This document shows positions 1-64,000 of a stretch of 64,000 nt of DNA, in pieces. This DNA is from Candidatus Omnitrophota bacterium (GTDB lineage: Bacteria; Omnitrophota; Gorgyraeia; Aquiviventales; Aquiviventaceae). The stretch is from assembly GCA_030697665.1 (NCBI GenBank), contig JAUYPJ010000098.1, forward strand, positions 1 through 64,000, read 5' to 3'. Every line of letters begins with the position of its first letter. The stretch's first letter is position 1. The notes under the pieces were generated by a model. The model saw only the letters and a program-made list of their open reading frames with translations, ran no database searches and was not told the DNA's origin. Made by a program: the position numbers and the translations under genes.

Positions 1-622
1 TGTTCGGGCGTTTCTGGCTCCCCCCCAACACCGTGATGACCCGCTTACAGACGGCATGGTTCGTCAGGATGTTCACCGTGAGATCCAACCGCATCCGTGG
101 AGAATAACCGCAGACTGTGGCAGGTCGAAGAATGACGGTCGTAAATCCTGGCGATTGGTATCGGAGGAGAATCGGCTCGCATAACCCCTTATACCTGTTG
201 TAATCGGTCAGCGGGACGAGCGGATGCTCCTCCGTGACATCCGGGGCTTCACTCACGCCGTACACCGAGCTCGTCGACGCATAGATAAACCGCGTGACAC
301 CGGCTGAGCGACTTGCGGCGACCAGCGGCTCAAAGCAGTCGTAGTTGATGGACTTGCTCAAGGCCGGGTCCAGCTCGAAACTCGGATCGTTGGAGATGCA
401 CGCGAGATGGATGACGCTGTCCACCCCTGCCAGCGCGGCGGACACCGCCGGCAGGTCCCGCAGATCCCCCTGGATGACCTTCAGACGCGGATGCGACGGA
501 AGTCCCTCAGACCCGAAGAGCATGAGGTCGTACACCACCACCGCGTAGCCGGCCTCCAGCAGTTTTGGCACCAGCACGCAGCCGACGTAGCCGGCTCCCC
601 CGGTCACGAGGACCGTCTTCAT
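1..622 (-). CDS. NAD-dependent sugar epimerase/dehydratase, C-terminus cut by window edge
   Basis: Extended short-chain dehydrogenase of the nucleotide-sugar epimerase/dehydratase family. The 207 visible residues start with the NAD-binding GGAGYVG motif (residues 8-14), continue with the STSSVYG strand (about 116-122) and the catalytic YNRYK (141-145), so the core active site is intact; the substrate-binding C-terminus lies outside the window. The start ATG overlaps the stop of the upstream phosphatase gene as ATGA, so the two are translationally coupled. A broken copy of the same gene lies about 550 bases upstream. Substrate cannot be told from what is visible; a role in cell-surface sugar synthesis is inferred from the neighbours. 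Confidence 0.85.
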   Translation of the reverse strand, partial: MKTVLVTGGAGYVGCVLVPKLLEAGYAVVVYDLMLFGSEGLPSHPRLKVIQGDLRDLPAVSAALAGVDSVIHLACISNDPSFELDPALSKSINYDCFEPLVAASRSAGVTRFIYASTSSVYGVSEAPDVTEEHPLVPLTDYNRYKGLCEPILLRYQSPGFTTVILRPATVCGYSPRMRLDLTVNILTNHAVCKRVITVLGGSQKRPN

Positions 623-1170
623 GTCACCACCTCCACCCCCGTGAAGCCATTGGAGAGAATGACACGGCTTGCCTCAAGCAGCGACGCGACGACCGCGTCG
701 GGGCGCTCAGCCTGCCGTTCGGCATACCCGCCCCGCACCAGGATGGTTTTGCACCCGGCGGCTTTCCCGGCCTCGATGTCCCGCCAGCGGTCGCCAACTA
801 TCACGGACTGGCTCAGGTCCAACGACCATTGCGCGGCCGCCTCGAAGAGCAGGCCGGGCTTCGGCTTCCGGCATGGACAGCCATCCTGGTCGGCGTGGTA
901 GCAGACCTTGATGTCATCGATCGGGAAGCTCGCGCGCAGCCGCGCATGGATCGCCTCCACCGTCTCGCGCCGTTGGAGGCCCGTCGCGACATCAGGCTGG
1001 TTCGTCACCACGATGATGCGAAAGTCAGCCCGGCGCAACGCCTCGATTGCTTCAGCCGCGCCTGGGAGAAACTCCACATCACGGACTGACGCCGGAGGAA
1101 AGGGGCGCCCCGTGCGCACGACCACACGGTTGATCACGCCATCCCGATCAAGAAACACCGCTCGACGCAT
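619..1170 (-). CDS. gmhB: HAD-IIIA phosphatase, D,D-heptose 1,7-bisphosphate phosphatase-like
   Basis: 183-residue HAD hydrolase. DRDGVIN near the N-terminus carries the nucleophile and acid/base aspartates (D8, D10), VTNQPDVATG is motif II, and GDRWRDIEAG is motif IV. A CxHx5CxC cluster (CYHADQDGCPC) matches the GmhB zinc-binding loop in type. GmhB removes the C7 phosphate of heptose bisphosphate on the way to ADP- or GDP-heptose for LPS or S-layer glycans; an HddC-like nucleotidyltransferase at 9021 fits the same pathway. The start at MRRAVFLDRDG is chosen because the frame further upstream is the remnant of another gene. A palindromic candidate operator sits immediately before the start. 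Confidence 0.85.
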   Translation of the reverse strand: MRRAVFLDRDGVINRVVVRTGRPFPPASVRDVEFLPGAAEAIEALRRADFRIIVVTNQPDVATGLQRRETVEAIHARLRASFPIDDIKVCYHADQDGCPCRKPKPGLLFEAAAQWSLDLSQSVIVGDRWRDIEAGKAAGCKTILVRGGYAERQAERPDAVVASLLEASRVILSNGFTGVEVVT

Positions 1171-1185
1171 GTTCAAACATTGAAC
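1171..1185. promoter_or_regulatory. Candidate operator GTTCA-N5-TGAAC
   Basis: GTTCAAACATTGAAC, a 5-bp inverted repeat with a 5-base spacer, abuts the start codon of the gmhB-like gene. The same GTTCA-N5-TGAAC pattern occurs twice in front of the EPS-type regulator gene (2589 and 2717), which suggests one shared DNA-binding protein. No binding has been shown. Confidence 0.45.
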
Positions 1186-1189
1186 ATCT

Positions 1190-1743
<554 letters not shown>

Positions 1744-1818
1744 TCACGGCGGCCCCACGCGGTCCACTTCTCAGGCCGCCGTGGCCGCCGTCGTAGCCTC
1801 AACAGATTCTTTCCTTTC

Positions 1819-1848
1819 GCCGACGGCGGGGCTTGCCGTCGGCAAGCC
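1819..1848. repeat. GC-rich nested hairpin
   Basis: GCCGACGGC and GCCGTCGGC form a 9-bp stem around a 6-base loop, and GGCTTGCC/GGCAAGCC offers an alternative nested stem. It lies in the 136-base gap between the regulator gene and the epimerase pseudogene. No U-tract follows, so it is not a clear terminator. Confidence 0.5.
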
Positions 1849-1864
1849 GGCGGAGGTGGGGGGA

Positions 1865-2545
1865 TCACGGTGCCCCTCCTGGAGTCAACGCCAGGTCTGC
1901 CGGAACCCACGTCGCCTTGGCCGGAGCCGCGACGATCCCTTCGAGATCGAGCGGCATGCCAGGGATGGGCAGAACAATCATCCGCTCCAGACTGACCCCC
2001 AGCGCCACCAGCTGTTGGAGCTGGGCGCGCCGATCCTGTAACGACGCCACGATGATCCGATCATAGACCATCGATGGCACCGCCTCGATCCGTTGGACCG
2101 GATGCCCGAGGAATCGCTGCCGCTTGGGAGGATCCTCCACGACGCCAACCAGCTCGAGCCCCATCTCTCGAATGGTGAGAAAGGCGATCTCGGCAAGTTC
2201 ACCGGTCCCGCACAACAGGACCCGACGGCTTCCCGTCTGTGCCAAGACCGCCAATTGCTCACGCGAACCGTGTCGCACGTGGCTGTACAACTGTAGAGAG
2301 TATTGGATGAACTCGTACGTCAGGCGGGTCTTTTCGAGGATGCCCTTCGGCGTGATGAGATAGCGGATGCGGCTGCGTCTGGTTCCCGTAATCTTGATGG
2401 AGCCTTTTTTGGCAAGTCGGCGCAGCATGAGGTTGGTCAGCCCCAAGGCCACGCCGATGCGCTTGGAAAGCTCTCGCTGGGTCACCCCGGGACGAGAGGT
2501 CAGTTCATTCAAGAGATGCATGTCCCGGTAGGTACTGGAATTCAT
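1865..2545 (-). CDS. EPS-associated MarR-type regulator with C-terminal Rossmann domain
   Basis: 226 residues. Residues about 10-72 form a winged helix (TQRELSKRIGVALGLTNLMLRRL then RYLITPKGILEKTRLT) that matches the EPS-associated MarR family found at the start of exopolysaccharide loci. Residues from about 107 form a Rossmann-like fold (VLLCGTGELAEIA), as in the N-terminal domain of FlaA1/PglD-type sugar proteins, so ligand sensing of a nucleotide sugar is possible. The gene lies at the edge of the polysaccharide cluster, has its own strong promoter, and has two identical palindromes in its leader, which points to autoregulation. Function is inferred, not shown. Confidence 0.75.
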   Translation of the reverse strand: MNSSTYRDMHLLNELTSRPGVTQRELSKRIGVALGLTNLMLRRLAKKGSIKITGTRRSRIRYLITPKGILEKTRLTYEFIQYSLQLYSHVRHGSREQLAVLAQTGSRRVLLCGTGELAEIAFLTIREMGLELVGVVEDPPKRQRFLGHPVQRIEAVPSMVYDRIIVASLQDRRAQLQQLVALGVSLERMIVLPIPGMPLDLEGIVAAPAKATWVPADLALTPGGAP

Positions 2546-2588
2546 CTTGAGAGCGGACGGAGAGGAGCCACGATCAGGCGGGTGTGTT

Positions 2589-2603
2589 GTTCACGCCATG
2601 AAC
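2589..2603. promoter_or_regulatory. Candidate operator GTTCA-N5-TGAAC
   Basis: GTTCACGCCATGAAC lies about 45 bases before the regulator start. It shares the outer half-sites and the central GCC with the palindrome at 2717. Confidence 0.5.
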
Positions 2604-2716
2604 ATTCATGGGCGTACCCTACCCGCCTTGTGAGGTACATGAGATGTCAACTACGGATGAGGACCCAAGAAAGGACGATTGACCACACGCCACGAGCCCT
2701 AATCGCTCAGTCCATC

Positions 2717-2731
2717 GTTCAGGCCGTGAAC
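2717..2731. promoter_or_regulatory. Candidate operator overlapping the transcription start
   Basis: GTTCAGGCCGTGAAC lies just downstream of the -10 box of the minus-strand promoter, about +5 to +19, a classical repressor position. It is the second copy of the palindrome also seen at 2589 and 1171. Confidence 0.55.
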
Positions 2732-2742
2732 AACCATATGCT

Positions 2743-2770
2743 ATTGTACTCTCTGCCGCCTGCTTGTCAA
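2743..2770 (-). promoter_or_regulatory. Sigma-70 promoter of the EPS regulator gene
   Basis: On the minus strand TTGACA (2770-2765), a 16-base spacer and TACAAT (2748-2743) give a near-consensus sigma-70 promoter. The leader to the start codon at 2545 would be about 190 bases and contains both palindromic operators. Confidence 0.7.
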
Positions 2771-2844
2771 CGAAAAATCGGTACTGCCTTCATCTGACAG
2801 GACAGTACCCGTTCGAGAAAACGTTCCGCCGTTGGTCAACGCTC

Positions 2845-2853
2845 TGCTATGAT
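2845..2853 (+). promoter_or_regulatory. Extended -10 promoter of the SDR gene
   Basis: TGCTATGAT is an extended -10 element about 38 bases before the SDR start codon; no good -35 box is visible. It is divergent from the promoter at 2743-2770. The 345-base gap between the two genes holds only these promoters and the operators. Confidence 0.4.
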
Positions 2854-2890
2854 ACTTATGGTGTGGTTTTAGGCGCTCATCGAGAGCTCG

Positions 2891-3706
2891 ATGCCTCAAC
2901 CCAAAGTTGCACCACCGCCCGTGGTCGTCATCACTGGTGCGTCCAGTGGGATCGGCTATGAGCTCTCGAAGCTGTTTGCGCGCGACGGCTTCCATGTGGT
3001 CCTCATTGCGCGATCGGCCGACGCGCTCCACAACGCGGCTCGAACACTGACGCAAGTCTCCAGGGCCACCGTCACGACGTTGGCCGTGGATCTGTCACGA
3101 CGCGACGCTCCGGAAGAGATTGTGACCGAGTTGAAGCGTCAACACCTCCAGGTCCACGCGCTGGTGAACAATGCGGGATTTGGCCTCCACGGGTCGTTCA
3201 TGAAGACGGACCTGACGACCGAACTCGCCATGATCCAAGTCCATGTCGCGGCGCTCACCCACCTGACAAAACTGTTGCTGCCCGATCTGGCGCAGACGCA
3301 TGGGAAAATTCTCAACGTGGCGTCCATCGCCGCCTTCCAACCGACGCCGCTCATGGCGGTCTACGCAGCCACGAAAGCGTACGTGCTCTCGTTCTCTGAG
3401 GCGCTGGCGAATGAGGTGCGCGAGTTGGGGGTCTCGGTGACCGCGCTCTGTCCAGGGCCGACGCCCACAGGGTTTCAGCAGCGGGCGGGCATGGGGTTGT
3501 CAAGGCTGACTCAAGGCAACCTGATGCGTGCGGAGACCATCGCGTGGCTTGGATACCGGGGACTCATGCGGAAGCAGGCGGTGGTCGTTCCGGGGTGGAA
3601 AAACCAACTCGGCGTCTGGACACTGCGGCTGTTGCCCCGGAAGCTCGGCGTCCGACTGGCCAGAACCGTTCAAGAAAGCCGAAGGTCTGTCACGACGAAT
3701 CGATGA
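2891..3706 (+). CDS. Short-chain dehydrogenase/reductase
   Basis: 271-residue classical SDR. ITGASSGIGYE (about 15-25) is the nucleotide-binding TGxxxGIG motif, VNNAGFG the NNAG motif, and YAATK the catalytic YxxxK. The sequence resembles the DltE/YqjQ-like group of SDRs acting on lipid or keto substrates; substrate unknown. It is the only plus-strand gene in the first 29 kb, has its own candidate promoter, and its last 17 bases overlap convergently with the radical SAM gene. Confidence 0.85.
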   Translation: MPQPKVAPPPVVVITGASSGIGYELSKLFARDGFHVVLIARSADALHNAARTLTQVSRATVTTLAVDLSRRDAPEEIVTELKRQHLQVHALVNNAGFGLHGSFMKTDLTTELAMIQVHVAALTHLTKLLLPDLAQTHGKILNVASIAAFQPTPLMAVYAATKAYVLSFSEALANEVRELGVSVTALCPGPTPTGFQQRAGMGLSRLTQGNLMRAETIAWLGYRGLMRKQAVVVPGWKNQLGVWTLRLLPRKLGVRLARTVQESRRSVTTNR

Positions 3707-5024
3707 ACGCCCGTGCCGCGCGGCGGGCCAATGCCAGCAACCAGCGTGGACGGTAGTAATACGAACAGTAGGCCCACTCCTTCAGCCGGAGGATCTGCGC
3801 GGGTTCCAGGTGATCGTGTCGAAAGGTCGGGGTGTAGCAGTCAAAGCGTTCCCAGTTGGTTTCGAAGATCCGATCTTTCAGCGATTCATAGAAGGCGGTC
3901 CCTGGAAACGGCGTGCAGACGAAGAATTGGGCGACGTGCGTGTTCAACCGCTTGGCGTACTGCACGGTTCGGCGAATCGTCTCCTCGCTATCCTCTGGCA
4001 GACCCAACACGTAGAAGACGGACACTCGAATGCCTTTTCGATCGCAGTATCGAATCATGGCTTCCTGGTGGCTGACTGCCGCGTTCTTGCGCTTGACCCC
4101 GGCAAGGACTGCCTCATCCGATGATTCCACGGCCACGTTCAGCACCCGCAGGCCGGCCTGATACAGCGTATCCAGCAGCCGCTCATCGAGCAGATCGAGG
4201 CGCGTTTCGCATGCCCATCGCAGGCGCAGGCGCTGGGCCAGCAGCCCCTCGCAGATGGCGGTGACGCGCTTGCGGTCGGCCGTAAAGAGCGGATCGCGAA
4301 AGAGCAGGCCGCGCAGCCCGTGCCGATCGACGAGCTCTCGGATTTCCGCCACGACGTTTTCGGCGGTGCGCTTGTTCCACCGATAGAAGACCGGATAGGG
4401 ACAGTAGCTGCACGAAAACGTGCAGCCACGGCTGGCCAGCACCGGCAGAAACGGCCGGTCTCGAAGCGCCGGAAGGTAGGAGTAGCTGCGAACCGGAAAG
4501 GGCGACCAGTCCGGAAACGGCAAGTCGTCCGCGTTAAACCGCTCGTTCTCGCTCACGACACCAGACGGAAACTCGCCGTTGGCAAGCGACGCCCCCCAGG
4601 TTTCAGACTCTCCGCGGATGATGAAATCGGCATGGGCTTCGTACAGCTCCGGCCGCGCCCCGGCAAACGGTCCGATGAAGCCGATCTTCGCGCGGCTCCT
4701 GCGCCGGATGTCCTGCGCCGTGCGCAGCTCCGCACGGTGCTCCACCATCGAGGAATGGATGATCGCCAGGTCCGCATCCGCAGGGGCAGTCGGGCCGACG
4801 ACGACCTCGTGCCCTGCGCGGCGAAAGAACGCGGCGAGATAGCCGTACGCCATGAGCGGGACGCGCTCGCCCGCCCACTTGACCGTCTCGATGAGCCTGG
4901 CGGGCCAGGAACGGCCGACGTGAAACGCCCAGCCGTAGCCGGCCATGAAATCGCGGTTAATGCACTCACCCCGCCTGGATCGGACTTCGACGAGCGCGAT
5001 CCGCATGCGGTCCTTCCGCGCCAT
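3690..5024 (-). CDS. B12-binding-type radical SAM protein
   Basis: 444 residues. The N-terminal 170 residues have a Rossmann-like layout typical of cobalamin-binding domains of class B radical SAM enzymes. The radical SAM cluster CTFSCSYC (C201, C205, C208) follows, then a TIM-barrel region (VAEIRELVDRHGLRGLLFRDPLF). Such proteins in polysaccharide loci are generally uncharacterised and may methylate or rearrange sugars or lipids. The start at ATG 5024 is preferred because GGAGGT lies 4 bases before it; the upstream GTG at 5030 lies too close to that site. The start overlaps the 3' end of the GT2 gene, so they are probably one operon. Confidence 0.85.
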   Translation of the reverse strand: MARKDRMRIALVEVRSRRGECINRDFMAGYGWAFHVGRSWPARLIETVKWAGERVPLMAYGYLAAFFRRAGHEVVVGPTAPADADLAIIHSSMVEHRAELRTAQDIRRRSRAKIGFIGPFAGARPELYEAHADFIIRGESETWGASLANGEFPSGVVSENERFNADDLPFPDWSPFPVRSYSYLPALRDRPFLPVLASRGCTFSCSYCPYPVFYRWNKRTAENVVAEIRELVDRHGLRGLLFRDPLFTADRKRVTAICEGLLAQRLRLRWACETRLDLLDERLLDTLYQAGLRVLNVAVESSDEAVLAGVKRKNAAVSHQEAMIRYCDRKGIRVSVFYVLGLPEDSEETIRRTVQYAKRLNTHVAQFFVCTPFPGTAFYESLKDRIFETNWERFDCYTPTFRHDHLEPAQILRLKEWAYCSYYYRPRWLLALARRAARAFIDSS

Positions 5025-6027
5025 ACCCACCTCCCTCCTCCGACGATGAGAACCCGACGCAACGCTTCACGACGTAGAGCGGCCGGCCTTTGACCTCGTC
5101 AAGCACCCGCCCGATGTACTCGCCGATCACCCCAAGCGCCAGCAACTGGATGCTGCCAATGAACAAGATGAACAATACTGTCGAGGCCCACCCCGAGGGA
5201 GGATCAGTGGTAAACAAGCGCAGATACAGCGCCCAGACCATGCCTCCGATCGACAGGAGCGCCGTGCTCACCCCCACAACCGTCGCCAGACGCAGGGGCA
5301 CATAGGAAAACGACACCAGGCCATCGACCGCCATCCGGAGGAGTTTCGCGAGCGACTTTGACCGACCCGCGCGCCTGGCTGTGCGCTCCAGCGGAACACC
5401 ACACTGCTTGAATCCCACCCAGGCCCGTAGACCGCTGACATAGCGCGACCGTTCGGGCAGTTGCTTCAGCGCCTCCACGACTTGGCGCGTCATCACACAG
5501 AAGAGCCCTGAATCAACCGGCAGCGGCGTGGACGCGATCCGGTTGAGCAGCCGATAGAAGAGGAAGACCGCCGCGCGTTTGAGCACCGATTCCTTGCGTT
5601 TCACGCGAATCGCATACGCCACCGCATAGCCCGCCTGCACTGTCGCCACCAACTTTGGCATATCTTCCGGTGGGTCCTGGAGATCACCATCCATCAGCGC
5701 CACGAGCTCGCCGGCGGCGACATCCAGGCCTGCGGTCACCGCCACCGCCTGACCGAAATTCCTCGAGAGCTGAATGAGGCGCACGTGGGAGTCGGTGGTG
5801 ACCAAGCGCTCCAGCAGCTCACCGGAACGGTCGGTGCTGCCGTCGTCAATCACGATGATCTCGTAGGACAACCCCAGCGCTTGCAGGCAGCGGGTGAGCC
5901 GCTGGTAGAGCTCCGGCAGGATCTGTTCCTCATTGAAGACCGGGATGATCACAGACAAGGTCGGCCGTGGGACGTCCGCCCCTGCCCCCTCGAAGAGCTC
6001 CGTCATGGGCGTGTTGCTGCGAATCAT
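4966..6027 (-). CDS. Glycosyltransferase family 2, DPM1/ArnC-like
   Basis: 353 residues. SVIIPVFNEE (about 25-34), DDGS (61-64) and the MDGDLQDPPED segment (about 112-122) are the nucleotide-binding and metal-binding motifs of GT2 polyprenyl-phosphate sugar transferases. Two membrane segments follow (about 238-260 and 278-300), as in ArnC and GtrB. It would load a sugar on undecaprenyl phosphate. The next gene upstream is a GT39-like membrane glycosyltransferase that would use such a lipid-linked sugar, and the two overlap as ATGA, which supports a donor/acceptor pair. Confidence 0.88.
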   Translation of the reverse strand: MIRSNTPMTELFEGAGADVPRPTLSVIIPVFNEEQILPELYQRLTRCLQALGLSYEIIVIDDGSTDRSGELLERLVTTDSHVRLIQLSRNFGQAVAVTAGLDVAAGELVALMDGDLQDPPEDMPKLVATVQAGYAVAYAIRVKRKESVLKRAAVFLFYRLLNRIASTPLPVDSGLFCVMTRQVVEALKQLPERSRYVSGLRAWVGFKQCGVPLERTARRAGRSKSLAKLLRMAVDGLVSFSYVPLRLATVVGVSTALLSIGGMVWALYLRLFTTDPPSGWASTVLFILFIGSIQLLALGVIGEYIGRVLDEVKGRPLYVVKRCVGFSSSEEGGGYGAEGPHADRARRSPIQAG

Positions 6028-7835
6028 CGAGACGGTGCCAACTGGGAGGGAACACCGCCCGACATCTGTGAGGCCGAATCACCCGTCCCCCCTGCAGCAC
6101 GGGGCGACCGCACGGGGGGCACTGCGAGCGAGAACCCCAAACACGAGAAGAGATAGAGGGCCGGAATGAAGGGCGAACGGTAGCGGGAGTTCAACACGTA
6201 GAATATCAGGACCAAGCTGGTGAAACATAACGGCAACGACAGCAGCGCCAAATCCAGCCTCGTACGACGTCGAATCGCCGCGACGATCCCCACCAACGCG
6301 CTGACTGAGAGGACCGTGGCGAGGGCTGTTTGATAGGGACCCGCGTAGTTCAGTCCCTGCACCAAGTCCATCTGACCGAATCCACGATGCGTCCACAACT
6401 CTACCCCCTGCTTCCACCAGCTTGGGATGACATGCTGCCAGAGCAGGTGGGGCTCAGCCGCCAATCGCCGCAGCCATTCGACCAGACCGATATCATAGAG
6501 GTGGGCACCGGGTAGTTGCAAGGCATAGTTCCATTGAATAATTCTGTATTCTGCGTGGGCTCCGCTCAAGGTCCAGTACCCCCAGGCCATCCGGTGACGT
6601 ATCACCATCAGCACGACGGGGACGAATAGTCCCAGCAACATCAGACCCACCTGTTTTCTCTCGGTCCGCACATCGGGTCGAGGTCGTTCCCAGAGCAGGC
6701 ACAGATACCACACAAGCGGCAGCATGAGCGAGGTTGTCCGAAAGATGACAGACACCCCCAGCACCAACCCTGCGAAGAACCCGACACGTAGGCGCGCGTT
6801 CGGGTTGGCCGCCTGCGACCACAGCAGCAGGGCCAAATAGACCCACGCAAAGAAGAACGTCTCCTGGTTCATCGTCGCGAGCAGCTGGAGCATGACGTGA
6901 TCCGCCACCACCAACAGCGCAGCCACCACGCCGAAGACGGCCTGGCCGGTCAGCTTCCGGCCGATCCAGTATACCGCGATGGCCAGTAAGCCTCCTGCCA
7001 CCCCTTGCCACACCAGCCAAGACGGAACATGCGGTCCACCAACCAACCAAAACCAGAGCCCCATGAGGAGATAGTAGCCCGAGAAGAAGATTTCGTCCCC
7101 CATCTTGGAGGTGAAGAAGCTGCTTGGGTCTTTCGCGAAGGCGACCGCAAAAGAATAGTAGGCTGGACCGTCATCGCTCGCTGCGGGAAAGCCAGCTTGA
7201 GCCCCGGGCTCGCTGGGGCCAGTCAAGGAATAGATCCGTACGCTTGCCCCGTACACAAGGAGCGCCGCAGCAATAAAGAGGCCGATGGTCACGAACCGCC
7301 ATGTCCTTGGCGAGGGCCGGATGATCCAACCCTGGGAACGCTGCAAAAGTCCCAGGCTCACACCAAGGACGATGCCCACGAATGACGGAACCCCGTGCCC
7401 GACCTGCAGAGCTCGCAGCGCGAGCAATGCTGGGGCCAAGACGAGCGGTTTGCTCCATCCCTCAGCCGTCCACCATGAGGCAGACGTTTGGAACGCCGAC
7501 AGAACCGCCTGCCAGCCGATGAGCGTCGCAAGACCCACTTCATAGGCGAGCAGGTAGACCTGGTAGGCCTTTGGGTACGACAGATCGGTCGGGGTAGCGC
7601 GGAGAAACGGAAGCCACGCCGCGATGGTGAGCACGGCGAACAACCATAACGAACGCCCGACGGCGACCCTCCACCCCTGCCGCTGGCCACGGATTAGGGT
7701 GAGAACGGTCAATGTCGCAATGAGGAGGGGTAGCCACAGCAACTTCGTTTTTCCGATTGGCAGCCACACAGTTGGCCAGACGACCGCCACGCTCAACCAT
7801 GCTCCGAGGGCAAGATGCCCTCTCCACGATCTCAT
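6024..7835 (-). CDS. GT39-like membrane glycosyltransferase (ArnT/PMT type)
   Basis: 603-residue protein with about 11-13 hydrophobic segments. A periplasmic loop after the first long helix series contains FPAASDDGPAYYSFAVAF; the acidic pair is in the place of the catalytic Asp/Glu of the GT-C fold, and the general plan matches the dolichyl/undecaprenyl-phosphate-sugar protein or lipid glycosyltransferases. It probably adds a sugar from a lipid carrier to lipid A, a glycan or a protein outside the membrane. It is translationally coupled to the GT2 gene that may make its donor. Acceptor unknown. Confidence 0.75.
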   Translation of the reverse strand: MRSWRGHLALGAWLSVAVVWPTVWLPIGKTKLLWLPLLIATLTVLTLIRGQRQGWRVAVGRSLWLFAVLTIAAWLPFLRATPTDLSYPKAYQVYLLAYEVGLATLIGWQAVLSAFQTSASWWTAEGWSKPLVLAPALLALRALQVGHGVPSFVGIVLGVSLGLLQRSQGWIIRPSPRTWRFVTIGLFIAAALLVYGASVRIYSLTGPSEPGAQAGFPAASDDGPAYYSFAVAFAKDPSSFFTSKMGDEIFFSGYYLLMGLWFWLVGGPHVPSWLVWQGVAGGLLAIAVYWIGRKLTGQAVFGVVAALLVVADHVMLQLLATMNQETFFFAWVYLALLLWSQAANPNARLRVGFFAGLVLGVSVIFRTTSLMLPLVWYLCLLWERPRPDVRTERKQVGLMLLGLFVPVVLMVIRHRMAWGYWTLSGAHAEYRIIQWNYALQLPGAHLYDIGLVEWLRRLAAEPHLLWQHVIPSWWKQGVELWTHRGFGQMDLVQGLNYAGPYQTALATVLSVSALVGIVAAIRRRTRLDLALLSLPLCFTSLVLIFYVLNSRYRSPFIPALYLFSCLGFSLAVPPVRSPRAAGGTGDSASQMSGGVPSQLAPSR

Positions 7836-7947
7836 GCCCGATCCCTCCTCCTCTGTGCCGTTTATCCCTCCTCACCACGGAACACGGCTGAGGTCGCTGA
7901 CTTCGTCGTTTGGGAAATGTTACCGTGTTTCACTCCATCGGTCAAGG

Positions 7948-8080
7948 CGGCTGAATCATCGGTGCTGCCTGAATTTGGGACTACACAGATTTGAAACCCA
8001 GATTTCGCAGATCATGATCTGCGAAATCTGCCTTATGAATCTGCGAAATCACCCAACTTAAGGCACGGCTGAATCATCGG
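7948..8080. repeat. Intergenic repeat cluster with 32-bp perfect palindrome
   Basis: The gap between the GT39 and UXS genes (7836-8073) holds a perfect 32-bp palindrome at 7999-8030 (16-bp arms CAGATTTCGCAGATCA and complement), a third half copy at 8038-8051, and a 15-base direct repeat CGGCTGAATCATCGG at 7948-7962 and 8066-8080. The second direct copy contains the stop codon of the UXS gene. Confidence 0.85.
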
Positions 8081-9024
8081 GACGACCGGAGCCGGAGGTC
8101 TTGGGCGAACCACACGACGGTCCGCTCCAGACCTTGGTGCAATGTGATGGTCGGTTGCCATCCCAGCCGGTGGCGCGTTTTCGTCATATCAGGGCAACGC
8201 TGCTTGGGGTCGTCCTGTGGCAACGGGTGAAACTCGATGCGGCTCGTCGCCCCGTCAACAGACGCCAGGACTTCCTTGGCGATTTCGAGAATGGGGCGTT
8301 CGTCAGGGTTGCCGAGGTTCACCGGATCAGGGATCGAGCTGTCCATGAGGCGACGGATCCCTTCGACCAGGTCATCGATGTAGCAGAAGCTGCGGGTCTG
8401 GCTTCCCTGCCCGTAGACCGTCAGCGGCTCGCCCTTCAGGGCCTGACGGATGAACGTCGGGATCGCACGCCCATCATCGAGCCGCATCCGTGGCCCGTAG
8501 GTATTGAACACTCGAGCAATCCGGGTGTCGATCTGGTGCTCCCGATGGTAGGCCATGGTGAGCGCTTCGGCGAATCGTTTGGCTTCATCGTACACGCTGC
8601 GCGGCCCAACGGGGTTGACATGCCCCCAGTAACTCTCCGGTTGGGGATGGACCTGGGGATCGCCGTAGACTTCGCTGGTCGAGGCCAAGAGGAACTTCGC
8701 CTGTTTGGCTTTGGCGATCCCTAAGGCGTTGAGCGTCCCCAGCGAGCCGACCTTGAGTGTTTGAATGGGGTATTTCAAATAATCCCTCGGGCTGGCGGGT
8801 GAGGCGAAGTGGAGCACATAGTCCACCGGTTCCGGCACCTCGAGCGGCTTGCTGATGTCATGCCGGGTCAACCGAAATCCTGGATGACCCTGTAGGTGCG
8901 CAATGTTGGCGAGCCTGCCGGTGATCAGGTTGTCCACGCAGACCACCGTGGCGCCCTCGGCCAGGAGGCGGTCGCACAGGTGCGATCCGATGAACCCCGC
9001 CCCTCCCGTGACCAAGACTCTCAT
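8074..9024 (-). CDS. uxs: UDP-glucuronate decarboxylase (UDP-xylose synthase)
   Basis: 316-residue extended [17 protein letters not shown] (7-20), the family signature [11 protein letters not shown] (about 72-82), STSEVYGDP, the catalytic YDEAKRFAE and [10 protein letters not shown] are characteristic of UXS rather than of generic epimerases. It converts UDP-glucuronate to UDP-xylose in the cytoplasm. The ugd gene at 18096 would supply UDP-glucuronate. Its start overlaps the end of the nucleotidyltransferase gene as ATGA. Its stop codon lies inside a dispersed 15-base repeat. Confidence 0.92.
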
Positions 9025-9779
9025 CGATCACTCCCACGCAACCCCGTGAGATCACCCGACTTCCCGATCTGCTGTCGAACGAACGCTTCCGCCATCCGGT
9101 AACTCTCCGGCGTGCCGATGTCCAAGAAACGACCCTTGCTGCGGTACCCATAGAGACCGTGTCCAACGAGACGAGGGAATACCTCGCGTTCAATCGACAC
9201 CGGACGTCCGGTCGGGATGCGGGCAATCACCTGCCGGCTCAACAGATACACGCCGGCATTCATCCATCCCGGACCCCCGGCGGATTTCTCCTCGAAGGCG
9301 CGCACGCGGCTGAGCCGATCCACCTGGACACGCCCGTACCGACTGGTATCAGCGAGATGAGCCAAGACGATCGACGCCGTCGCGCGTCGTTGAGTGTGCC
9401 ACCTCCACCACGTTTCGAGGTCCACCTCCCAGAAGGCGTCACCGTTCATCGCCAACACCGTCTCGGCCTCGAGCAGCGGCAGGACGAATCGCAAGGCCCC
9501 GGCGGTCCCCAAGGGGGTCGGCTCCTGAGCATACCGCAGTCGCATGGCTCCATACGCTGGACCAAAAGCTTGCTGGATCTGCTCACCCCGGTAGCCGGTG
9601 CACAAGACCACGGTCTTGATGCCCACAGCCTCAAGCTGATCGAGCTGATAGCTTAAGAAAGGCCGCCCGGCCACTTCTGCGAGCGCCTTGGGCCGGTCGG
9701 GAATCTGCGGCCGCAATCTCGTCCCAAGTCCTCCCACCAAGATGGCAGCCGTCACGGAGGAGAAAGGCGTCTCAGTCAC
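9021..9779 (-). CDS. Sugar-phosphate nucleotidyltransferase, HddC-like
   Basis: About 252 residues. [31 protein letters not shown] is the NTP-transferase signature (GGxGTRLxP...PK), MNGDAF is the metal-binding aspartate region, and the protein ends with [13 protein letters not shown]. Length and motifs fit the D-glycero-alpha-D-manno-heptose 1-phosphate guanylyltransferase group. Together with the gmhB-like gene it would make a nucleotide-activated heptose. The GTG start at 9779 is preferred over ATG 9818 because it gives an 8-base overlap with the aminotransferase gene instead of 47; the choice is uncertain. Confidence 0.8.
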
Positions 9780-10890
9780 GTCGTTGAATGACGCTGGCAA
9801 GCCCTCGGACCACGTCATCGATCTGGGGTGCGGTCAGTTCAGGGTACATCGGAAGCGAGAGCACTTCCTCAGCGGCCTGGCGCGCCTGCGGGAAGGATCC
9901 GTCCGCTTTCACATGCGGCGCAAGCGCGGGCTGATCGGGCAGGATGGACGGATACGCCGCTTGGGTGGCAACCCCCTCAGCGTCCAAGGCCCGCTGCACA
10001 CGGTCTCGATCCATCAGGCGAACCGTGTAGAGGTGGTAGACATGCTCGCAGGAGGCGCCCTCCTGTGGCAGGCTCACCTGAGTCAGGCCGTGTCGCGCAA
10101 AAGCCTCGGCATAGGCTTGCGCATGACGCCGCCGCGCGGCGTTCCAGTCGTCCAGATGGCGCAGCTTGACGCGCAAGACCGCCGCCTGGAGCTCATCCAA
10201 TCGGCTGTTCCGTCCAAGCAGTTCATGATGGTATCGCGCTCGGCTGCCGTGTCCCCGCAGCAGACGGATCCGTTCCGACAGCCCTTCATCGTTGGTGACG
10301 ACCATCCCGCCGTCGCCGTACGCCCCCAGATTCTTGCTGGGATAGAAGCTGAGGATGGCGGCGCGACCTAAGCCGCCGACGCGTCGTCCGCCATACCGCG
10401 CCCCCAGGGCCTGAGCGCAATCTTCGATGACGAGATGGTGCTGACGATGGGCGAGGTCCAGGATCGCGTCCATGTCGCACGGATGCCCGAAGAGATGCAC
10501 CGGGATGATCGCTTTCGTCTTCGGGGTGACGGCTGCCGCCGCCTGCGCCGGATCCATCGTGAAGGTCCGCGCGTCGATGTCAACCAAGACCGGCGTCGCC
10601 CCCACGGTCGCGACCGCTTCGGCCGCCGCCACGAATGAGAACGCGCTGGTGATGACCTCATCGCCTGAACCGATCCCGCAGGCGCGCAACGCCAACTCCA
10701 ACGCGTCGGTTCCTGAGGCGACCCCGACCCCATGGCGGGTACCGCAGTAGGCCGCCACTTCGCGCTCCAGCGCTTCGACCTCTGGCCCAAGGATGAACTG
10801 ACCCCCGGCCACGACGCGCTGGAACGCCTCGTCAATCTCAGGCTTGATCGAGCGATACTGCGCTCGCAGATCGATGAGCGGAATCTCCAT
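9772..10890 (-). CDS. DegT/DnrJ/EryC1/StrS sugar aminotransferase
   Basis: 372 residues, typical length. The PLP-binding lysine lies in SFYPSKNLGAYGDGGM (about residues 194-209), and EDCAQALGARY carries the aspartate that contacts the pyridine nitrogen. Family members transaminate 3- or 4-keto nucleotide sugars using glutamate. Here the likely partner is one of the epimerase/dehydratase or dehydrogenase genes in the same cluster (a WbpE-like step after WbpA-like oxidation is possible). The start MEIPLIDLRAQY is standard. A tandem 9-mer repeat lies immediately upstream. Confidence 0.9.
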   Translation of the reverse strand: MEIPLIDLRAQYRSIKPEIDEAFQRVVAGGQFILGPEVEALEREVAAYCGTRHGVGVASGTDALELALRACGIGSGDEVITSAFSFVAAAEAVATVGATPVLVDIDARTFTMDPAQAAAAVTPKTKAIIPVHLFGHPCDMDAILDLAHRQHHLVIEDCAQALGARYGGRRVGGLGRAAILSFYPSKNLGAYGDGGMVVTNDEGLSERIRLLRGHGSRARYHHELLGRNSRLDELQAAVLRVKLRHLDDWNAARRRHAQAYAEAFARHGLTQVSLPQEGASCEHVYHLYTVRLMDRDRVQRALDAEGVATQAAYPSILPDQPALAPHVKADGSFPQARQAAEEVLSLPMYPELTAPQIDDVVRGLASVIQRRD

Positions 10891-10896
10891 GGTCTA

Positions 10897-10978
10897 TTCC
10901 GTCTGTTCCGTCTGTTCCGTCTGTTCCGTCAAGGGCTTGACGGGAGAGACCGAGGGACGGAACTGACCGAACTGACGG
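10897..10978. repeat. 9-mer tandem repeat tract with opposed arm
   Basis: TTCCGTCTG is repeated about four times (10897-10930), and after a 28-base loop the opposite arm GGAACTGACCGAACTGACGG follows (10959-10978), so a hairpin is possible. It fills the gap and encodes the last residues of the next epimerase (about SSVSSVPRSLPSS). Confidence 0.85.
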
Positions 10979-11909
10979 GCTGGTTGTGGCGGAACCACTC
11001 CACGGTGCGCCGCAATCCTTCCGTGAACGTCACGCGTCCCTGCCACGTCAGGGCCCGCCTCGCGTTGGAGGGATCGGCGAGCGTTCGTCGCATGTCCCCA
11101 TGACGGGCCGGTTGAAAGACGGGGGGAATGGACACCCCCAGGATGGCCTGCAGTTCCCGCAAGAGCTCAAGCACCGTGTGCCCTTCTCCGAGCGCGACAT
11201 TGAAGACCTCCCCGCTGATCCCAGGCGTAGTGGCGGCAAGGAGGGTCGCGTCGACCACGTTGTCCACGTAGGTGAAGTCGCGAGACTGCTGTCCGTCGCC
11301 GTACACTGGAGGCGATTCGCCCCGCAGCAGGCAGGTGATAAACTTGGGCACCACGACCGCGTACTCATTCTCGAGGCTCTGACGAGGACCGAAGACGTTG
11401 AAATAGCGCAGACACACCGTGTCGATGCCGAAGCTGCGGGCGAACAGGCCGCAAAATAGCTCCGCCCCGAGCTTCGAGGCCGCATAGGGAGAGATGGGAC
11501 GGGCGGGCTGATCCTCCCGCAACGGCATGGGATTGCTGTCGCCATACACCGAGCTGGAAGAGATACAGACGAAGCGCCTGACCTTCGCCCGCACCGCGGC
11601 GTCCAACAGATTCACCGTCCCGACGACGTTGACCTCGGTGTACCCTCGGGGGTCGTGCATCGATCTCGGGACGCTGCGCCAGGCGGCTTCATGGATGACG
11701 GCGTCCACGCCGCCACAGGCCCGCGTGACCGCTGCCAGGTCGCGAATGTCTCCCTCGATGAAGTCGATTCGGGAACGAACGGATGCTAGGTTCTCGCGCC
11801 GTCCCGTCGACAGATCGTCGAGCACGCGCACGGTGTGACCGTCGGCAACGAGCCGATCCACGACATGGGAGCCGATGAACCCCGCTCCGCCGGTCACGAG
11901 GAACTTCAT
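10929..11909 (-). CDS. Nucleotide-sugar C4-epimerase (WbpP/GalE-like)
   Basis: 326 residues. [35 protein letters not shown] and FNVFGPRQ are the NAD-binding, catalytic and sugar-binding motifs of UDP-hexose/UDP-N-acetylhexosamine 4-epimerases. The upstream dehydrogenase is of the UDP-N-acetylglucosamine 6-dehydrogenase type, so UDP-GlcNAc(A)/UDP-GalNAc(A) is a reasonable substrate pair, but this is inference. The final 13 or so residues, rich in Ser and Pro, come from an invading tandem repeat. Confidence 0.85.
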   Translation of the reverse strand: MKFLVTGGAGFIGSHVVDRLVADGHTVRVLDDLSTGRRENLASVRSRIDFIEGDIRDLAAVTRACGGVDAVIHEAAWRSVPRSMHDPRGYTEVNVVGTVNLLDAAVRAKVRRFVCISSSSVYGDSNPMPLREDQPARPISPYAASKLGAELFCGLFARSFGIDTVCLRYFNVFGPRQSLENEYAVVVPKFITCLLRGESPPVYGDGQQSRDFTYVDNVVDATLLAATTPGISGEVFNVALGEGHTVLELLRELQAILGVSIPPVFQPARHGDMRRTLADPSNARRALTWQGRVTFTEGLRRTVEWFRHNQPVSSVSSVPRSLPSSP

Positions 11910-11912
11910 GGG

Positions 11913-12161
11913 CTACTCACGGGGTACACGACAACAGGGAGCAGCCCCGCACGCCTCCACCATCAGCCCGATCACACAGCCGCTCGGGTCGCGCTGCTGG
12001 ACGAAGCTGGCGTGACAACGGGGGCACGCCCACGTGCCGCGTGGCCGCCGAGGCGATAACCTCCCCCCGCAAAACAGACAACAGAGGCGCGCCGTCCGAG
12101 ACGGTCTTGGGGGGTGCGCCGCGCCTCCTGCCCTGCCCGCCTTCACCGCAGACCCCATCAC
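11913..12161 (-). CDS. Small zinc-ribbon protein
   Basis: 82 residues, not recognised as a named family. CLFCGG followed 17 residues later by CPRC makes a four-cysteine zinc ribbon; the C-terminus has further cysteines (GCVIG, EACGAAPCC). Its start overlaps the stop of the intein-bearing dehydrogenase gene as ATGA and it ends 3 bases before the epimerase gene, which is why I call it a gene rather than a chance frame. Similar small zinc ribbons sometimes accompany glycosyltransferase loci. Role unknown. Confidence 0.5.
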   Translation of the reverse strand: MMGSAVKAGRAGGAAHPPRPSRTARLCCLFCGGRLSPRRPRGTWACPRCHASFVQQRDPSGCVIGLMVEACGAAPCCRVPRE

Positions 12162-14953
12162 AACCGCACGACGTGGGCGGGGCGCCTGGCCAGCGCCCCG
12201 TACTGGTTTCGTGTATCGACGATGAGCCGCGCCTGGCGCAAGACCACGTCATAATCGACCTGCGAGTGGTTGGTCAAGATCACCACACACTCGGCATGCC
12301 GCAGGGTCGACGCCGTCAAGGGACGGGACGTCTGGCGGACCCCGTTCAGCACGACCGTGGGCACACACGGATCGTGATAGGACACTCGCGCCCCGCGTTC
12401 GCTCAAGACGCGCGCAACGTCAAAAGCGGGCGAATCGCGCAGGTCGTTGACATCCTTTTTGTACGCCAGGCCCAACAACAGGACCCGTGCGCCGTTCAAC
12501 GCCTTGCGCCGGTCGCTCAGCGCCCGAGCCACCCGTTCCACGACGTACTCCGGCATGCCGCTGTTGATCTGCGTGGCCAGCTCGATGAACCGCGCTTCAG
12601 AACCGTGGACCCGCACCTTCCACGCCAGGTACATCGGATCGGAGGGGATGCAGTTGTGGACAACGATGCCGTAGCTGGTGACGAACGTATGCGTGTTGGC
12701 CACTTCAGCCGAGTACACCGTGCGATGGCCGTTGAGCGCTGTGAGCGTACCCGTGGTCACGCTCGCATAGCCGCGATGACGCCGGAAGCTTTTCATGGGC
12801 ATCGGCTTGACCCGAGCCGCTAAATATTTCATGAGCCGCTGCCGCTTGTCCCCATCGAGCCACCCGGCGCACTGCCGAAGCTGTTGCTCCCCAAATACCG
12901 TGAGCAAATTGGCTCGCCGTTTAAAGGTCGGCACGATCCCCTGGCTGTGCAACAACAAGACGACCTGCTGAAATAACCGAGGGCTGATCGAGTAGTAGTT
13001 CATGGAGCCGTGGTTCGCCCGATGGGTATAGCGCCGTCCACGCTTCGTGTAGGTGCGCATCCCCTGTTCTACTTCCACCCCTCCGTCTCCACGCAACAAC
13101 CCTGAGAGCAACGCCGCGCGGTGCCGTTGGGACAACCCCAGCATCTGCGCAGGCGCCTGCATGGTATAGGAATTCACGCCGCATCGCAGCACGTCGCGTA
13201 TCAGCACGCCAAACGGCAGTGAGGACACTTTGATGTGGGACGCCCGCCATTGTCGCGAATGGTCGATGGACCAGCGCACGCCGAGGCGTTTGAGAATATT
13301 CGTCACGTCCTCAATGTACTGGCGCTCGTCTTGGTGGAATGAAAACCGGACGCGCAGTGACTGATCCTCCGTGAGGCACCCTTCGCTCAAGTAATACCCC
13401 ACCAGGCGGCAGAACGATTCGTCCAACTCGATCACCGCAGGACACGTTGACCAGGACGGCCCTTGGCCGGTGCTCAGCAACAACTCCCGATGCTCAATCG
13501 GGGGAAATTCTGGAAGGCGCTCAGCGTCCAGATACGCAGCCAGCGGAATGGCGTTCCTCCGATAATATTCCCAGGGGTCCTTACGGTATCGTTTCAAGAT
13601 GGGTCGCAGCCATCGTCGGTAGGCCTTCCACGTGCCGTTGCGCAGCGCAACCCGTAGGGGCTTGATGTGGCGTGGATCGCGTTGAAAATGCTCGATTAAA
13701 TCTGCGTGTGCGTTGGAGATCCCGTCTGGCATCACATCAATGACAATAGGTTCATCTTCAGCGCGCAGATCCTTGGCCCATTTGACCCCTAGCGAACCGT
13801 TGTGGACTACCATCGGATGGCGATCCGTCACCGTCAATTGGCGCCCTTCCTTCGTCCGCAGAGAAACCATCGCACCGCTGTAGGGCCTGGCGACCAGCAA
13901 CTGCAAAGGTTGAAAACATACCTGGCGCTTCTCGAGATCGAAGGAAAGCGCTTCGAGACCGTTGGGACGAATCACCGTCAGGCCGCGGCGACGGATGATG
14001 CGGTGTGTGCCTTCAGTTTCCAGGATGTGGAACAGCTCTTCAAACGTCGGAATGTCAATCTGAAGGCCTCGCTTCACGACGATCCGCTCGCCGCCGTCCA
14101 AGCAATGTCCGCCGATTCCTGGGCCGGGGTAAAAGGGCATGAAGCCGAACGGCTTCGTCCGCGCCGCTTCGATCACCTCCCAGACATCGATGCCGAGACG
14201 ATGGCAGATACGCGCCATTTCGTTCACCAGGCCGATGTTGACCGCGCGGAAGGTGTTCTCCAGCAGCTTCACCATCTCCGCCACCTTTGACGACGCCACA
14301 GGGACCGTCTGCTGGATGACGCTCCCATACAGGGCGGTGGCCAGCCTCGTGCACTGGGGGGTGACGCCGCCGATCACCTTGGGGATCGTGCGGGTCGTGT
14401 ACTTCGGATTGCCGGGATCGATGCGCTCCGGCGAAAAGACCAGGGAGAAATCCTTCCCCACCTTCAGGCCGCCGGCTTCCAATGCGGGGAGCACCACTTC
14501 TTCGGTCGTCCCGGGGTAGGTCGTGCTCTCCAGGACAATCAGCTGTCCTCGTCGCACGCGCCGGGCGATCTCCTTCGTGGCGGAGAGGATGTACGACATG
14601 TCCGGCTCGCGGGTCTTGCGAAGGGGGGTCGGCACGCAGATGATGACGGCATCTTGCCGTCCCAGCGTGTCGAAGGACGTCGTGGCGCGCAGCCGGTTGG
14701 CGCGGCGCAGCCTTCTCAGATCGTCGCTGGCGACATCGGGAATGTACGAGCGCGCCCGATTGACGCCGGCGATCCGCGCGAGATCCAGATCGATGCCGGT
14801 GACCGAAAACCCCTCCTTGGCGAACTCGACCGCCAGCGGCAACCCCACGTAACCCAGCCCGATGACCCCGATGCGGGCCGTCCGCCTGGTGATCCGCTTC
14901 GCTAGGCGAGCCAGCGCCGTTGATGCAGGTAGGCGTGCAGCGCGTGGTCCCAT
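12158..14953 (-). CDS. UDP-N-acetylhexosamine 6-dehydrogenase precursor containing an intein
   Basis: 931-residue precursor. The extein halves (1-283 and 768-931, 447 residues together) are a WbpA/WecC-type nucleotide-sugar dehydrogenase: GVIGLGYVGLPLA (about 29-41), VPTPL, ESTTYPGTTEE, SPERIDPGN, and PGPGIGGH joined to CIPSDPMYLAWK. The cysteine at the junction is the catalytic nucleophile that forms the thiohemiacetal. Residues 284-767 are an intein, so the enzyme is inactive until splicing. It oxidises UDP-GlcNAc or UDP-ManNAc to the uronic acid with two NAD. ATG 14953 is the only start codon before the NAD motif and lies inside the 3' end of rfbD (52-base overlap). Confidence 0.93.
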   Translation of the reverse strand: MGPRAARLPASTALARLAKRITRRTARIGVIGLGYVGLPLAVEFAKEGFSVTGIDLDLARIAGVNRARSYIPDVASDDLRRLRRANRLRATTSFDTLGRQDAVIICVPTPLRKTREPDMSYILSATKEIARRVRRGQLIVLESTTYPGTTEEVVLPALEAGGLKVGKDFSLVFSPERIDPGNPKYTTRTIPKVIGGVTPQCTRLATALYGSVIQQTVPVASSKVAEMVKLLENTFRAVNIGLVNEMARICHRLGIDVWEVIEAARTKPFGFMPFYPGPGIGGHCLDGGERIVVKRGLQIDIPTFEELFHILETEGTHRIIRRRGLTVIRPNGLEALSFDLEKRQVCFQPLQLLVARPYSGAMVSLRTKEGRQLTVTDRHPMVVHNGSLGVKWAKDLRAEDEPIVIDVMPDGISNAHADLIEHFQRDPRHIKPLRVALRNGTWKAYRRWLRPILKRYRKDPWEYYRRNAIPLAAYLDAERLPEFPPIEHRELLLSTGQGPSWSTCPAVIELDESFCRLVGYYLSEGCLTEDQSLRVRFSFHQDERQYIEDVTNILKRLGVRWSIDHSRQWRASHIKVSSLPFGVLIRDVLRCGVNSYTMQAPAQMLGLSQRHRAALLSGLLRGDGGVEVEQGMRTYTKRGRRYTHRANHGSMNYYSISPRLFQQVVLLLHSQGIVPTFKRRANLLTVFGEQQLRQCAGWLDGDKRQRLMKYLAARVKPMPMKSFRRHRGYASVTTGTLTALNGHRTVYSAEVANTHTFVTSYGIVVHNCIPSDPMYLAWKVRVHGSEARFIELATQINSGMPEYVVERVARALSDRRKALNGARVLLLGLAYKKDVNDLRDSPAFDVARVLSERGARVSYHDPCVPTVVLNGVRQTSRPLTASTLRHAECVVILTNHSQVDYDVVLRQARLIVDTRNQYGALARRPAHVVRL
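12653..14104 (-). mobile_element. Intein with LAGLIDADG homing endonuclease
   Basis: 484-residue insertion. Block A starts with Cys284 (CLDGGERIVV). Block B has the TxxH motif in TVTDRHPMVVHNG. Two dodecapeptide motifs of the DOD homing endonuclease are seen, LVGYYLSEGCL (about 517-527) and ALLSGLLRGDGGV (about 614-626), each with its acidic residue. Blocks F and G end in VYSAEVANTHTFVTSYGIVVHN with the penultimate His766 and Asn767, and Cys768 is the +1 residue. All residues needed for splicing and for DNA cleavage are present, so it is probably an active mobile intein. Confidence 0.95.
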
Positions 14954-15804
14954 GATCGCAGTCTCCTCCCTATGACGGATGGCACAGCCCGGGTCGCCAG
15001 CGCTGAATACGCCGGCCTGGCCGCCGGCCGGCGCTGGTCGGCCATCGCAATGGCCCGGATGAGCTCACGGGAGCCTCCCACCAGCTCCACAATCCGCTCG
15101 GCGAACGCCGCCCGCGTGCACCCCCCGCCATTCGCCAGGTGATAGCGCCGGGGCCGCTCCCCATCCCACGATCGCCACAGCGCGAGGCTCAGCTCGCCGA
15201 TCCCTTCGGCCAAGTCCACCGTGTAGGTCGGCGAGGTGACCTGATCCCAGAAGGCCTCCACCGGCTGGCCCGCCCTGACCCGGCACACGACGGCATCGCA
15301 AAAATTGTCCCGCCCCGGCCCAAAGAGGGTGCTGGGTCGCACCACAATCGACCGGGCGTAGCCCAACGCCAGCCGTTCCCCCTCGAGCTTCGATCGCCCA
15401 TACACGCTCAGGGGGTTGGGCGCATCCGCCTCCTCGTAGGGCGCGCCCTTCTTGCCGTCGAAGACGTAATCGGTGCTGACGTACACGAGCAGCGTCCGGG
15501 ATCCCTGGAGCGCCTGGACGAGATGGGCGACCGTCGTGACATTCTGGGCCCAGGCCATCTCCGGCTCACGCTCGCAGCGGTCCACGTCTGAGAGCGCCTG
15601 GGCATGGATCAGGATGTCCGGACGAACCTCATGGATGGCGGCCCGTGCCTGCTGCGCATCGCGCAGATCGCAGGTGACATGACGGCTCCCTCCGGGAAGA
15701 TCCCTGGCGTGCCGCGAGAGGCCCGCGACCTCACACGACTGCGCGAGATGGCTGGTGAGGGCCTGACCGAGAAGACCGGTTGAGCCAGTGATAAGGATCT
15801 TCAC
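14902..15804 (-). CDS. rfbD: dTDP-4-dehydrorhamnose reductase
   Basis: 300 residues. ITGSTGLLGQAL (4-15) is the GxxGxxG NADPH motif, VYVSTDYVFDGKKGAPYEE and PNPLSVYGRSKLEGE carry the T-Y-K active site with its usual flanks, and VRPSTLFGPG follows. It reduces the 4-keto group in the last step to dTDP-L-rhamnose. rfbB lies upstream with a 74-base overlap, and rfbA and an rfbC-like gene follow upstream, so the rhamnose pathway is present as a cluster. Confidence 0.88.
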   Translation of the reverse strand: MKILITGSTGLLGQALTSHLAQSCEVAGLSRHARDLPGGSRHVTCDLRDAQQARAAIHEVRPDILIHAQALSDVDRCEREPEMAWAQNVTTVAHLVQALQGSRTLLVYVSTDYVFDGKKGAPYEEADAPNPLSVYGRSKLEGERLALGYARSIVVRPSTLFGPGRDNFCDAVVCRVRAGQPVEAFWDQVTSPTYTVDLAEGIGELSLALWRSWDGERPRRYHLANGGGCTRAAFAERIVELVGGSRELIRAIAMADQRRPAARPAYSALATRAVPSVIGRRLRSWDHALHAYLHQRRWLA

Positions 15805-16765
15805 GGAGTTGCTCCGTCAGCGGGCGCCACCACCAGGGGTGCTCCCGGTACCACGCGATCGTTTCCGACAGCCCCTGCTCAAACGGGATCCGCGGCTGCC
15901 AGCCGAGCGCGCGGAGCTTCGCGTCATCCATGGCGTAGCGACGGTCGTGACCCGGCCGATCCGCGACGAACTGAATCAGCTCCAGCCGTTGTCCCATCCG
16001 GGACAGGATGGCCCGCGCCGTGTCGAGATTCGTCTGCTCGCTCCCGCCCCCGATGTTGTAGATGGCTCCGGCGGTTCCCCGCTCCATCACCACGGCGAGG
16101 GCCTCGCAGAGGTCGAGCACAAACAGCCATGCGCGCCGCTGCTCGCCGTCTCCGTAGAGCGGCACGGGCCGTCCGTCACAGCCGTTGGTGATGCACACGG
16201 GGATGAACTTCTCCGGGAACTGCCCGGGGCCGTACACGTTCGTCGGTCTGACGACGATCGTGGGCAGCCCATAGGTGATCTGAAACGCCTGCGCCAACAG
16301 ATCCCCGGCCGCTTTGCTGGCGGCGTAGGGGCTGTGCGGGACGAGGAGGGCCCCTTCATCGACCGCGCCCGTCAGCACCGGACCGTAGACCTCATCGGTG
16401 CTCACGTGCACAAACCGGCTCACGCCGGACGCCAGCGCTGCTTGCAAGAGGACCTGCGTGCCCTCCACGTTGGTCCGGAGAAACGGCACGGCATCGGTGA
16501 TGGAGCGATCGACGTGCGTCTCAGCGGCGAAGTGCACAACGGCCTGGCAGCCCTCCAGGGCCTGTCGGACCACGTCCCCCTGGCAGATATCCCCCTGGAT
16601 GAATCGGTAGCCCTGGTGTTGCTCAAGGTCCGCCAGGCGATCCCGTCGACCGGCATAGGTGAGCCCATCGAGGTTCACCACGGCATCCTCTGGGTGACGG
16701 GCGAGCCAGGAGCGGATGAAGTGTGAGCCGATGAACCCCGCGCCGCCAGTGACCAGCAGTCTCAT
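15731..16765 (-). CDS. rfbB: dTDP-glucose 4,6-dehydratase
   Basis: About 344 residues. [19 protein letters not shown] is the N-terminus with the NAD motif; HFAAETHVDRSI, VHVSTDEVYG and YAASKAAGDLLAQAF are the RmlB signatures (catalytic Thr, Asp, Glu, Tyr and Lys). It converts dTDP-glucose to the 4-keto-6-deoxy sugar. The start overlaps the rfbA stop as ATGA, which decides it against longer frames. The last 20 or so residues run into rfbD. Confidence 0.93.
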   Translation of the reverse strand: MRLLVTGGAGFIGSHFIRSWLARHPEDAVVNLDGLTYAGRRDRLADLEQHQGYRFIQGDICQGDVVRQALEGCQAVVHFAAETHVDRSITDAVPFLRTNVEGTQVLLQAALASGVSRFVHVSTDEVYGPVLTGAVDEGALLVPHSPYAASKAAGDLLAQAFQITYGLPTIVVRPTNVYGPGQFPEKFIPVCITNGCDGRPVPLYGDGEQRRAWLFVLDLCEALAVVMERGTAGAIYNIGGGSEQTNLDTARAILSRMGQRLELIQFVADRPGHDRRYAMDDAKLRALGWQPRIPFEQGLSETIAWYREHPWWWRPLTEQLREDPYHWLNRSSRSGPHQPSRAVV

Positions 16766-17535
16766 CGTGGATCGTGGATTGCGGATTGCGAATCGCGAAT
16801 TGAAGGGATCGGCTGCCCTAAGATGCCCTCTCTCACCAGGGTCGTCGCCCGGTACAGCGTCTCCGGGAGCCCCGCATCGGTCCACCAACCATCCAGGATG
16901 TCGTACGTCATCTCGCCGCGCTGAAGGTACACGCTGTTCACATCCGTAATCTCAAGCTCTCCGCGACCCGATGGTTGCAAGGTGCGGATGATGTCGAACA
17001 CCTTGGCATCGTACAGATAGATCCCCGTCACGATGTAGGATGACTTTGGACGGGCCGGTTTCTCTTCGATTCCCACGATCCGTCCGTCGCGCAGCTCCGC
17101 CACGCCGAACCGCCACGGATCCTCGACTTCCTTGAGGAGGATCTTGGCCCCGCGGCCCGCCGCCGCAAACCGCTCCACGAACGGCTTGATGCTCCGTTCC
17201 ACGATGTTGTCTCCCAGGATGACGACCAGCGGCTGGCCGGCCGCGAAGTGCTCCGCCAACCTCAAGGCCTCGGCAATCCCGCCTTCGCCTCGCTGGTACG
17301 TGTAATCCAAATGCTTCAGGCCGAACTCGCTGCCGTTGCCCAGCAGCCTGAGAAAATCGCCCGCATTGGCCCCGCCGGTCACGATGAGAATCTCGGAGAT
17401 CCCAGCCTCTACGAGCGTCTGCAGCGGATAGTAGATCATCGGTCGGTCGTAGATGGGCAAGAGGTGCTTGTTGGTGATGCGGGTCAGCGGCTCCAGCCGC
17501 TTCCCCAGCCCCCCAGCCAGCACGACGCCCTTCAT
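16762..17535 (-). CDS. rfbA: Glucose-1-phosphate thymidylyltransferase
   Basis: 257 residues. MKGVVLAGGLGKRLEPLT and NKHLLPIYDRPMIYYPL are the nucleotide- and sugar-phosphate-binding motifs; GDNI and EEKPARPKSSYIVTGIYLYD follow. It makes dTDP-glucose from dTTP and glucose 1-phosphate. The normal enzyme ends near ETLYRA; here the tail PSIRDSQSAIHDPR is encoded by a 7-mer repeat tract that also carries the stop codon, so the C-terminus is of recent origin and probably not structural. Confidence 0.93.
   Translation of the reverse strand: MKGVVLAGGLGKRLEPLTRITNKHLLPIYDRPMIYYPLQTLVEAGISEILIVTGGANAGDFLRLLGNGSEFGLKHLDYTYQRGEGGIAEALRLAEHFAAGQPLVVILGDNIVERSIKPFVERFAAAGRGAKILLKEVEDPWRFGVAELRDGRIVGIEEKPARPKSSYIVTGIYLYDAKVFDIIRTLQPSGRGELEITDVNSVYLQRGEMTYDILDGWWTDAGLPETLYRATTLVREGILGQPIPSIRDSQSAIHDPR
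16766..16803. repeat. 7-mer tandem tract (GGATTGC type) inside the rfbA 3' end
   Basis: About five units of a GGATTGC/GAATTGC-type heptamer. It encodes the C-terminal tail of RfbA. Confidence 0.85.
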
Positions 17536-17560
17536 CAGCGCCAGTCGTCCCTCGCCGAAA

Positions 17561-17633
17561 GTCCATAGTCGATAGTCGATAGTCCATAGAAGAGCTGACC
17601 ACTATGGACTATGGACTGTGGACTATGGACTGC
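17561..17633. repeat. 7-mer tandem tract (CATAGTC type), two opposed arms
   Basis: GTCCATAGTCGATAGTCGATAGTCCATAG on one side and CTATGGACTATGGACTGTGG on the other are complementary heptamer arrays around a short loop. They fill the whole gap between rfbA and the rfbC-like gene. Confidence 0.9.
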
Positions 17634-17637
17634 CTGA

Positions 17638-18099
17638 TCACCCATCGCGCCGGTTCCAGTCATACGGGATCTCGCTGTGGTGAGGATCCAGCCGGTACTC
17701 ATCGGGCCGCTTGTGATGGTAGGGTTCCGTGGGGATGTTGAGGACGATCGCCTCAGGCTCGCTCAGCCCCTTGAACCCATGGTGGACCATCGCCGGGATC
17801 TGAACCAGCAGGGGCTGGTGGGTCCCGATGAACCATTCGTTCACAAGCCCTTTCGTCGGCGAACCCTTCCGCCCGTCGTAGGCGACGAGCTTGATCATCC
17901 CGCTGACGCACACGAAGTTGTCAATCTGCTTCTTGTGGTAGTGCCAGCCCTTGACGACCCCGACGTTGACGGTGGTGCAGTAGACCTGGCCGAACTTCAG
18001 GAAGAGCGCGTCATCCTTTCGCAGGATCTCGAAGAGCCGCCCCCGCTCATCCGGGATCACGGTGAGCGGTTTGGTCCGCACGCCCTCGATGAGTTTCAT
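17638..18099 (-). CDS. dTDP-4-dehydrorhamnose 3,5-epimerase-like protein
   Basis: 153-residue single-domain cupin. VIPDERGRLFEILRKDD, VGVVKGWHYHKKQIDNFVCVSG and IPAMVHHGFKGLSEPEAIVLNIPTEPY follow the RmlC pattern: the general-base His lies in GWHYHK and the PxxxxHGF strand is present. It is shorter than classical RmlC (about 180) and matches the RfbC-like/WxcM group often found next to rhamnose genes. It overlaps ugd's stop as ATGA. Confidence 0.85.
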   Translation of the reverse strand: MKLIEGVRTKPLTVIPDERGRLFEILRKDDALFLKFGQVYCTTVNVGVVKGWHYHKKQIDNFVCVSGMIKLVAYDGRKGSPTKGLVNEWFIGTHQPLLVQIPAMVHHGFKGLSEPEAIVLNIPTEPYHHKRPDEYRLDPHHSEIPYDWNRRDG

Positions 18100-19391
18100 C
18101 CCCCCCTCCCGACGCCGACGTAGCGAAACCCAAGCGCGCGGAGCGGCTCTGGATCGTAGAGGTTGCGCCCGTCCACGATCAGGGGCTGACGGAGCAGCCG
18201 CTTGAGCCGCTTGAAGTCCAGCTCCTTAAATTCGTTCCACTCGGTGAGGATCACCAAACAGTCCGCCCCACGCGCCGCTTCATACGGGTCTTGACACAGC
18301 ATCAGCTTGGGGAAGAGCCGCTTCGCTTCGGTCGTCACCTGGGGATCGAACGCCTTGAGACGGGCCCCTTCCCCCTGGAGGTACTCGATGACGTCAATCG
18401 AGGGGGCGTAGCGCATGTCATCGGTGTTGGGCTTGAACGCCAACCCCAGCACCCCGATCGTCTTGCCCTTCAGCACCCAGAGGGCCCGCTGGATCTTGAG
18501 CGCGAAGCTGCGCTTCTGCTGCTCGTTGATGCTCCGCACCGCCTTGAGCAATTCGAAGTCGTAGCCCAGCTGCTCGGAGATGTTGATGAAGGCTTCAAGG
18601 TCCTTCGGGAAACAGTAGCCGCCGAAGCCGGCTCCGGCGTCTAGAAACGACCTGCCGATGCGCCGATCCAACCCGATCCCTTCCGCCACCTGCTGGACAT
18701 CGGCCCCGCACCGCTCACAGAGCTGCGCGACCGCGTTGATGAAGGAAATCTTCATGGCCAGAAACGAGTTGGCCGCATGCTTGATCAGCTCGGCGCTCTT
18801 GATATCCGTGACCACGATGGGAACCCCCAGGGGCTTATAGAGCGCGCACAGCAGCTCCTTGGCGCGCTTGCTCTCAACCCCCAGGACCACCCGGTCGGGT
18901 TTCATGAAGTCCTCGATCGCGGTTCCCTCCCGCAGGAACTCCGGGTTGGACGCGACATCGAACGGCTGCTTCCGCTTCAGATAGGTGCGGATCGTGTGGG
19001 CCACCCACTGCCCCGTCTGCACGGGGACGGTGGACTTCTCCACGATCAACCGGTAGCCGCTCAGGTGCCGGGCGATGGCGCGGGCCACACGCTCCACGTA
19101 CGCCAGATCCGCTTCCCCGGTCGCTTTCTGCGGCGTCCCGACCGCAATGAACAGAATCGTACACGTCGCCACGCCTTCCTTGATCGAAGTCGTGAACCTC
19201 AGCCGTCGCTCCCGGACGCCCCGCTCGACCAACTCCTCAAGACCGGGTTCGTAGTACGGGAGGATGCCTCGCTTCAGATTGGCGATGCGCTTGGCGTCAT
19301 TGTCGACCATCATGACGGAGTGGCCCAAGTCGGCAAAACAGGCGCCGGTCACGAGCCCTACGTGTCCGGCCCCCACAACGCTCAACTCCAT
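18096..19391 (-). CDS. ugd: UDP-glucose 6-dehydrogenase
   Basis: 431 residues. VVGAGHVGLVTGACFADLGH is the NAD motif, VEKSTVPVQTG, NPEFLREGTAIEDFMKPDR and GAGFGGYCFPKD (catalytic cysteine) are the family blocks. It oxidises UDP-glucose to UDP-glucuronate, the substrate of the UXS encoded at 8074. Unlike the second dehydrogenase at 12158 it has no intein at the equivalent cysteine. A large palindromic element lies right before the start. Confidence 0.94.
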   Translation of the reverse strand: MELSVVGAGHVGLVTGACFADLGHSVMMVDNDAKRIANLKRGILPYYEPGLEELVERGVRERRLRFTTSIKEGVATCTILFIAVGTPQKATGEADLAYVERVARAIARHLSGYRLIVEKSTVPVQTGQWVAHTIRTYLKRKQPFDVASNPEFLREGTAIEDFMKPDRVVLGVESKRAKELLCALYKPLGVPIVVTDIKSAELIKHAANSFLAMKISFINAVAQLCERCGADVQQVAEGIGLDRRIGRSFLDAGAGFGGYCFPKDLEAFINISEQLGYDFELLKAVRSINEQQKRSFALKIQRALWVLKGKTIGVLGLAFKPNTDDMRYAPSIDVIEYLQGEGARLKAFDPQVTTEAKRLFPKLMLCQDPYEAARGADCLVILTEWNEFKELDFKRLKRLLRQPLIVDGRNLYDPEPLRALGFRYVGVGRGG

Positions 19392-19396
19392 GCTTC

Positions 19397-19550
19397 ACCC
19401 CGTACCACGGGAAGCCCCGCCTGCCCCGAACGATCACGGTCGTACGGAGCCTGTGAAGGCGTGCCCCGTTCCAACTCGTTGGAACGGGGCGGGCACGGCT
19501 GCTCGTCCCGTTCGATGAGCCATCGAACGGGATAAACCGTGGTACGGGGT
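19397..19550. repeat. Large palindromic element (family C) with three stems
   Basis: A 14-bp perfect terminal inverted repeat, ACCCCGTACCACGG (19397-19410) and its complement (19537-19550), encloses two further perfect hairpins: CCCCGTTCCAA/TTGGAACGGGG (19464-19489) and TCCCGTTCGATG/CATCGAACGGGA (19506-19532). It fills most of the ugd-lptD gap. The layout is that of a REP/MITE-like non-coding element or a strong structured RNA. Only one copy is in this window. Confidence 0.85.
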
Positions 19551-19591
19551 TCACGCCGTGTGGCCGTCTTTCGCATTGGGATTATACCCCA

Positions 19592-22500
19592 TTACTTTCC
19601 GACGGGCGAGAACGGACTGCTCTGGGAGCCCATCTTCGGCTCGTGGTAGGACTCCCCCATTTCGATCGGCAGCCCCGGATAGGCCTTGAGGGTGAGCGTG
19701 AAGAACAGTTCTTCCCCGAACTCCCGGTCGACCCTGTAGACCACCTCAGCGAGCCAGTCGTGGAGATCTCGACGAAGGACATACTGGCGCTCGCGCGCGT
19801 TGTAGAATCGCTTGCTCCCCCCCGCCACCTCCTTCCAGGTGAAGCGGTGGAACGTCCCGATCTGCCACTTCTCGCTCAGACGCCGGTCAAACTGCACGAC
19901 GGCCTCCGTCTTGTCGTTAGAGGAGTATCGGTGCCCGAACCCGAGGTACCACAGGCCCAGAGGCATGAGGAGCTCCGTCCCACCCCGCGGTCCTGGCTGA
20001 TACCGCTCCACCCCCTCGGGGAGGGAGGTCGTCCTCAGGTCTGGCGCGTTGGCCGCGGAGGCCTGTGTATCCTGCCCGCCCCGTGCCCTGCCCCCCGCCA
20101 CAATGACATCGAGGTTCCACGTGGTCAAGCGCCGATCCCGTGAGCCCTTGAGGAAATGACTGGGGTACGACCAGTTGGATTCGACGCGCAGCCATGGCCA
20201 TGGCAGGAGCTCCGCGTCAAATGACCAGTCGTTCAGACGTCCGCCCTGCTTGTTGTGGTTCCCCCGAAAGGTATACGGCACCGAAGCCGTCAGGCGGGCG
20301 AAGTCGAGACTCTCCAAACGCCCGGCCGGCTGCTTGACCTGCCCCTGCCCTCCCAAGGGAACCCGTGACCGCTTCGTCTGCAGTTTGTTTTCGAGGCCGA
20401 AGGTCAGGCGGTTCGTCGAACCGTCGGCGGCGGGGAACGTCAGCAGATCATTGGGCGCCGTCGGCCGGCGGACGTAGCTGTAGGCCAGGGTGGGGGTAAT
20501 CACATGCCGCAGCCAATTGAGGTCCAGGCCCCATGCGTTGGTGCTGAAGGGGAAGGTCCGGAACAGCTTGAGGCTCGCATCCGCGCCCATCGAAAACTGC
20601 CCGCTGAGGAGATCCCGTTTGCCTTGAGGCCGCTCGCTGCCCCCTTGCTTGTCCTTGGTGTAGTAGGTCTGGCGAACTCCGACCCGCGGGGTCACTTCGA
20701 TCGGGCGGAACAGGCTCATGGCGTACTTGAACTGCTCGAACCAATCGACCCGCACCACGTCGGTATCGTTGTCAGAATGGGCGCGTTTGGTCTCGAAGTT
20801 GGCGACGCCGACCTTCGACTCGGAGAACACCGGCGAGTCGCCGATGGGTCTGGAGCCGGTCTCCCACGTCAACTGGGGCAATTGCTCATCCACCGTATCG
20901 AAGCGATTCATCCGTTTGTTCAGGAGCGCACTGAAGGAGTAGTCGGGGGTGCTCGTCACCCATGAGACGGAGCCGGTCGTCCCCACATCCTCCCTCACGA
21001 ACTCTTCGCGGAACAAGAAATCTTTCCGAAAGTCGACGTCGCTGAACTCCTGGATGTCGGTCACGACGCTCGTATCGGGCAGCGGGGTGAACTGCTGACG
21101 CCACAGCAATCGATAGCGGTTGATGTTCGCCCCTTTCGGCGGCTCCTCCGATTCAGGCCGGCGGATGTATCGTTCCTCGTTGTAGTAGGCTTTCAGCAGC
21201 CCTTTGCCAAGCGTCTCGGTCTTAAACCGATGGTCGATGCCCGTCGCCCAGCCGAAGGCCCGTCGCCAGTCCAGGCGCAACGTCCCGTCATGGCCTTCCG
21301 GCCATTCGTACCGATAGCCCATGAGGGCAAACTCCTCCCAGGGCTTCTTCTTTCCCGGGATGATGAAGAAGGGGCTTTGGCGATTCGCGACGGACAGGGC
21401 GGGAAGATAGATCACAGGCAACTGCTCAACGACCAAGGTGGGATGACGAAGCCGAGCGATCTCATCCTGGGCCAACACGATGGCCCGGCGCCCGGAGAAC
21501 GTAAAATGGGCCGGTTCCAGGTTGCACGAAGTGAGGTAGCCCGGCGTCACCTGGTAGACCCCCTCGGCGAGATGCTCGATCGACCGCCCATGCATATGCC
21601 AGATGGGTGAGGAGACCGTCCCCTGGAGGAAGCGGCCCTTCTTGGTCCGCAGGTTGTAGTGGATCATCTCGCCTCGAAAGAGTTGCACGCCATCCTCCAG
21701 GCGCACGTGGCCTTCGGCGTAGACGTCGTGGGTGTCGGTCAAGACAGTCAGTTGGTCGCAAGTGAGAAAGGCATTCTCATACGCCAGCTCCACATCGCCC
21801 TGCGCCACCGCGAGATGCCGATCCGGCTCGACACGCATCTGACGAGCGTGAATCTCCATCCCCCCCGGCGGAGGAGCCGGTCGGCCCACAAGGCTGGGGC
21901 TCACCACACCCTCCCGCGCAGGCACCAACTCCCCTGGCAGAGCCTCAGGTGGAGACGGCCCTCCACCGAGGGGCATCCCCGCCTCGCCGACGCCTGGGCG
22001 TGTCGTCCACAATGGGATCATCGTCAACGTCTTCGTTTCGACCGGAGGGGCCGGCGGTGGCCCCAGCGGACTGACCGCGCGGTGTGGCTCGCGAATCGAT
22101 GGGGGTTGCGGCGGCCTCGCCGCGCGCGCGAGCCCTTCGGCGCGCGCCCGCGTGGCCGCCTCCGCTCGCTCCTGACGCCGCTGAGCCTGCGCAACCGACT
22201 CAGCCTCTTTCTTGAGCCGCGCAAGCGTTCGATCCCACTGGGTCTGCTCGTCGCGAAGCTGCCGTTCCATCGCCTTATGGATGGCGGCGGTTCGTCGCTG
22301 CGCGTGCGCTTCCTGCTCAAGTCGCGCCGTCAGGGAGGCCAACTCCGAGGGGCTCAGCGGGCGAAACGACTCAGGCGAGGCTAATCGCGCCTGGCACAGC
22401 TCACGGTAGAGCGGCACCCATGGATCGTCCGGCACAAGCGTTGAGAGATGGTCGAGCGGCTCCAGCGCCTGGCGGTACGCGCCCTGCCGGATGAGGCTCT

Positions 22501-22633
22501 TCGCCTGCTGCCAATACGCCTCAGGGCTTGCCCCATTCTGGACCTGTTGGGGTGGGCCCGCCTGGGCCCAGACGGCGCCGCCCAGCCCCAACACGCAGCA
22601 GCCAACCAGCACGCCTCGACACACCACGTTCAC
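19592..22633 (-). CDS. lptD: LPS-assembly outer membrane protein LptD with long N-terminal extension
   Basis: 1013 residues. A signal peptide (about 1-24, ending AVWAQA) is followed by a TPR-like helical part (about 35-75), a charged coiled coil (about 100-165) and a Pro-rich linker. From about 255 an OstA/LptA-type beta domain begins (MEIHARQMRVEPDRHLAVAQGDVELAYEN), then the LptD beta-barrel (about 430 to the end). It would insert LPS in the outer leaflet. Typical LptD lacks the first 240 residues. lptF and lptG lie at 30.8-33 kb. Confidence 0.85.
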   Translation of the reverse strand: MNVVCRGVLVGCCVLGLGGAVWAQAGPPQQVQNGASPEAYWQQAKSLIRQGAYRQALEPLDHLSTLVPDDPWVPLYRELCQARLASPESFRPLSPSELASLTARLEQEAHAQRRTAAIHKAMERQLRDEQTQWDRTLARLKKEAESVAQAQRRQERAEAATRARAEGLARAARPPQPPSIREPHRAVSPLGPPPAPPVETKTLTMIPLWTTRPGVGEAGMPLGGGPSPPEALPGELVPAREGVVSPSLVGRPAPPPGGMEIHARQMRVEPDRHLAVAQGDVELAYENAFLTCDQLTVLTDTHDVYAEGHVRLEDGVQLFRGEMIHYNLRTKKGRFLQGTVSSPIWHMHGRSIEHLAEGVYQVTPGYLTSCNLEPAHFTFSGRRAIVLAQDEIARLRHPTLVVEQLPVIYLPALSVANRQSPFFIIPGKKKPWEEFALMGYRYEWPEGHDGTLRLDWRRAFGWATGIDHRFKTETLGKGLLKAYYNEERYIRRPESEEPPKGANINRYRLLWRQQFTPLPDTSVVTDIQEFSDVDFRKDFLFREEFVREDVGTTGSVSWVTSTPDYSFSALLNKRMNRFDTVDEQLPQLTWETGSRPIGDSPVFSESKVGVANFETKRAHSDNDTDVVRVDWFEQFKYAMSLFRPIEVTPRVGVRQTYYTKDKQGGSERPQGKRDLLSGQFSMGADASLKLFRTFPFSTNAWGLDLNWLRHVITPTLAYSYVRRPTAPNDLLTFPAADGSTNRLTFGLENKLQTKRSRVPLGGQGQVKQPAGRLESLDFARLTASVPYTFRGNHNKQGGRLNDWSFDAELLPWPWLRVESNWSYPSHFLKGSRDRRLTTWNLDVIVAGGRARGGQDTQASAANAPDLRTTSLPEGVERYQPGPRGGTELLMPLGLWYLGFGHRYSSNDKTEAVVQFDRRLSEKWQIGTFHRFTWKEVAGGSKRFYNARERQYVLRRDLHDWLAEVVYRVDREFGEELFFTLTLKAYPGLPIEMGESYHEPKMGSQSSPFSPVGK

Positions 22634-22650
22634 AACAGGCTCCGTTCTCT

Positions 22651-22694
22651 AACAGGCTGCGGAAAAACTCTGAAGACTGCTACCGCAGCCTGTT
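22651..22694. repeat. Hairpin AACAGGCTGCGG/CCGCAGCCTGTT
   Basis: A perfect 12-bp inverted repeat with a 20-base loop just upstream of lptD. A degenerate third arm (GTTTTTCAGCAACCTGCT) occurs at 22800-22817 across the transaldolase stop codon, so the CATAGTC-type tract is nested within this repeat. Confidence 0.8.
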
Positions 22695-22695
22695 C

Positions 22696-22792
22696 GTCCA
22701 TAGTCCACAGTCCGTAGTCCATAGTAAAAACGTTCTGGAATGACGACTGTTTGTGCTTTTGCTATGGACCATGGACTATCGACTATGGACTG
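22696..22792. repeat. 7-mer tandem tract (CATAGTC type), two opposed arms
   Basis: Arms GTCCATAGTCCACAGTCCGTAG (from 22696) and CTATGGACCATGGACTATCG (from 22763) can pair. The same unit is used at 17561, 24560, 25981 and 26067. Confidence 0.88.
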
Positions 22793-22815
22793 ATACGGCG
22801 TTTTTCAGCAACCTG

Positions 22816-23481
22816 CTAAAGCCCCTTCCGTCCCGACGTCGCTGAGAGCTGCTCCCAATCCTTCAAGAAACGCTCCAGACCGATCTCCGTGAGGGGGTGG
22901 CGCACCAGCGCCTCCAACACCCCAAAGGGGAGCGTGGCGATGTCCGCTCCGAGACGCGCCGCCTCCACGACATGCCGGGGATGACGCACGCTGGCGACGA
23001 GAATCTGCGTGGCGTAGTGGTAGTTGTCATAGATGGTCCGGATCTCGCGGATCAGCTCCATGCCGTCGCTGCTGATGTCATCCAGGCGCCCCACAAAGGG
23101 AGAGACGATATACGCCCCGGCCTTCGCCGCCAGGAGCGCCTGCGCGGCGGAAAAACAGAGGGTCACGTTGACACGAATCCCTTCGCCCGTCAACCGCCGC
23201 GTCGCGCTCAGGCCCTCTTTGGTCAACGGACACTTCACGACGATGTTCGGATGGAGCTTGGCAAACACCCGCCCCTCATCCACCATGCCGGCGGCATCGC
23301 GACACGTGGTTTCCATGCTGACGGGCCCATGCACCGTCTCGCAGATCTCCTTCAGCAAGGGGAAGAAGTCGCGCTGCTCACGCGCCACGAGGCTGGGATT
23401 CGTCGTCACCCCATCGATGCCACCCCACGCCATTGCCTCTCGAATCTCCGTGAGGTTCGCCGAATCCAGAAACAGCTTCAT
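22816..23481 (-). CDS. Transaldolase-like / fructose-6-phosphate aldolase
   Basis: 221 residues, the size of the short transaldolase/FSA family. [24 protein letters not shown] and [12 protein letters not shown] (Schiff-base Lys83) are diagnostic. It would act in the non-oxidative pentose phosphate pathway or cleave fructose 6-phosphate; the two activities cannot be told apart by eye. Its stop codon lies in a degenerate repeat arm. Confidence 0.88.
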
Positions 23482-23505
23482 GATCCCTCCCCCATTTGTG
23501 CTTCC

Positions 23506-23536
23506 CTTTCACCTGTCACCTTTCACCTCTCACCTG
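23506..23536. repeat. 7-mer tandem tract (CACCTGT type)
   Basis: Four units (CACCTGT, CACCTTT, CACCTCT, CACCTGT) fill the gap between the transaldolase and ROK kinase genes; the tract overlaps the last codon of the ROK gene. Confidence 0.8.
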
Positions 23537-24501
23537 TTCGTGTCCCACACGAGCACCGCCGCTCCCACCATAGCCGCATCATCTCCCAGTCGCCCTTGGA
23601 CGACCCGGACCTCCTCCGCCATGAACCGCTGGGCCTGCCCGCGTACCGTGCGGAGCATCGAGGGGGAAAACCATCTCCAAGCCCGCGCCACCCCGCCGCC
23701 GATCACGATCAGATCAGGACCAAGCAGCTTCACGAGGTTCGCCATCGCCACGCCAAGCCAACAGCCCACCTCTGCCCAGATCTGCTGTGCCGCCGCATCC
23801 CCCCGCCGTGCCGCTTGATGGATGAGCGCCGGCGTCATGCGCCCGCCCGCCTGCGCTGCGAGCGTTCGAAGGGGGCCTGTGCTCTGGCGGATCGCGCGCC
23901 GCGCCATCCTGAGAATCGCCGCGGTTCCAACGTACGCCTCAAGACAGCCGCGTCCCCCGCATCCGCAGCGCGGCCCCGCGGGGTGAACGACCATGTGCCC
24001 GATCTCCCCTGCGGCCCAGGTGGTCCCCCGGTGCAGGATCCCGTTCAGGATGAGCCCTCCGCCGACCCCCGTCCCCAGCGTCATCCCGACCAGGTGACGA
24101 AATCCGCGACCGGCCCCAAAGCGCCATTCGCCCAGGGCAAAGAGGTTCGCGTCGTTGTCCACCGCGCAGCGACAGCGCACTCGACGTTCGAGCCGACGGC
24201 GCAGGGGCACCGCCTCCCATCCCGGGACGTTGACCAGCGAACGGACCACTCCCCGCTCGACATCGACAGGACCCGGCGCCCCCACCCCAAGGCCCAGCAG
24301 CTGAGACGGGCGCGCACCCACAGCGCGCGTCAGCTCCTCCGCCGCCTTCCCCACGTCCTCGATGAAGCGGGTAGGATCTTCGCGCTGCCCGGAGGAGACC
24401 ACCCGGCGACCCACCACATGACCATCGGGTCCCACCAGCCCCACCTTCACGTTCGTGCCCCCGAAGTCCACCCCCACCGTCCATCGACGCCGTCCCATCA
24501 T
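23530..24501 (-). CDS. ROK-family sugar kinase (glucokinase type)
   Basis: About 323 residues. GVDFGGTNVKVGLV is the ATP phosphate motif, and GPRCGCGGRGCLEAYVG is the ROK zinc-binding signature. GTGVGGGLILNG and EIGHMVVHPAG (sugar-binding Glu and zinc His) are intact. It probably phosphorylates glucose. Two adjacent ATGs (24501, 24498) are possible starts; codons further upstream come from a tandem repeat and are not used. Confidence 0.88.
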   Translation of the reverse strand: MMGRRRWTVGVDFGGTNVKVGLVGPDGHVVGRRVVSSGQREDPTRFIEDVGKAAEELTRAVGARPSQLLGLGVGAPGPVDVERGVVRSLVNVPGWEAVPLRRRLERRVRCRCAVDNDANLFALGEWRFGAGRGFRHLVGMTLGTGVGGGLILNGILHRGTTWAAGEIGHMVVHPAGPRCGCGGRGCLEAYVGTAAILRMARRAIRQSTGPLRTLAAQAGGRMTPALIHQAARRGDAAAQQIWAEVGCWLGVAMANLVKLLGPDLIVIGGGVARAWRWFSPSMLRTVRGQAQRFMAEEVRVVQGRLGDDAAMVGAAVLVWDTNR

Positions 24502-24511
24502 CAAAGGGGAA

Positions 24512-24542
24512 CGTCCACCGTCCACCGTCCACCGTCCACAGT
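24512..24542. repeat. 7-mer tandem tract (CCGTCCA type)
   Basis: Four units of CCGTCCA upstream of the ROK kinase. The same unit reappears inside apgM at 58906. Confidence 0.85.
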
Positions 24543-25966
24543 CAAGTGCCAGGTGCGTCTATGGACCATGGACTATCGACTATGGACTGTTCAGGGGACC
24601 AGCGGACGACGCGGTTTCGTCCAGCCCGTTTTCCCGCATAGAGCGCCTGATCGGCTCGCTCGATCAGGCCATCGAGCGTCTGGGCGTCCCCCGGAAAACC
24701 CGCCGCCCCGATGGTGATCGTCTGCGTCAGCTGCTCATCATAGGCGTGGATCTGGTGGAGCTCCACCAATTGCCTCAGGCGCTCCGCAATCGGCATCGCG
24801 TGCTCGATCGGGGTCTCGATCAACAGCAGGATGAACTCCTCACCGCCGAATCGCGCGATGAGGTCAACCTCCCTGAGGTTCTGCTGGAGGAGCCGCGCCA
24901 CCTCCCTCAAGACGACATCGCCGACCAGATGACCGAAGGTGTCGTTCTTCTGCTTGAAGCCATCGAGGTCAGCCATGAAGACGGTGCAGGCCAGCCCATG
25001 GCGCGCTGACCTGGCCAGCTCCTCCTGGGCGTGCGCCAGGAAGTAGTTCCGGACGAAGAGGCCGGTCAGCGCATCCGTCACCGCCAGCGCCTCCACCGCC
25101 TCGTAGAGGTGGACCCGCGACAACTGCAGAGCAAGTTGGTTGGCGATGACGGAGAGCGTCTTCAGCTCCTGCTCTGGAAGCTCCTCGGCGACCAAGACGC
25201 CGATGGGTTTCTGCTCGCTCCACAGGGGAACCCACGACACCCGCGAGACGCCCTCCGGAACGGGGCAGGAAAATTCCCCGGCGGCTGCGCTTGCCGCCTG
25301 AGCCGACGCACGGGCCCGCTCGATGATGGCCCGCTCCATCTCCACGAGCGGGTCTCCTTGGCCGGTGTCCACGGGGACCATCCCACTACCTGGCACTGCC
25401 CGAAGGGCCTGCGCCTGTGGCGCAGATCCGCCTCCGGCGGATGCGCTAGGTAGTGGGACCATCCGTCCGTCGGGTGCGCGGACCGCCCGGAGGACCCTCG
25501 GCCTCTCCTCGGCCAGATCGATCAATCGAAGCCCCTTGGCGCTGACCAATCTGGGGATCGTGTCCAGTGAGGCGCTGAACAGCTCAGGCACGTGGACCGC
25601 TCGCGAGGCGTCCTTCGTCACGCGATAGACGTCGGTGATTTCCGTGATCTGCGTTTCCATCCCCTGCATCGAAGCCTGCAGGGACCCCAGCGCTCGCGCC
25701 GCCTCAGAGAGCTGCGCCATCTGCCGCGCCTCATCCGCGTGGAGCCGCTTCAGCAGCCGCTCATGCTGGATTCGCTGGGCCGCCGGCAGCCAGGGACTCA
25801 GCCCCAACGCCCCAAGCTGGAGCCATCCCATCCAGTGGGCAAGCATCGGGGCCTGCGTCCCCAGGAAGGCCGCCACCGTCAACGCGGTCAAGACGCCGGT
25901 CCATCTCCACGCCCAGAACAGACCGGACAACATCGTGAGGATCCAGCACGCCATCACCAGTAACAC
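24542..25966 (-). CDS. Membrane-associated diguanylate cyclase with repeat insertion
   Basis: 474 residues. Two N-terminal membrane segments (about 1-20 and 25-45), a short coiled coil, a GAF-like domain (about 85-300) and a GGDEF domain with ARFGGEEF (active-site GGEEF). It would make cyclic di-GMP. Start: GTG 25966 has GGAGGA 6 bases before it; longer starts lie in repeat DNA. Residues about 169-195 (between two copies of MVP) are encoded by an 81-base palindromic insertion, and the last residues (SIVDSPWSIDAPGT) by a 7-mer tract. Confidence 0.85.
   Translation of the reverse strand: MLLVMACWILTMLSGLFWAWRWTGVLTALTVAAFLGTQAPMLAHWMGWLQLGALGLSPWLPAAQRIQHERLLKRLHADEARQMAQLSEAARALGSLQASMQGMETQITEITDVYRVTKDASRAVHVPELFSASLDTIPRLVSAKGLRLIDLAEERPRVLRAVRAPDGRMVPLPSASAGGGSAPQAQALRAVPGSGMVPVDTGQGDPLVEMERAIIERARASAQAASAAAGEFSCPVPEGVSRVSWVPLWSEQKPIGVLVAEELPEQELKTLSVIANQLALQLSRVHLYEAVEALAVTDALTGLFVRNYFLAHAQEELARSARHGLACTVFMADLDGFKQKNDTFGHLVGDVVLREVARLLQQNLREVDLIARFGGEEFILLLIETPIEHAMPIAERLRQLVELHQIHAYDEQLTQTITIGAAGFPGDAQTLDGLIERADQALYAGKRAGRNRVVRWSPEQSIVDSPWSIDAPGT
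24560..24591. repeat. 7-mer tandem tract (ATGGACT type)
   Basis: Units ATGGACC, ATGGACT, ATCGACT, ATGGACT encode the C-terminus of the diguanylate cyclase in its reverse reading. Confidence 0.85.
25374..25462. mobile_element. In-frame palindromic insertion (family B) with 8-bp flanking direct repeat
   Basis: CCCACTACCTGGC at one end and GCTAGGTAGTGGG at the other are terminal inverted repeats. GGGACCAT occurs at 25374-25381 and again at 25455-25462, exactly 81 bases apart, so the insertion keeps the reading frame. The ends match those of the elements at 40831 and 55819 (CCCACCACCTGGC/AGGTGGTGGGA). The flanking repeat is consistent with a target-site duplication of up to 8 bases. Confidence 0.8.
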
Positions 25967-25980
25967 GGCAATTCCTCCGT

Positions 25981-26013
25981 TAGTCCATAGTCCATAGACC
26001 ATAGTCCATAGTC
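25981..26013. repeat. 7-mer tandem tract (CATAGTC type), left arm
   Basis: Units of CATAGTC/CATAGAC directly upstream of the diguanylate cyclase ribosome-binding site; pairs with the arm at 26067. Confidence 0.88.
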
Positions 26014-26066
26014 AAAACTAACAGACAGAAATCACGGTGAGGTGTTCTCGCGTTCATGTTTCTTTA

Positions 26067-26098
26067 GCTATGGACCATCGACTATCGACTATGGACTG
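26067..26098. repeat. 7-mer tandem tract (ATGGACT type), right arm
   Basis: CTATGGACCATCGACTATCG is complementary to the arm at 25981; about 53 bases of loop separate them. The tract ends at the stop codon of the next cyclase. Confidence 0.88.
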
Positions 26099-26101
26099 CT
26101 G

Positions 26102-27559
26102 TTACGAGGCGCAGACGCGGTTCCGTCCCGACCGTTTGGCCTGATAGAGCCGGCAGTCAGCCACCCGCACGAGCTCCAACTCCACCTGGGCGTCTTGAGG
26201 GAACGACGCCACGCCCACTGAGACCGTGACGCCTTCCTCGGGGCCTCGAACCGCTCCAGGTTGACGGTCCGGCGTGGCGTGACGGGCGGCGCCCGACGAC
26301 GCGCTCACGCGAGCCGACCGCGTCCGCTGCTCGATCAGGCCCCGAACCCGCTCCGCGACCTCTCGCGAGGGATCGCGAGTCAGCCCCGGCAACACCACCG
26401 CGAACTCCTCGCCTCCGTAGCGCGCGATCACGCTGCCAGGCGGCATCGCCTCCCGCAGCGCCTCCGCAATGAGCTTGAGCAGGAGATCGCCGGCCGTGTG
26501 GCCAAAGGTATCGTTGTACTCCTTAAAATGGTCGACATCGACCAGGAGCATCGAGACGGCTTCACGGCTGCGGCCCGCCCGGGTCACCTCGCGGGTCAGC
26601 TGCTCCAAGAGAGGCCGACGGAGCGTCAGGCCGGTCAATCCATCCATCGTCGCCAACTGCCGCGTCTGCGCGAGGAGCTTCGCGTTCGCGATCCCCGTCG
26701 CCACCAGGTTCAGGAGGATGTCCAGAAAGCGGAGATCGTCTTGGGTATACGCGTTCGCCTGGGGGCTGTCGAGCCGCAACAGGCCCTCCGGGTGTTGCCC
26801 CAGGAGCAAGGGGGAGGCGATCACCGAGCTGACCGTCCGCTCTGATGAAAGAGCCGCCGTGAACCGGAAATCCCGCCTGGTGTCGTTGACGAGCAGGGGC
26901 CGGTGCGCCCGCAAGACATAGCGGTCGAACTGATCGCCGTGCTTCTCGCGGATGAGGGGCACGGCGTCCCGACGCCTCGACGCGGACAGGGAGAGCTCCT
27001 GCCGCTGGTGATCGAGCAGAAACAGGAGGCAGGCATCCGACTTGCCGATCAGCTCAAAGGCGCGGTCAACGGCCAGCCGCGTCATGGACTCGAGATCCGT
27101 CATGCCGCTCAATCGCTCTGCGATCGACTGCAACTGAAGGTACCGGGAGAGCTTCTTGTGCAGCGCCGCATAGTGCTGGTTGGCGAGCGCGATCGCTTGC
27201 GCGTTCGCCGCCGATCCCTCGCGCGCATCGTCCAGCGTTTGCCGCATCCGTGTCAGCCGGCGGGCCCGTCGCCGTCGCTGGACGGCCGCGGCGACTGTCA
27301 GCAGCGTGAAGGCCATCGCGTCAAACTGCAGGAGCTCCGTCTGACGCGCGGCCCACGCCCACCCCACGCAGACCAGGAGCCCGACGCTGGTCGCGAAGCC
27401 CCCAGCGAATGGGAACAGCATCCACGCAGCGGCCGCCAGGGCGACTGACGCCACGCTGAGGAGATGCAAGATCTCGGAGGGAACGACGGGGCCGCGCGCG
27501 AGCCCCATCAGGAGTGCTGCACCCACGAGCCCTGAAGCGACCACAATGGCTGCACGCAT
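26102..27559 (-). CDS. Membrane GAF-GGDEF diguanylate cyclase
   Basis: 485 residues. Three or four N-terminal membrane segments (about 1-95), a short coiled coil (about 100-145), a GAF domain (about 150-300, containing RLAVDRAFELIGKSDACLLFLL) and a GGDEF domain with ARYGGEEFAVVLPG. The GGEEF signature and the upstream DGLTGL are intact, so it should make cyclic di-GMP. Its ATG overlaps the stop of the ABC ATPase gene (TAATG). It forms a tandem pair with the cyclase downstream. Confidence 0.88.
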   Translation of the reverse strand: MRAAIVVASGLVGAALLMGLARGPVVPSEILHLLSVASVALAAAAWMLFPFAGGFATSVGLLVCVGWAWAARQTELLQFDAMAFTLLTVAAAVQRRRRARRLTRMRQTLDDAREGSAANAQAIALANQHYAALHKKLSRYLQLQSIAERLSGMTDLESMTRLAVDRAFELIGKSDACLLFLLDHQRQELSLSASRRRDAVPLIREKHGDQFDRYVLRAHRPLLVNDTRRDFRFTAALSSERTVSSVIASPLLLGQHPEGLLRLDSPQANAYTQDDLRFLDILLNLVATGIANAKLLAQTRQLATMDGLTGLTLRRPLLEQLTREVTRAGRSREAVSMLLVDVDHFKEYNDTFGHTAGDLLLKLIAEALREAMPPGSVIARYGGEEFAVVLPGLTRDPSREVAERVRGLIEQRTRSARVSASSGAARHATPDRQPGAVRGPEEGVTVSVGVASFPQDAQVELELVRVADCRLYQAKRSGRNRVCAS

Positions 27560-28662
27560 TAGACGATCGCCTGCTCCGTGACGGGATCGAAAAAGTGGGC
27601 CTTCCCCATGTCGAAGACGAGGTCGATATCCTGGTTGACCTCGGGACGGTCGTGGGGGCCGACCCGGGCCGTGATCGCATGCCGCCCGACGCGCAGGTGC
27701 AGGTACACCTCAGCCCCCAGCGGCTCCACCAGCTCGACGGTCGATGAGACGATACAGTCCGTGGGGGCGTCGGTGATGAAGAGCTTGTCATAGAGATCCT
27801 CGGGCCGAACCCCAAAGAGCACGGCGCGGCCCTCATAGGCGGCCAGCGGGGCGGCCATTTCGTCGACGATGCGCAGGCGGAACGTTCCTTCATTGAAGAA
27901 CAGCTCCTCGCCGATGCGCAGGATGGCGCCGGGGATGAAGTTCATGGGGGGCGAGCCGATGAAGCTGGCGACGAAGCGGTTGACGGGGTGCTCATAGATC
28001 GTCAGGGGGTCGGCGACCTGCTGGATCACCGCCTTGTTCATCACGACGATCCGATCCCCCATCGTCATGGCCTCCGTCTGATCATGGGTCACATAGACCA
28101 TCGTGGCCTGGAGCCGAAGGTGCAGCTTGCGGATCTCGGTCCGCATCTGCACGCGCATCTTCGCATCGAGGTTCGAGAGGGGTTCGTCGAACAAGAAGAC
28201 GAACGGCTTGCGCACGATGGCCCGCCCCACCGCCACCCGCTGGCGCTCTCCACCCGAGAGCTCTCTCGGCTTGCGCCGCAGGAGCGGCTCAATCCCCAGG
28301 ACGGTCGCCGCCTCGCGCACCCGCTGCGCAATCTCCCGCGTGGCGTACCCCCGCAGCCGCAAGCCGAACGACATGTTATCAAAGACGGTCATGTGCGGGT
28401 AGAGGGCGTAGTTTTGGAACACCATCGCGATATCGCGATCTTTCGGCGGGACATGGTTGACCAGCTTGTCGCCGATCCACACCTCCCCGTGGGTCGCCTC
28501 CTCGAGCCCTGCGATGATCCGCAAGAGCGTCGACTTGCCACAGCCGGAGGGCCCCACGATGACCAGAAACTCGCGACTCTCAACGCTCAAGGTCGCGTCG
28601 CTGACCGCCCGGACCCCCGCCGGATAGACCTTTGAGACATTCCGGAGCGCCACGTGGGCCAT
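27559..28662 (-). CDS. ABC transporter ATPase, MalK/UgpC type
   Basis: 367 residues. Walker A GPSGCGKST (37-45), Q-loop QNYALYPHM, signature LSGGERQRVAVGRA, Walker B FLFDEPLSNLDAKMR and the switch HDQTEAM, followed by a C-terminal regulatory OB/TOBE domain (about 240-367). This layout is that of carbohydrate importer ATPases. No permease or binding protein is next to it, so it may serve several sugar transporters, as MsmX does. Confidence 0.9.
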   Translation of the reverse strand: MAHVALRNVSKVYPAGVRAVSDATLSVESREFLVIVGPSGCGKSTLLRIIAGLEEATHGEVWIGDKLVNHVPPKDRDIAMVFQNYALYPHMTVFDNMSFGLRLRGYATREIAQRVREAATVLGIEPLLRRKPRELSGGERQRVAVGRAIVRKPFVFLFDEPLSNLDAKMRVQMRTEIRKLHLRLQATMVYVTHDQTEAMTMGDRIVVMNKAVIQQVADPLTIYEHPVNRFVASFIGSPPMNFIPGAILRIGEELFFNEGTFRLRIVDEMAAPLAAYEGRAVLFGVRPEDLYDKLFITDAPTDCIVSSTVELVEPLGAEVYLHLRVGRHAITARVGPHDRPEVNQDIDLVFDMGKAHFFDPVTEQAIV

Positions 28663-28685
28663 GCGTCGTCGCTTCCGCTCCTCGG

Positions 28686-28760
28686 AGTCATCAGTCGGCA
28701 GTCATCAGTAGTCAGTTGCCTGTTCACTGACTACTGACTACTGCCTACTGCCTACTGACC
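28686..28760. repeat. 7-mer tandem tract (GTCAGTA type), two opposed arms
   Basis: GTCATCAGTCGGCAGTCATCAG and the opposite arm CTGACTACTGACTACTGCC. It supplies the TAG stop codon of accD. Confidence 0.88.
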
Positions 28761-29609
28761 ACTTCTGGTCTCGCTGAGATAGTTGATGAACCTGGCCACC
28801 GTCGCCTTGAGCTGTCGACGATGGACGATGAGGTCGATGAGGCCGTGGCTGAGGAGAAACTCGGCGCGCTGAAACCCTTCAGGGAGCTTCTGGCGAATCG
28901 TCTGCTCGATGACCCGCGGGCCCGTAAATCCAATGAGCGCCTTGGGCTCCGCCAGGATCAGATCCCCGAGCGAGGCGAAGCTGGCCAAGACCCCCGCCAT
29001 CGTCGGGTGCGTCAGGATGGAGATGAACAGGCCGCCCTGGGCGTCGAACCGCATCAGGGCGCTCGCCGTCTTGGCCATCTGCATCAGGCTCAGCATGCCC
29101 TCCTGCATTCGGGCCCCCCCGCCCGAGCCGGAGACGATCACGAGGGGCAGATGAGCGGCGGTGGCTCGCTCAATGGCCCGTGTCAGCCGCTCCCCCACCA
29201 CGGATCCCATCGAGCCCATCATGAAGCGCGAGTCGGTGATCCCGAGGACCACCTCGCGGCCCTCGAGCCGTCCCCGGCCGGTGAGACACGCATCCGTCAT
29301 GCCGCAGGCCCGCTGCTCCTCGACGACTTTCTGCGCATAGGGCGTCGGGAGGCCGAACCCCAGGGGATCCACTGGGAAGAGATCCGCATCCCACTCTTCA
29401 AACGTCCCCTCGTCGATCAGCACGCGGGCTCGCTGGGGAGCCGATAAGGGAAGATGAGAGTCGCACTTCGGGCAGACACGGAGATTCTCTTCAAGCGCCT
29501 TGTTGTAAATGAGCTGGCCGCAGGAGTCGCACTTGGTCCAAAGCCCTGAAGGGATCTCCTGTTTGGATCTGCGAGCAAACGTCGGCCGTCGTCGGTTGAA
29601 CAGCTTCAT
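28752..29609 (-). CDS. accD: Acetyl-CoA carboxylase carboxyltransferase subunit beta
   Basis: 285 residues. A zinc ribbon at the N-terminus (C27, C30, C46, C49) marks AccD. The crotonase-like core has GxGxxGGRxTEG-type features: SRFMMGSMGSVVGERLTRAIE, VSGSGGGARMQEG and HPTMAGVLASFASLGD. With AccA (not in this window) it transfers carboxyl from biotin to acetyl-CoA for malonyl-CoA. The stop codon comes from the 7-mer tract. Confidence 0.94.
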   Translation of the reverse strand: MKLFNRRRPTFARRSKQEIPSGLWTKCDSCGQLIYNKALEENLRVCPKCDSHLPLSAPQRARVLIDEGTFEEWDADLFPVDPLGFGLPTPYAQKVVEEQRACGMTDACLTGRGRLEGREVVLGITDSRFMMGSMGSVVGERLTRAIERATAAHLPLVIVSGSGGGARMQEGMLSLMQMAKTASALMRFDAQGGLFISILTHPTMAGVLASFASLGDLILAEPKALIGFTGPRVIEQTIRQKLPEGFQRAEFLLSHGLIDLIVHRRQLKATVARFINYLSETRSGQ

Positions 29610-29661
29610 CTGCTGGCAATGGCGGCGCCGCCCGGGACATCCCTCGTGGCTCGATGCAAAC

Positions 29662-29803
29662 TAAATGCGCCCAAGAATGCACGTTAACATACTGGGGCGC
29701 ATTTACCCTGAGCGAAGTCGAAGGGTAACCCCTCGACTCGCTTTGCTCGCTCGGGGTAAATGGAACCCCCCTGAATGTGAAGGTGCCTTGGTGGTTCCAT
29801 TTA
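29662..29803. repeat. Composite palindromic element, family A, copy 1
   Basis: Stem 1 TAAATGCGCCC/GGGGCGCATTTA, a centre CCCTGAGCGAAGTCGAAGGG followed by CTCGCTCGGGGTAAA, and stem 2 TAAATGGAACC/GGTTCCATTTA. The TTTACCC/GGGTAAA sequences between the two stems can also pair. The rest of the 297-base accD-comF gap holds only this element and a 7-mer tract. Confidence 0.88.
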
Positions 29804-29850
29804 GGAGACGATGCGACAAAGCACAGTATGGTAACACAGCGCTCGGAAGG

Positions 29851-29895
29851 CCGTCAATCAACCGTCAACCGTCAACTGACTGTTCGTTGACAGTC
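29851..29895. repeat. 7-mer tandem tract (CGTCAAC type)
   Basis: GTCAATCAACCGTCAACCGTC and opposed TGTTCGTTGACAG just upstream of comF. Confidence 0.8.
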
Positions 29896-29924
29896 TGTGG
29901 AGGGCCGTGTTATGCTGCCCGTCA

Positions 29925-30677
29925 ATGCTGAACCCATTCCGTCGCAGCCCCCTCGCACTCGTCAACCTCCTCTACCCTCCCGCCTGCCTGCTCTGTTCAG
30001 CGCGGCTGCCCGAACGCCCCGCAGCCGACGCACCCACTGGGGTCGTCTGCGAGGCCTGTGCGGAGGCGATGCCCCGAAGCGGAAGGCCCATCTGCTCCTG
30101 CTGTGGCGTGGGGCTGCCGGGAGCGTTCGATGCGATCCTCCGGTGCCCCCGATGCCGCACCAGGCCCTTCGTGTTCGACCTGGCCAGAGCCCCGTGGCGG
30201 TATGCCGGCGTGGCGCGAGAGGCGATCCACCGGTTCAAATACCAGCGACGCTGGCGCTTGGGCCGCTGGTTGTCGGAGGGGATGGTGACGATCGCGCGAT
30301 CCTCGCTGCCGTTGGACGAGGTCGACGCGGTGCTGCCGGTTCCGCTCCATTGGCTCAAACGCCGGGTGAAGGGCGAGAACCCCGCAGAGCTCCTCGCCCG
30401 CTGCGTCGCCTGCGCCCTCAAGAAGGCCGTCCTGCCTCATGCGCTGAGGCGGACCCGATGGACCACGTCGCAAACGCGCCTGTCGTGGCCTGCGCGCTCG
30501 CGGAATGTCCGCGCGGCGTTTGCGGCCGGCGCCGCCGTCGCCAACCGAACCCTCCTGCTCGTTGATGACGTGCTCACCAGCGGGGCCACTGCGCAGGCCT
30601 GCGCCGCCGCGCTCAAGACGGCCGGGGCGCGCCGGGTGTTCGTCCTCACGGCGGCCCGCACGCCCCTCGCCCGATGA
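29925..30677 (+). CDS. ComF-family phosphoribosyltransferase-like protein
   Basis: About 250 residues. An N-terminal four-cysteine zinc finger (CLLC then CEAC, then CSCC and CPRC) and a C-terminal type I phosphoribosyltransferase domain with the PRPP loop TLLLVDDVLTSGAT define the ComF family, which acts in DNA uptake in competent bacteria and is of unclear role elsewhere. ATG 29925 (MLNPFRRSP) gives the normal ComF N-terminus; GTG 29907 in frame is an alternative. Confidence 0.88.
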   Translation: MLNPFRRSPLALVNLLYPPACLLCSARLPERPAADAPTGVVCEACAEAMPRSGRPICSCCGVGLPGAFDAILRCPRCRTRPFVFDLARAPWRYAGVAREAIHRFKYQRRWRLGRWLSEGMVTIARSSLPLDEVDAVLPVPLHWLKRRVKGENPAELLARCVACALKKAVLPHALRRTRWTTSQTRLSWPARSRNVRAAFAAGAAVANRTLLLVDDVLTSGATAQACAAALKTAGARRVFVLTAARTPLAR

Positions 30678-30687
30678 CCCTGCGAGA

Positions 30688-30764
30688 AATTGCGGATTGC
30701 GGATTGCGGATTGCGGACTCAGCTTTCCTCAATCCGAAATCCGAAATCCGAAATCCGAAATCCG
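30688..30764. repeat. 7-mer tandem tract (GGATTGC / CCGAAAT), two opposed arms
   Basis: Four to five units of GGATTGC face five units of CCGAAAT across a 16-base loop; the arms pair with one mismatch per unit. The tract ends 4 bases before the lptF start codon. Confidence 0.9.
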
Positions 30765-30768
30765 GTTG

Positions 30769-31857
30769 ATGAGGATCCTCCGGACGTACCTCCTGCAGGA
30801 GCACGCGCTGCCGTTCTTCATTACGATCGGCGGCCTAACCGGGGTGCTGCTCGTCGGCAACCTAGTGAAGTTCGCCGAGCTCGTCATCGCCAAGGGCGTC
30901 AGCCCCTTCGACATCGTTCGACTCGTCCTCTACCTCATCCCCTCCATGCTCACGTTCACCGTGCCGATGGCATGCCTGATCGCCATGGTGCTCGCCTTCG
31001 GGCGCTTGAGCACGGATTACGAGCTGATCGCAATCCGGGCCTCGGGAATCGCCCCGCTGCGCCTGGCCGTTCCGATGCTGGTCGCCGGCGTGGTCCTGAG
31101 CGGCCTGATGCTCGTCGTCAACGACCGCCTCGTCCCCCACGCCCACCTCGCGTTTCGACGGCAGCTCAAGGCCATCGGGGTCAAGCGGCCGGCCGCCTAT
31201 CTGGAAGCGGGAACGTTCATCAAGGAGTTCCCGCCGTACATCCTCTTCGTGTATCAGGTGGAAGGGCAGAAGCTGTACCATGTGCGCATCTATGAGCCGC
31301 AACCCAACGGGCCCACGCGGACCGTGATCGCGGAGCGGGGGGAGTTCGCGCCGCTGCCCAATCGGCGGGGCGTGCACCTCCATCTCTACGATGGCACGGT
31401 GGATGAGTGGGATCCGCTCCGCCCCGGGGCCTTCTATAAGGCCGCGTTCACCACCTACACGATGACCCTCCGTTCGGAAGGAGACCCGGCCCAGATGGGC
31501 AAGAAGGTCAAGGAGCTGACCTTCAAGGAGCTCTCGACCGAGCGGGGGCGGCTCGTCGCTGAGGGCATCGACGCCCTCCCCGTGAGCCTGGAGCTCCACC
31601 GCAAGATCGCCTCCTCGTTCGCCGTGATCATCTTCGTCGCCTTCGGCCTCGTCTTCGGCCTCCGCGCGCATCACCATGAACGGCTGACCACCTTTGTGTG
31701 GGTCCTGGGCCTCTTCCTCCTCTACTACCTCAGCGTCATCGGGATGAACGCCGTCGCGCTCAAGGGGTGGCTGCCCTCCTGGCTCGCCATGTGGGTTCCG
31801 AACCTCATCAGCGGAGGCTTCGGGGGCGTGCTCTTGGCCAAGACGGTTCGCCGCTAA
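30769..31857 (+). CDS. lptF: LPS export permease LptF/LptG family (first copy)
   Basis: 362-residue YjgP/YjgQ permease: membrane segments at about 12-32, 50-75, 95-120, then a periplasmic jellyroll domain (about 130-255), then three segments (about 275-360). It forms with its partner and LptB the ABC transporter that extracts LPS from the inner membrane. The start MRILRTYLLQEHALPFF is used; upstream codons are repeat DNA. Its TAA stop is the first codon of a palindromic element. The paralogue follows directly. Confidence 0.88.
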   Translation: MRILRTYLLQEHALPFFITIGGLTGVLLVGNLVKFAELVIAKGVSPFDIVRLVLYLIPSMLTFTVPMACLIAMVLAFGRLSTDYELIAIRASGIAPLRLAVPMLVAGVVLSGLMLVVNDRLVPHAHLAFRRQLKAIGVKRPAAYLEAGTFIKEFPPYILFVYQVEGQKLYHVRIYEPQPNGPTRTVIAERGEFAPLPNRRGVHLHLYDGTVDEWDPLRPGAFYKAAFTTYTMTLRSEGDPAQMGKKVKELTFKELSTERGRLVAEGIDALPVSLELHRKIASSFAVIIFVAFGLVFGLRAHHHERLTTFVWVLGLFLLYYLSVIGMNAVALKGWLPSWLAMWVPNLISGGFGGVLLAKTVRR

Positions 31858-31989
31858 ATGGAACCGCCCATGCACCGTAACATTCGGGGTGGTTCCATTT
31901 ACCCCGAGGAGCTATGCGACGAGGGGTTACCCCTCGCTAGCGCTTGGGGTAAATGCGCAATGTTCAATTGCATTCGTGGGCGCATTTAA
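31855..31989. repeat. Composite palindromic element, family A, copy 2
   Basis: Stem 1 TAAATGGAACCGCCC/GGGTGGTTCCATTTA, centre ACCCCGAGGAGC...GGGGTTACCCCTCGC..., stem 2 TAAATGCGC/GCGCATTTA. It starts with the lptF stop codon and ends 7 bases before the lptG start. Confidence 0.9.
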
Positions 31990-31996
31990 CTCCTCC

Positions 31997-33079
31997 ATGC
32001 GCATCCTTGACCGGTATGCCGTCCGACAGCTCCTGCCCGTCTGGCTCTGGTGCCTGTTCGTGTTTGTCTTCCTGAGCTGCCTCATCGACCTCGTCGAACA
32101 CCTGGATGAGATCCTTCGCTACCACATTCCCTTCGAGGTGATCGTCACGTATTACGTGAACTTCATCCCGCTCGTGGCGGTTCGGACCTCCCCGCTGGCG
32201 ATCCTGTTCAGCGTGGCGTTCGTGGCGAGCCGGCTGGCCCGTCACCAGGAGTTCCTGGCCATGAATGCCAGCGGGGTGAGCCTGCTGCAAGCCAGCGTCC
32301 CCTTCCTGTTCGCCGGCTGGCTGGTCAGCCTGTGCGTTTTTCTCATCAATGACCGGATCGTGCCGCGCGCCGCCGGCACGTATGAACGGCTGCGCCAGGA
32401 GGCGTTTCGAGGACGTCAGCCGGAGGAGGCCATCGAAAACGTCGCCGTGCTTGACGTGTTCAACCGCCTCTACCATGCCCGCCAACTCAACCTGGCGGGC
32501 CGGGAGCTCCACGACCTCACCATTTTGGAGCATGACCAGCGCAACCAACCGACGAAAAACCTCTACGCCAACCGGGCGATCTGGACGGCACACGGATGGC
32601 TGCTGCTCTATGGAAGGATCTATCGCGTGGGGGCCGGGGGACGCCTGCGGGGGGAGCCGGAGCCGTTCGTGGAGCGCCTGATCGCCTACCCGGTCACGCC
32701 GGAGTCGTTCACCCAACCCGAAGCGCACCCCGCTACGATGCGCTATGGCGCGTTGCGCTTCCTCATCACGCGCTTGCAGCAGACCGGCATCGCCAACGTC
32801 CGTCGCCACCAGGTCGAGCTGGCCTCGAAGCTGACCTTCCCCCTGATGAACATGATCATCTGCCTGATCGGCTTTGTCTGGTCCACGCAGCCTCAGTTCA
32901 AAGGCAACCTCAAAGGTCTGGCGGTGAGTTTGGGGTGGGGACTGCTCTATTACGCCCTGGACGGCGTGGGCAGGGGGCTTGCGGAAGTGGTGCGGCTGGT
33001 GCCGGTGGCGCTTGTGGTGTGGACGCCGCACGTGCTGGCCGTGTGGTGGTGCGTGCGGCGATTGCGCCGCAGCGCCTAA
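31997..33079 (+). CDS. lptG: LPS export permease LptF/LptG family (second copy)
   Basis: 360 residues with the same plan as the preceding gene: MRILDRYAVRQLLPVWLWCLFVF as first membrane segment, a central periplasmic domain and three C-terminal segments. The pair would form the LptFG heterodimer. The start MRILDRY resembles that of the paralogue and lies just after the palindromic element. The TAA stop is again the first codon of the next element. Which of the two is strictly LptF or LptG cannot be decided by eye. Confidence 0.88.
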   Translation: MRILDRYAVRQLLPVWLWCLFVFVFLSCLIDLVEHLDEILRYHIPFEVIVTYYVNFIPLVAVRTSPLAILFSVAFVASRLARHQEFLAMNASGVSLLQASVPFLFAGWLVSLCVFLINDRIVPRAAGTYERLRQEAFRGRQPEEAIENVAVLDVFNRLYHARQLNLAGRELHDLTILEHDQRNQPTKNLYANRAIWTAHGWLLLYGRIYRVGAGGRLRGEPEPFVERLIAYPVTPESFTQPEAHPATMRYGALRFLITRLQQTGIANVRRHQVELASKLTFPLMNMIICLIGFVWSTQPQFKGNLKGLAVSLGWGLLYYALDGVGRGLAEVVRLVPVALVVWTPHVLAVWWCVRRLRRSA

Positions 33080-33220
33080 ATGGAACCACCAATGCAACTT
33101 GACGTTTCCAGGTGGTTCCATTTACCCCGAGGAGCATTTGCGACGGGGGGTAACCCCTCGCTATCGCTCGGGGTAAATGGAACCCACTCGAATGTTAACA
33201 TGCAATGTGGGTTCCATTTA
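33077..33220. repeat. Composite palindromic element, family A, copy 3, shared by two convergent stop codons
   Basis: Stem 1 TAAATGGAACCACC/GGTGGTTCCATTTA, centre with ACCCCGAGGAGC and CTCGGGGTAAA, stem 2 TAAATGGAACCCAC/GTGGGTTCCATTTA. The left TAA is the lptG stop and the right TTA is the complement of the ahcY stop, so it sits exactly between two convergent genes and may act as a bidirectional terminator. Confidence 0.92.
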
Positions 33221-34522
33221 GGTGCCGATCTCCCAGCTGGAGAGGTACGTCTGCTGCGCGCGCGTCAACCGATCCACTGACACCCCGAGCGCCGCCAGCT
33301 TCAGCCGGGCGATCTGCTGGTCGATCGTCCGGGGAACCGGGTAGACGTGCGGCGGCATGCGGTGAGCCCGCCTCACGAGATACTCCGAGGCAAGCGCCTG
33401 GTTGGCGAACGACATATCCATCACGCCGGGGGGATGCCCCTCCGCGCAGGCCAGGTTCACCAGCCGGCCCTCTCCTAAGACGTTGATGCGGCGGCCGTCC
33501 TTCAGGATGTACTGGTCGATGCCGTTGCGCATCCGCTGATGCCGCGCGGACAACCGCTTCAGGGCGGTCAGATCGATCTCGACGTCGAAATGGCCTGCGT
33601 TGGCGACAATGGCGCCATCCTTCATGCGGGCAAAATGCGGCGCCGTGAGGACCTGGCAGCAGCCGGTCACCGTCACGAAGAGATCGCCGCGCCGCGCCGC
33701 CGCATCGAGCCGCATGACCTGAAAGCCATCCATGACCGCCTCGAGGGCCCGCACCGGCTCCACTTCCGTCACGATGACCTGGGCGCCCATCCCTCTGGCG
33801 CGCTGGGCGAGCCCCTTCCCGCACCACCCATACCCACAGACGACAAACACCGATCCCGCCAAGAGCTGGTTCGTGGCCCGCAGGATGCCGTCGATCGTGG
33901 ACTGCCCGGTCCCATACCGGTTATCGAACAGGTGCTTCGTGTCCGCGTCGTTGACGGCAATGACCGGATAGCGCAGCTTCCGCTGGGCATCGAGGCTTCG
34001 CAACCGGATGACGCCGGTCGTCGTCTCCTCCGTGCCGCCGATCACGTCCCCTCCGAAGCGGTGCGGCTGCTGATGGATGGTGGAGACCAGATCCGCCCCG
34101 TCATCCATGGTGAGATGCGGGGAGATCGACAGCGCGGCATGGAGATGGTCATAGTAGGTCCGCCGGTCTTCGCCGCGGATGGCGTACACGCTGATCCCGC
34201 CCTCCCGGACGAGGCTTGCGGCCACGTCATCCTGCGTGGAGAGCGGGTTCGACGCGCAGAGGGCCACCTGGGCCCCGGCGGCCTTCAGCGTAAGCATCAG
34301 GTGGGCCGTCTCCGTGGTCACGTGGAGACAACACGCGATTCGGATGCCCTTCAACGGCTTGGTCCGCGCCACGCGGGAACGGATCTGCAGCAGCACCGGC
34401 ATCTGCCGCTCGGCCCAGGTGATCTTCGCGCTCCCGGACCGCGCCAGGGCGAGGCGCTGAATATGTGATCGGGGCGGTCGAATGGCGGCACCTCCTCTCC
34501 GACGGGGCTCCCGCAAACTCAC
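33218..34522 (-). CDS. ahcY: S-adenosylhomocysteine hydrolase
   Basis: About 434 residues. WAERQMPVL, the NAD loop VVCGYGWCGKGLAQRARG and the C-terminal core are those of AHCY, which hydrolyses S-adenosylhomocysteine in the methyl cycle; metK lies directly upstream. No ATG, GTG or TTG lies between the expected N-terminus and GTG 34522. A strong AGGAGGT site at 34496-34490 sits 6 bases before an ATT codon at 34483 that would give the family's usual N-terminus, so the real start may be ATT 34483. The TAA stop belongs to the palindromic element. Confidence 0.92.
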   Translation of the reverse strand: MSLREPRRRGGAAIRPPRSHIQRLALARSGSAKITWAERQMPVLLQIRSRVARTKPLKGIRIACCLHVTTETAHLMLTLKAAGAQVALCASNPLSTQDDVAASLVREGGISVYAIRGEDRRTYYDHLHAALSISPHLTMDDGADLVSTIHQQPHRFGGDVIGGTEETTTGVIRLRSLDAQRKLRYPVIAVNDADTKHLFDNRYGTGQSTIDGILRATNQLLAGSVFVVCGYGWCGKGLAQRARGMGAQVIVTEVEPVRALEAVMDGFQVMRLDAAARRGDLFVTVTGCCQVLTAPHFARMKDGAIVANAGHFDVEIDLTALKRLSARHQRMRNGIDQYILKDGRRINVLGEGRLVNLACAEGHPPGVMDMSFANQALASEYLVRRAHRMPPHVYPVPRTIDQQIARLKLAALGVSVDRLTRAQQTYLSSWEIGT

Positions 34523-34538
34523 GGCCGGCCCCAGGGAA

Positions 34539-35684
34539 TCAGTGATGACGGGCGGCGCGCTTGATTTCATCGACGCGGTCCAGCTCTTCCCACGTAAAGC
34601 CGTTACCATCGCGGCCGAAATGGCCGTACGCGGCGGTTTTCAGGTAAATCGGGCGCCGCAGCTTCAACGTCCTGATGATGCCGGCCGGCGTCAAATCGAA
34701 CAGCTCGCGGATGAGCTTGACGAGGCTCTGGTCCGACAACCGGCCTGTGCCATGCGTATTCACCATGATCGACACGGGCTCCGCCACCCCGATGGCGTAC
34801 GCCAACTGAATCTCGCACTTCTCCGCCACGCCCGCCGCCACGAGGTTCTTCGCCACATAGCGGGCCATGTAGGCCGCTGAGCGATCGACTTTCGTGGGGT
34901 CCTTGCCCGAGAAGGCGCCTCCCCCATGGCCGATGATCCCGCCGTAGGTGTCCATGATGATCTTCCGGCCGGTCAACCCCGTATCCCCCATCGGTCCGCC
35001 GACCTCGAACCGGCCCGTCGGGTTGACGAACACCTTCGTCCGCCGATCCAGCCAGTGCTTCGGCACGACCGGTTCCATGACGAGCCGCTTCATATCCGAG
35101 CGAATCTTGGCCAGGGACACCCCGGCCTTGTGGTGGGCGCTCACCACCACCGCTTCGAGCCGGGCGGCATGGCCGTCGTGGTACTCCACGGTGACTTGAG
35201 TCTTCCCATCCGGCCGGAGGTAGTCCACCAGGCGCTGCTTGCGGACTTCCGCAAGGCGCTTTGAGAGGTGGTGGGCCAGCATGATGGGCAGCGGCATGAA
35301 CTCCGGCGTTTCGTTCGTCGCGTAGCCAAACATCATGCCCTGGTCTCCCGCGCCGCCGCGATCCACCCCTAGGGCGATATCCGGCGACTGCGCCTGGATG
35401 GCCGTGGCGACGCCGCACGTCCTGTAGGCAAACCCGTGCTCGGGCTCCACGTACCCGATGTTCCGGATCGTCTCTCGGACGATCTGGGGGATCTCGATAT
35501 AACAGGAGGTCGTGATCTCCCCCGCCACAAAGGCGATCCCTGTGGTCACGACGGTCTCGCAGGCCACCCGCCCATTCGGATCCTTCTCATAGATCGCATC
35601 CAGGATCGCGTCAGAGATCTGGTCCGCCATCTTATCCGGATGGCCTTCCGTGACCGACTCCGACGTGAATAGGTGCCGCCTCAT
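34539..35684 (-). CDS. metK: S-adenosylmethionine synthetase
   Basis: 381 residues. [20 protein letters not shown], the [12 protein letters not shown] hexapeptide region and [19 protein letters not shown] (P-loop-like) are diagnostic. It makes SAM from ATP and methionine. The start at 35684 follows GGGAGGGG by 3-4 bases and begins [11 protein letters not shown]. It sits directly upstream of ahcY, so making and recycling SAM are in one operon. No SAM riboswitch is visible in the 85-base gap upstream. Confidence 0.95.
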
Positions 35685-35754
35685 GCTCCCCTCCCTTGCT
35701 TTGTTCGCCGTGCGCAACGCTCCTCAAATCGACACGATGGTGTCGTCGAGCCGT

Positions 35755-35792
35755 TGACTGCCTACCGCCTACTGACGACTGCCTACTGGCTG
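35755..35792. repeat. 7-mer tandem tract (CTACTGC type)
   Basis: Units GACTGCC, TACCGCC, TACTGAC, GACTGCC, TACTGGC. It encodes the last residues and the TAG stop of the nucleotidyltransferase gene. Confidence 0.82.
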
Positions 35793-36545
35793 AGATGGCC
35801 ACTCCCGGACCACGGTCCGATAGGCCTCAGGGGTGCCGATATCATACCACGTGCCGCGCATCATGACACCGTACACGGGGCCCCGACGGACCAACCAGCC
35901 GATGAAGTAGCCCGGGGCGTCGCCGCGTTCCCCCTCCTCTAGAAACTGTCGGATCGTTCCCCGCATGGCCGAGGGAAAATAGTACACGCACAGGGCGACG
36001 TCCCTGGAGGGGGGCTGCGGGGATTTTTCCACAAAGGCGGTGATCCGCGACCGCGCATTGCGCGTCACCACCCCAAATTGCGTCGCCGCGTTCCGGGAAG
36101 GGGCCCTCCAGAGGGCCACGCTGGGCGCCGGGCGATGGCGTCTGGCCGCCGAGATGAACGAGGCAAGCGACCAGCTGAACAGGTTATCCGTCCCGATCAC
36201 CAGCAGGTCATCCCTCGGATCGATCGTCCGAGCCGCGAGGAGCAGATCCCCGATGGCCCCCAGTCGCGTCCGCGCCGATGTCGTCCCATCATCCAGCACC
36301 TCGAGATCCGCTCCACGGGCGCGCCGCCAGGCGCGAAACCGCCCGGCAAACCGGTGGTTGGTCACCAGGATGCGCCGGTGAAGCTGCGGCACGCGGCTCA
36401 CGGAGGAGACCACCTCATCCAAGATCACGCGCGGAGGCTGCCGTCCCTTCGACCCCAACCGCAGCAGCGCCTTGGGACAGCGCTTTGTCAACGGGTACAG
36501 CCGGGTCGCGTACCCCGCCGACAACAAAACGGCCGTGATCGGCAT
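35769..36545 (-). CDS. Sugar-phosphate nucleotidyltransferase
   Basis: About 258 residues. MPITAVLLSAGYATRLYPLTKRCPKALL is the NTP-transferase signature, GTDNLFS carries the metal-binding aspartate and the end has GTWYDIGTPEAY. Substrate unknown; similar genes are often placed near ptsI/metK in uncultured lineages and may make a nucleotide sugar or act on choline/aminoethyl phosphate. The start at 36545 is downstream of the ptsI stop. The tail PSQPVGSRQ is repeat-encoded. Confidence 0.8.
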   Translation of the reverse strand: MPITAVLLSAGYATRLYPLTKRCPKALLRLGSKGRQPPRVILDEVVSSVSRVPQLHRRILVTNHRFAGRFRAWRRARGADLEVLDDGTTSARTRLGAIGDLLLAARTIDPRDDLLVIGTDNLFSWSLASFISAARRHRPAPSVALWRAPSRNAATQFGVVTRNARSRITAFVEKSPQPPSRDVALCVYYFPSAMRGTIRQFLEEGERGDAPGYFIGWLVRRGPVYGVMMRGTWYDIGTPEAYRTVVREWPSQPVGSRQ

Positions 36546-36561
36546 GCCGCGAGACCCCTGG

Positions 36562-38313
36562 CTATTCCGCCAACCCTGGAACGGCCTGCTTGAGGGTGGC
36601 CTGCAAGAAGGCCTCAACCTCCTTGCCGGTGCGCAACGTCAACACCTGGTCCACGACGGAGCGGGCAAACGAGTATTCCACCGACCGGATCACCTGCTTG
36701 ACGATCGGCAACTGGACCGGCGAGGTGGAAAACTCATCCAGCCCCAGCCCCAAGAGCAGGAGACTCAGGGGGGGCTCCCCCGCCATCTCCCCGCACATGC
36801 CGACCCAGATCTTCGCGGCGTGCCCCACCTCAATGATCTGCTTGACGAGCCGCAGGATCGCCGGGTGGGTCGGCTCGTACAGGTAGGCGATCTTCTCGTT
36901 CACCCGGTCGACCGCCAGCGCGTACTGAATCAGGTCGTTGGTGCCGATGGAGAAAAAATCGACGTCGTGGGCGAGGAGATCGCACGTGAGGGCGGCGGAG
37001 GGCACCTCGATCATCGCCCCGACCTCGAGCGACTCGGCCACCGGGACGCCTTCCCGGAGGAGCTCCTGGCGGACGTCATGGAGGATCTCGTTGGCGCGAC
37101 GCAGCTCTTCGACGCCGGAGATCATGGGGTACATCAGCTTCAGGTTGCCGTGGACGCTGGCCCGCAGCACGGCGCGGAGCTGAATGCGGAAGAGATCCGG
37201 CCGCGCCAGGCTGAACCGGATCGCCCGCCACCCCATGAAGGGGTTCATCTCCGAGGCGACCTCGAGACGGGAGAGGAATTTGTCCCCCCCGAGGTCCATC
37301 GTCCGGATGATCACCGGGTGCGGGTGCAGCCGTGTGGCGACCGAGCTGTAGGCCTCGTACTGCTCCTCCTCCGTGGGCAGATCGGAGCGGTTGAGGTACA
37401 AGAACTCCGTCCGGAACAGGCCGATGCCTTCGGCCCCGTGGGCGATGACCGACGGGACCTCATCGGGCAGCTCGATGTTGGCCGATAAGACCACCCGATG
37501 GTGGTCCAGCGTCTCCGCGGGGAGATCCTTCAGGTGCAGGAGCTGGCGGGTGATCTCGTGGTACCGCCGCCGCTCCAGCTCGTAGCGCTGGATGGTCGGG
37601 GGATCCGGATCCACGATGACCTCGCCGTGGGTCCCGTCGACAATCACGAGATCCCCGGTCCGGATCCGCCTCGTCACCGACTCCAGGCCCACGACGGCGG
37701 GGATCTCAAGCGACTTGGCCATGATCGCGGTATGGCTGGTGCGGCCGCCGATATCGGTCACAAAAGCCAGGACGTGCCCCTTGCGCATCTGCGCGGTCTC
37801 GGAGGGGGAGAGATCCCGCGCCACGACCACCACCGACTCCTCAAGCTGCGCCAGCATGTCGGTGCGCTTGCCCAACAGGTTGCGGAGGACCCGCTTGCGG
37901 ACGTCATCGATATCCGCGGTGCGCTCCCGCAGGTACTCATCCCCCGCCCTGGAGAACGCCCTGAGGTGGCGATGCACCACGTCGTTGAAAATCGCCTCGA
38001 CGTTGAGCCGTTGGGTCTTGAGCCCGTTGATGATCTCCTCGCGCAACGATTGGTCCTCCAGCACCAGCAGGTGGGCGTTCAGGATCTCCGCATGCTCCTG
38101 TCCCAGGTCCTTGGACAGCTTCTTCTGGATGCCACGGATCTGATGGCGCGTTTTGATGAGCGCCTCTTCCAGGCGGAGGACTTCGGCCGGAACCTGCTCC
38201 TCGGTGATGGAACGCCGCGGCAGCGTCAGCTCCTCCATATCGAAGAACAGCGCTTTACCCATGGCGACTCCGGGGGCCGCAGGAATGCCTTTGAGGCGCG
38301 TCGTGGACGGCAT
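36562..38313 (-). CDS. ptsI: PTS enzyme I
   Basis: 583 residues. GGRTSHTAIMAKSL contains the phosphorylated His194. DGTHGEVIVDPD, MDLGGDKFL, NPFMGWRAIRF, GAMIEVPSAAL and FFSIGTNDLIQY (PEP-binding barrel) and the CGEMAG cysteine motif are all present. It takes phosphate from PEP and passes it to HPr. The start at ATG 38313 has AGGA-type pairing just before it (GTGGTAGGATG). No EIIB/EIIC is seen in the window. Confidence 0.94.
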   Translation of the reverse strand: MPSTTRLKGIPAAPGVAMGKALFFDMEELTLPRRSITEEQVPAEVLRLEEALIKTRHQIRGIQKKLSKDLGQEHAEILNAHLLVLEDQSLREEIINGLKTQRLNVEAIFNDVVHRHLRAFSRAGDEYLRERTADIDDVRKRVLRNLLGKRTDMLAQLEESVVVVARDLSPSETAQMRKGHVLAFVTDIGGRTSHTAIMAKSLEIPAVVGLESVTRRIRTGDLVIVDGTHGEVIVDPDPPTIQRYELERRRYHEITRQLLHLKDLPAETLDHHRVVLSANIELPDEVPSVIAHGAEGIGLFRTEFLYLNRSDLPTEEEQYEAYSSVATRLHPHPVIIRTMDLGGDKFLSRLEVASEMNPFMGWRAIRFSLARPDLFRIQLRAVLRASVHGNLKLMYPMISGVEELRRANEILHDVRQELLREGVPVAESLEVGAMIEVPSAALTCDLLAHDVDFFSIGTNDLIQYALAVDRVNEKIAYLYEPTHPAILRLVKQIIEVGHAAKIWVGMCGEMAGEPPLSLLLLGLGLDEFSTSPVQLPIVKQVIRSVEYSFARSVVDQVLTLRTGKEVEAFLQATLKQAVPGLAE

Positions 38314-38329
38314 CCTACCACTCCACATT

Positions 38330-38406
38330 GCCAATTGCGGATTGCGAATTGCGGATTGACGAGATGGAAACAGATGGATGAGGGGCAGGCAGGCGCAATC
38401 CGAAAT
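38330..38406. repeat. 7-mer tandem tract (ATTGCGG type)
   Basis: ATTGCCAATTGCGGATTGCG and a short opposed arm GCAATCCGAAAT at 38395-38406 in the ptsH-ptsI gap. Confidence 0.82.
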
Positions 38407-38418
38407 GTCGTGGGGGGG

Positions 38419-38715
38419 TCATTTCGCGTGGTGGTGCGGGCGCGAGTGGTCCGGCAGCGGCTGCGTCACCAGCTCGATGAGCCGCTCAAGGACCTCGGAG
38501 GCGTCAGGGCCGTCCGCGACGATGGCGATCCGCGAACCCGGACCCGCGGCGAGCGTCAACAGCCCCATGATCGATTTCCCATCGACGATCTTCCGGCCTT
38601 TCTTGACGGTCACCGCGCTGGCGAATCGCTTGGCCAGTTGGACGAACAGGGCGGCGGGCCGGGCGTGCAGCCCCTGCCGGTGAATCACGGTGACCGTCCG
38701 CTTCGCAATGGGCAT
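38419..38715 (-). CDS. ptsH: Phosphocarrier protein HPr
   Basis: 98 residues. VIHRQGLHARPAALFVQLA holds the phosphorylated histidine and DGKSIMGLLTLAAGPGS holds the regulatory serine (Ser46 equivalent). The histidine-rich tail PDHSRPHHHAK extends beyond the normal length of about 88. HPr lies between GH57 and ptsI and would pass phosphate to the EIIA at 42361. Confidence 0.93.
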   Translation of the reverse strand: MPIAKRTVTVIHRQGLHARPAALFVQLAKRFASAVTVKKGRKIVDGKSIMGLLTLAAGPGSRIAIVADGPDASEVLERLIELVTQPLPDHSRPHHHAK

Positions 38716-38721
38716 GGTGGC

Positions 38722-40833
38722 TTAGAGCGCCTCGACCGTCCACTGGAGACGGCCCCTCCACCGCGGCATCCTGTCAGGCTCCGCAAGCCCTCCAGGATCT
38801 GCGTGACCGTGATCGAGGATCCAGAAGCACATCAACGACAGCCCCTGATACGTCCGCTCCAGACCGCCTTCCGATTCGGAGACCGTCTCGATGGGGCAGT
38901 ACATCAGCTCAGCCGGCGGATCGATCAGGAGGGTCAGCGAGACGCCGGCCGCCGGCTCTCTGATGACGGCCTCGCGCGCGTGGGGCTGCTGTTGCGGCGT
39001 CCCCAGGTAGCGCTCATCGCGCAAGGCGAGATTGCACTCGAGTCCAATCACCGGCACCCCGCGTCCCTCCAGCTCATAGTCACATTCGAGGGTGGGCTGA
39101 TCGACGCTGATCCGAAAGCGCTTGCGGATGATCCGCCCGTCAACCTGCCGGCTCAGCATGACCCTGAAGCCCCTCGAGCGGACGTCCTCCCCGCCTCCCC
39201 GGCGCCGCTGGTACGGTCCGCTGGACCACAACCGGCGCTCCCCCCAACTCGCGCAGGCCACCTCCTGGAGCGTCGGCATGCTCTGCAGGGCGTAATCAAG
39301 AAACAGGCTGCGGCGATGGTCATCGTAAACGAGCCGGGAGCCGAGGCCGGCCTCTTTGGCCCCCAGGATGTCATGGATGCTGCTGGGGACGTCTCCGCCG
39401 CCGGCCGCCACGTTCAGGCGTGCCGCCTTGAGCGTCTCGTGATAGGGCTCCTCGCGACGGCTCAGGGTATCCAAGAGGTTGAGCTGAGGACCGGAGAGGC
39501 TCCACTCCGTCACCGCGCCGCCCTCATCCGGATCGATGAGGAGACGCATCGCCGCCGTCTTCACCTGCACCTCGTCGCGACCATCGCCATCCGCATCCAC
39601 GCTGGTCATCGACGGACCCTGCCCCACGAGCTGGTCGGTGAGCTGTTCAGCGGCGATCAGATGGGCCTGGATGGCGCGTCGCAAATGGGAGAGGTAGAGC
39701 CCGCCGAACACCCCATGCCAGTACGCGCAGTTGCATTGGGCCATGTACAGATGTCGCCTGGCCAAACTCAAGGCTTGGTTGACAGTGAACCGTTTACCGT
39801 TTACAGGGACTTTCTTTTTCCGTTTCTCTTGTTGTGCTCTGACTGTCAACTGTTCACTGTTCACTGTACACTCGCACAAGCGTCGGCTGATGGAGAGCAT
39901 CTTCTGATACATGGCGTTCGCTTCAGGATACTTCGTGAAAAAGTTCCGAAATTGGCCGCCCGACCACTCCAGCATCTCGTCATAACTGCCGCAGGGGAGA
40001 TAGGCGCTCCCATCCGGAGCCGCCTGCCTGACGTACTCCTGAAAGGTAGTCGTCACAAGCCACTCCCGCTCCCGCTCCAGCGCCGAGAACCACTGCTCAA
40101 GCCACCCCTCGTCATAGACCCACTGGGAGGTCTTGGGCCACAACCCGAACTTCTCCCCATCATCGGCAAAGGTGATGGCCACCGGACGGTCTCGCCGAAG
40201 CCGCCTGAGGAACTCGATCGTCTGCTCCACCGGCTGAAACGGCAGCCAGTAGCGCAGCCGCTTGGATCCGGGGAAGAGGCGGATCGATGCGCCCGCGTAG
40301 TCCGTCGTATAGGAACCCAAGAGGTCCCAGAAGCCGTCCTCCTCGATCTGCAGCGTCCTCGGGAGCCACGGTCTGGCGGGGAAAAACTGGTTGGCGTCGA
40401 CCATCGTGTAGGCCATCCCGGCCTGCGCAAGGGTGGCGGGCACCTCGGGTTCCCACACCCGCTCGGTCAACCACAGCCCGGACGGGTTCACGCGAAACTG
40501 CGCGCGCAGCGCGGCGCGCATCAGCGCGATCTGCCCCTGGCGGTCCGCCTCGGGGATCAGCGGCAGGATCGGCTCATAGTAGCCGGACGCCAACAGCTCG
40601 ACCTGTCCGCGGCGGATGAGCGCGCGCACGCGACGCAGGAACGCGGGCTGATGTGTGATGAGCCAATCGAGCAGGCAGCCGCTGTAATGGAGCGCCAGGC
40701 GCACCCGGGGGTGTCGCTCCAACACCCGCAGGAAGGGATCGTACGCCTTCGCATACGCCTCCTCGAAGACAAACCCGAAGTTCCCGATTGGCTGATGGCA
40801 ATGGATCGCCATCAACAACGTCACGTCACTCAT
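38722..40833 (-). CDS. GH57 4-alpha-glucanotransferase/alpha-amylase-like enzyme with repeat insertion
   Basis: 703 residues. MAIHCHQPIGNFG is GH57 motif 1, GLWLTERVWEPE carries the nucleophile Glu124 (equivalent to E123 of the Thermococcus enzyme), and FADDGEKFG the acid/base Asp (224/225). The C-terminal two thirds match the DUF1925/DUF1926 domains of glucanotransferases. It would remodel alpha-1,4 glucan. ATG 40833 is preceded by AGGTGGTG, supplied by a palindromic element. Residues about 320-352 (TVNSEQLTVRAQQEKRKKK...) are encoded by two tandem-repeat arms and look like an insertion. Confidence 0.9.
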   Translation of the reverse strand: MSDVTLLMAIHCHQPIGNFGFVFEEAYAKAYDPFLRVLERHPRVRLALHYSGCLLDWLITHQPAFLRRVRALIRRGQVELLASGYYEPILPLIPEADRQGQIALMRAALRAQFRVNPSGLWLTERVWEPEVPATLAQAGMAYTMVDANQFFPARPWLPRTLQIEEDGFWDLLGSYTTDYAGASIRLFPGSKRLRYWLPFQPVEQTIEFLRRLRRDRPVAITFADDGEKFGLWPKTSQWVYDEGWLEQWFSALEREREWLVTTTFQEYVRQAAPDGSAYLPCGSYDEMLEWSGGQFRNFFTKYPEANAMYQKMLSISRRLCECTVNSEQLTVRAQQEKRKKKVPVNGKRFTVNQALSLARRHLYMAQCNCAYWHGVFGGLYLSHLRRAIQAHLIAAEQLTDQLVGQGPSMTSVDADGDGRDEVQVKTAAMRLLIDPDEGGAVTEWSLSGPQLNLLDTLSRREEPYHETLKAARLNVAAGGGDVPSSIHDILGAKEAGLGSRLVYDDHRRSLFLDYALQSMPTLQEVACASWGERRLWSSGPYQRRRGGGEDVRSRGFRVMLSRQVDGRIIRKRFRISVDQPTLECDYELEGRGVPVIGLECNLALRDERYLGTPQQQPHAREAVIREPAAGVSLTLLIDPPAELMYCPIETVSESEGGLERTYQGLSLMCFWILDHGHADPGGLAEPDRMPRWRGRLQWTVEAL
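39779..39873. repeat. 7-mer tandem tract inside the GH57 coding sequence
   Basis: TTGACAGTGAACCGTTTACC and GTCAACTGTTCACTGTTCAC are opposed heptamer arms around an A/T-richer loop. The insert keeps the frame and would add about 32 residues. Confidence 0.85.
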
Positions 40834-40975
40834 CCCACCACCTGGCTGCCTGCGCCTGCGGCGCAGACGCGGCGGGTGCTTCCACTGCCGTGACACGTCT
40901 CCCACCCGCCGCGATCGCGGCGCTGCAGTCGTTCGTTTCCGCGGCGTGCGCCGCGACAGCTAGGTGGTGGGATCA
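40831..40975. mobile_element. Palindromic element, family B, between yvcK and GH57
   Basis: Ends CATCCCACCACCTGGCTG and CAGCTAGGTGGTGGGATCA form the terminal inverted repeat; inside are TGCGCCTGCGGCGCAGA and GCGGCGTGCGCCGC stems. Read on the minus strand it starts with the TGA stop of yvcK and ends with AGGTGGTGGG-ATG, the ribosome-binding site and start of GH57. The copy at 55819 has the same placement. Confidence 0.88.
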
Positions 40976-42241
40976 TCGCTCATCCGACTGACGGTTCACG
41001 GGGGAACGTCCCCGAATTGCCCCGATGAGCTGCATGATCACTTTGGCGACCTTCTCGGAGTCGTGACGCACGTAGTTCTCCGTGCTGATGAGGTTATCGG
41101 CGACGACCTGGTAGCCGAGCTCCCGGATCCGCTGGATATCGGGCTCCACCGGAACGGCCTGCTCCTGGTGGTACTTCTCGAGGAGCGCGGGGGGCACCGG
41201 CTCGGTGTTGAGCATGCACAGCTGGATAATTCCGGGATTCGTGTGCGTCACGAGCGCGCGCACGTGGTCGCTGGCGCGGTAGCCGTGCGTCTCGCGGCTC
41301 TGGGTCATCACGTTGCAGACGTAGATCTTGAGCGCCTTGGATTGCACGATCGCCTCCACCATGCGCTCCACCAACAGGTTGGGAATCACGCTCGTGTAGA
41401 GGGAGCCGGGGCCGAGGAGGATCGCATTGGCTTCCCGGATGGCATCGAGCGCTTCGGGGGTCGGCTGGCACCCGCTCGGCTCCAGGTAGATGCGACGGAT
41501 GGGCTCATCCGCTCTTGAGATGTTGGTCTCGCCGGTCGTCACGCTCCCATCCTCATGCTCGGCCACCAGGCACACCTTGGTCCTGGTGGACGGGACCACG
41601 CGCCCTCGAATGGCCAAGACCTTGCTGGAGGCCTGGATCGCCTGCTCAAAATCGCCGGTGATCTTGGTCATGGCGGTCAGGAACAGGTTCCCGAAGCTGT
41701 GGCCTTTGAGCGTGGACTCCTCCGCGAAGCGGTACTGGAAGAGCCGCTGCATGAGCGGCTCGGTGTCGGCCAGCGCCACCAGGCAGTTCCGGATGTCGCC
41801 TGGCGGGAGCATGCCGAACTCCTCCCGCAGACGGCCGGAGCTCCCTCCGTCGTCGGCGACCGTGACGATGGCCGTGATGTTGGTCGTATAGTGCTTCAAC
41901 CCGTGCAGGAGCGTCGAGAGCCCCGTTCCTCCCCCCATGACGACGATCTTCGGGCCCCGCTCCAGATGACGCCGCTGGAAGACGAGCTCCACGAGATCGT
42001 GGGAGTGGTGGGCCGGCGAGACCGCTTCCACCAAGGAGCGCACCATGAGCCCCACCCCCATGGCGAGCGAGAGGAGGCCTACGAGGAGGGTGAGGAGACT
42101 CGCCAGCCGCAGGAGGATGCCGCCCTCGATGGGCAGCAGGGCCGCCCCCACCCCGAACAGGAAGATTCCCCCGACGGCGAGGAAGAGCCACCGCTTGACC
42201 TGCATGCCGGGGTAGAACCATTTGAGGAATCGATTGGGCAT
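40973..42241 (-). CDS. yvcK: YvcK/CofD-like protein with N-terminal membrane anchor
   Basis: 422 residues. Two membrane segments (about 18-38 and 42-70) precede the CofD/YvcK domain: VVMGGGTGLSTLLHGL (about 101-116), VADDGGSSGRLREEFGMLPPGDIRNC, GHSFGNLFL and ILLGPGSLYTSV. YvcK (GlmR) binds UDP-GlcNAc and controls cell-envelope precursor flow; this anchored form is known from several Gram-negative phyla. Its link to the PTS genes in the same run suggests joint control of carbon use and envelope synthesis (inference). The stop codon is the first codon of the palindromic element. Confidence 0.88.
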   Translation of the reverse strand: MPNRFLKWFYPGMQVKRWLFLAVGGIFLFGVGAALLPIEGGILLRLASLLTLLVGLLSLAMGVGLMVRSLVEAVSPAHHSHDLVELVFQRRHLERGPKIVVMGGGTGLSTLLHGLKHYTTNITAIVTVADDGGSSGRLREEFGMLPPGDIRNCLVALADTEPLMQRLFQYRFAEESTLKGHSFGNLFLTAMTKITGDFEQAIQASSKVLAIRGRVVPSTRTKVCLVAEHEDGSVTTGETNISRADEPIRRIYLEPSGCQPTPEALDAIREANAILLGPGSLYTSVIPNLLVERMVEAIVQSKALKIYVCNVMTQSRETHGYRASDHVRALVTHTNPGIIQLCMLNTEPVPPALLEKYHQEQAVPVEPDIQRIRELGYQVVADNLISTENYVRHDSEKVAKVIMQLIGAIRGRSPVNRQSDER

Positions 42242-42253
42242 AGAGGATTGCCT

Positions 42254-42356
42254 CATTGGGCCATTGAGTCATTGATTCATTGGATCATTGACTTACAATG
42301 TTGCAATGGCTCAATGACACAATGGCTAAATGGCTCAATGAACCAATGGATCAATT
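42254..42356. repeat. 8-mer tandem tract (CATTGAnT type), two opposed arms
   Basis: CATTGGGCCATTGAGTCATTG and opposed CAATGACACAATGGCTAAATG, unit length 8. They fill the yvcK-ptsN gap. Confidence 0.88.
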
Positions 42357-42360
42357 GAAG

Positions 42361-42831
42361 TTAATGGCGGCGCTCGTCTTCCTCGCGGATGATCTTGAAC
42401 AAGGTCTTGTCGTCCTTTGCCTGACGGAGCGCGTCCCTGAAATGCTTCTCTTTCAATAACCGGGAGATGCGGGCCAGGGCCTTGAGATGGGGACCCGCCG
42501 AATCCTCGGGCGCCACGAGCAGGAAGAAGAGGTAGACCGGCTCCCCATCCAGTGAATCGAACGGGACGCCCGTGCGGGAGACCCCGAAAGCCCCGACGAG
42601 GCCGGTGACGCAATCCGCTTTGCCGTGGGGGATCGCCACCCCCTGCCCGATGCCCGTCGAGCCCAACGACTCCCGCTTCAGCAAGATCTGCACGAGCCGA
42701 TTGACGTCTTTCTCCTTGATCGACCCCGCGCGCACGAGGAACTCGACGAGCTCTCGAATGGCCTCTTCCTTCGCCTGGGACTTGAGGCTCGTCGTCACCG
42801 CTTGATCGTCCAAAAAGCCCATGATGTTCAT
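42361..42831 (-). CDS. ptsN: PTS EIIA domain protein (PtsN/fructose type)
   Basis: 156 residues. IGQGVAIPHGKADCV contains the phosphorylated histidine (about residue 69) of the EIIA-2 family, and VYLFFLLVAPEDSAGPHLKALARISRLL is the conserved core. Alone, without EIIB or EIIC, it fits the nitrogen-type regulatory PTS. It would take phosphate from the HPr encoded at 38419. Confidence 0.9.
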   Translation of the reverse strand: MNIMGFLDDQAVTTSLKSQAKEEAIRELVEFLVRAGSIKEKDVNRLVQILLKRESLGSTGIGQGVAIPHGKADCVTGLVGAFGVSRTGVPFDSLDGEPVYLFFLLVAPEDSAGPHLKALARISRLLKEKHFRDALRQAKDDKTLFKIIREEDERRH

Positions 42832-42937
42832 CCGTCACCCTCTTCTAGCCAAGCTCACCATCTCGCCTGGCTTCGCCAAACGTGGCCTTCTTATTCGTCG
42901 GCCGGCGAATCTTCAAACCCCTCATATGGTCAAAACG

Positions 42938-43009
42938 AGCGGGAGACGGGGTTTGAACCCGCGACCCTCACGTTGGCAACGTGATGCTCTACCGCTGAGC
43001 TACTCCCGC
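42938..43009 (-). tRNA. tRNA-Gly (GCC)
   Basis: Reading the minus strand: acceptor GCGGGAG pairs with CTCCCGC, D arm AGCTCAGCGGTAGAGC, anticodon loop TTGCCAA (anticodon GCC) on stem TCACG/CGTGA, and T arm CGGGTTCAAACCCCG. Discriminator is T. CCA is not encoded. Last gene of a four-tRNA minus-strand run. Confidence 0.96.
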
Positions 43010-43051
43010 GTCAACTCTCAACTCGACACGTTCAACTCGCAACTTACTGTA

Positions 43052-43132
43052 TGGGCATGGAGGGATTCGAACCCCCACGGGTTTCCCCAACGGCTCCTAA
43101 GGCCGTAGCGTCTACCGTTCCGCCACATGCCC
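43052..43132 (-). tRNA. tRNA-Leu (TAG)
   Basis: Acceptor GGGCATG/CATGCCC, anticodon loop CTTAGGA (anticodon TAG) on stem ACGGC/GCCGT, a short variable arm of class II type (TGGGGAAACCC) and T arm GGGTTCGAATCCC. Discriminator A, as expected for leucine. Confidence 0.95.
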
Positions 43133-43261
43133 GTGATCGCCCCTGCTTCTCGTGTGGCGATCATCCCGAGGCCACAGGCCGAGGGATATCACTTGACACC
43201 TCGCAGCGCTTGAGCGCTGCTCGGTGTCGTTTTCGCCACAGTCCAACAGGAGCGAAAACGA

Positions 43262-43332
43262 TGGGCCGCGAAGGGATCGAACCTTCATCTACAGCTTAAG
43301 AGGCTGCAGCTTTGCCATTAAGCTAGCGGCCC
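43262..43332 (-). tRNA. tRNA-Lys (CTT)
   Basis: Acceptor GGGCCGC/GCGGCCC, D arm AGCTTAATGGCAAAGCT, anticodon loop CTCTTAA (anticodon CTT), T arm GAAGGTTCGATCCCTTC, discriminator A. Confidence 0.95.
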
Positions 43333-43359
43333 GTCAAAACTGTGTCATGTGAAAGTAGA

Positions 43360-43450
43360 TGAAGCCCCCGCTGATTTGCTTCTCTCTCACGATGGCAAAT
43401 CAATGCCGCGGGGGCGATTTTTGCCATGAGAAACGCTCAGGGCAAAAATC
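43360..43450. repeat. Two hairpins between tRNA-Lys and tRNA-Arg
   Basis: CCCCCGC-TGATTTGC pairs with GCAAATCA...GCGGGGG, and CGATTTTTGCC pairs with GGCAAAAATCG. These structured spacers in the precursor could guide RNase processing; no Rho-independent terminator is evident. Confidence 0.55.
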
Positions 43451-43451
43451 G

Positions 43452-43525
43452 CGCGCCCGGCAGGATTCGAACCTGCTACCTCTTGGTTCGAAGCCAAGCG
43501 CTCTGTCCGATTGAGCTACGGGCGC
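43452..43525 (-). tRNA. tRNA-Arg (TCG)
   Basis: Acceptor GCGCCCG/CGGGCGC, D arm AGCTCAATCGGACAGAGC, anticodon loop CTTCGAA (anticodon TCG) on stem CTTGG/CCAAG, T arm GCAGGTTCGAATCCTGC, discriminator G. First of the tRNA run, with a promoter directly upstream. Confidence 0.96.
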
Positions 43526-43533
43526 TTCGAGGA

Positions 43534-43539
43534 ATTGTA
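43534..43539 (-). promoter_or_regulatory. Extended -10 promoter of the tRNA run
   Basis: TGCTACAAT on the minus strand ends 8 bases before the mature 5' end of tRNA-Arg, placing the transcription start within a base or two of the tRNA. The -35 region is poor, in line with an extended -10 promoter. Confidence 0.5.
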
Positions 43540-43591
43540 GCACAACCGCCCAGCCACGTGCACGGTTATCGGCTGAGTTCTCGGTTGAGGG

Positions 43592-44971
43592 CTATCGGCT
43601 GAGACGGTAGGGGTCGAGCAGCCGCTGCGCGGAGGCCTGATCGAGCAGCCGATGCGCCACCACAAGGTCCTGGATGGACCTGCCGCTCTGCAACGACTCC
43701 TTCGCGATGCGCGCGGCGTTGAGGTAGCCGATCTGGGGTGCCAACGCGGTGATCAGCGCGAGGCTGCGATGGGCAAGCGACTCGCAGCGCTGTGGATGCG
43801 CGGTGATGCCGTCAACACAGCGCGCCGCGAAGATCCGGGCTGCGTTCGTCAGCAGCCGGATGGCCTGGAGGAGGTTGTAGGCCACCACCGGCATCATGAC
43901 GTTCAGCTCCAGCTGCCCGGCCTGTGCGGCGCCGGCAATGGTCGCATCGTGCCCGAGCACCTGGAAGCCCACCATATCGACCATCTCTGGAATGACGGGG
44001 TTCACCTTCCCCGGCATGATCGACGAGCCCGGCTGGACCGCCGGCAGCTCGATCTCACCGAAGCCGGTGTTCGGACCTGAGTTCATCAGCCGCAGATCGT
44101 TGGCGATGCGAATGAGCTCCAGCGCGTAGCTGCGCAGGCCCCCGGAGAGGCGCGCGAAATCCCCGAGGCTCTGGGTCCGCTCCATCAAGTCCTCCGCAGG
44201 CCGGAGGGGCCATCCCGTCCATTGACGCAGCGCACGGATCGCCAACGCCCGGTACCGGGCAGGGGCATTCGCTCCGGTCCCGACCGCCGTGCCTCCCAGG
44301 TTCAACTCCAGGAGGGCGCGCGCCGTCAGCTCCACGTGGACCCTGGCCTTGCTCAACGCGAGCGCGTAGGCGCCGAATTCGCGGCCGAGCCGGACGGGCA
44401 ACGCATCCTGCAGATGGGTTCGCCCCGCCTTGACGATCCCACGGAACCGGCGGGCGCAGCCCTGCAGCGATCCCTCGAGGCGCCGCATCTGCTGCCGCAA
44501 GGGGGGCAGGACCATCAGACACGCCAGCCGCATGGCCGTCGGGAAGGTGTCGTTCGTGGACTGGGCCATGTTGACGTGGTCGTTGGGATGGAGATGCCGA
44601 TAGCTGCCCCTGGGCGCGCCCAGGAGCTCGTTGGCGCGGTTGGCGATGACCTCGTTCACGTTCATGTTGAACGACGTCCCGGCGCCGGCCTGGTAGACAT
44701 CGACGACGAACTGCCCGTCGAACCTCCCGCGGATCACCTCGCGGCACGCGCGGCCGATGGCGGAGGCATGCCGGCGACTCAGATGTCCTGTGGAGGCGTT
44801 CGCCACTGCGGCGGCCTGCTTGATGAGCGCATAGGCGCGGATCATCTCGACCGGCAGCCGCAGCCCGCTGATGGGAAAGTTCTCAACGGCGCGGAAGGTC
44901 TGGATGCCGTAGTACGCGGAGGCGGGCACGCGCTTGGTGCCGAGCGAGTCGCGCTCAACGCGGGTGGCCAT
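43592..44971 (-). CDS. aspA: Aspartate ammonia-lyase
   Basis: 459 residues of the fumarase/aspartase superfamily. RVERDSLGTKRVPASAYYGIQTFRAVENF is the AspA-type N-terminus, HPNDHVNMAQSTNDTFPTAMR and the signature GSSIMPGKVNPVIPEM (catalytic serine loop) follow. The NFxISG start and the aspartase-like TGTGxNxP region favour aspartase over fumarase. It would release ammonia from aspartate to give fumarate. Confidence 0.85.
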   Translation of the reverse strand: MATRVERDSLGTKRVPASAYYGIQTFRAVENFPISGLRLPVEMIRAYALIKQAAAVANASTGHLSRRHASAIGRACREVIRGRFDGQFVVDVYQAGAGTSFNMNVNEVIANRANELLGAPRGSYRHLHPNDHVNMAQSTNDTFPTAMRLACLMVLPPLRQQMRRLEGSLQGCARRFRGIVKAGRTHLQDALPVRLGREFGAYALALSKARVHVELTARALLELNLGGTAVGTGANAPARYRALAIRALRQWTGWPLRPAEDLMERTQSLGDFARLSGGLRSYALELIRIANDLRLMNSGPNTGFGEIELPAVQPGSSIMPGKVNPVIPEMVDMVGFQVLGHDATIAGAAQAGQLELNVMMPVVAYNLLQAIRLLTNAARIFAARCVDGITAHPQRCESLAHRSLALITALAPQIGYLNAARIAKESLQSGRSIQDLVVAHRLLDQASAQRLLDPYRLSR

Positions 44972-44996
44972 GAGATGATTTACGGATTGAAAAAAC

Positions 44997-45058
44997 GATT
45001 ACGCAGATCAGGAGTCCTAGACCCAATCTGCGTAATCACCTTAGGAATCTGTGTAATC
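44997..45058. repeat. Inverted repeat tract (GATTACGCAGAT type)
   Basis: GATTACGCAGAT (44997-45008), ATCTGCGTAATC (45026-45037) and a third arm AATCTGTGTAATC (45046-45058) between aspA and korB. The same family is seen at 7999 and 53095. Confidence 0.85.
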
Positions 45059-45062
45059 AGCG

Positions 45063-45923
45063 TTAGGAGAATTCCGCGAAGATCTCGTCGAGTCGAGGCG
45101 GGCCGGCGGCCTGCGCCTTCTTGATCACCTCGGCCACACCGTCCTCAAACGTCGGCCGGCTCACCTGGTAGAACACCCCAAGGGCGATGCGGTCGGTCTG
45201 CAGCGCCAGCTCAAAGGCTTTTGCCTGACTGGTGACATCGTGGTCCGTGGGCACTTCGGCCAAGCGGGGCGGAATCACCTTATACGTATTGTAGAAGGTG
45301 ATGCACGGGCTGATGATGTTCACGAACGCAAACCCCTTGTGCTCAATCGCCCGCTTGATGAGCTCGGTGAGCTCCCGCGGCTTGCCGGAGTAGCCCTGCC
45401 CGACGAAGGTCGCGCCATAGGCGATCAACATGGCCAGCGGGTTGAGCGGCTGTTCGATGTTCCCGTAGGGGGTGGAGCCGGCCTGGAATCCCACCTGGGA
45501 GGTCGGCGAGTATTGCCCCTTCGTCAAGCCGTAGGTCGCGTTATCCATGATGAGGTAGGCGAAATCAGGATTGCGGCGGGCGGCGTGCGGGATATGGCCC
45601 CCGCCGATCGCAAACCCGTCCCCATCGCCTCCGACCCCGATCACCTGCAGCGAGGGGTTCGCCAGCTTCACCCCCAGGGCCACGGGCAGCACCCGCCCAT
45701 GGACGCTGTGGAACCCGTAGGACTTGATGAACCCCGACGTCCGGCCCGAGCAGCCGATCCCTGAGACAACGACGAGATCCTTGGACTGGACCCTCAGCGC
45801 GCTGAGCACATTGTAGAGCGAGGCGAGGACCCCGAAGTCCCCGCAGCCGGGGCACCAGATCGGATGTTCGTCGGTCTTATACTCAGAGGGCGCCGGCTGG
45901 CGTTCGTCGACGACTGTGGACAT
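45063..45923 (-). CDS. korB: 2-oxoacid:ferredoxin oxidoreductase beta subunit (first copy)
   Basis: 286 residues. HPIWCPGCGDFGVL (cluster-binding cysteines), GIGCSGR, FHSVHGRVLPVALG and GGDGDGFAIGGGHIPHAARRN...IMDNATYGLTKGQ form the thiamine-diphosphate beta subunit. It works with the alpha-gamma fusion upstream, reductively making or oxidatively cleaving 2-oxoglutarate or a related acid. The start at 45923 has AGGAGGT before it and lies inside the 3' end of korA, so they are coupled. Confidence 0.93.
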   Translation of the reverse strand: MSTVVDERQPAPSEYKTDEHPIWCPGCGDFGVLASLYNVLSALRVQSKDLVVVSGIGCSGRTSGFIKSYGFHSVHGRVLPVALGVKLANPSLQVIGVGGDGDGFAIGGGHIPHAARRNPDFAYLIMDNATYGLTKGQYSPTSQVGFQAGSTPYGNIEQPLNPLAMLIAYGATFVGQGYSGKPRELTELIKRAIEHKGFAFVNIISPCITFYNTYKVIPPRLAEVPTDHDVTSQAKAFELALQTDRIALGVFYQVSRPTFEDGVAEVIKKAQAAGPPRLDEIFAEFS

Positions 45924-47640
45924 GAACCGCCACCTCCTCAATTTTGTCCAAGATCTCCTTGGGCGTAAACGGCAGCCCGATGCATTTGTTCAGTTGGAGA
46001 AAATCGTACGCAAAGCGCTTGCGCAGCAGTGTGGCGAACTGTCCGGTGAAGTTGACCTCCGGGATGATGACCGCCTTGGTCCCTTCGATGAACTCGGTCA
46101 ATTTCGCCAGCGGCTGGGGATACAGGATCTTCGGGTGCAGCGCGCCCACGGAATAGCCCGCTTCGAGCGCCATCTGCACCGCTTCCCGAATGACCCCCTC
46201 GGTGGATCCCCATCCGATGATGCCGATCTCCGGATGCGGCTCCCCATAGAGCCGCGCGAGCTCGTTCGCAATGACCTCGACCGCCTGAAACTTTCCGTAG
46301 CGCTTGCGCGTCAAGCGGAGGTGGTTCTCGTGATCCGAGGCCGCCGGGTAGCCCACCTCGTCGTGCTCCAGCCCTTCGGCCACGTAGCCCCCGCCCTCCA
46401 TGCCCGGAACGGACATCGGGGAGATGTGATCGGGCGTGAAGCGATACCGCTTGTAGTGCGTCAATTCCTCCCCTTGCGGCCTGCGGCGCTCGACGATCTG
46501 GACCTTCGACGGGTCGGGCACGGGGACGGTCGCTTTGCGGTGGCCCAGGGAGGCGTCGGAGAGCACGACCACGGGCATCTGGAACTGCTCGCTGAGGTTG
46601 AACGCCCGCATGATCCCATAGAAACAGTCCTCGACGCTCGTCAGGGCCATCACGATGCGGGGACAGTTCCCATGCCCCCCGTACACCGCCAGGTAGAGAT
46701 CGCCTTGCTCGGTCTTGGTGGGCATACCGGTGGACGGACCGACCCGCTGGACATCCACGACGACCGCCGGCATCTCAGCGGCCACCGCCAACCCCATCAT
46801 CTCCGTCATGAGGGAAAACCCCGGCCCTGACGTGGCCGTCATCGCCTTCCTGCCGGCAAACGACGCGCCGAGCACCACCCCGATGGCCGAGATCTCGTCT
46901 TCCGTCTGCACCACGTAGCCGCCCAGCTTGGGGAGTTCTTTGGCGAGGAACTCCATGATGTCGGTTGCCGGCGTGATGGGATACCCAGCATAGATGCGGC
47001 ACCCCGCGGCAATCGCCCCTAAGGCCAACGACTCGTTGCCGGACAGGACCAGCTCATGGGTTTGGCGCGGACCCCGTCCCAGGCGAATCGGGTCACGTTT
47101 GGTCTGCTGTTGGATGTAGTCCGCCCCGACCCGTAGTGCCAGGAGGTTCTTCTGCACCACCGACTCGCCTTTGCGGCCGAACTTCTCCTTGAGGAGCCCC
47201 TCGAACGTCTCAAGCGGGATGTCGAAGAGCTGCGCGCACACCCCCAGGGCGAGGATGTTCTTCGTCAGCTTCACCCCGACCTTTTCCGTGGCCAGGGAGG
47301 TCATCGGCACGCCGTAGAACACCAGCGAATCGCTCGACGGTGGGGAAAAGCTGTCGGCGTCGTAGATCACCACCCCGCCGGAGCGCACGTCCTGCACGTG
47401 TTTCTGGTACGCCTCTTCATTGAAGGCTAGCAGCACATCGACGGCCGCCCCGTAGGAGAGCAAGAGCTTGCCCGAGGCCCGGACCTGGTAATTCGCATGA
47501 CCGCCCTTGATCTCCGCAGGGTAGGTCCGGAAGGTGTAGATCTCAAAGCCGGAGCGCGCCAGCGCAATGGTCAGCATCTCCCCGGTGCTGATCACCCCTT
47601 CCCCGCCCTCGCCTCCCACGCGAAACACGTAGTCGATCAT
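45883..47640 (-). CDS. korA: 2-oxoacid:ferredoxin oxidoreductase alpha subunit (gamma-alpha fusion, first copy)
   Basis: 585 residues. The N-terminal gamma domain (MIDYVFRVGGEGGEGVISTGEML, about 1-185) is fused to the alpha pyrimidine-binding domain (from about 200: GNESLALGAIAAGCRIYAGYPITPATDIMEFLA) and the alpha C-terminal domain. The YPITP motif binds thiamine diphosphate. ATG 47640 is chosen as the start because it gives the usual N-terminus. A paralogue pair lies at 49.3-52 kb. Confidence 0.93.
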   Translation of the reverse strand: MIDYVFRVGGEGGEGVISTGEMLTIALARSGFEIYTFRTYPAEIKGGHANYQVRASGKLLLSYGAAVDVLLAFNEEAYQKHVQDVRSGGVVIYDADSFSPPSSDSLVFYGVPMTSLATEKVGVKLTKNILALGVCAQLFDIPLETFEGLLKEKFGRKGESVVQKNLLALRVGADYIQQQTKRDPIRLGRGPRQTHELVLSGNESLALGAIAAGCRIYAGYPITPATDIMEFLAKELPKLGGYVVQTEDEISAIGVVLGASFAGRKAMTATSGPGFSLMTEMMGLAVAAEMPAVVVDVQRVGPSTGMPTKTEQGDLYLAVYGGHGNCPRIVMALTSVEDCFYGIMRAFNLSEQFQMPVVVLSDASLGHRKATVPVPDPSKVQIVERRRPQGEELTHYKRYRFTPDHISPMSVPGMEGGGYVAEGLEHDEVGYPAASDHENHLRLTRKRYGKFQAVEVIANELARLYGEPHPEIGIIGWGSTEGVIREAVQMALEAGYSVGALHPKILYPQPLAKLTEFIEGTKAVIIPEVNFTGQFATLLRKRFAYDFLQLNKCIGLPFTPKEILDKIEEVAVHVHSRRRTPAGAL

Positions 47641-47662
47641 CGTCCCATTCTCCACCACCCTG

Positions 47663-48649
47663 CTACAGCTTCACCGCGTCCACCGCGTGGCCTGCGGCCT
47701 CAGCCGCCGCCGGATCAACCGTCCAGGGGCGGCCATCCATCCAGAACTCCAACAGCCCCTCCGGGCGCTTCTCCGCCTTCGTGTGGTGGACGATCAGGGT
47801 CGCCGCAAGGTGCCGCGCCTCCTCGCTCCCTTCGCCCGTCATGAGTGCCGAGGGCCCTGCAAACTTCGGCCTCAGGCAAGTGTACCCGGCCTGTGCATGC
47901 CCCTCCAAGAGCAGATTCTCGACGGCGTTGCGGCCCAGGATGACCTTTGTCTTCGGTCCGATCCGAAAATGGCGTCCGATCGTCAGCAGCTCCATGTCCT
48001 TCGTCGTCGGACGCTCCTCATGCGCAAACAGATCCCGCGTCTTGTCGGCGAAATGCTCATCCGTCAACAAGCAGCCGCCGGCGGGCGTCGCATACCCGCT
48101 CAGGCCCGCCGCAGACGCCAAGGCCATCTGCTCCTGACGGGCGCGTCCAGCGATCCGCAAGAGCCGCTGGCGATCCACCACCCCCAAGAGCTCCGGCAGC
48201 GTCGGCTCAAGCAGCTGAGCCGACAGGGGGCGCAGCAACAGCCCTTCCAGGCCGCTGTCGGCCTCAATGATGGCCAGCGGCCTACGCATCTGAGACATCG
48301 GCCGCTGCCCGAGCACCTCGCCGGTCACGACGAACCCCGCCCCGATCTCTTCCATGTACCGCTTGGCGATCCGAAACATGTAGATCCGACAATCCACGCA
48401 GGGATTCATCCCGCTGCCGTAGCCATACCTCGGCCTGCGGATCACGTCCAGGTAGGCATCCCCGACGCTCAGGATGAGCAGCGGGACGCCGAGCTGTTGG
48501 GCGCATACCTGGGCCTTCTCCTTCTCACAGCAACCCCAGCTCATCGAGAGAAAAAGAGCCTGGACCTCGACGCCCTGCTCGCACATCAGCCTCGCGGCCA
48601 GGGCGCTGTCCAGCCCGCCCGAGAGCAACACCACGCACTTCCGTTCCAT
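47663..48649 (-). CDS. PP-loop ATPase, ThiI/MnmA-like tRNA-thiolation-type protein
   Basis: 328 residues. VVLLSGGLDSALAARLM carries the SGGxDS PP-loop that adenylates its substrate. NPCVDCRIYMFRIAKRYMEEIGAGFVVTGEVLGQRPMSQ resembles the PP-loop domain of ThiI-related enzymes, and the C-terminal 110 residues form a separate domain. No THUMP domain is present. It may thiolate a tRNA or work in a cofactor pathway; exact function is not certain. Placed between the two korAB pairs. Confidence 0.75.
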   Translation of the reverse strand: MERKCVVLLSGGLDSALAARLMCEQGVEVQALFLSMSWGCCEKEKAQVCAQQLGVPLLILSVGDAYLDVIRRPRYGYGSGMNPCVDCRIYMFRIAKRYMEEIGAGFVVTGEVLGQRPMSQMRRPLAIIEADSGLEGLLLRPLSAQLLEPTLPELLGVVDRQRLLRIAGRARQEQMALASAAGLSGYATPAGGCLLTDEHFADKTRDLFAHEERPTTKDMELLTIGRHFRIGPKTKVILGRNAVENLLLEGHAQAGYTCLRPKFAGPSALMTGEGSEEARHLAATLIVHHTKAEKRPEGLLEFWMDGRPWTVDPAAAEAAGHAVDAVKL

Positions 48650-48730
48650 CTGTTCACTGCCCTGACCACAAAACCGGGATCTCCCCCTCGTGTGGTAGTG
48701 GAGAATCTGACCCCGGTCTTGGAGCGCTCT

Positions 48731-48868
48731 TAAATGGAACTACCAATGCAGCTTGACGTTTCCAGGTGGTTCCATTTACCCCGAGGAGCATTTACGACGA
48801 GGGGTAACCCCTCGCTATCGCTCGGGGTAAATGCGCCCAATGTGAAGATACAATTGTGGGCGCATTTA
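48731..48868. repeat. Composite palindromic element, family A, copy 4
   Basis: Stem 1 TAAATGGAACTACC/GGTGGTTCCATTTA, centre ACCCCGAGGAGC...CTCGGGGTAAA, stem 2 TAAATGCGCCC/GGGCGCATTTA. The right end TTA is the complement of the Rieske gene's stop codon. The central 60 bases are nearly identical to copy 3 at 33077. Confidence 0.92.
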
Positions 48869-49171
48869 GAGGCGGATCAGCACGTCGTCCCCTTCGACCT
48901 TCACTTCGAATGCCTGAACCGCAACCGAGGGATTCGTGCGGCATGCCCCGGAGGCCACCTCGTATTCCCAGCCGTGCCACGGACAGGTCACCACCCCTCC
49001 CTCGAGACTGCCTTCTCCGAGGGGCCCGCCGCGGTGCTTGCACTCGTTCTCAATCGCATAAAACGTCCCTTCGCAGTTGAACAGGGCCAGGGTCTTGCCG
49101 GCGACCTCGATGACCTTCCCCGTCCCCTGCGGAACCTCCGAGGTCTTCGCGACCTTCGTCAGCATCGCCAT
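48866..49171 (-). CDS. Rieske [2Fe-2S] ferredoxin
   Basis: 101 residues. CKHRGGPLGEG and CPWHGW are the CxH and CxxH cluster motifs, spaced as in small dioxygenase-type or NirD-like Rieske ferredoxins. It carries electrons at moderate potential. No oxygenase or reductase is next to it; it lies between two 2-oxoacid:ferredoxin oxidoreductase operons, so a redox or sensing role with these is possible but unproven. The stop codon belongs to the palindromic element. Confidence 0.9.
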   Translation of the reverse strand: MAMLTKVAKTSEVPQGTGKVIEVAGKTLALFNCEGTFYAIENECKHRGGPLGEGSLEGGVVTCPWHGWEYEVASGACRTNPSVAVQAFEVKVEGDDVLIRL

Positions 49172-49180
49172 GTTGAGCTC

Positions 49181-49259
49181 CGTGACTGGGTGACTGAGTT
49201 ACTGCGTGACTGCGTCACTGCCACTCAGTCACGCAGTCACCCAGTGACACAGTCACTGC
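49181..49259. repeat. 8-mer tandem tract (GTGACTGn type), two opposed arms
   Basis: GTGACTGGGTGACTGAGTTAC and opposed CAGTCACGCAGTCACCCAGTG with a 9-base loop region. It fills the korB-Rieske gap. The same unit returns at 56586. Confidence 0.9.
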
Positions 49260-49261
49260 CT

Positions 49262-50122
49262 TTAAATGAAGTCCTCCATGATGGCCGCGAGATCCGTCCG
49301 CTGGAGCGGCTGCTTGGCCAGCGGCGTGCCGCTCCGGAGGGCCGGCTCTTCATCTTCATAGGTGGGACGCTCCACTTTGTAGAACACGCCGAGCGGAATC
49401 CGGGCGCCCCATTCAAACGCCTTCTCCATCGCCAGCCGAAAATCGGACGTGTCGTGACGCTCGTCTTCCAGCTTATAGACCCGTTCACGAAACCACGGAT
49501 AGGTGTTGTGCTTGTTGTAGGTGACGCACGGGGAAAAGACGTCCACCAGGGCAAACCCCTTGTGCTCAATCGCCCCTTTCATGAGCTGCGCGAGGTGCAG
49601 GTTGTCTCCGGAGAAGCCTCTGGCGACGTAGGTCGCCCCGCACGTGAGGGCCAGCGCGATGGGGCTGAGCGCGGTCTCGATGGTGCCTTCGGGGGTGGAT
49701 TTCGTGCGGATGTCCTTCTCGGTCGTCGGAGAAGCCTGGCCGGTGGTCAACCCATAAATCTGGTTGTCCATCACGATGTACGTCATGTCGACGTTCCGGC
49801 GACAGGTGTGGACGAAGTGACCGACGCCGATGCCGTAGCCGTCGCCATCGCCGCCCGTCGCAATCACCGTCAGGTCATGGTTGCCCAGGCGGGCCCCGGT
49901 GGCCACCGGCAGCGCCCTGCCGTGCAGGCCGTGAAAGCCGTACGCGTTGAGAAACCCCGGCAGGTTCGAGGAGCAGCCGATGCCCGACACCACCTGGACG
50001 TTATGGGGGGCGATGTCCAGCTCAGCGAGGGCGCGCTGCAACGCGTTGAGGACCGCAAAATCCCCGCAGCCCGGACACCAGTCCGGCTTGACCTTCCCGA
50101 TGTACTCCTTCACCTGCGCCAT
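49262..50122 (-). CDS. 2-oxoacid:ferredoxin oxidoreductase beta subunit (second copy)
   Basis: 286 residues, the same length as the first copy. KPDWCPGCGDFAVLNAL, GIGCSSNLPGF, FHGLHGRALPVATG and ATGGDGDGYGIGVGHFVHTCRRN...VMDNQIYGLTTGQASPTT are the beta-subunit motifs. Differences from the first copy throughout the substrate region suggest another 2-oxoacid (pyruvate versus 2-oxoglutarate or branched-chain) is used. ATG 50122 is preceded by GGAGGA. Confidence 0.92.
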   Translation of the reverse strand: MAQVKEYIGKVKPDWCPGCGDFAVLNALQRALAELDIAPHNVQVVSGIGCSSNLPGFLNAYGFHGLHGRALPVATGARLGNHDLTVIATGGDGDGYGIGVGHFVHTCRRNVDMTYIVMDNQIYGLTTGQASPTTEKDIRTKSTPEGTIETALSPIALALTCGATYVARGFSGDNLHLAQLMKGAIEHKGFALVDVFSPCVTYNKHNTYPWFRERVYKLEDERHDTSDFRLAMEKAFEWGARIPLGVFYKVERPTYEDEEPALRSGTPLAKQPLQRTDLAAIMEDFI

Positions 50123-50144
50123 TCGTTTCCTCCTCAACTAGCCG

Positions 50145-50207
50145 GGTGACAGGTGACACGGGACATGCAACATGTTGCATGTGACATGTCACTTGTCACT
50201 TGTCACG
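50145..50207. repeat. 7-mer tandem tract (TCACTTG type) with 20-bp perfect palindrome
   Basis: GTGACAGGTGACACGGGACAT, then the perfect palindrome at 50163-50182 (ACATGCAACA and complement), then GACATGTCACTTGTCACTTG. It fills the gap between the second korA and korB. Confidence 0.88.
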
Positions 50208-50209
50208 CC

Positions 50210-52057
50210 TTAGTGTTGCCGGGCAACCTCCGCCCCGACCGCGGGATGCTCCATGGGTGAAAAGTCCGGCGGTAGGCCTTCATCGCTGACGACGGTCGCC
50301 ACCACCGACGTGGTCGGCTTGGTCTTGAGCAGTGTCCTCGCCTGGTCAACCACCTGCTTGGGCTCAAACGGCTCCCCGTCAAACTTCCGGAGATGGTGCT
50401 GGATGGAGCAGCCCGTCTCCATCCGGATGAGCTTCACCAGCTGCCCGGTGTAGTTATTCTCGATCGACATCGTCATGCGGCATGAGCTCAGCAGTTGGCG
50501 GATCGCCTCGGTCTGGAACGGCCAGAGGATGCGCACCCCGAGCACGTTGACCTTGAAGCCTTCCGCGTTCAACGCGTGCATCGCCTCCAGCATCACCTGA
50601 TAGGTGGATCCCCAGCCGACCAGGGTCAAGTCGGCGTCCCTCGGGCCGTCGAGTTGCGGCGGGGGCAACTCCTGTAAGAGGAACGCCAGCTTGCGCATGC
50701 GCTTGGCCATCATCTTCGCGCGTAGGGAAGGGTTGGCGTAGACGTCGCTGATGACGATCCCGTCCTCATCGTGCTCGTCCGTCGCCGCCGTAAAGACGGT
50801 CCCCGACATGCCGGGCAGGGCGCGCGGGGAGACGCCGGTCTTCGTATCGAGGAAGCGGCGATAGCCGTTGCCGGCGGGCGGCTGAGTGAGTAGCTCGCCG
50901 CGCTCGATCGGGATGTGGGTGATCTCCACCCCGTCGAACGTCTCCAGCCGCTCGGCCAGATAGAGGTCGGTGGCGATCAGCACCGGGCACTGGTACTCCT
51001 CCGCCAGGTTGAAGGCGGCGATCGTCATCGTATAACACTCTTCCAGGGTCCGCGGGGCCAGGATCGCTTTCGGGAACTCCCCTTCCGAGGCGCCCAGCAT
51101 CTGGAAGAGATCGCCTTGCTCGGTCTTGGTCGGCAGGCCGGTTGAGGGACCGCCCCGCTGGGCCTCCACGATGACCACGGGGGTTTCAGTCATCCCGGCC
51201 TCGCCCACCGCCTCGGTCATCAGCGCAAAGCCGCCGCCCGATGTGCCGGTCATCGCCCGCACCCCCACATGGGCCGCCCCGATCGCCATGTTGATGGCGG
51301 CGATCTCATCCTCGCATTGCTTGACGAGCAGCCCCGTCTTGGCCGCGTACTTCACGAGCCAGTGCAGCAGGGAGGAGGCCGGCGTCATGGGGTAGGCCGA
51401 GTAGAACCGGCAGCCCGCCGCCAGGGCGCCGAAACCGATCATGGGGTTGCCCCCGGCCAGCGGCCGCCGCTTGCCGTCGCCCTTCCCGATGCGGATGGCC
51501 CCCGGCTGAGCCTTGGCCTTCGCAAACTCCATCCCCTTGTCGAAGGCTTCCAGGTTCGCATTGATGACCGCCTCGCCCTTCTTCGCAAAACGCTCCTTGA
51601 TCAGCGTCCAGATGGCCGACGGGTCCAGCCCGAGCACGTGCATCAGCGCCCCCATGAGCGCGATGTTCTGCATGAGCTGATTGCCCGCCAGCTCCATCAC
51701 CGGCAGCCCGATGAGCTGCACCTTGGGGCCCACCTGCTCAGGCGTGGCCTGAAACTTGTCGGTGTTGTAGAACACCGCCCCGCCCGGCACCACGCGCTTG
51801 CCGTAGCGCTGCAGCGTGTCCTGGTTCAGCGCGACGAGGTAATCCAGCTCGTCGCCTTGGGTGTAGACCTTCTGGGTGCCAATGCGGACGTGCATGCACA
51901 CGTGGCCGCCGCGGATGACCGACTGGTAGCTGTTATAGGCGAAGACGTGGTAGCCGGACCGCGAGCACGCCTGGGCGAACGACTCCCCTGCCGAGGCGAT
52001 GCCGTCACCGGCGGCCCCGCCGATCCACACTGTCACTTCAGTCGCTGTCTGCGTCAT
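50210..52057 (-). CDS. 2-oxoacid:ferredoxin oxidoreductase alpha subunit (gamma-alpha fusion, second copy)
   Basis: 615 residues with the same gamma-alpha order as the first copy: VWIGGAAGDGIASAGESFAQA in the gamma domain, then GFGALAAGCRFYSAYPMTPASSLLHWLV with YPMTP in place of YPITP, and TGTSGGGFALMTEAVGEAGMTE. It pairs with the beta subunit just downstream. Confidence 0.92.
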   Translation of the reverse strand: MTQTATEVTVWIGGAAGDGIASAGESFAQACSRSGYHVFAYNSYQSVIRGGHVCMHVRIGTQKVYTQGDELDYLVALNQDTLQRYGKRVVPGGAVFYNTDKFQATPEQVGPKVQLIGLPVMELAGNQLMQNIALMGALMHVLGLDPSAIWTLIKERFAKKGEAVINANLEAFDKGMEFAKAKAQPGAIRIGKGDGKRRPLAGGNPMIGFGALAAGCRFYSAYPMTPASSLLHWLVKYAAKTGLLVKQCEDEIAAINMAIGAAHVGVRAMTGTSGGGFALMTEAVGEAGMTETPVVIVEAQRGGPSTGLPTKTEQGDLFQMLGASEGEFPKAILAPRTLEECYTMTIAAFNLAEEYQCPVLIATDLYLAERLETFDGVEITHIPIERGELLTQPPAGNGYRRFLDTKTGVSPRALPGMSGTVFTAATDEHDEDGIVISDVYANPSLRAKMMAKRMRKLAFLLQELPPPQLDGPRDADLTLVGWGSTYQVMLEAMHALNAEGFKVNVLGVRILWPFQTEAIRQLLSSCRMTMSIENNYTGQLVKLIRMETGCSIQHHLRKFDGEPFEPKQVVDQARTLLKTKPTTSVVATVVSDEGLPPDFSPMEHPAVGAEVARQH

Positions 52058-52118
52058 CGTATCAACCTCCCGAAAAACTCCTCGTCAACCTGGTTGTCTC
52101 TCTGCTGCCGGCGCTCTC

Positions 52119-53048
52119 TTACACCAGCGCGGCTTTCTTGGCCGCGGGGGAACTGACCTCGTGGATCATGTTGGTGATCGTGCCGGCGACGTCCAGGGCG
52201 TCCCTGAACCGCCGCTGCCACATGTTCCGGCCGAAGATGAATCCCGTCACCCCCGCTTCGAGAGCCACGCGCACGTCGTCAAACAGCTCCTCATCGCTCC
52301 GCTTGGAGCCGCCCGACATCAGCGTGAGCGTCCGCCCCGCCGAGGCCACGATCTGCTCCAACATCTCCCGCTTGGAGAGCTTCAGCTCCCGATATTCCTT
52401 GGGGTACTGCGCGCGCTTCTCCTCGTCAACCTTTGGGTAGTTGACCTTCACGACGTCGGCGCCCAGCTCCTGCGCCAGCCTGGCGGCGTAGTCCACCGCA
52501 TAGAAGCTGTCCCGGCCGCCCTTCTGCTCGATGAACTTCCCCCGAGGGTACGCCCACATGATCACGGGCATGCCGGCGCGCTCCGCCTCGCGACGGACGT
52601 TGCCGAACTGGATGAAATCGTCGTCCTGCCGGGGAGAGCCCACGTAACAGGTGTAGCCGACCGCCTCAGCCCCCAACCGCACCGCATCCGCCACCGAGGC
52701 ATGACACGGGGAGAAGGCCTCGTCATCCGGAGGGATATCGGTCTTGCCGTTGAGCTTCAGGATGAGCGGCACTTTGCCCGCAAACAGGCGCAGGTACTTC
52801 TCCGCCAGCCCGATCTGGAAGGCGATCGCCGAAAATTCCCCCTCAAGCGCCAGGCGAAGCTGGAACTCCGGGTTGAGGCTCTCCGGGTTGACAAAGAAGT
52901 CGCGCGGCCCGTGCTCAAGGCCCTGGTCGATCGGCAGCACCATCAAGCGGCCGTTGCGCGGACCGTACCGGTAGAGCAGCCGGGACAACCGAGTCTTCTT
53001 CCCGACCGGAAGATCCAGCTCGTCAAGGGTCATCACCCGCTTCGACAT
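52119..53048 (-). CDS. Archaeal-type class I fructose-bisphosphate aldolase
   Basis: 309 residues of the DhnA/FbaB family. MVLPIDQGLEHGP near the N-terminus, the Schiff-base lysine in ADVVKVNYPK (Lys201) and LMSGGSKRSDEELFD (phosphate binding) are diagnostic. It would cleave or make fructose 1,6-bisphosphate. Archaeal-type aldolase together with archaeal-type ApgM suggests an unusual glycolysis/gluconeogenesis set. Confidence 0.92.
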   Translation of the reverse strand: MSKRVMTLDELDLPVGKKTRLSRLLYRYGPRNGRLMVLPIDQGLEHGPRDFFVNPESLNPEFQLRLALEGEFSAIAFQIGLAEKYLRLFAGKVPLILKLNGKTDIPPDDEAFSPCHASVADAVRLGAEAVGYTCYVGSPRQDDDFIQFGNVRREAERAGMPVIMWAYPRGKFIEQKGGRDSFYAVDYAARLAQELGADVVKVNYPKVDEEKRAQYPKEYRELKLSKREMLEQIVASAGRTLTLMSGGSKRSDEELFDDVRVALEAGVTGFIFGRNMWQRRFRDALDVAGTITNMIHEVSSPAAKKAALV

Positions 53049-53094
53049 CGTCGATTCGCCCCTTCCCGTCCGTTCCCCTGGGCACCCCTATCTA

Positions 53095-53203
53095 TTGGGG
53101 ATTACACAGATTCTACAAACCGATTACACCGATTGGCTCCGACGAAAATCCGACGAAAACATCTGTGGAATCGATTTGGCTAATCTGTGTAATCCTACCC
53201 CAA
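53095..53203. repeat. Inverted repeat tract (ATTACACAGATT type)
   Basis: TTGGGGATTACACAGATT (53095-53112) pairs with AATCTGTGTAATCCTACCCC at the other end; inside are GATTACACCGATT and two units of GACGAAAATCC. It fills the gap between aldolase and the small gene downstream. Confidence 0.88.
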
Positions 53204-53229
53204 AAACCGCTATTGCAACACCTCAGGGG

Positions 53230-54895
<1,666 letters not shown>

Positions 54896-54912
54896 CTACG
54901 CCATATCACCTG

Positions 54913-55821
54913 TCACGTGTCACCCAGAAGTGTTTCCGCTGCCTGTTCGACCTGGCGGGTGAGCCACTGGACGATGCTGGGATGCGGCAGGAGCGCCTCC
55001 CCGCGATAGGCGTAGGCCAGGCCCGTGAGCCGCTGGGGAATCTTGGCCTCGATCCCTCCCCTGGCGATGAGCAAGGGGACGACGAGGACTCGACCCCGCC
55101 GGCTGCACTCCTGGACGATTGAGCGCATCCGCGCAATCGCCGCCTCCTGCACCGGTGTCGGAGCGTCGTCGCGCATCGTCACCGGAATCACCGCCTGGAA
55201 TCCCCCCCGCGCCCTGACCGCAGCCGCGAGGCGCTCCATCATCTCATGCCATCGGAGATCATCGTCATCACTCGTCGGGCCGTGCGCCACCAGCACGACG
55301 GCCTCCTCCTGGGGCGAGCGGCTCAACCGCTGCGCCCGCTCCACGAGCACCTCCGCCACCGCCGGATCATCCTCCAGCGGACCCGTCATGAGGATGGGTG
55401 TGCGCAGCGTGAGCGGGCGCACCATCGCCTCCCACGGCCCGTGCTCACGCAGCCCGAAGAGGTACTGGAACTGCCGCATCACCTCAGAGGAAGAGGAGAT
55501 CAGCAGCGGAACCACCACGAGCCGCCGCGCCCCGCGCCGCTCCAGCCGTTCGACGGCTTGCTGAAGTCGATCGACTTCGTGGGGGTGCATCCCCATCCCA
55601 AACACCACCTCAGTGGGGACGGACAACTTCGCCTGGGCCACCGTCTGGCGGACCGCCTGGTTCCACCGTCGAGAGCCGCCGTGGGCCAGCACCACGACCC
55701 CGATTTCGCGCTCGGCATCCGAGGCAGGGTGAAGGGTAAAGGGTGACGGGTGAAGGGTACAGCTCAGCGTTGCGCACAATGCCCCGACCCCGATACCCGC
55801 GCGCCACCAGCCACACTTCAT
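54913..55821 (-). CDS. CbiX-like chelatase, probably exported lipoprotein
   Basis: 302 residues. The core is two CbiX-like halves: VVVLAHGGSRRWNQAV and VVLVAHGPTSDDDDLRWHEMMERLA, each with the metal-binding HG motif, as in sirohydrochlorin cobalto/ferrochelatases. Unusually, an N-terminal hydrophobic segment (about 8-20) ends in LSC, a possible lipobox, so the protein may be exported. The following residues TLHPSPFTLHPAS are encoded by a 7-mer tract. The start ATG is supplied by the palindromic element upstream. No other cobalamin or siroheme gene is in the window. Confidence 0.75.
   Translation of the reverse strand: MKCGWWRAGIGVGALCATLSCTLHPSPFTLHPASDAEREIGVVVLAHGGSRRWNQAVRQTVAQAKLSVPTEVVFGMGMHPHEVDRLQQAVERLERRGARRLVVVPLLISSSSEVMRQFQYLFGLREHGPWEAMVRPLTLRTPILMTGPLEDDPAVAEVLVERAQRLSRSPQEEAVVLVAHGPTSDDDDLRWHEMMERLAAAVRARGGFQAVIPVTMRDDAPTPVQEAAIARMRSIVQECSRRGRVLVVPLLIARGGIEAKIPQRLTGLAYAYRGEALLPHPSIVQWLTRQVEQAAETLLGDT
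55726..55760. repeat. 7-mer tandem tract (GGGTGAA type) in the cbiX-like signal region
   Basis: Units GGGTGAA, GGGTAAA, GGGTGAC, GGGTGAA, GGGTACA. It encodes the linker right after the presumed lipobox. Confidence 0.8.
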
Positions 55822-55958
55822 CCCACCACCTGGCTGCCTGCGCCTGTGGCGCAGACGCGGTGGCTTCGTGTCGTGAACTGCTCCACACCCGCCGCGTCCG
55901 CGGCGCTCAATGTGGTCGTTTCCGCGGCGTGCGCCGCGACAGCGAGGTGGTGGGATCA
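55819..55958. mobile_element. Palindromic element, family B, between folE and the cbiX-like gene
   Basis: Ends CATCCCACCACCTGGCTG and CAGCGAGGTGGTGGGATCA; inside TGCGCCTGTGGCGCAGACGC and GCGGCGTGCGCCGC, close to the copy at 40831. On the minus strand it starts with the folE TGA stop and ends with AGGTGGTGGG-ATG, the start of the next gene. Confidence 0.88.
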
Positions 55959-56573
55959 TGCGAGGGAGGAGCGGATCAACGTCAAAAATTCCGTGCGGGT
56001 TTTGTCGCTGGAACGAAAGACCCCCAGCATGGAGCTGGTCACCGCCCGAGCGTTCTGCTTCTGCACCCCCCGCATCATCATGCACAGGTGGCTTGCCTCG
56101 ACGACGCACGCCACCCCGATGGGACGGACGTGCTCGTTGATCGCCTCGGCGATCTGCGTCGTGAGTCGCTCCTGCACCTGCAGGCGGTGGGCGAAGACAT
56201 CCACAAGCCTCGGGATCTTGCTCAGGCCGAGGATTTTTTTGTCCGGCACGTACGCGATGTGGCACTTCCCAAAAAAGGGCAAGCAATGGTGTTCGCACAA
56301 GCTGTAGAAATCAATATCCTTCACGATGACCATTTCATCATGTTTCACTTGGGCGAAGGCGCGTTTGAGAATCTTCGCCGGGTCCTGCCGGTAGCCGGAG
56401 GTCAGAAACTGCAAGGCCTTCTTCACCCGCAGCGGGGTCCGTCGGAGCCCCTCACGGTTGGGGTCTTCTCCCATCAGCCGCAGGAGCAGCCGCACCGCAG
56501 ACTCCCACTCTTTCGCCGCGGGGACTTCCAGTGCCTGGCGTAATTGTATCAACTCATCGTTGGTGTTCGACAT
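55956..56573 (-). CDS. folE: GTP cyclohydrolase I
   Basis: 205 residues. [23 protein letters not shown] (zinc-binding Cys and His) and [28 protein letters not shown] are the family blocks. It converts GTP to dihydroneopterin triphosphate for folate. ATG 56573 follows GAGGA with good spacing. The stop codon is part of the palindromic element. Confidence 0.95.
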
Positions 56574-56585
56574 ACTGTCCTCTTC

Positions 56586-56650
56586 GTGACTGGGTGACTG
56601 AGTTGGATGTTGCCGTAACCCAGTCACCCAGTGACCCAGTTACTCAGTCA
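56586..56650. repeat. 8-mer tandem tract (GTGACTGn type), two opposed arms
   Basis: GTGACTGGGTGACTGAGTTGG and opposed AACCCAGTCACCCAGTGACC. It contains the TAA stop codon of pepA and the space before folE. Confidence 0.88.
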
Positions 56651-58139
56651 CCGCTTTTGTCCACCGTTCCATCAGCTCAATGAGCAACCGAACCCCGACC
56701 CCGACCGCTCCCTTCGGCACATACGGCCGCTCTTTCTCCGTCCACGCGGTGCCGGCGATGTCCAGGTGCGCCCACCGCAACCCCTCCGTGAACTCCTGCA
56801 GGAACTTCGCGGCGGTGATGGTGCCCGCCTCGCCCGTGTTGGTCACATTCCGGAGATCCGCGATGTCCGACTTCATGGCCGGGCCGTACTCGGCCCAGAG
56901 GGGCAGCCGCCAGACCCGCTCGTAGGTCGCCTTGCCCGCCTGGTTCAACCGCGCCGCCAGCCGCTCATCGGGCGTCATCAGCCCGATCGCCTCGCTGCCC
57001 AACGCGACCACGCAGGCGCCGGTCAGCGTGGCGAGATCGATCACGCCGTCGGGCTTGTAACGCTTGGCGTAGTGGAGACAGTCGGCGAGGACGAGGCGCC
57101 CTTCGGCGTCCGTATTGAGCACCTCGACCGTTTTACCCGACAGGGTCTTCAGGACGTCACCGGGCTTCTGCGCGGTCCCCGATGGGAGGTTCTCGGTCGC
57201 CGCGATGATCCCGACGATGCGCAGGGGCAGCTTCAGGGCGGCGGCCGCTTTCACCGTGCCCAGCACCGCGGCGGCACCCGACATGTCGTACTTCATCTGC
57301 TCCATCTTCGCCGATGGCTTGATGCTGATGCCGCCGGAGTCGAAGGTGATCCCCTTCCCGCAGAGGGCAAGGGTCGCCTTCGCGCGCGGCGGCCGGTAGT
57401 CCAACACGATGAACTGCGCGGGGTGGGCGCTGCCTTGCGCCACCCCGACGATCCCGCCAAACCCCAAGCGCTTCAGTTGAGGAAACGGGATGACGCGGCA
57501 GCCGAGCCTGAACTGCCTGGCGATCGCCCTGGCGTGGTTGGCGAGGTGCGTGGGGGTGACGATGTTGGACGGGCCGTTGATGAGGTCGCGCGCCAGCCCC
57601 ACCGCCTCGGCCAGCACCTGGCCCTTCTCGACCGCCCGCTTCACGTCAGCAACCTCCCCGCGCCGCTCGGCGATCAGCGTGATCGCTTCGATCCGCCGGC
57701 TCCGTTCGTGGGGGGGGAGCTTCTTCAGTTTGTCATACCGGTAGAGCCCCAGCAGCGCGCCCTCCGTCAAGGCCTGGGCCACAGCGGCCGGCGCGCCAAG
57801 CCCCTGCTCGCGCAAGACGGGCAGCGACAGTCGCTTGACCCCGCGCGCACGGGCCGCCTTGGCCGCCGTGCCCGCCAATTGACGGACCCGCTCGAGTGAC
57901 AGCTCCTTCGCCTTCCCGAGCCCGACCACGAGGATCCATCCGGAACCTCGCGGCAACAGGACGACCTCGTTGGCCGCCCCGCGAAACCCGGAGCCGTCCA
58001 CGAGCCGTCTCAGCGCCTGATCTCGCGTCACGGAGAGCGGCAGCAGCCGTTCTGGACGCTGCTCGCCCTCAAGCGCAGCAAACACCGGCACCCCATCACG
58101 AACGTCACCGAGTCGTCCTGATCTCACCGTCAAGCGCAT
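56640..58139 (-). CDS. pepA: Leucyl aminopeptidase (M17)
   Basis: 499 residues. The C-terminal catalytic domain has GKGITFDSGGISIKPSAKMEQMKYDMSGAAAVLG and NTDAEGRLVLADCLHYA, which supply the two-metal site, and the catalytic Lys and Arg. It removes N-terminal residues from peptides in the cytoplasm. The start at 58139 follows GGGAGGTTTC. Its last codons and stop derive from the 8-mer tract. Confidence 0.94.
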   Translation of the reverse strand: MRLTVRSGRLGDVRDGVPVFAALEGEQRPERLLPLSVTRDQALRRLVDGSGFRGAANEVVLLPRGSGWILVVGLGKAKELSLERVRQLAGTAAKAARARGVKRLSLPVLREQGLGAPAAVAQALTEGALLGLYRYDKLKKLPPHERSRRIEAITLIAERRGEVADVKRAVEKGQVLAEAVGLARDLINGPSNIVTPTHLANHARAIARQFRLGCRVIPFPQLKRLGFGGIVGVAQGSAHPAQFIVLDYRPPRAKATLALCGKGITFDSGGISIKPSAKMEQMKYDMSGAAAVLGTVKAAAALKLPLRIVGIIAATENLPSGTAQKPGDVLKTLSGKTVEVLNTDAEGRLVLADCLHYAKRYKPDGVIDLATLTGACVVALGSEAIGLMTPDERLAARLNQAGKATYERVWRLPLWAEYGPAMKSDIADLRNVTNTGEAGTITAAKFLQEFTEGLRWAHLDIAGTAWTEKERPYVPKGAVGVGVRLLIELMERWTKAVTE

Positions 58140-58154
58140 GAAACCTCCCATCTT

Positions 58155-58171
58155 GGGGTCAGACTGACCCC
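58155..58171. repeat. Short palindrome GGGGTCAG-A-CTGACCCC
   Basis: A perfect 8-bp inverted repeat with one central base; it contains the TGA stop codon of apgM. Confidence 0.7.
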
Positions 58172-59385
58172 GCCTGTTGGTTCAGGAAGAATGCCATTAA
58201 CTGAAAGCCGTCGTCGAAGCGCCTGCGCGAAGCGTTGACTGCGACCTCATGATACGCGCTCACCTCGTCCTTCGGACCATCCGTCGCGTAGAGGGCAAAC
58301 GGCACCGGCTCGGCGAGGTGGGTCTTGAGGATCGTGCTCGTTGGGTGATCGCAGACGACCAAGATCGCAAACGGCTCGCCTCTTCGCTTCAATCCCTCCA
58401 GCAGCGTTCCCACCACAAGCCGGTCGGTGTCCTCGATGGCCTGGATCTTCTTCCGGACATCGCCCATGTGGCCGGCCTCGTCCGTCGGCTCGATGTGGAC
58501 CAGAACGAGGTCGTGGTCATCAAGCGCTCTGAGCGCGTACTCGGCTTTCCCCTTGTAGTTGGTGTCGAAGTAGCCGGTGATCCCCGGCACCTGGATGATA
58601 TCACACCCCGCCAGGCGCCCGATGCCCCGCACGATGTCCACCGCGCTGATGCACGCGCCCCGCAGCCCATACGTCTGCTGAAACGGCGGGAGCTGCGTCG
58701 CCGTGCCCTGCCCCCAGAACCACAGCATCGTCGCCGGCTTCTTGCCGGCCTTGACGCGCCGCTGATTCACCGGATGCTCATTGAGGATGTGCACAGACTC
58801 CTGCATGATCTGCCGTAACCGCTCAGCACCAGGTCCACTCGGAAGATAGGCCGCAATCGGCTTTCCCGAGATGTCGTGTGGCGGTGTGCACATCGTCTGA
58901 GCGAACTGTCCACTGTCCACCGTCCACTGTCCACCGTCGACAATGGCGAGGTGCCGGTAACTCACGCCGGCGTAGAACCGTATCCCATCCCTGCCGAGCT
59001 GCTCGTTCACCGTCTTGATGAGCTCAGATGAGTCGGCGCTCTCGATATGGCCGGCCGAGTAGTCGGCCATGACGCCGTGCTCGACCGCCACGGTGTTGCA
59101 CCGGAAGGCGACCTCGCTCTGACCGAGCATGATCCCCTGCGCGGCGGCCTCCAGGGGCGAGCGGCCCGTGTGGTACTTGCGCGGGTCATAGCCGAAGACG
59201 CTCATGCAGCCGACGTCGGAGCCTGGAGGAAAACCGCGTGGAATCGTGCGCGCCCATCCGGTGATCCCTTCCCGGGCGATCCAGTCCATGTTCGGGTGCT
59301 TGGCGACTTCCAGCGGGGTTTTGCCGCCCAGCTCCTTGATCGGCACATCCGCCACCCCATCCGGCAGCACCACAACGTACTTCAC
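58159..59385 (-). CDS. apgM: Archaeal-type 2,3-bisphosphoglycerate-independent phosphoglycerate mutase
   Basis: 408 residues of the ApgM family: MKYVVVLPDGVADVPIKELGGKTPLE, PGSDVGCMSVFGYDPRKYHTGRSPLEA (catalytic serine and metal ligands), HIEPTDEAGHMGD and VVCDHPTS. It interconverts 2- and 3-phosphoglycerate. Residues about 149-160 (VDGGQWTVDSG) are encoded by a CCGTCCA-type 7-mer tract and look like an in-frame insertion in a surface loop. Confidence 0.93.
   Translation of the reverse strand: MKYVVVLPDGVADVPIKELGGKTPLEVAKHPNMDWIAREGITGWARTIPRGFPPGSDVGCMSVFGYDPRKYHTGRSPLEAAAQGIMLGQSEVAFRCNTVAVEHGVMADYSAGHIESADSSELIKTVNEQLGRDGIRFYAGVSYRHLAIVDGGQWTVDSGQFAQTMCTPPHDISGKPIAAYLPSGPGAERLRQIMQESVHILNEHPVNQRRVKAGKKPATMLWFWGQGTATQLPPFQQTYGLRGACISAVDIVRGIGRLAGCDIIQVPGITGYFDTNYKGKAEYALRALDDHDLVLVHIEPTDEAGHMGDVRKKIQAIEDTDRLVVGTLLEGLKRRGEPFAILVVCDHPTSTILKTHLAEPVPFALYATDGPKDEVSAYHEVAVNASRRRFDDGFQLMAFFLNQQAGSV
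58906..58938. repeat. 7-mer tandem tract (CCGTCCA/CTGTCCA) inside apgM
   Basis: Units CTGTCCA, CTGTCCA, CCGTCCA, CTGTCCA, CCGTCGA in phase with the frame only as a whole. The same unit is intergenic at 24512. Confidence 0.88.
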
Positions 59386-59398
59386 GATGTCCCCCGGA

Positions 59399-59474
59399 TA
59401 TTGCGGATTGCGGATTGCGGATTGCGGATTGAAAAACCTCCAATTCGAAATCCGAAATTCGAAATCCGCAATCT
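59399..59474. repeat. 7-mer tandem tract (GGATTGC / CCGAAAT), two opposed arms
   Basis: Five units ATTGCGG (from 59400) face ATTCGAAATCCGAAATTCGA (to 59474). Same family as at 30688 and 38330. It fills the gap before apgM. Confidence 0.9.
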
Positions 59475-59488
59475 GTCGCTACAAGAAC

Positions 59489-60652
59489 TCATCGAGCGCG
59501 GGCGGTGAGGGAGGTCACGTTGCGCAGGCGCTTTACCACGGTCGGGATGCTCTCCAGGGCCCGCTCGACGTCTTCGTCAGTCGTGGGCACCCCGACGCTC
59601 AGGACCAGCGCCCCGTTGGCCTGCTCTTCCGTCAATCCCATCGCCTTCAACACATGAGAGGGGCGCATCGCCTTGGAGTTGCACGCGGAGCCCAGCCCCG
59701 CCTCGATGCCGGCCTGATCCAGCGCCAGCACCAGCGACTCGCTGGACACCCCCTCAATGCAGACGTGCAGGTTGTGCGGGAGCCTGGATGACCACGACCC
59801 ATTGAAGCGGAGAGCGTCGACGCGCTCCCGCAGGCCGTCGCGCAGCCGATCCCGCAACCGGCCAAGCTGCGCCGCGCGCGCAGGGAGCTGTTGCGCGGCC
59901 ACCTCGGCTGCCATCCCCATGCCCGCGATGGCCGGAAGCGCTTCGGTGCCGGAACGACCGCCATGCTCCTGCGCGCCGCCTTCAAGCAGCGGCAAGATGC
60001 GCACGCCTGCTCGCACGAACAACGCCGCCGCTCCCTGCGGCCCGTAGAATTGCGGTGCCGCCAGGCTCAAGGCGTCCACGCCGAGCGCGCTCGCATCAAC
60101 GGCCAGATGGCCGACCGCCGCCACGGCGTCGGTGTGAAACAGCGCGCCCTGCTCATGCGCCACCGCGGCCAGCTCCTTGATCGGCTCGATGGTCCCGACC
60201 TCGCCGTTGGCCAGCATGATCGACACCACCACCGTCTCGGGCGTGAGCGCCGCCTTGAGGTCGGCGGGCGAGACCACCCCTTCGTGGTCAACGGGTAGCG
60301 TAGTGATGTGCGCGCCCTCCCGCTCCAGGCGCCGCGCGATGAGCGAAACCGAGGGATGCTCGATCGCCGAGAGGATCACCTGGTTCCCCTTGCGTCGATT
60401 CGCGGCCAATAGCCCCCGCAACGCCCAGTTGTTCGACTCCGTCCCGCACGAGGTAAAGCTGATCTCCTCCAGCGTGGCGTTGATGAGGGCGGCCACCTGC
60501 CGACGCGCCTGCTCCACCGCCTGCTTCGCTTCTCGACCACTCGTATGGATCGACGACGGATTCCCCCACCGCTCCAGCGCGTCGGTCATGGCCTGCCTTA
60601 CCTCCGGCAGCATTGGCGTCGAGGATGCGTAGTCGAGGTAAATCCGGCTCAT
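59489..60652 (-). CDS. Cysteine desulfurase homologue lacking the PLP-binding lysine
   Basis: 387 residues with the full NifS/IscS fold: MSRIYLDYASSTPMLPEV, FTSCGTESNNWAL, AIEHPSVS (His99), RSGTEALP and GSACNSKAMRPSHVLKAMG with the catalytic Cys324. But the canonical SxSxHKxxGPKG motif reads SLAAPQFYGPQG: the Schiff-base lysine is Gln201 and its histidine partner is Pro200. The PLP-contacting Gln of HxDAVQ is Ala178. A normal cysteine desulfurase reaction should be impossible. It may be a sulfur-carrier or regulatory pseudoenzyme. Coupled by ATGA to the protease-like gene upstream. Confidence 0.88.
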   Translation of the reverse strand: MSRIYLDYASSTPMLPEVRQAMTDALERWGNPSSIHTSGREAKQAVEQARRQVAALINATLEEISFTSCGTESNNWALRGLLAANRRKGNQVILSAIEHPSVSLIARRLEREGAHITTLPVDHEGVVSPADLKAALTPETVVVSIMLANGEVGTIEPIKELAAVAHEQGALFHTDAVAAVGHLAVDASALGVDALSLAAPQFYGPQGAAALFVRAGVRILPLLEGGAQEHGGRSGTEALPAIAGMGMAAEVAAQQLPARAAQLGRLRDRLRDGLRERVDALRFNGSWSSRLPHNLHVCIEGVSSESLVLALDQAGIEAGLGSACNSKAMRPSHVLKAMGLTEEQANGALVLSVGVPTTDEDVERALESIPTVVKRLRNVTSLTARAR

Positions 60653-61092
60653 GGAAACTCCAGCCACGCGGTCTGTGCCTTGAGGTCCAGAAACACCTTG
60701 CCATCCTCCAACATATCCTGCATCCCCAGGATCAGTGGAACCTCATCGGTTTGCGCCAAATAGGTGCGGAAACTTCGCCGGAGCTGACGTCCCTGCAGGT
60801 CTTCCAGCACGGCACCAATGATCCCTGCTGTCACTGAAATAGCACATTCCTTACGAGCGACAAGTCCTTGAAGCAGAAACGGCTTCAGTCGACGGACGTG
60901 CGTCTGAGACCACAACGAGAGCGGGATGATCGAAGTGGGCGCGCCGGTGTCGATGATGGCCGGATAGGGGTCCGAAAGTCCCTGACGCAATGGAAACCGG
61001 ACATCGCACAGCACCCGCACCAACCAGAAGCCTCGGTCGATAAGCTCCACATCAGGCAGACGCTTAACGGTGAGCGCCAGACGAATAGACAT
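60649..61092 (-). CDS. Retropepsin-like aspartic protease
   Basis: 147 residues. AIIDTGAPTSIIPLSLW carries the DTGA active-site motif (D48-A51) and LILGMQDMLEDGKVFLDL fits the end of the single-lobe retropepsin fold, which would act as a homodimer. Its ATG 61092 lies within the end of the DUF5678-type gene, and its stop overlaps the start of the cysteine desulfurase homologue, so the three are one transcription unit. Substrate unknown. Confidence 0.75.
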   Translation of the reverse strand: MSIRLALTVKRLPDVELIDRGFWLVRVLCDVRFPLRQGLSDPYPAIIDTGAPTSIIPLSLWSQTHVRRLKPFLLQGLVARKECAISVTAGIIGAVLEDLQGRQLRRSFRTYLAQTDEVPLILGMQDMLEDGKVFLDLKAQTAWLEFP

Positions 61093-61327
61093 GCCCACCC
61101 CGCTCGACGAAGATCACCGGCACATGGGCTTCGCCTGTCTTCGCTCGCGCTGTCTCCTCTGCCTCTCTGAGATTGCGCGACGCGGCGACGGCCTTGTGGT
61201 TCACAATCACCACCCACTGGTTCCCGAAGCGCTTGGCAAGCTCCCCGTAGTGGGCATATCCCCACTCCCGATCCTCCCAAAACCGCTTCGGCATGTCCGA
61301 TCCGTTTTTCTTCATCTTCGTCCGCAT
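61064..61327 (-). CDS. DUF5678-type small protein
   Basis: 87 residues. YGELAKRFGNQWVVIVNHKAVAASRNLREAEETARAKTG matches the DUF5678 pattern (WVAIVxxxVVAxGxDLxEA), a small alpha-beta protein of unknown function. ATG 61327 follows AAGGAGCG, which decides the start. Its end overlaps the retropepsin-like gene by 29 bases. DUF5678 proteins often pair with retropepsin-like genes, so the two may act together; this is known co-occurrence plus inference. Confidence 0.75.
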   Translation of the reverse strand: MRTKMKKNGSDMPKRFWEDREWGYAHYGELAKRFGNQWVVIVNHKAVAASRNLREAEETARAKTGEAHVPVIFVERGGHVYSSGAHR

Positions 61328-61483
61328 GATCGCTCCTTGGTTCAACTCTCCTTGACTCTCTGATGGATCCCTACCGCCACGATCTGTTTCTGTCCCGGCA
61401 GCACCGCCATCGCTGAGGCGTGGCGGCATCAATAGTTCAGTTCACTGTCTACGGTTGTACGCTAGAGCCCAACATCACCAGAC

Positions 61484-62266
61484 CTACTGCTGCATAGCGT
61501 TCAGCACAGAGAGCCCTTCTTTAACACGATTGACATCCTCGACAATCCCGATCAGTTCGAATCGCGTTTCGAATACTCGCTGGAACACTTGCAAGACCCA
61601 GGCTCCCACACAGGCGGATGTCTTGAGAGCTGCCTTCAACGGTGACGGCGCGATGTTCAAGTACAAAGAATCGAACTGGATGAACTCTTCGGTCTGCTTG
61701 ATCTGCATGTTAGGAAATACTGCGGACGGATTTGGATGAGCACCGAGTTCGATGAGAAGTCCATAGAGATCTCTGACACCCGAGCCGAATCTTCCCTCTC
61801 TGGCCTCAAGCTTCTGCAAGATCGAACCCATATGGAACTTGTTCCGACGAACCTGCTTATCTCCCTCAAGCCAGGCACGCTTCGCTTCAGAATCAATGAA
61901 GATGAAATAAGCATACAAGGCATCTTCCAAGCCACCGCGCAATACCAGGTAAGCCTCTCTCAGCTGTCCACTCATTGCGAACCCAGCACCACCCAGATAG
62001 GCAGCATGTGATCGCGGTAGAAAAACTGCCTCCACTACTTCTCGCGTGTTCGTCAGATGATCAATGGCTTTCCTGAATACATGGTGGATGTCAAGAAGAA
62101 GGTTATACTCAGCTTTACATCGGACAAACGTTGCCCATGTATTCTGATGGCCCCTCCCGATAAAGGCAGAGACAAAATCATCTCCCCATCCAGATGGTGC
62201 ACACTTTGAACGGTCAAAAGCTAACTGGCTCAGGTCTGCCGCTTCCCTTTCTGTAATCTCTGACAT
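61484..62266 (-). CDS. Hypothetical protein, accessory-type
   Basis: About 260 residues, not recognised. Mostly alpha-helical, with a central stretch (LREAYLVLRGGLEDALYAYFIFIDSEAKRAWLEGDK) like that of uncharacterised helical proteins found in defence-like or accessory regions. GC content is visibly lower (near 50%) than around it, which suggests recent acquisition. Start uncertain: ATG 62266 or GTG 62320. It stands alone, with small gaps on both sides. Confidence 0.6.
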   Translation of the reverse strand: MSEITEREAADLSQLAFDRSKCAPSGWGDDFVSAFIGRGHQNTWATFVRCKAEYNLLLDIHHVFRKAIDHLTNTREVVEAVFLPRSHAAYLGGAGFAMSGQLREAYLVLRGGLEDALYAYFIFIDSEAKRAWLEGDKQVRRNKFHMGSILQKLEAREGRFGSGVRDLYGLLIELGAHPNPSAVFPNMQIKQTEEFIQFDSLYLNIAPSPLKAALKTSACVGAWVLQVFQRVFETRFELIGIVEDVNRVKEGLSVLNAMQQ

Positions 62267-62358
62267 CCGGGATGCCCAATCCCTGCCTAACTTGTCCCCG
62301 GTACCCTCTCCGTCATCCACTCAGCGCTAGTGTAGTGTCTCGGGAAAAGTGGTACCGG

Positions 62359-62411
62359 TTCTGATTTCTGGCTTCGGACTTCCGGCCTCTGCCGTCTGCT
62401 TTCTGCCTTCC
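62359..62411. repeat. Degenerate 7-mer tandem tract (TTCTGCC type)
   Basis: About seven units following TTCnGnC (TTCTGGC, TTCGGAC, TTCCGGC, CTCTGCC, GTCTGCT, TTCTGCC) upstream of the lower-GC hypothetical gene. No opposed arm is seen. Confidence 0.65.
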
Positions 62412-62430
62412 GAAACCTCGGAGGCGGTCC

Positions 62431-62811
62431 TCAGTGGGCCGCCTCGGCTGCCTTGGCAAATACCAGGTCTCGGATGTCCAGTTCGATGAAGAAGGTGTCG
62501 ACCTTCTGGATGTTGCCGCGCACACGGACGGATGCGCCGACTTCCAACCGTCTCAGTTTTGGATATTTCCGTAGAGAGACGTTGCCGCGAATCATCCTCA
62601 TGCTATACGGCTCGATATTGAAGTACAGGTGCGCCTCACCGGGACGCCCCTCTTGAGCATTGGCGAACGTCAGAGGCCAATCACCTTCCATGCCGCAGTA
62701 GGCGCGCGCGGCCTGCTGCCGCATGAGTGGCGGCTGCGCCTTGATCTCTTTGAAAATTGCTGAGAGGTCAGGCGTGTGAATCCTCGAAGCACTGTATGTT
62801 TTAGCTGACAT
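62431..62811 (-). CDS. Hypothetical protein, possible OB fold
   Basis: 126 residues, not recognised. Residues about 60-120 alternate beta strands (HLYFNIEPYSMRMIRGNVSL, GASVRVRGNIQKVDTFFIELDI), a pattern like the tRNA_anti/OB-fold proteins that hold a ligand or nucleic acid. Its start overlaps the end of the small coiled-coil gene by 11 bases, so the two are likely co-translated. Function unknown. Confidence 0.6.
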   Translation of the reverse strand: MSAKTYSASRIHTPDLSAIFKEIKAQPPLMRQQAARAYCGMEGDWPLTFANAQEGRPGEAHLYFNIEPYSMRMIRGNVSLRKYPKLRRLEVGASVRVRGNIQKVDTFFIELDIRDLVFAKAAEAAH

Positions 62812-63019
62812 GGGTGTGCTCCCGCACCTCTTTCACGAGGCCCTTGATACCAACTCGCATGTCACGAAACCCGATTTCCATCTCATGCCGAACGCCTTGC
62901 AACCCCTGGCCGATCTTCCCGTCAAGATTTGTCACCTTCTCCGAAAGCACGTTGTACTGTCGCTCGACCCGCTCGAGCAACACGCTGAACTGCCGTTCCC
63001 CTTCGGATCCTCTCGCCAT
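62801..63019 (-). CDS. Small coiled-coil protein
   Basis: 72 residues. ERQFSVLLERVERQYNVLSEKVTNLDGKIGQGL has hydrophobic residues at heptad spacing, so the protein is probably a coiled coil over most of its length. Followed with overlap by the OB-like gene. No named family recognised. Confidence 0.6.
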   Translation of the reverse strand: MARGSEGERQFSVLLERVERQYNVLSEKVTNLDGKIGQGLQGVRHEMEIGFRDMRVGIKGLVKEVREHTHVS

Positions 63020-63115
63020 GCCCTTCTCCCACGCCGGGCCGCTCAGCCACTGCCCAACTGTTCGCCAGCTCTTTGATCGAAGTCAGGAATCCTCGCGCCC
63101 GACGCTCCCTCGCCC

Positions 63116-63388
63116 CTACTTGAGGTACTCTTCCAATGGAATCGCAGGCAGGGTCTCGGCTTTCAGGCCAAGCTCATCAAACAATTCTGCGCTCAGCTTC
63201 GCGATCACCTTATCATGAGGCGCCTCGATGATTGAGATCAAGTCGTAACGGCCTAACGTGATGTAGGCGTGATGCAGCTTCGCTCCACGTCGCCTGATGA
63301 TCTCTTTGGCCTTCTCAAGGCGTTTCTTGGCATCGGTCCCCAATGAGTGCCGTTCGGTAAAACGCACAAGCCGCACGTAGAGCGCCAT
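63116..63388 (-). CDS. GYD domain protein
   Basis: 90 residues. YVRLVRFTERHSLGTDAKKRLEKAKEIIRRRGAKLHHAYITLGRYDLISIIEAP matches the GYD family, a small ferredoxin-like fold of unknown function named after its G-Y/R-Y-D motif (LGRYDLI). It starts 3 bases after the DUF971 gene's stop and so is in the same operon. Confidence 0.82.
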   Translation of the reverse strand: MALYVRLVRFTERHSLGTDAKKRLEKAKEIIRRRGAKLHHAYITLGRYDLISIIEAPHDKVIAKLSAELFDELGLKAETLPAIPLEEYLK

Positions 63389-63391
63389 CGG

Positions 63392-63721
63392 TTACCTCCT
63401 TTGACAGACTTCGCAAGGACACATCTTCCGCAAGCGGTCAAACGCGTAGATCCCGGTGGAGTGGCCGTCGGACCACTGGATCGTGATGGCGTAGCTGCCG
63501 ACGAGCTGGAGGCCCAGCGGCTTCACGTCGTCTGGGACCGACGCCGCCGTCACACGGCGTTCGCCCGTGACCTCATCCACGCAACCGGCGCACGGACACT
63601 GCAGCCGCAGATGCCGCGCCGGATAGACGCTCTCGTGCCCGTCCTGCCACGTCACCTTGAGGTCGAACAGATTCGCCCGCCCGATTTCCACCGGTACGGG
63701 CATCGTAGGATCAGCCGTCAT
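63392..63721 (-). CDS. DUF971 protein
   Basis: 109 residues. FDLKVTWQDGHESVYPARHLRLQCPCAGCVDEVTGERR and GSYAITIQWSDGHSTGIYAFDRLRKMCPC match DUF971, a small zinc-binding domain also found at the N-terminus of gamma-butyrobetaine hydroxylase and in some Fe-S assembly gene sets. The ATG overlaps the stop of the upstream small gene as ATGA, which sets the start. Function unknown. Confidence 0.85.
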   Translation of the reverse strand: MTADPTMPVPVEIGRANLFDLKVTWQDGHESVYPARHLRLQCPCAGCVDEVTGERRVTAASVPDDVKPLGLQLVGSYAITIQWSDGHSTGIYAFDRLRKMCPCEVCQRR

Positions 63722-63909
63722 CCTCGATGTTTCGTGGGACGTTCGTGACGTGCGAGCAAGGACATTCGGTTTTTTATCAAGTCGGGATTTGCCTGTAGAG
63801 CCCACTCAGCAAGTCCAAGGGCATACTGGAAGCGCTCCGAAGGAGACAATTTGAGCGCCTGGTCGACAAGGAGTTCTTTCGACGGATCCCGCGTACGTGG
63901 ACGCTTCAT
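63718..63909 (-). CDS. Small hypothetical protein coupled to a nucleotidyltransferase-like gene
   Basis: 63 residues, not recognised. KLSPSERFQYALGLAEWALQANPDL is a helical stretch typical of small proteins encoded next to AbiEii-like nucleotidyltransferases. Both ends overlap neighbours as ATGA, so this is one operon with DUF971 and the gene cut by the window edge. Confidence 0.6.
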   Translation of the reverse strand: MKRPRTRDPSKELLVDQALKLSPSERFQYALGLAEWALQANPDLIKNRMSLLARHERPTKHRG

Positions 63910-64000
63910 GATCGCACACGACGTTGGCGCGTTTTCTCTTGGATCAGTTCAAGGTACTCCACATCTTGAAGGTCTTGGATCCGGCCTGCGGATCGTTTCA
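63906..64000 (-). CDS. 3' end of a nucleotidyltransferase-like gene, cut by window edge
   Basis: The last 30 codons of a gene running in from the right edge: KRSAGRIQDLQDVEYLELIQ followed by EKTRQRRVRS and TGA. The GRxQDLxDVExLE pattern resembles the C-terminus of AbiEii/DUF6036-type nucleotidyltransferases (GRPxDLADIxxLE). Too little is visible for more than a tentative call. Stop overlaps the next start as ATGA. Confidence 0.5.
   Translation of the reverse strand, partial: KRSAGRIQDLQDVEYLELIQEKTRQRRVRS

Follow-up and report, generated by a model that had tools for sequence, protein, structure and literature searches.

Between ugd, a gene of the UDP-glucose/GDP-mannose dehydrogenase family (18096..19391, minus strand; Pfam PF03721/PF00984/PF03720), and the gene of an LptD-like outer-membrane protein (19592..22633, minus strand; Pfam LptD match of E=9.9e-5, which narrowly misses the curated cut-off), the 64,000-nucleotide stretch of Omnitrophota DNA analysed here (the window) contains a gap that, as reported in the preliminary description of this DNA, measures 200 bases from the ugd start codon at 19391 to the stop of the LptD-like open reading frame at 19592. 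Most of this gap is occupied by a palindromic element, which begins 2 bases 5' of the ugd ATG and is separated from the end of the LptD-like gene by 37 bases. The 14-bp perfect terminal inverted repeat described before was recovered exactly, with arms at 19397-19410 (ACCCCGTACCACGG) and 19537-19550 (CCGTGGTACGGGGT) that are 100% complementary over 14 nt. The two inner hairpins are indeed perfect, with stems of 13 bp (19463-19475/19478-19490) and 12 bp (19506-19517/19521-19532) in place of the 11-12 bp given earlier, and a fourth, weaker hairpin lies at 19424-19449. Folding of 19380-19570 as RNA gave -105.2 kcal/mol compared to -75.0 +/- 4.7 for shuffled sequences (z = -6.4; 0/200 as low). Membership of a known RNA family had been named in advance as the finding that would speak against the first interpretation; an Rfam search of 19200-19800 returned no match at E<=1.

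A repeated element in the source genome and beyond

The search for further copies of the ends that the preliminary description had suggested was productive: the 2.18-Mb source genome contains 12 exact occurrences of the end 14-mer, compared with a chance expectation of ~0.02 (base-counting estimate, 2 strands x 2.18 Mb / 4^14). Nearly all occurrences are paired at distances of 36 to 154 bp or have a partner with one mismatch. At least eight copies of an element of roughly 110 bp, too short for a transposase gene, share both or one of these ends (in the window, on contigs C16, C17, C39 and C49, twice on C70 and, with the right end only, on C4), and they adjoin different genes. Because the same element is found beside unrelated genes, both here and in many other genomes, the earlier suggestion of a structured leader of ugd is unsupported. 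In one of the C70 copies (G000:C70:7770-7890; L041:1271-1391), the interior is inverted relative to the TTCAC ends.

Alignment of eleven near-complete copies (109-115 bp) revealed a canonical form that reads, from left to right, TTCAC, CCCGTACCAC(GG), GGAAG, the hairpin CCCCGCC..GGCGGGG, AGGAAYG, CCCGAAGGG, GAAG, the hairpin CCACGGCTGT.AAGCCGTGG, TACGGGG and TTCAC; reduced to a scheme, CCCGTACCAC..(G)GAAG-hairpin..GAAG-hairpin..GTGGTACGGGG is bordered by TTCAC on either side. It contains three helices, P1 formed by the end spacers, P2 by the left and P3 by the right hairpin, in which 95% of cells are paired. Two-sided changes were found in 10/24 pairs compared with 4.5 +/- 1.5 after shuffling (0/500 shuffles as high), and sliding the partners against each other abolished the covariation signal. 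Each end thus carries a subterminal hairpin, P2 or P3, with compensatory changes. A covariance model built from this alignment (R1) matches the window copy over model positions 1-111 (E=1.7e-9). At E<=0.01, it returned 15 rows for the source genome. Two of them repeat listed copies on the opposite strand, and several of the weakest could be chance matches; the inverted C70 copy scored 60 bits on the minus and 29 on the plus strand.

Of the 384 Omnitrophota genomes sampled, at least 91 had R1 matches at E<=0.01, with ~4 expected by chance; the count is a lower bound because nine candidates only were scored per genome. Scanning public genomes with TTCACCCCGTACCACGG retrieved the same element from several Omnitrophota MAGs and a groundwater Nitrospirae MAG, and a TTTAC version from a Deltaproteobacteria MAG. 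Most matches of this exact 17-mer scan were chance matches in coding sequences, the real elements being those of Omnitrophota, Nitrospirae, the Deltaproteobacteria MAG and one unclassified bacterium. Four matches of the right-end 16-mer in viral contigs were likewise discarded as chance.

Copy number and arrangement vary among the carriers. Genome G333 has nine identical copies with differing flanks. Five near-identical, terminal-only copies of 58 bp in G206 (L215-L219) all lie in similar ATTACAC-repeat flanks and may thus have multiplied either along with the surrounding repeat as it was duplicated or through insertion time and again. Two copies in G334 (L205, L206) carry an extra insert with TCCTTCGACAAGCTCAGGA in the loop of the right-end hairpin. 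A copy in G068 (C104; L175:226-338) has inverted TTCAC borders, TTCACCCC...GGGGTGAAT, and its outer flanks, AGGGGACACAATACTTAA and TTAAGTATTGTGTCCCC, are also inverted repeats of each other.

Border words and hairpin feet change together

The border of the element is a fixed word, TTCAC or TTTAC in nearly all copies, and not a variable duplication. At the 5' foot of each hairpin lies a guide tetranucleotide complementary to the cleavage word, GAAG accompanying TTCAC and AAAG accompanying TTTAC. Among distinct elements, the third base of the left word (C_L) and the first base of the left guide (G_L) combined as C-G in 23, T-A in 35, C-A in 4 and T-G in 0 cases (Fisher 3e-13; 7e-6 with one element per genome and type), and the corresponding counts at the right end were C-G 19, T-A 14 and other 5 (Fisher 2e-7), leaving four exceptions on the left and five on the right. 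By eye, the rule extends to two further positions, with the terminal word TCCAC and the guide GGAG in L211/L231, and TTAA with AAAT in L210, L230, L211 and L231. It also holds within single elements whose ends are unlike, namely the nine G333 copies (left TTTAC/AAAG, right TTCAC/GAAG), L184, and L210/L230 (left TTTAA/AAAT, right TTCAC/GAAG), which rules out shared descent as its explanation. Removing the element from L055 with one TTCAC kept yields a perfect tandem TTCACGGTACAC in the flank, and this one inferred empty site would be consistent with retention of a single TTCAC.

In IS608, the hairpin foot acts as the guide: A+16 pairs with T-3 and A+17 with T-4, the target being TTAC and the guide AAAG (PMC5934647). 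The TTTAC elements described here carry the identical word and guide, TTAC and AAAG, and the family as a whole shares with IS608 and other IS200/IS605 elements the insertion 3' of a fixed word, the subterminal hairpins and a guide 5' of each hairpin that pairs with the cleavage site. It differs in containing neither tnpA nor tnpB, in having complementary end spacers, and in that the left and right border words are often alike.

Laboratory work has shown that IS608 can be retargeted through a changed guide. The family resembles a natural series of such retargeting events, with TTAC/AAAG, TCAC/GAAG and CCAC/GGAG changed jointly across the phylum, and with single elements in which both guide and border word differ from one end to the other.

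The window copy is composite

Comparison of its ends with those of other copies, together with the R1 match, places the whole window copy with both border words at 19394..19554 (161 bp; this and all following features on the plus strand). Following IS200/IS605 usage, the element itself comprises 19399-19554 and lies inserted 3' of the left TTCAC. That word (19394..19398), constant in relatives, is the putative left cleavage or target word C_L and remains in the flank; the putative right cleavage word C_R, also TTCAC and constant in relatives, forms the element end at 19550..19554. The arms of the terminal inverted repeat are the left and right spacers, which covary with each other across genomes. 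Next to the left spacer follows the putative left guide G_L, GAAG (19411..19414), assigned from the covariation of guide and cleavage site, 5' of the left-end hairpin.

Compared by eye with its relatives, the left-end subterminal palindrome, CCCCGCCTG...CCTGTGAAGGCG...GGG (19415..19493), corresponds to an uninterrupted palindrome elsewhere (e.g., GCCCCGCCTGTGAAGGCGGGG in L099) and has taken up two hairpins. The first insert, CCCCGAACGATCACGGTCGTACGGAG (19424..19449), is recognised from the fold and from the relatives as the weaker, imperfect hairpin. The second, TGCCCCGTTCCAACTCGTTGGAACGGGGC (19462..19490), contains the perfect 13-bp hairpin, and its core is confined, within the source genome, to three elements of this family. 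At the right end, remains of the subterminal palindrome, CACGGCTG...TAAACCGTGG (19494..19543; GAAGCCACGGCTGTCAAGCCGTGG in relatives), enclose in their loop a third insert, TCCCGTTCGATGAGCCATCGAACGGGA (19506..19532), with the perfect 12-bp hairpin. In a by-eye parse against the canonical form, this copy has neither the linker nor the right guide GAAG. Because hairpins have been inserted in both palindromes and the right guide has been lost, the window copy is probably an immobile fossil, a decayed and composite member of the family. Hairpins within hairpins also occur in copies of other genomes (L177, L185, L207, L214). By landing 2 bases before the start codon, the window copy would have replaced the upstream leader of ugd: GGGGTG just before the ATG comes from the element end, and GGGGTGAAGCATG, read on the ugd strand at this place, is element end plus border word. 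A different nested palindrome in G008 (C30; L046:1430-1620), AGTGCCGTTCCAACT...AGTTGGAACGGCACT, surrounds a GCCCCGTTCCAAC hairpin that is also present in the window copy.

Proposed transposition as single-stranded DNA and the search for an enzyme

We consider it highly likely that the feature in the window is a non-autonomous element of the IS200/IS605 type, here in a degraded copy, and that such elements move as single-stranded DNA. What can be read from the sequences themselves in support of this are the border pentanucleotides, the two subterminal hairpins, the covarying guides, the dispersed copies and the covarying spacers. An HUH/Y1 transposase (TnpA) supplied in trans would bind both hairpins on the top strand (here the plus strand), pairing of the guides with TTCAC would bring both borders into its active site, and the element would leave as a circle of single-stranded DNA and integrate anew 3' of a different TTCAC.

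An autonomous element with exactly these ends was not found, and a motif scan for the ends showed none that matched at any Y1 locus. At true IS200 TnpA genes, similarity to the model was partial at best, and one copy lay near a Y1 gene, that of G333, at a distance of 0.9 kb; this was the single strong match among 43 Y1 loci. The source genome has only a fragment of an IS200 TnpA, in which the first 40 positions of the profile are missing. After this fragment comes GAAG-CCGAGGCC TTTA GGCCTCGG-AGAATCATT, recognised by the model as a right end of the family's type. In G118, hairpins of the form CCCCGCCTG..GGCGGGG and a TTCAC flank an intact, full IS200 TnpA. Y1 genes were detected in 22/25 carrier genomes and are mostly RAYT-sized, with no Y1 match in three genomes that have the element (G261, G190, G173), and TnpB (PF07282) had no match in ten carrier genomes. 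Because no autonomous parent was found, TnpB is absent from those ten carriers and the Y1 proteins of carriers are mostly RAYT-sized, we can only infer that the mobilising enzyme is a Y1/HUH TnpA. The same absence of PF07282, together with the guide rule, which explains the hairpin feet, led us to drop an origin from the omegaRNA end of a TnpB element. A literature search on transposable elements or IS200 in Omnitrophota retrieved no relevant paper.

The many RAYT-sized Y1 genes of the carriers, and the related single-strand hairpin chemistry, would fit mobilisation of a REP/BIME-like element by TnpA_REP/RAYT, a REP-associated tyrosine transposase. REPs, however, measure 20-50 nt, have GTAG as a conserved motif and are cleaved at CT (PMC8266576), whereas the elements described here have ~110 nt, two unlike hairpins, fixed borders at both ends, and a foot that is GAAG, AAAG or GGAG instead of GTAG and covaries with the TTYAC border at either end. 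As strong model matches are near only one of the 43 Y1 loci and the RAYT of G008 is flanked by a different repeat, which also excluded this RAYT as the mobiliser, we regard such an origin as improbable. The G008 gene (C42; L108:1180-1960) is RAYT-like, has GGTACCAGGTACCTGGAGTACCTGGTACCG on both sides and is a candidate REPtron.

Terminal inverted repeats, a length of ~110 bp and dispersed copies without genes would equally suit a classical MITE of a DDE transposon, with the inverted repeats as transposase binding sites and TTCAC as a 5-bp target-site duplication. Such a duplication would vary from insertion to insertion, yet nearly all copies have TTCAC or TTTAC, the covariation of guide and border has no role in such a model, and the unlike words of the nine G333 copies, TTTAC on the left and TTCAC on the right, cannot be target duplicates, making a DDE origin very unlikely. 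Of the third REP/MITE class proposed in the preliminary description, what stands is a repeated, transposase-less mobile element; its type appears to be IS200/IS605, neither REP nor classical MITE. Despite a very stable fold, covarying helices and a position directly 5' of ugd, a structured RNA in its own right (ugd leader, riboswitch or terminator) can be given almost no credence in view of the Rfam result, the copies beside unrelated genes, the identical dispersed copies, and borders and guides that covary in the manner of a transposon. For annotation, the IS200/IS605-type family accounts for three-stem elements that could pass for RNA leaders.

Complementary end spacers

The spacer between the left word and its hairpin is complementary to that between the right hairpin and its word over 12-14 bp, and the two vary together (GTACC/GGTAC, GCACC/GGTGC, GCCCC/GGGGC, GCTCC/GGAGC, GTTAC/GTAAC and GTTAG/CTAAC). 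With one element per genome, positions 10-13 were Watson-Crick paired in 97/108 cells, with 2000 shuffles giving 53 on average and 70 at most. The model with which these elements had been found favours pairing at positions 4-11; positions 12-13, whose pairing with each other it does not reward, are therefore the cleaner evidence, and C-G, A-T and G-C pairs occur there.

Complementarity of the spacers allows the element ends to pair. Less firmly, the paired spacers would form a stem that overlaps the cleavage words and holds the ends together, locks them shut until TnpA opens them, or both. As the final two bases of the left word are part of this stem, competition with guide pairing is to be expected. 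IS200/IS605 elements and PATEs (palindrome-associated transposable elements) have been described without terminal inverted repeats (PMC7290912, PMC3119063), and complementary end spacers appear to be undescribed in this cited literature. We tentatively raise the possibility that the family forms a class of its own among single-strand transposable elements, distinguished by end-to-end pairing of the spacers that separate cleavage sites from hairpins. The resulting closing stem would compete with the pairing of guide and cleavage site, might thereby provide a built-in lock or a clamp for synapsis, and might enable phylum-wide spread of short, transposase-less units as natural drift takes their guides from one target word to another.

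Relation to PATEs, REPs and short mobile repeats

PATEs, known from Haloquadratum (PMC3119063) with one in Halanaerobium (PMC7290912), resemble the Omnitrophota elements in lacking coding capacity of transposase size, in their IS605-like subterminal palindromes, in a short constant border word without variable target duplication, and in the existence of shortened terminal-only versions (43 bp here, 52 bp in PATEs). They differ in host, which is here an uncultured bacterial phylum, Omnitrophota, and in that the end spacers here are complementary and covary; because inverted repeats break the published definition on this one point, we liken the element to a PATE without classing it as one. With REP/BIME elements and TnpA_REP, the family shares palindromes and the single-stranded-DNA chemistry of Y1 enzymes.

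The SMR-A short mobile repeats of Haloquadratum (PMC3119063) are likewise ~110 bp long and gene-less, with prominent terminal inverted repeats and no target duplication. SMR-A repeats enter the subterminal palindromes of PATEs in Haloquadratum (PMC3119063), to which the hairpin inserts in the palindromes of the window copy are similar, a likeness by description only, and the latter inserts measure only 26-29 bp. Complementary spacers suggest how gene-less 110-bp elements with inverted repeats and no target duplications, such as SMR-A, might move.

Other repeats in the window

A second family of ~140-155 bp, with terminal inverted repeats ATCCCACCACCTGGCTG...CAGCKAGGTGGTGGGAT, is present at 1727-1865, 40832-40973 and 55811-55965 of the window and could be the same kind of element. 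Imperfect palindromes were also observed at 7979-8050, 17547-17631, 25982-26097, 28686-28763, 44982-45052, 49182-49256, 53099-53195, 56586-56635 and 59406-59473. They are composed of short tandem words (AGTCCAT, GTGACTG, AGTCATC, GATTACACAGATT and GATTGCG), several of which thus occur in one genome.
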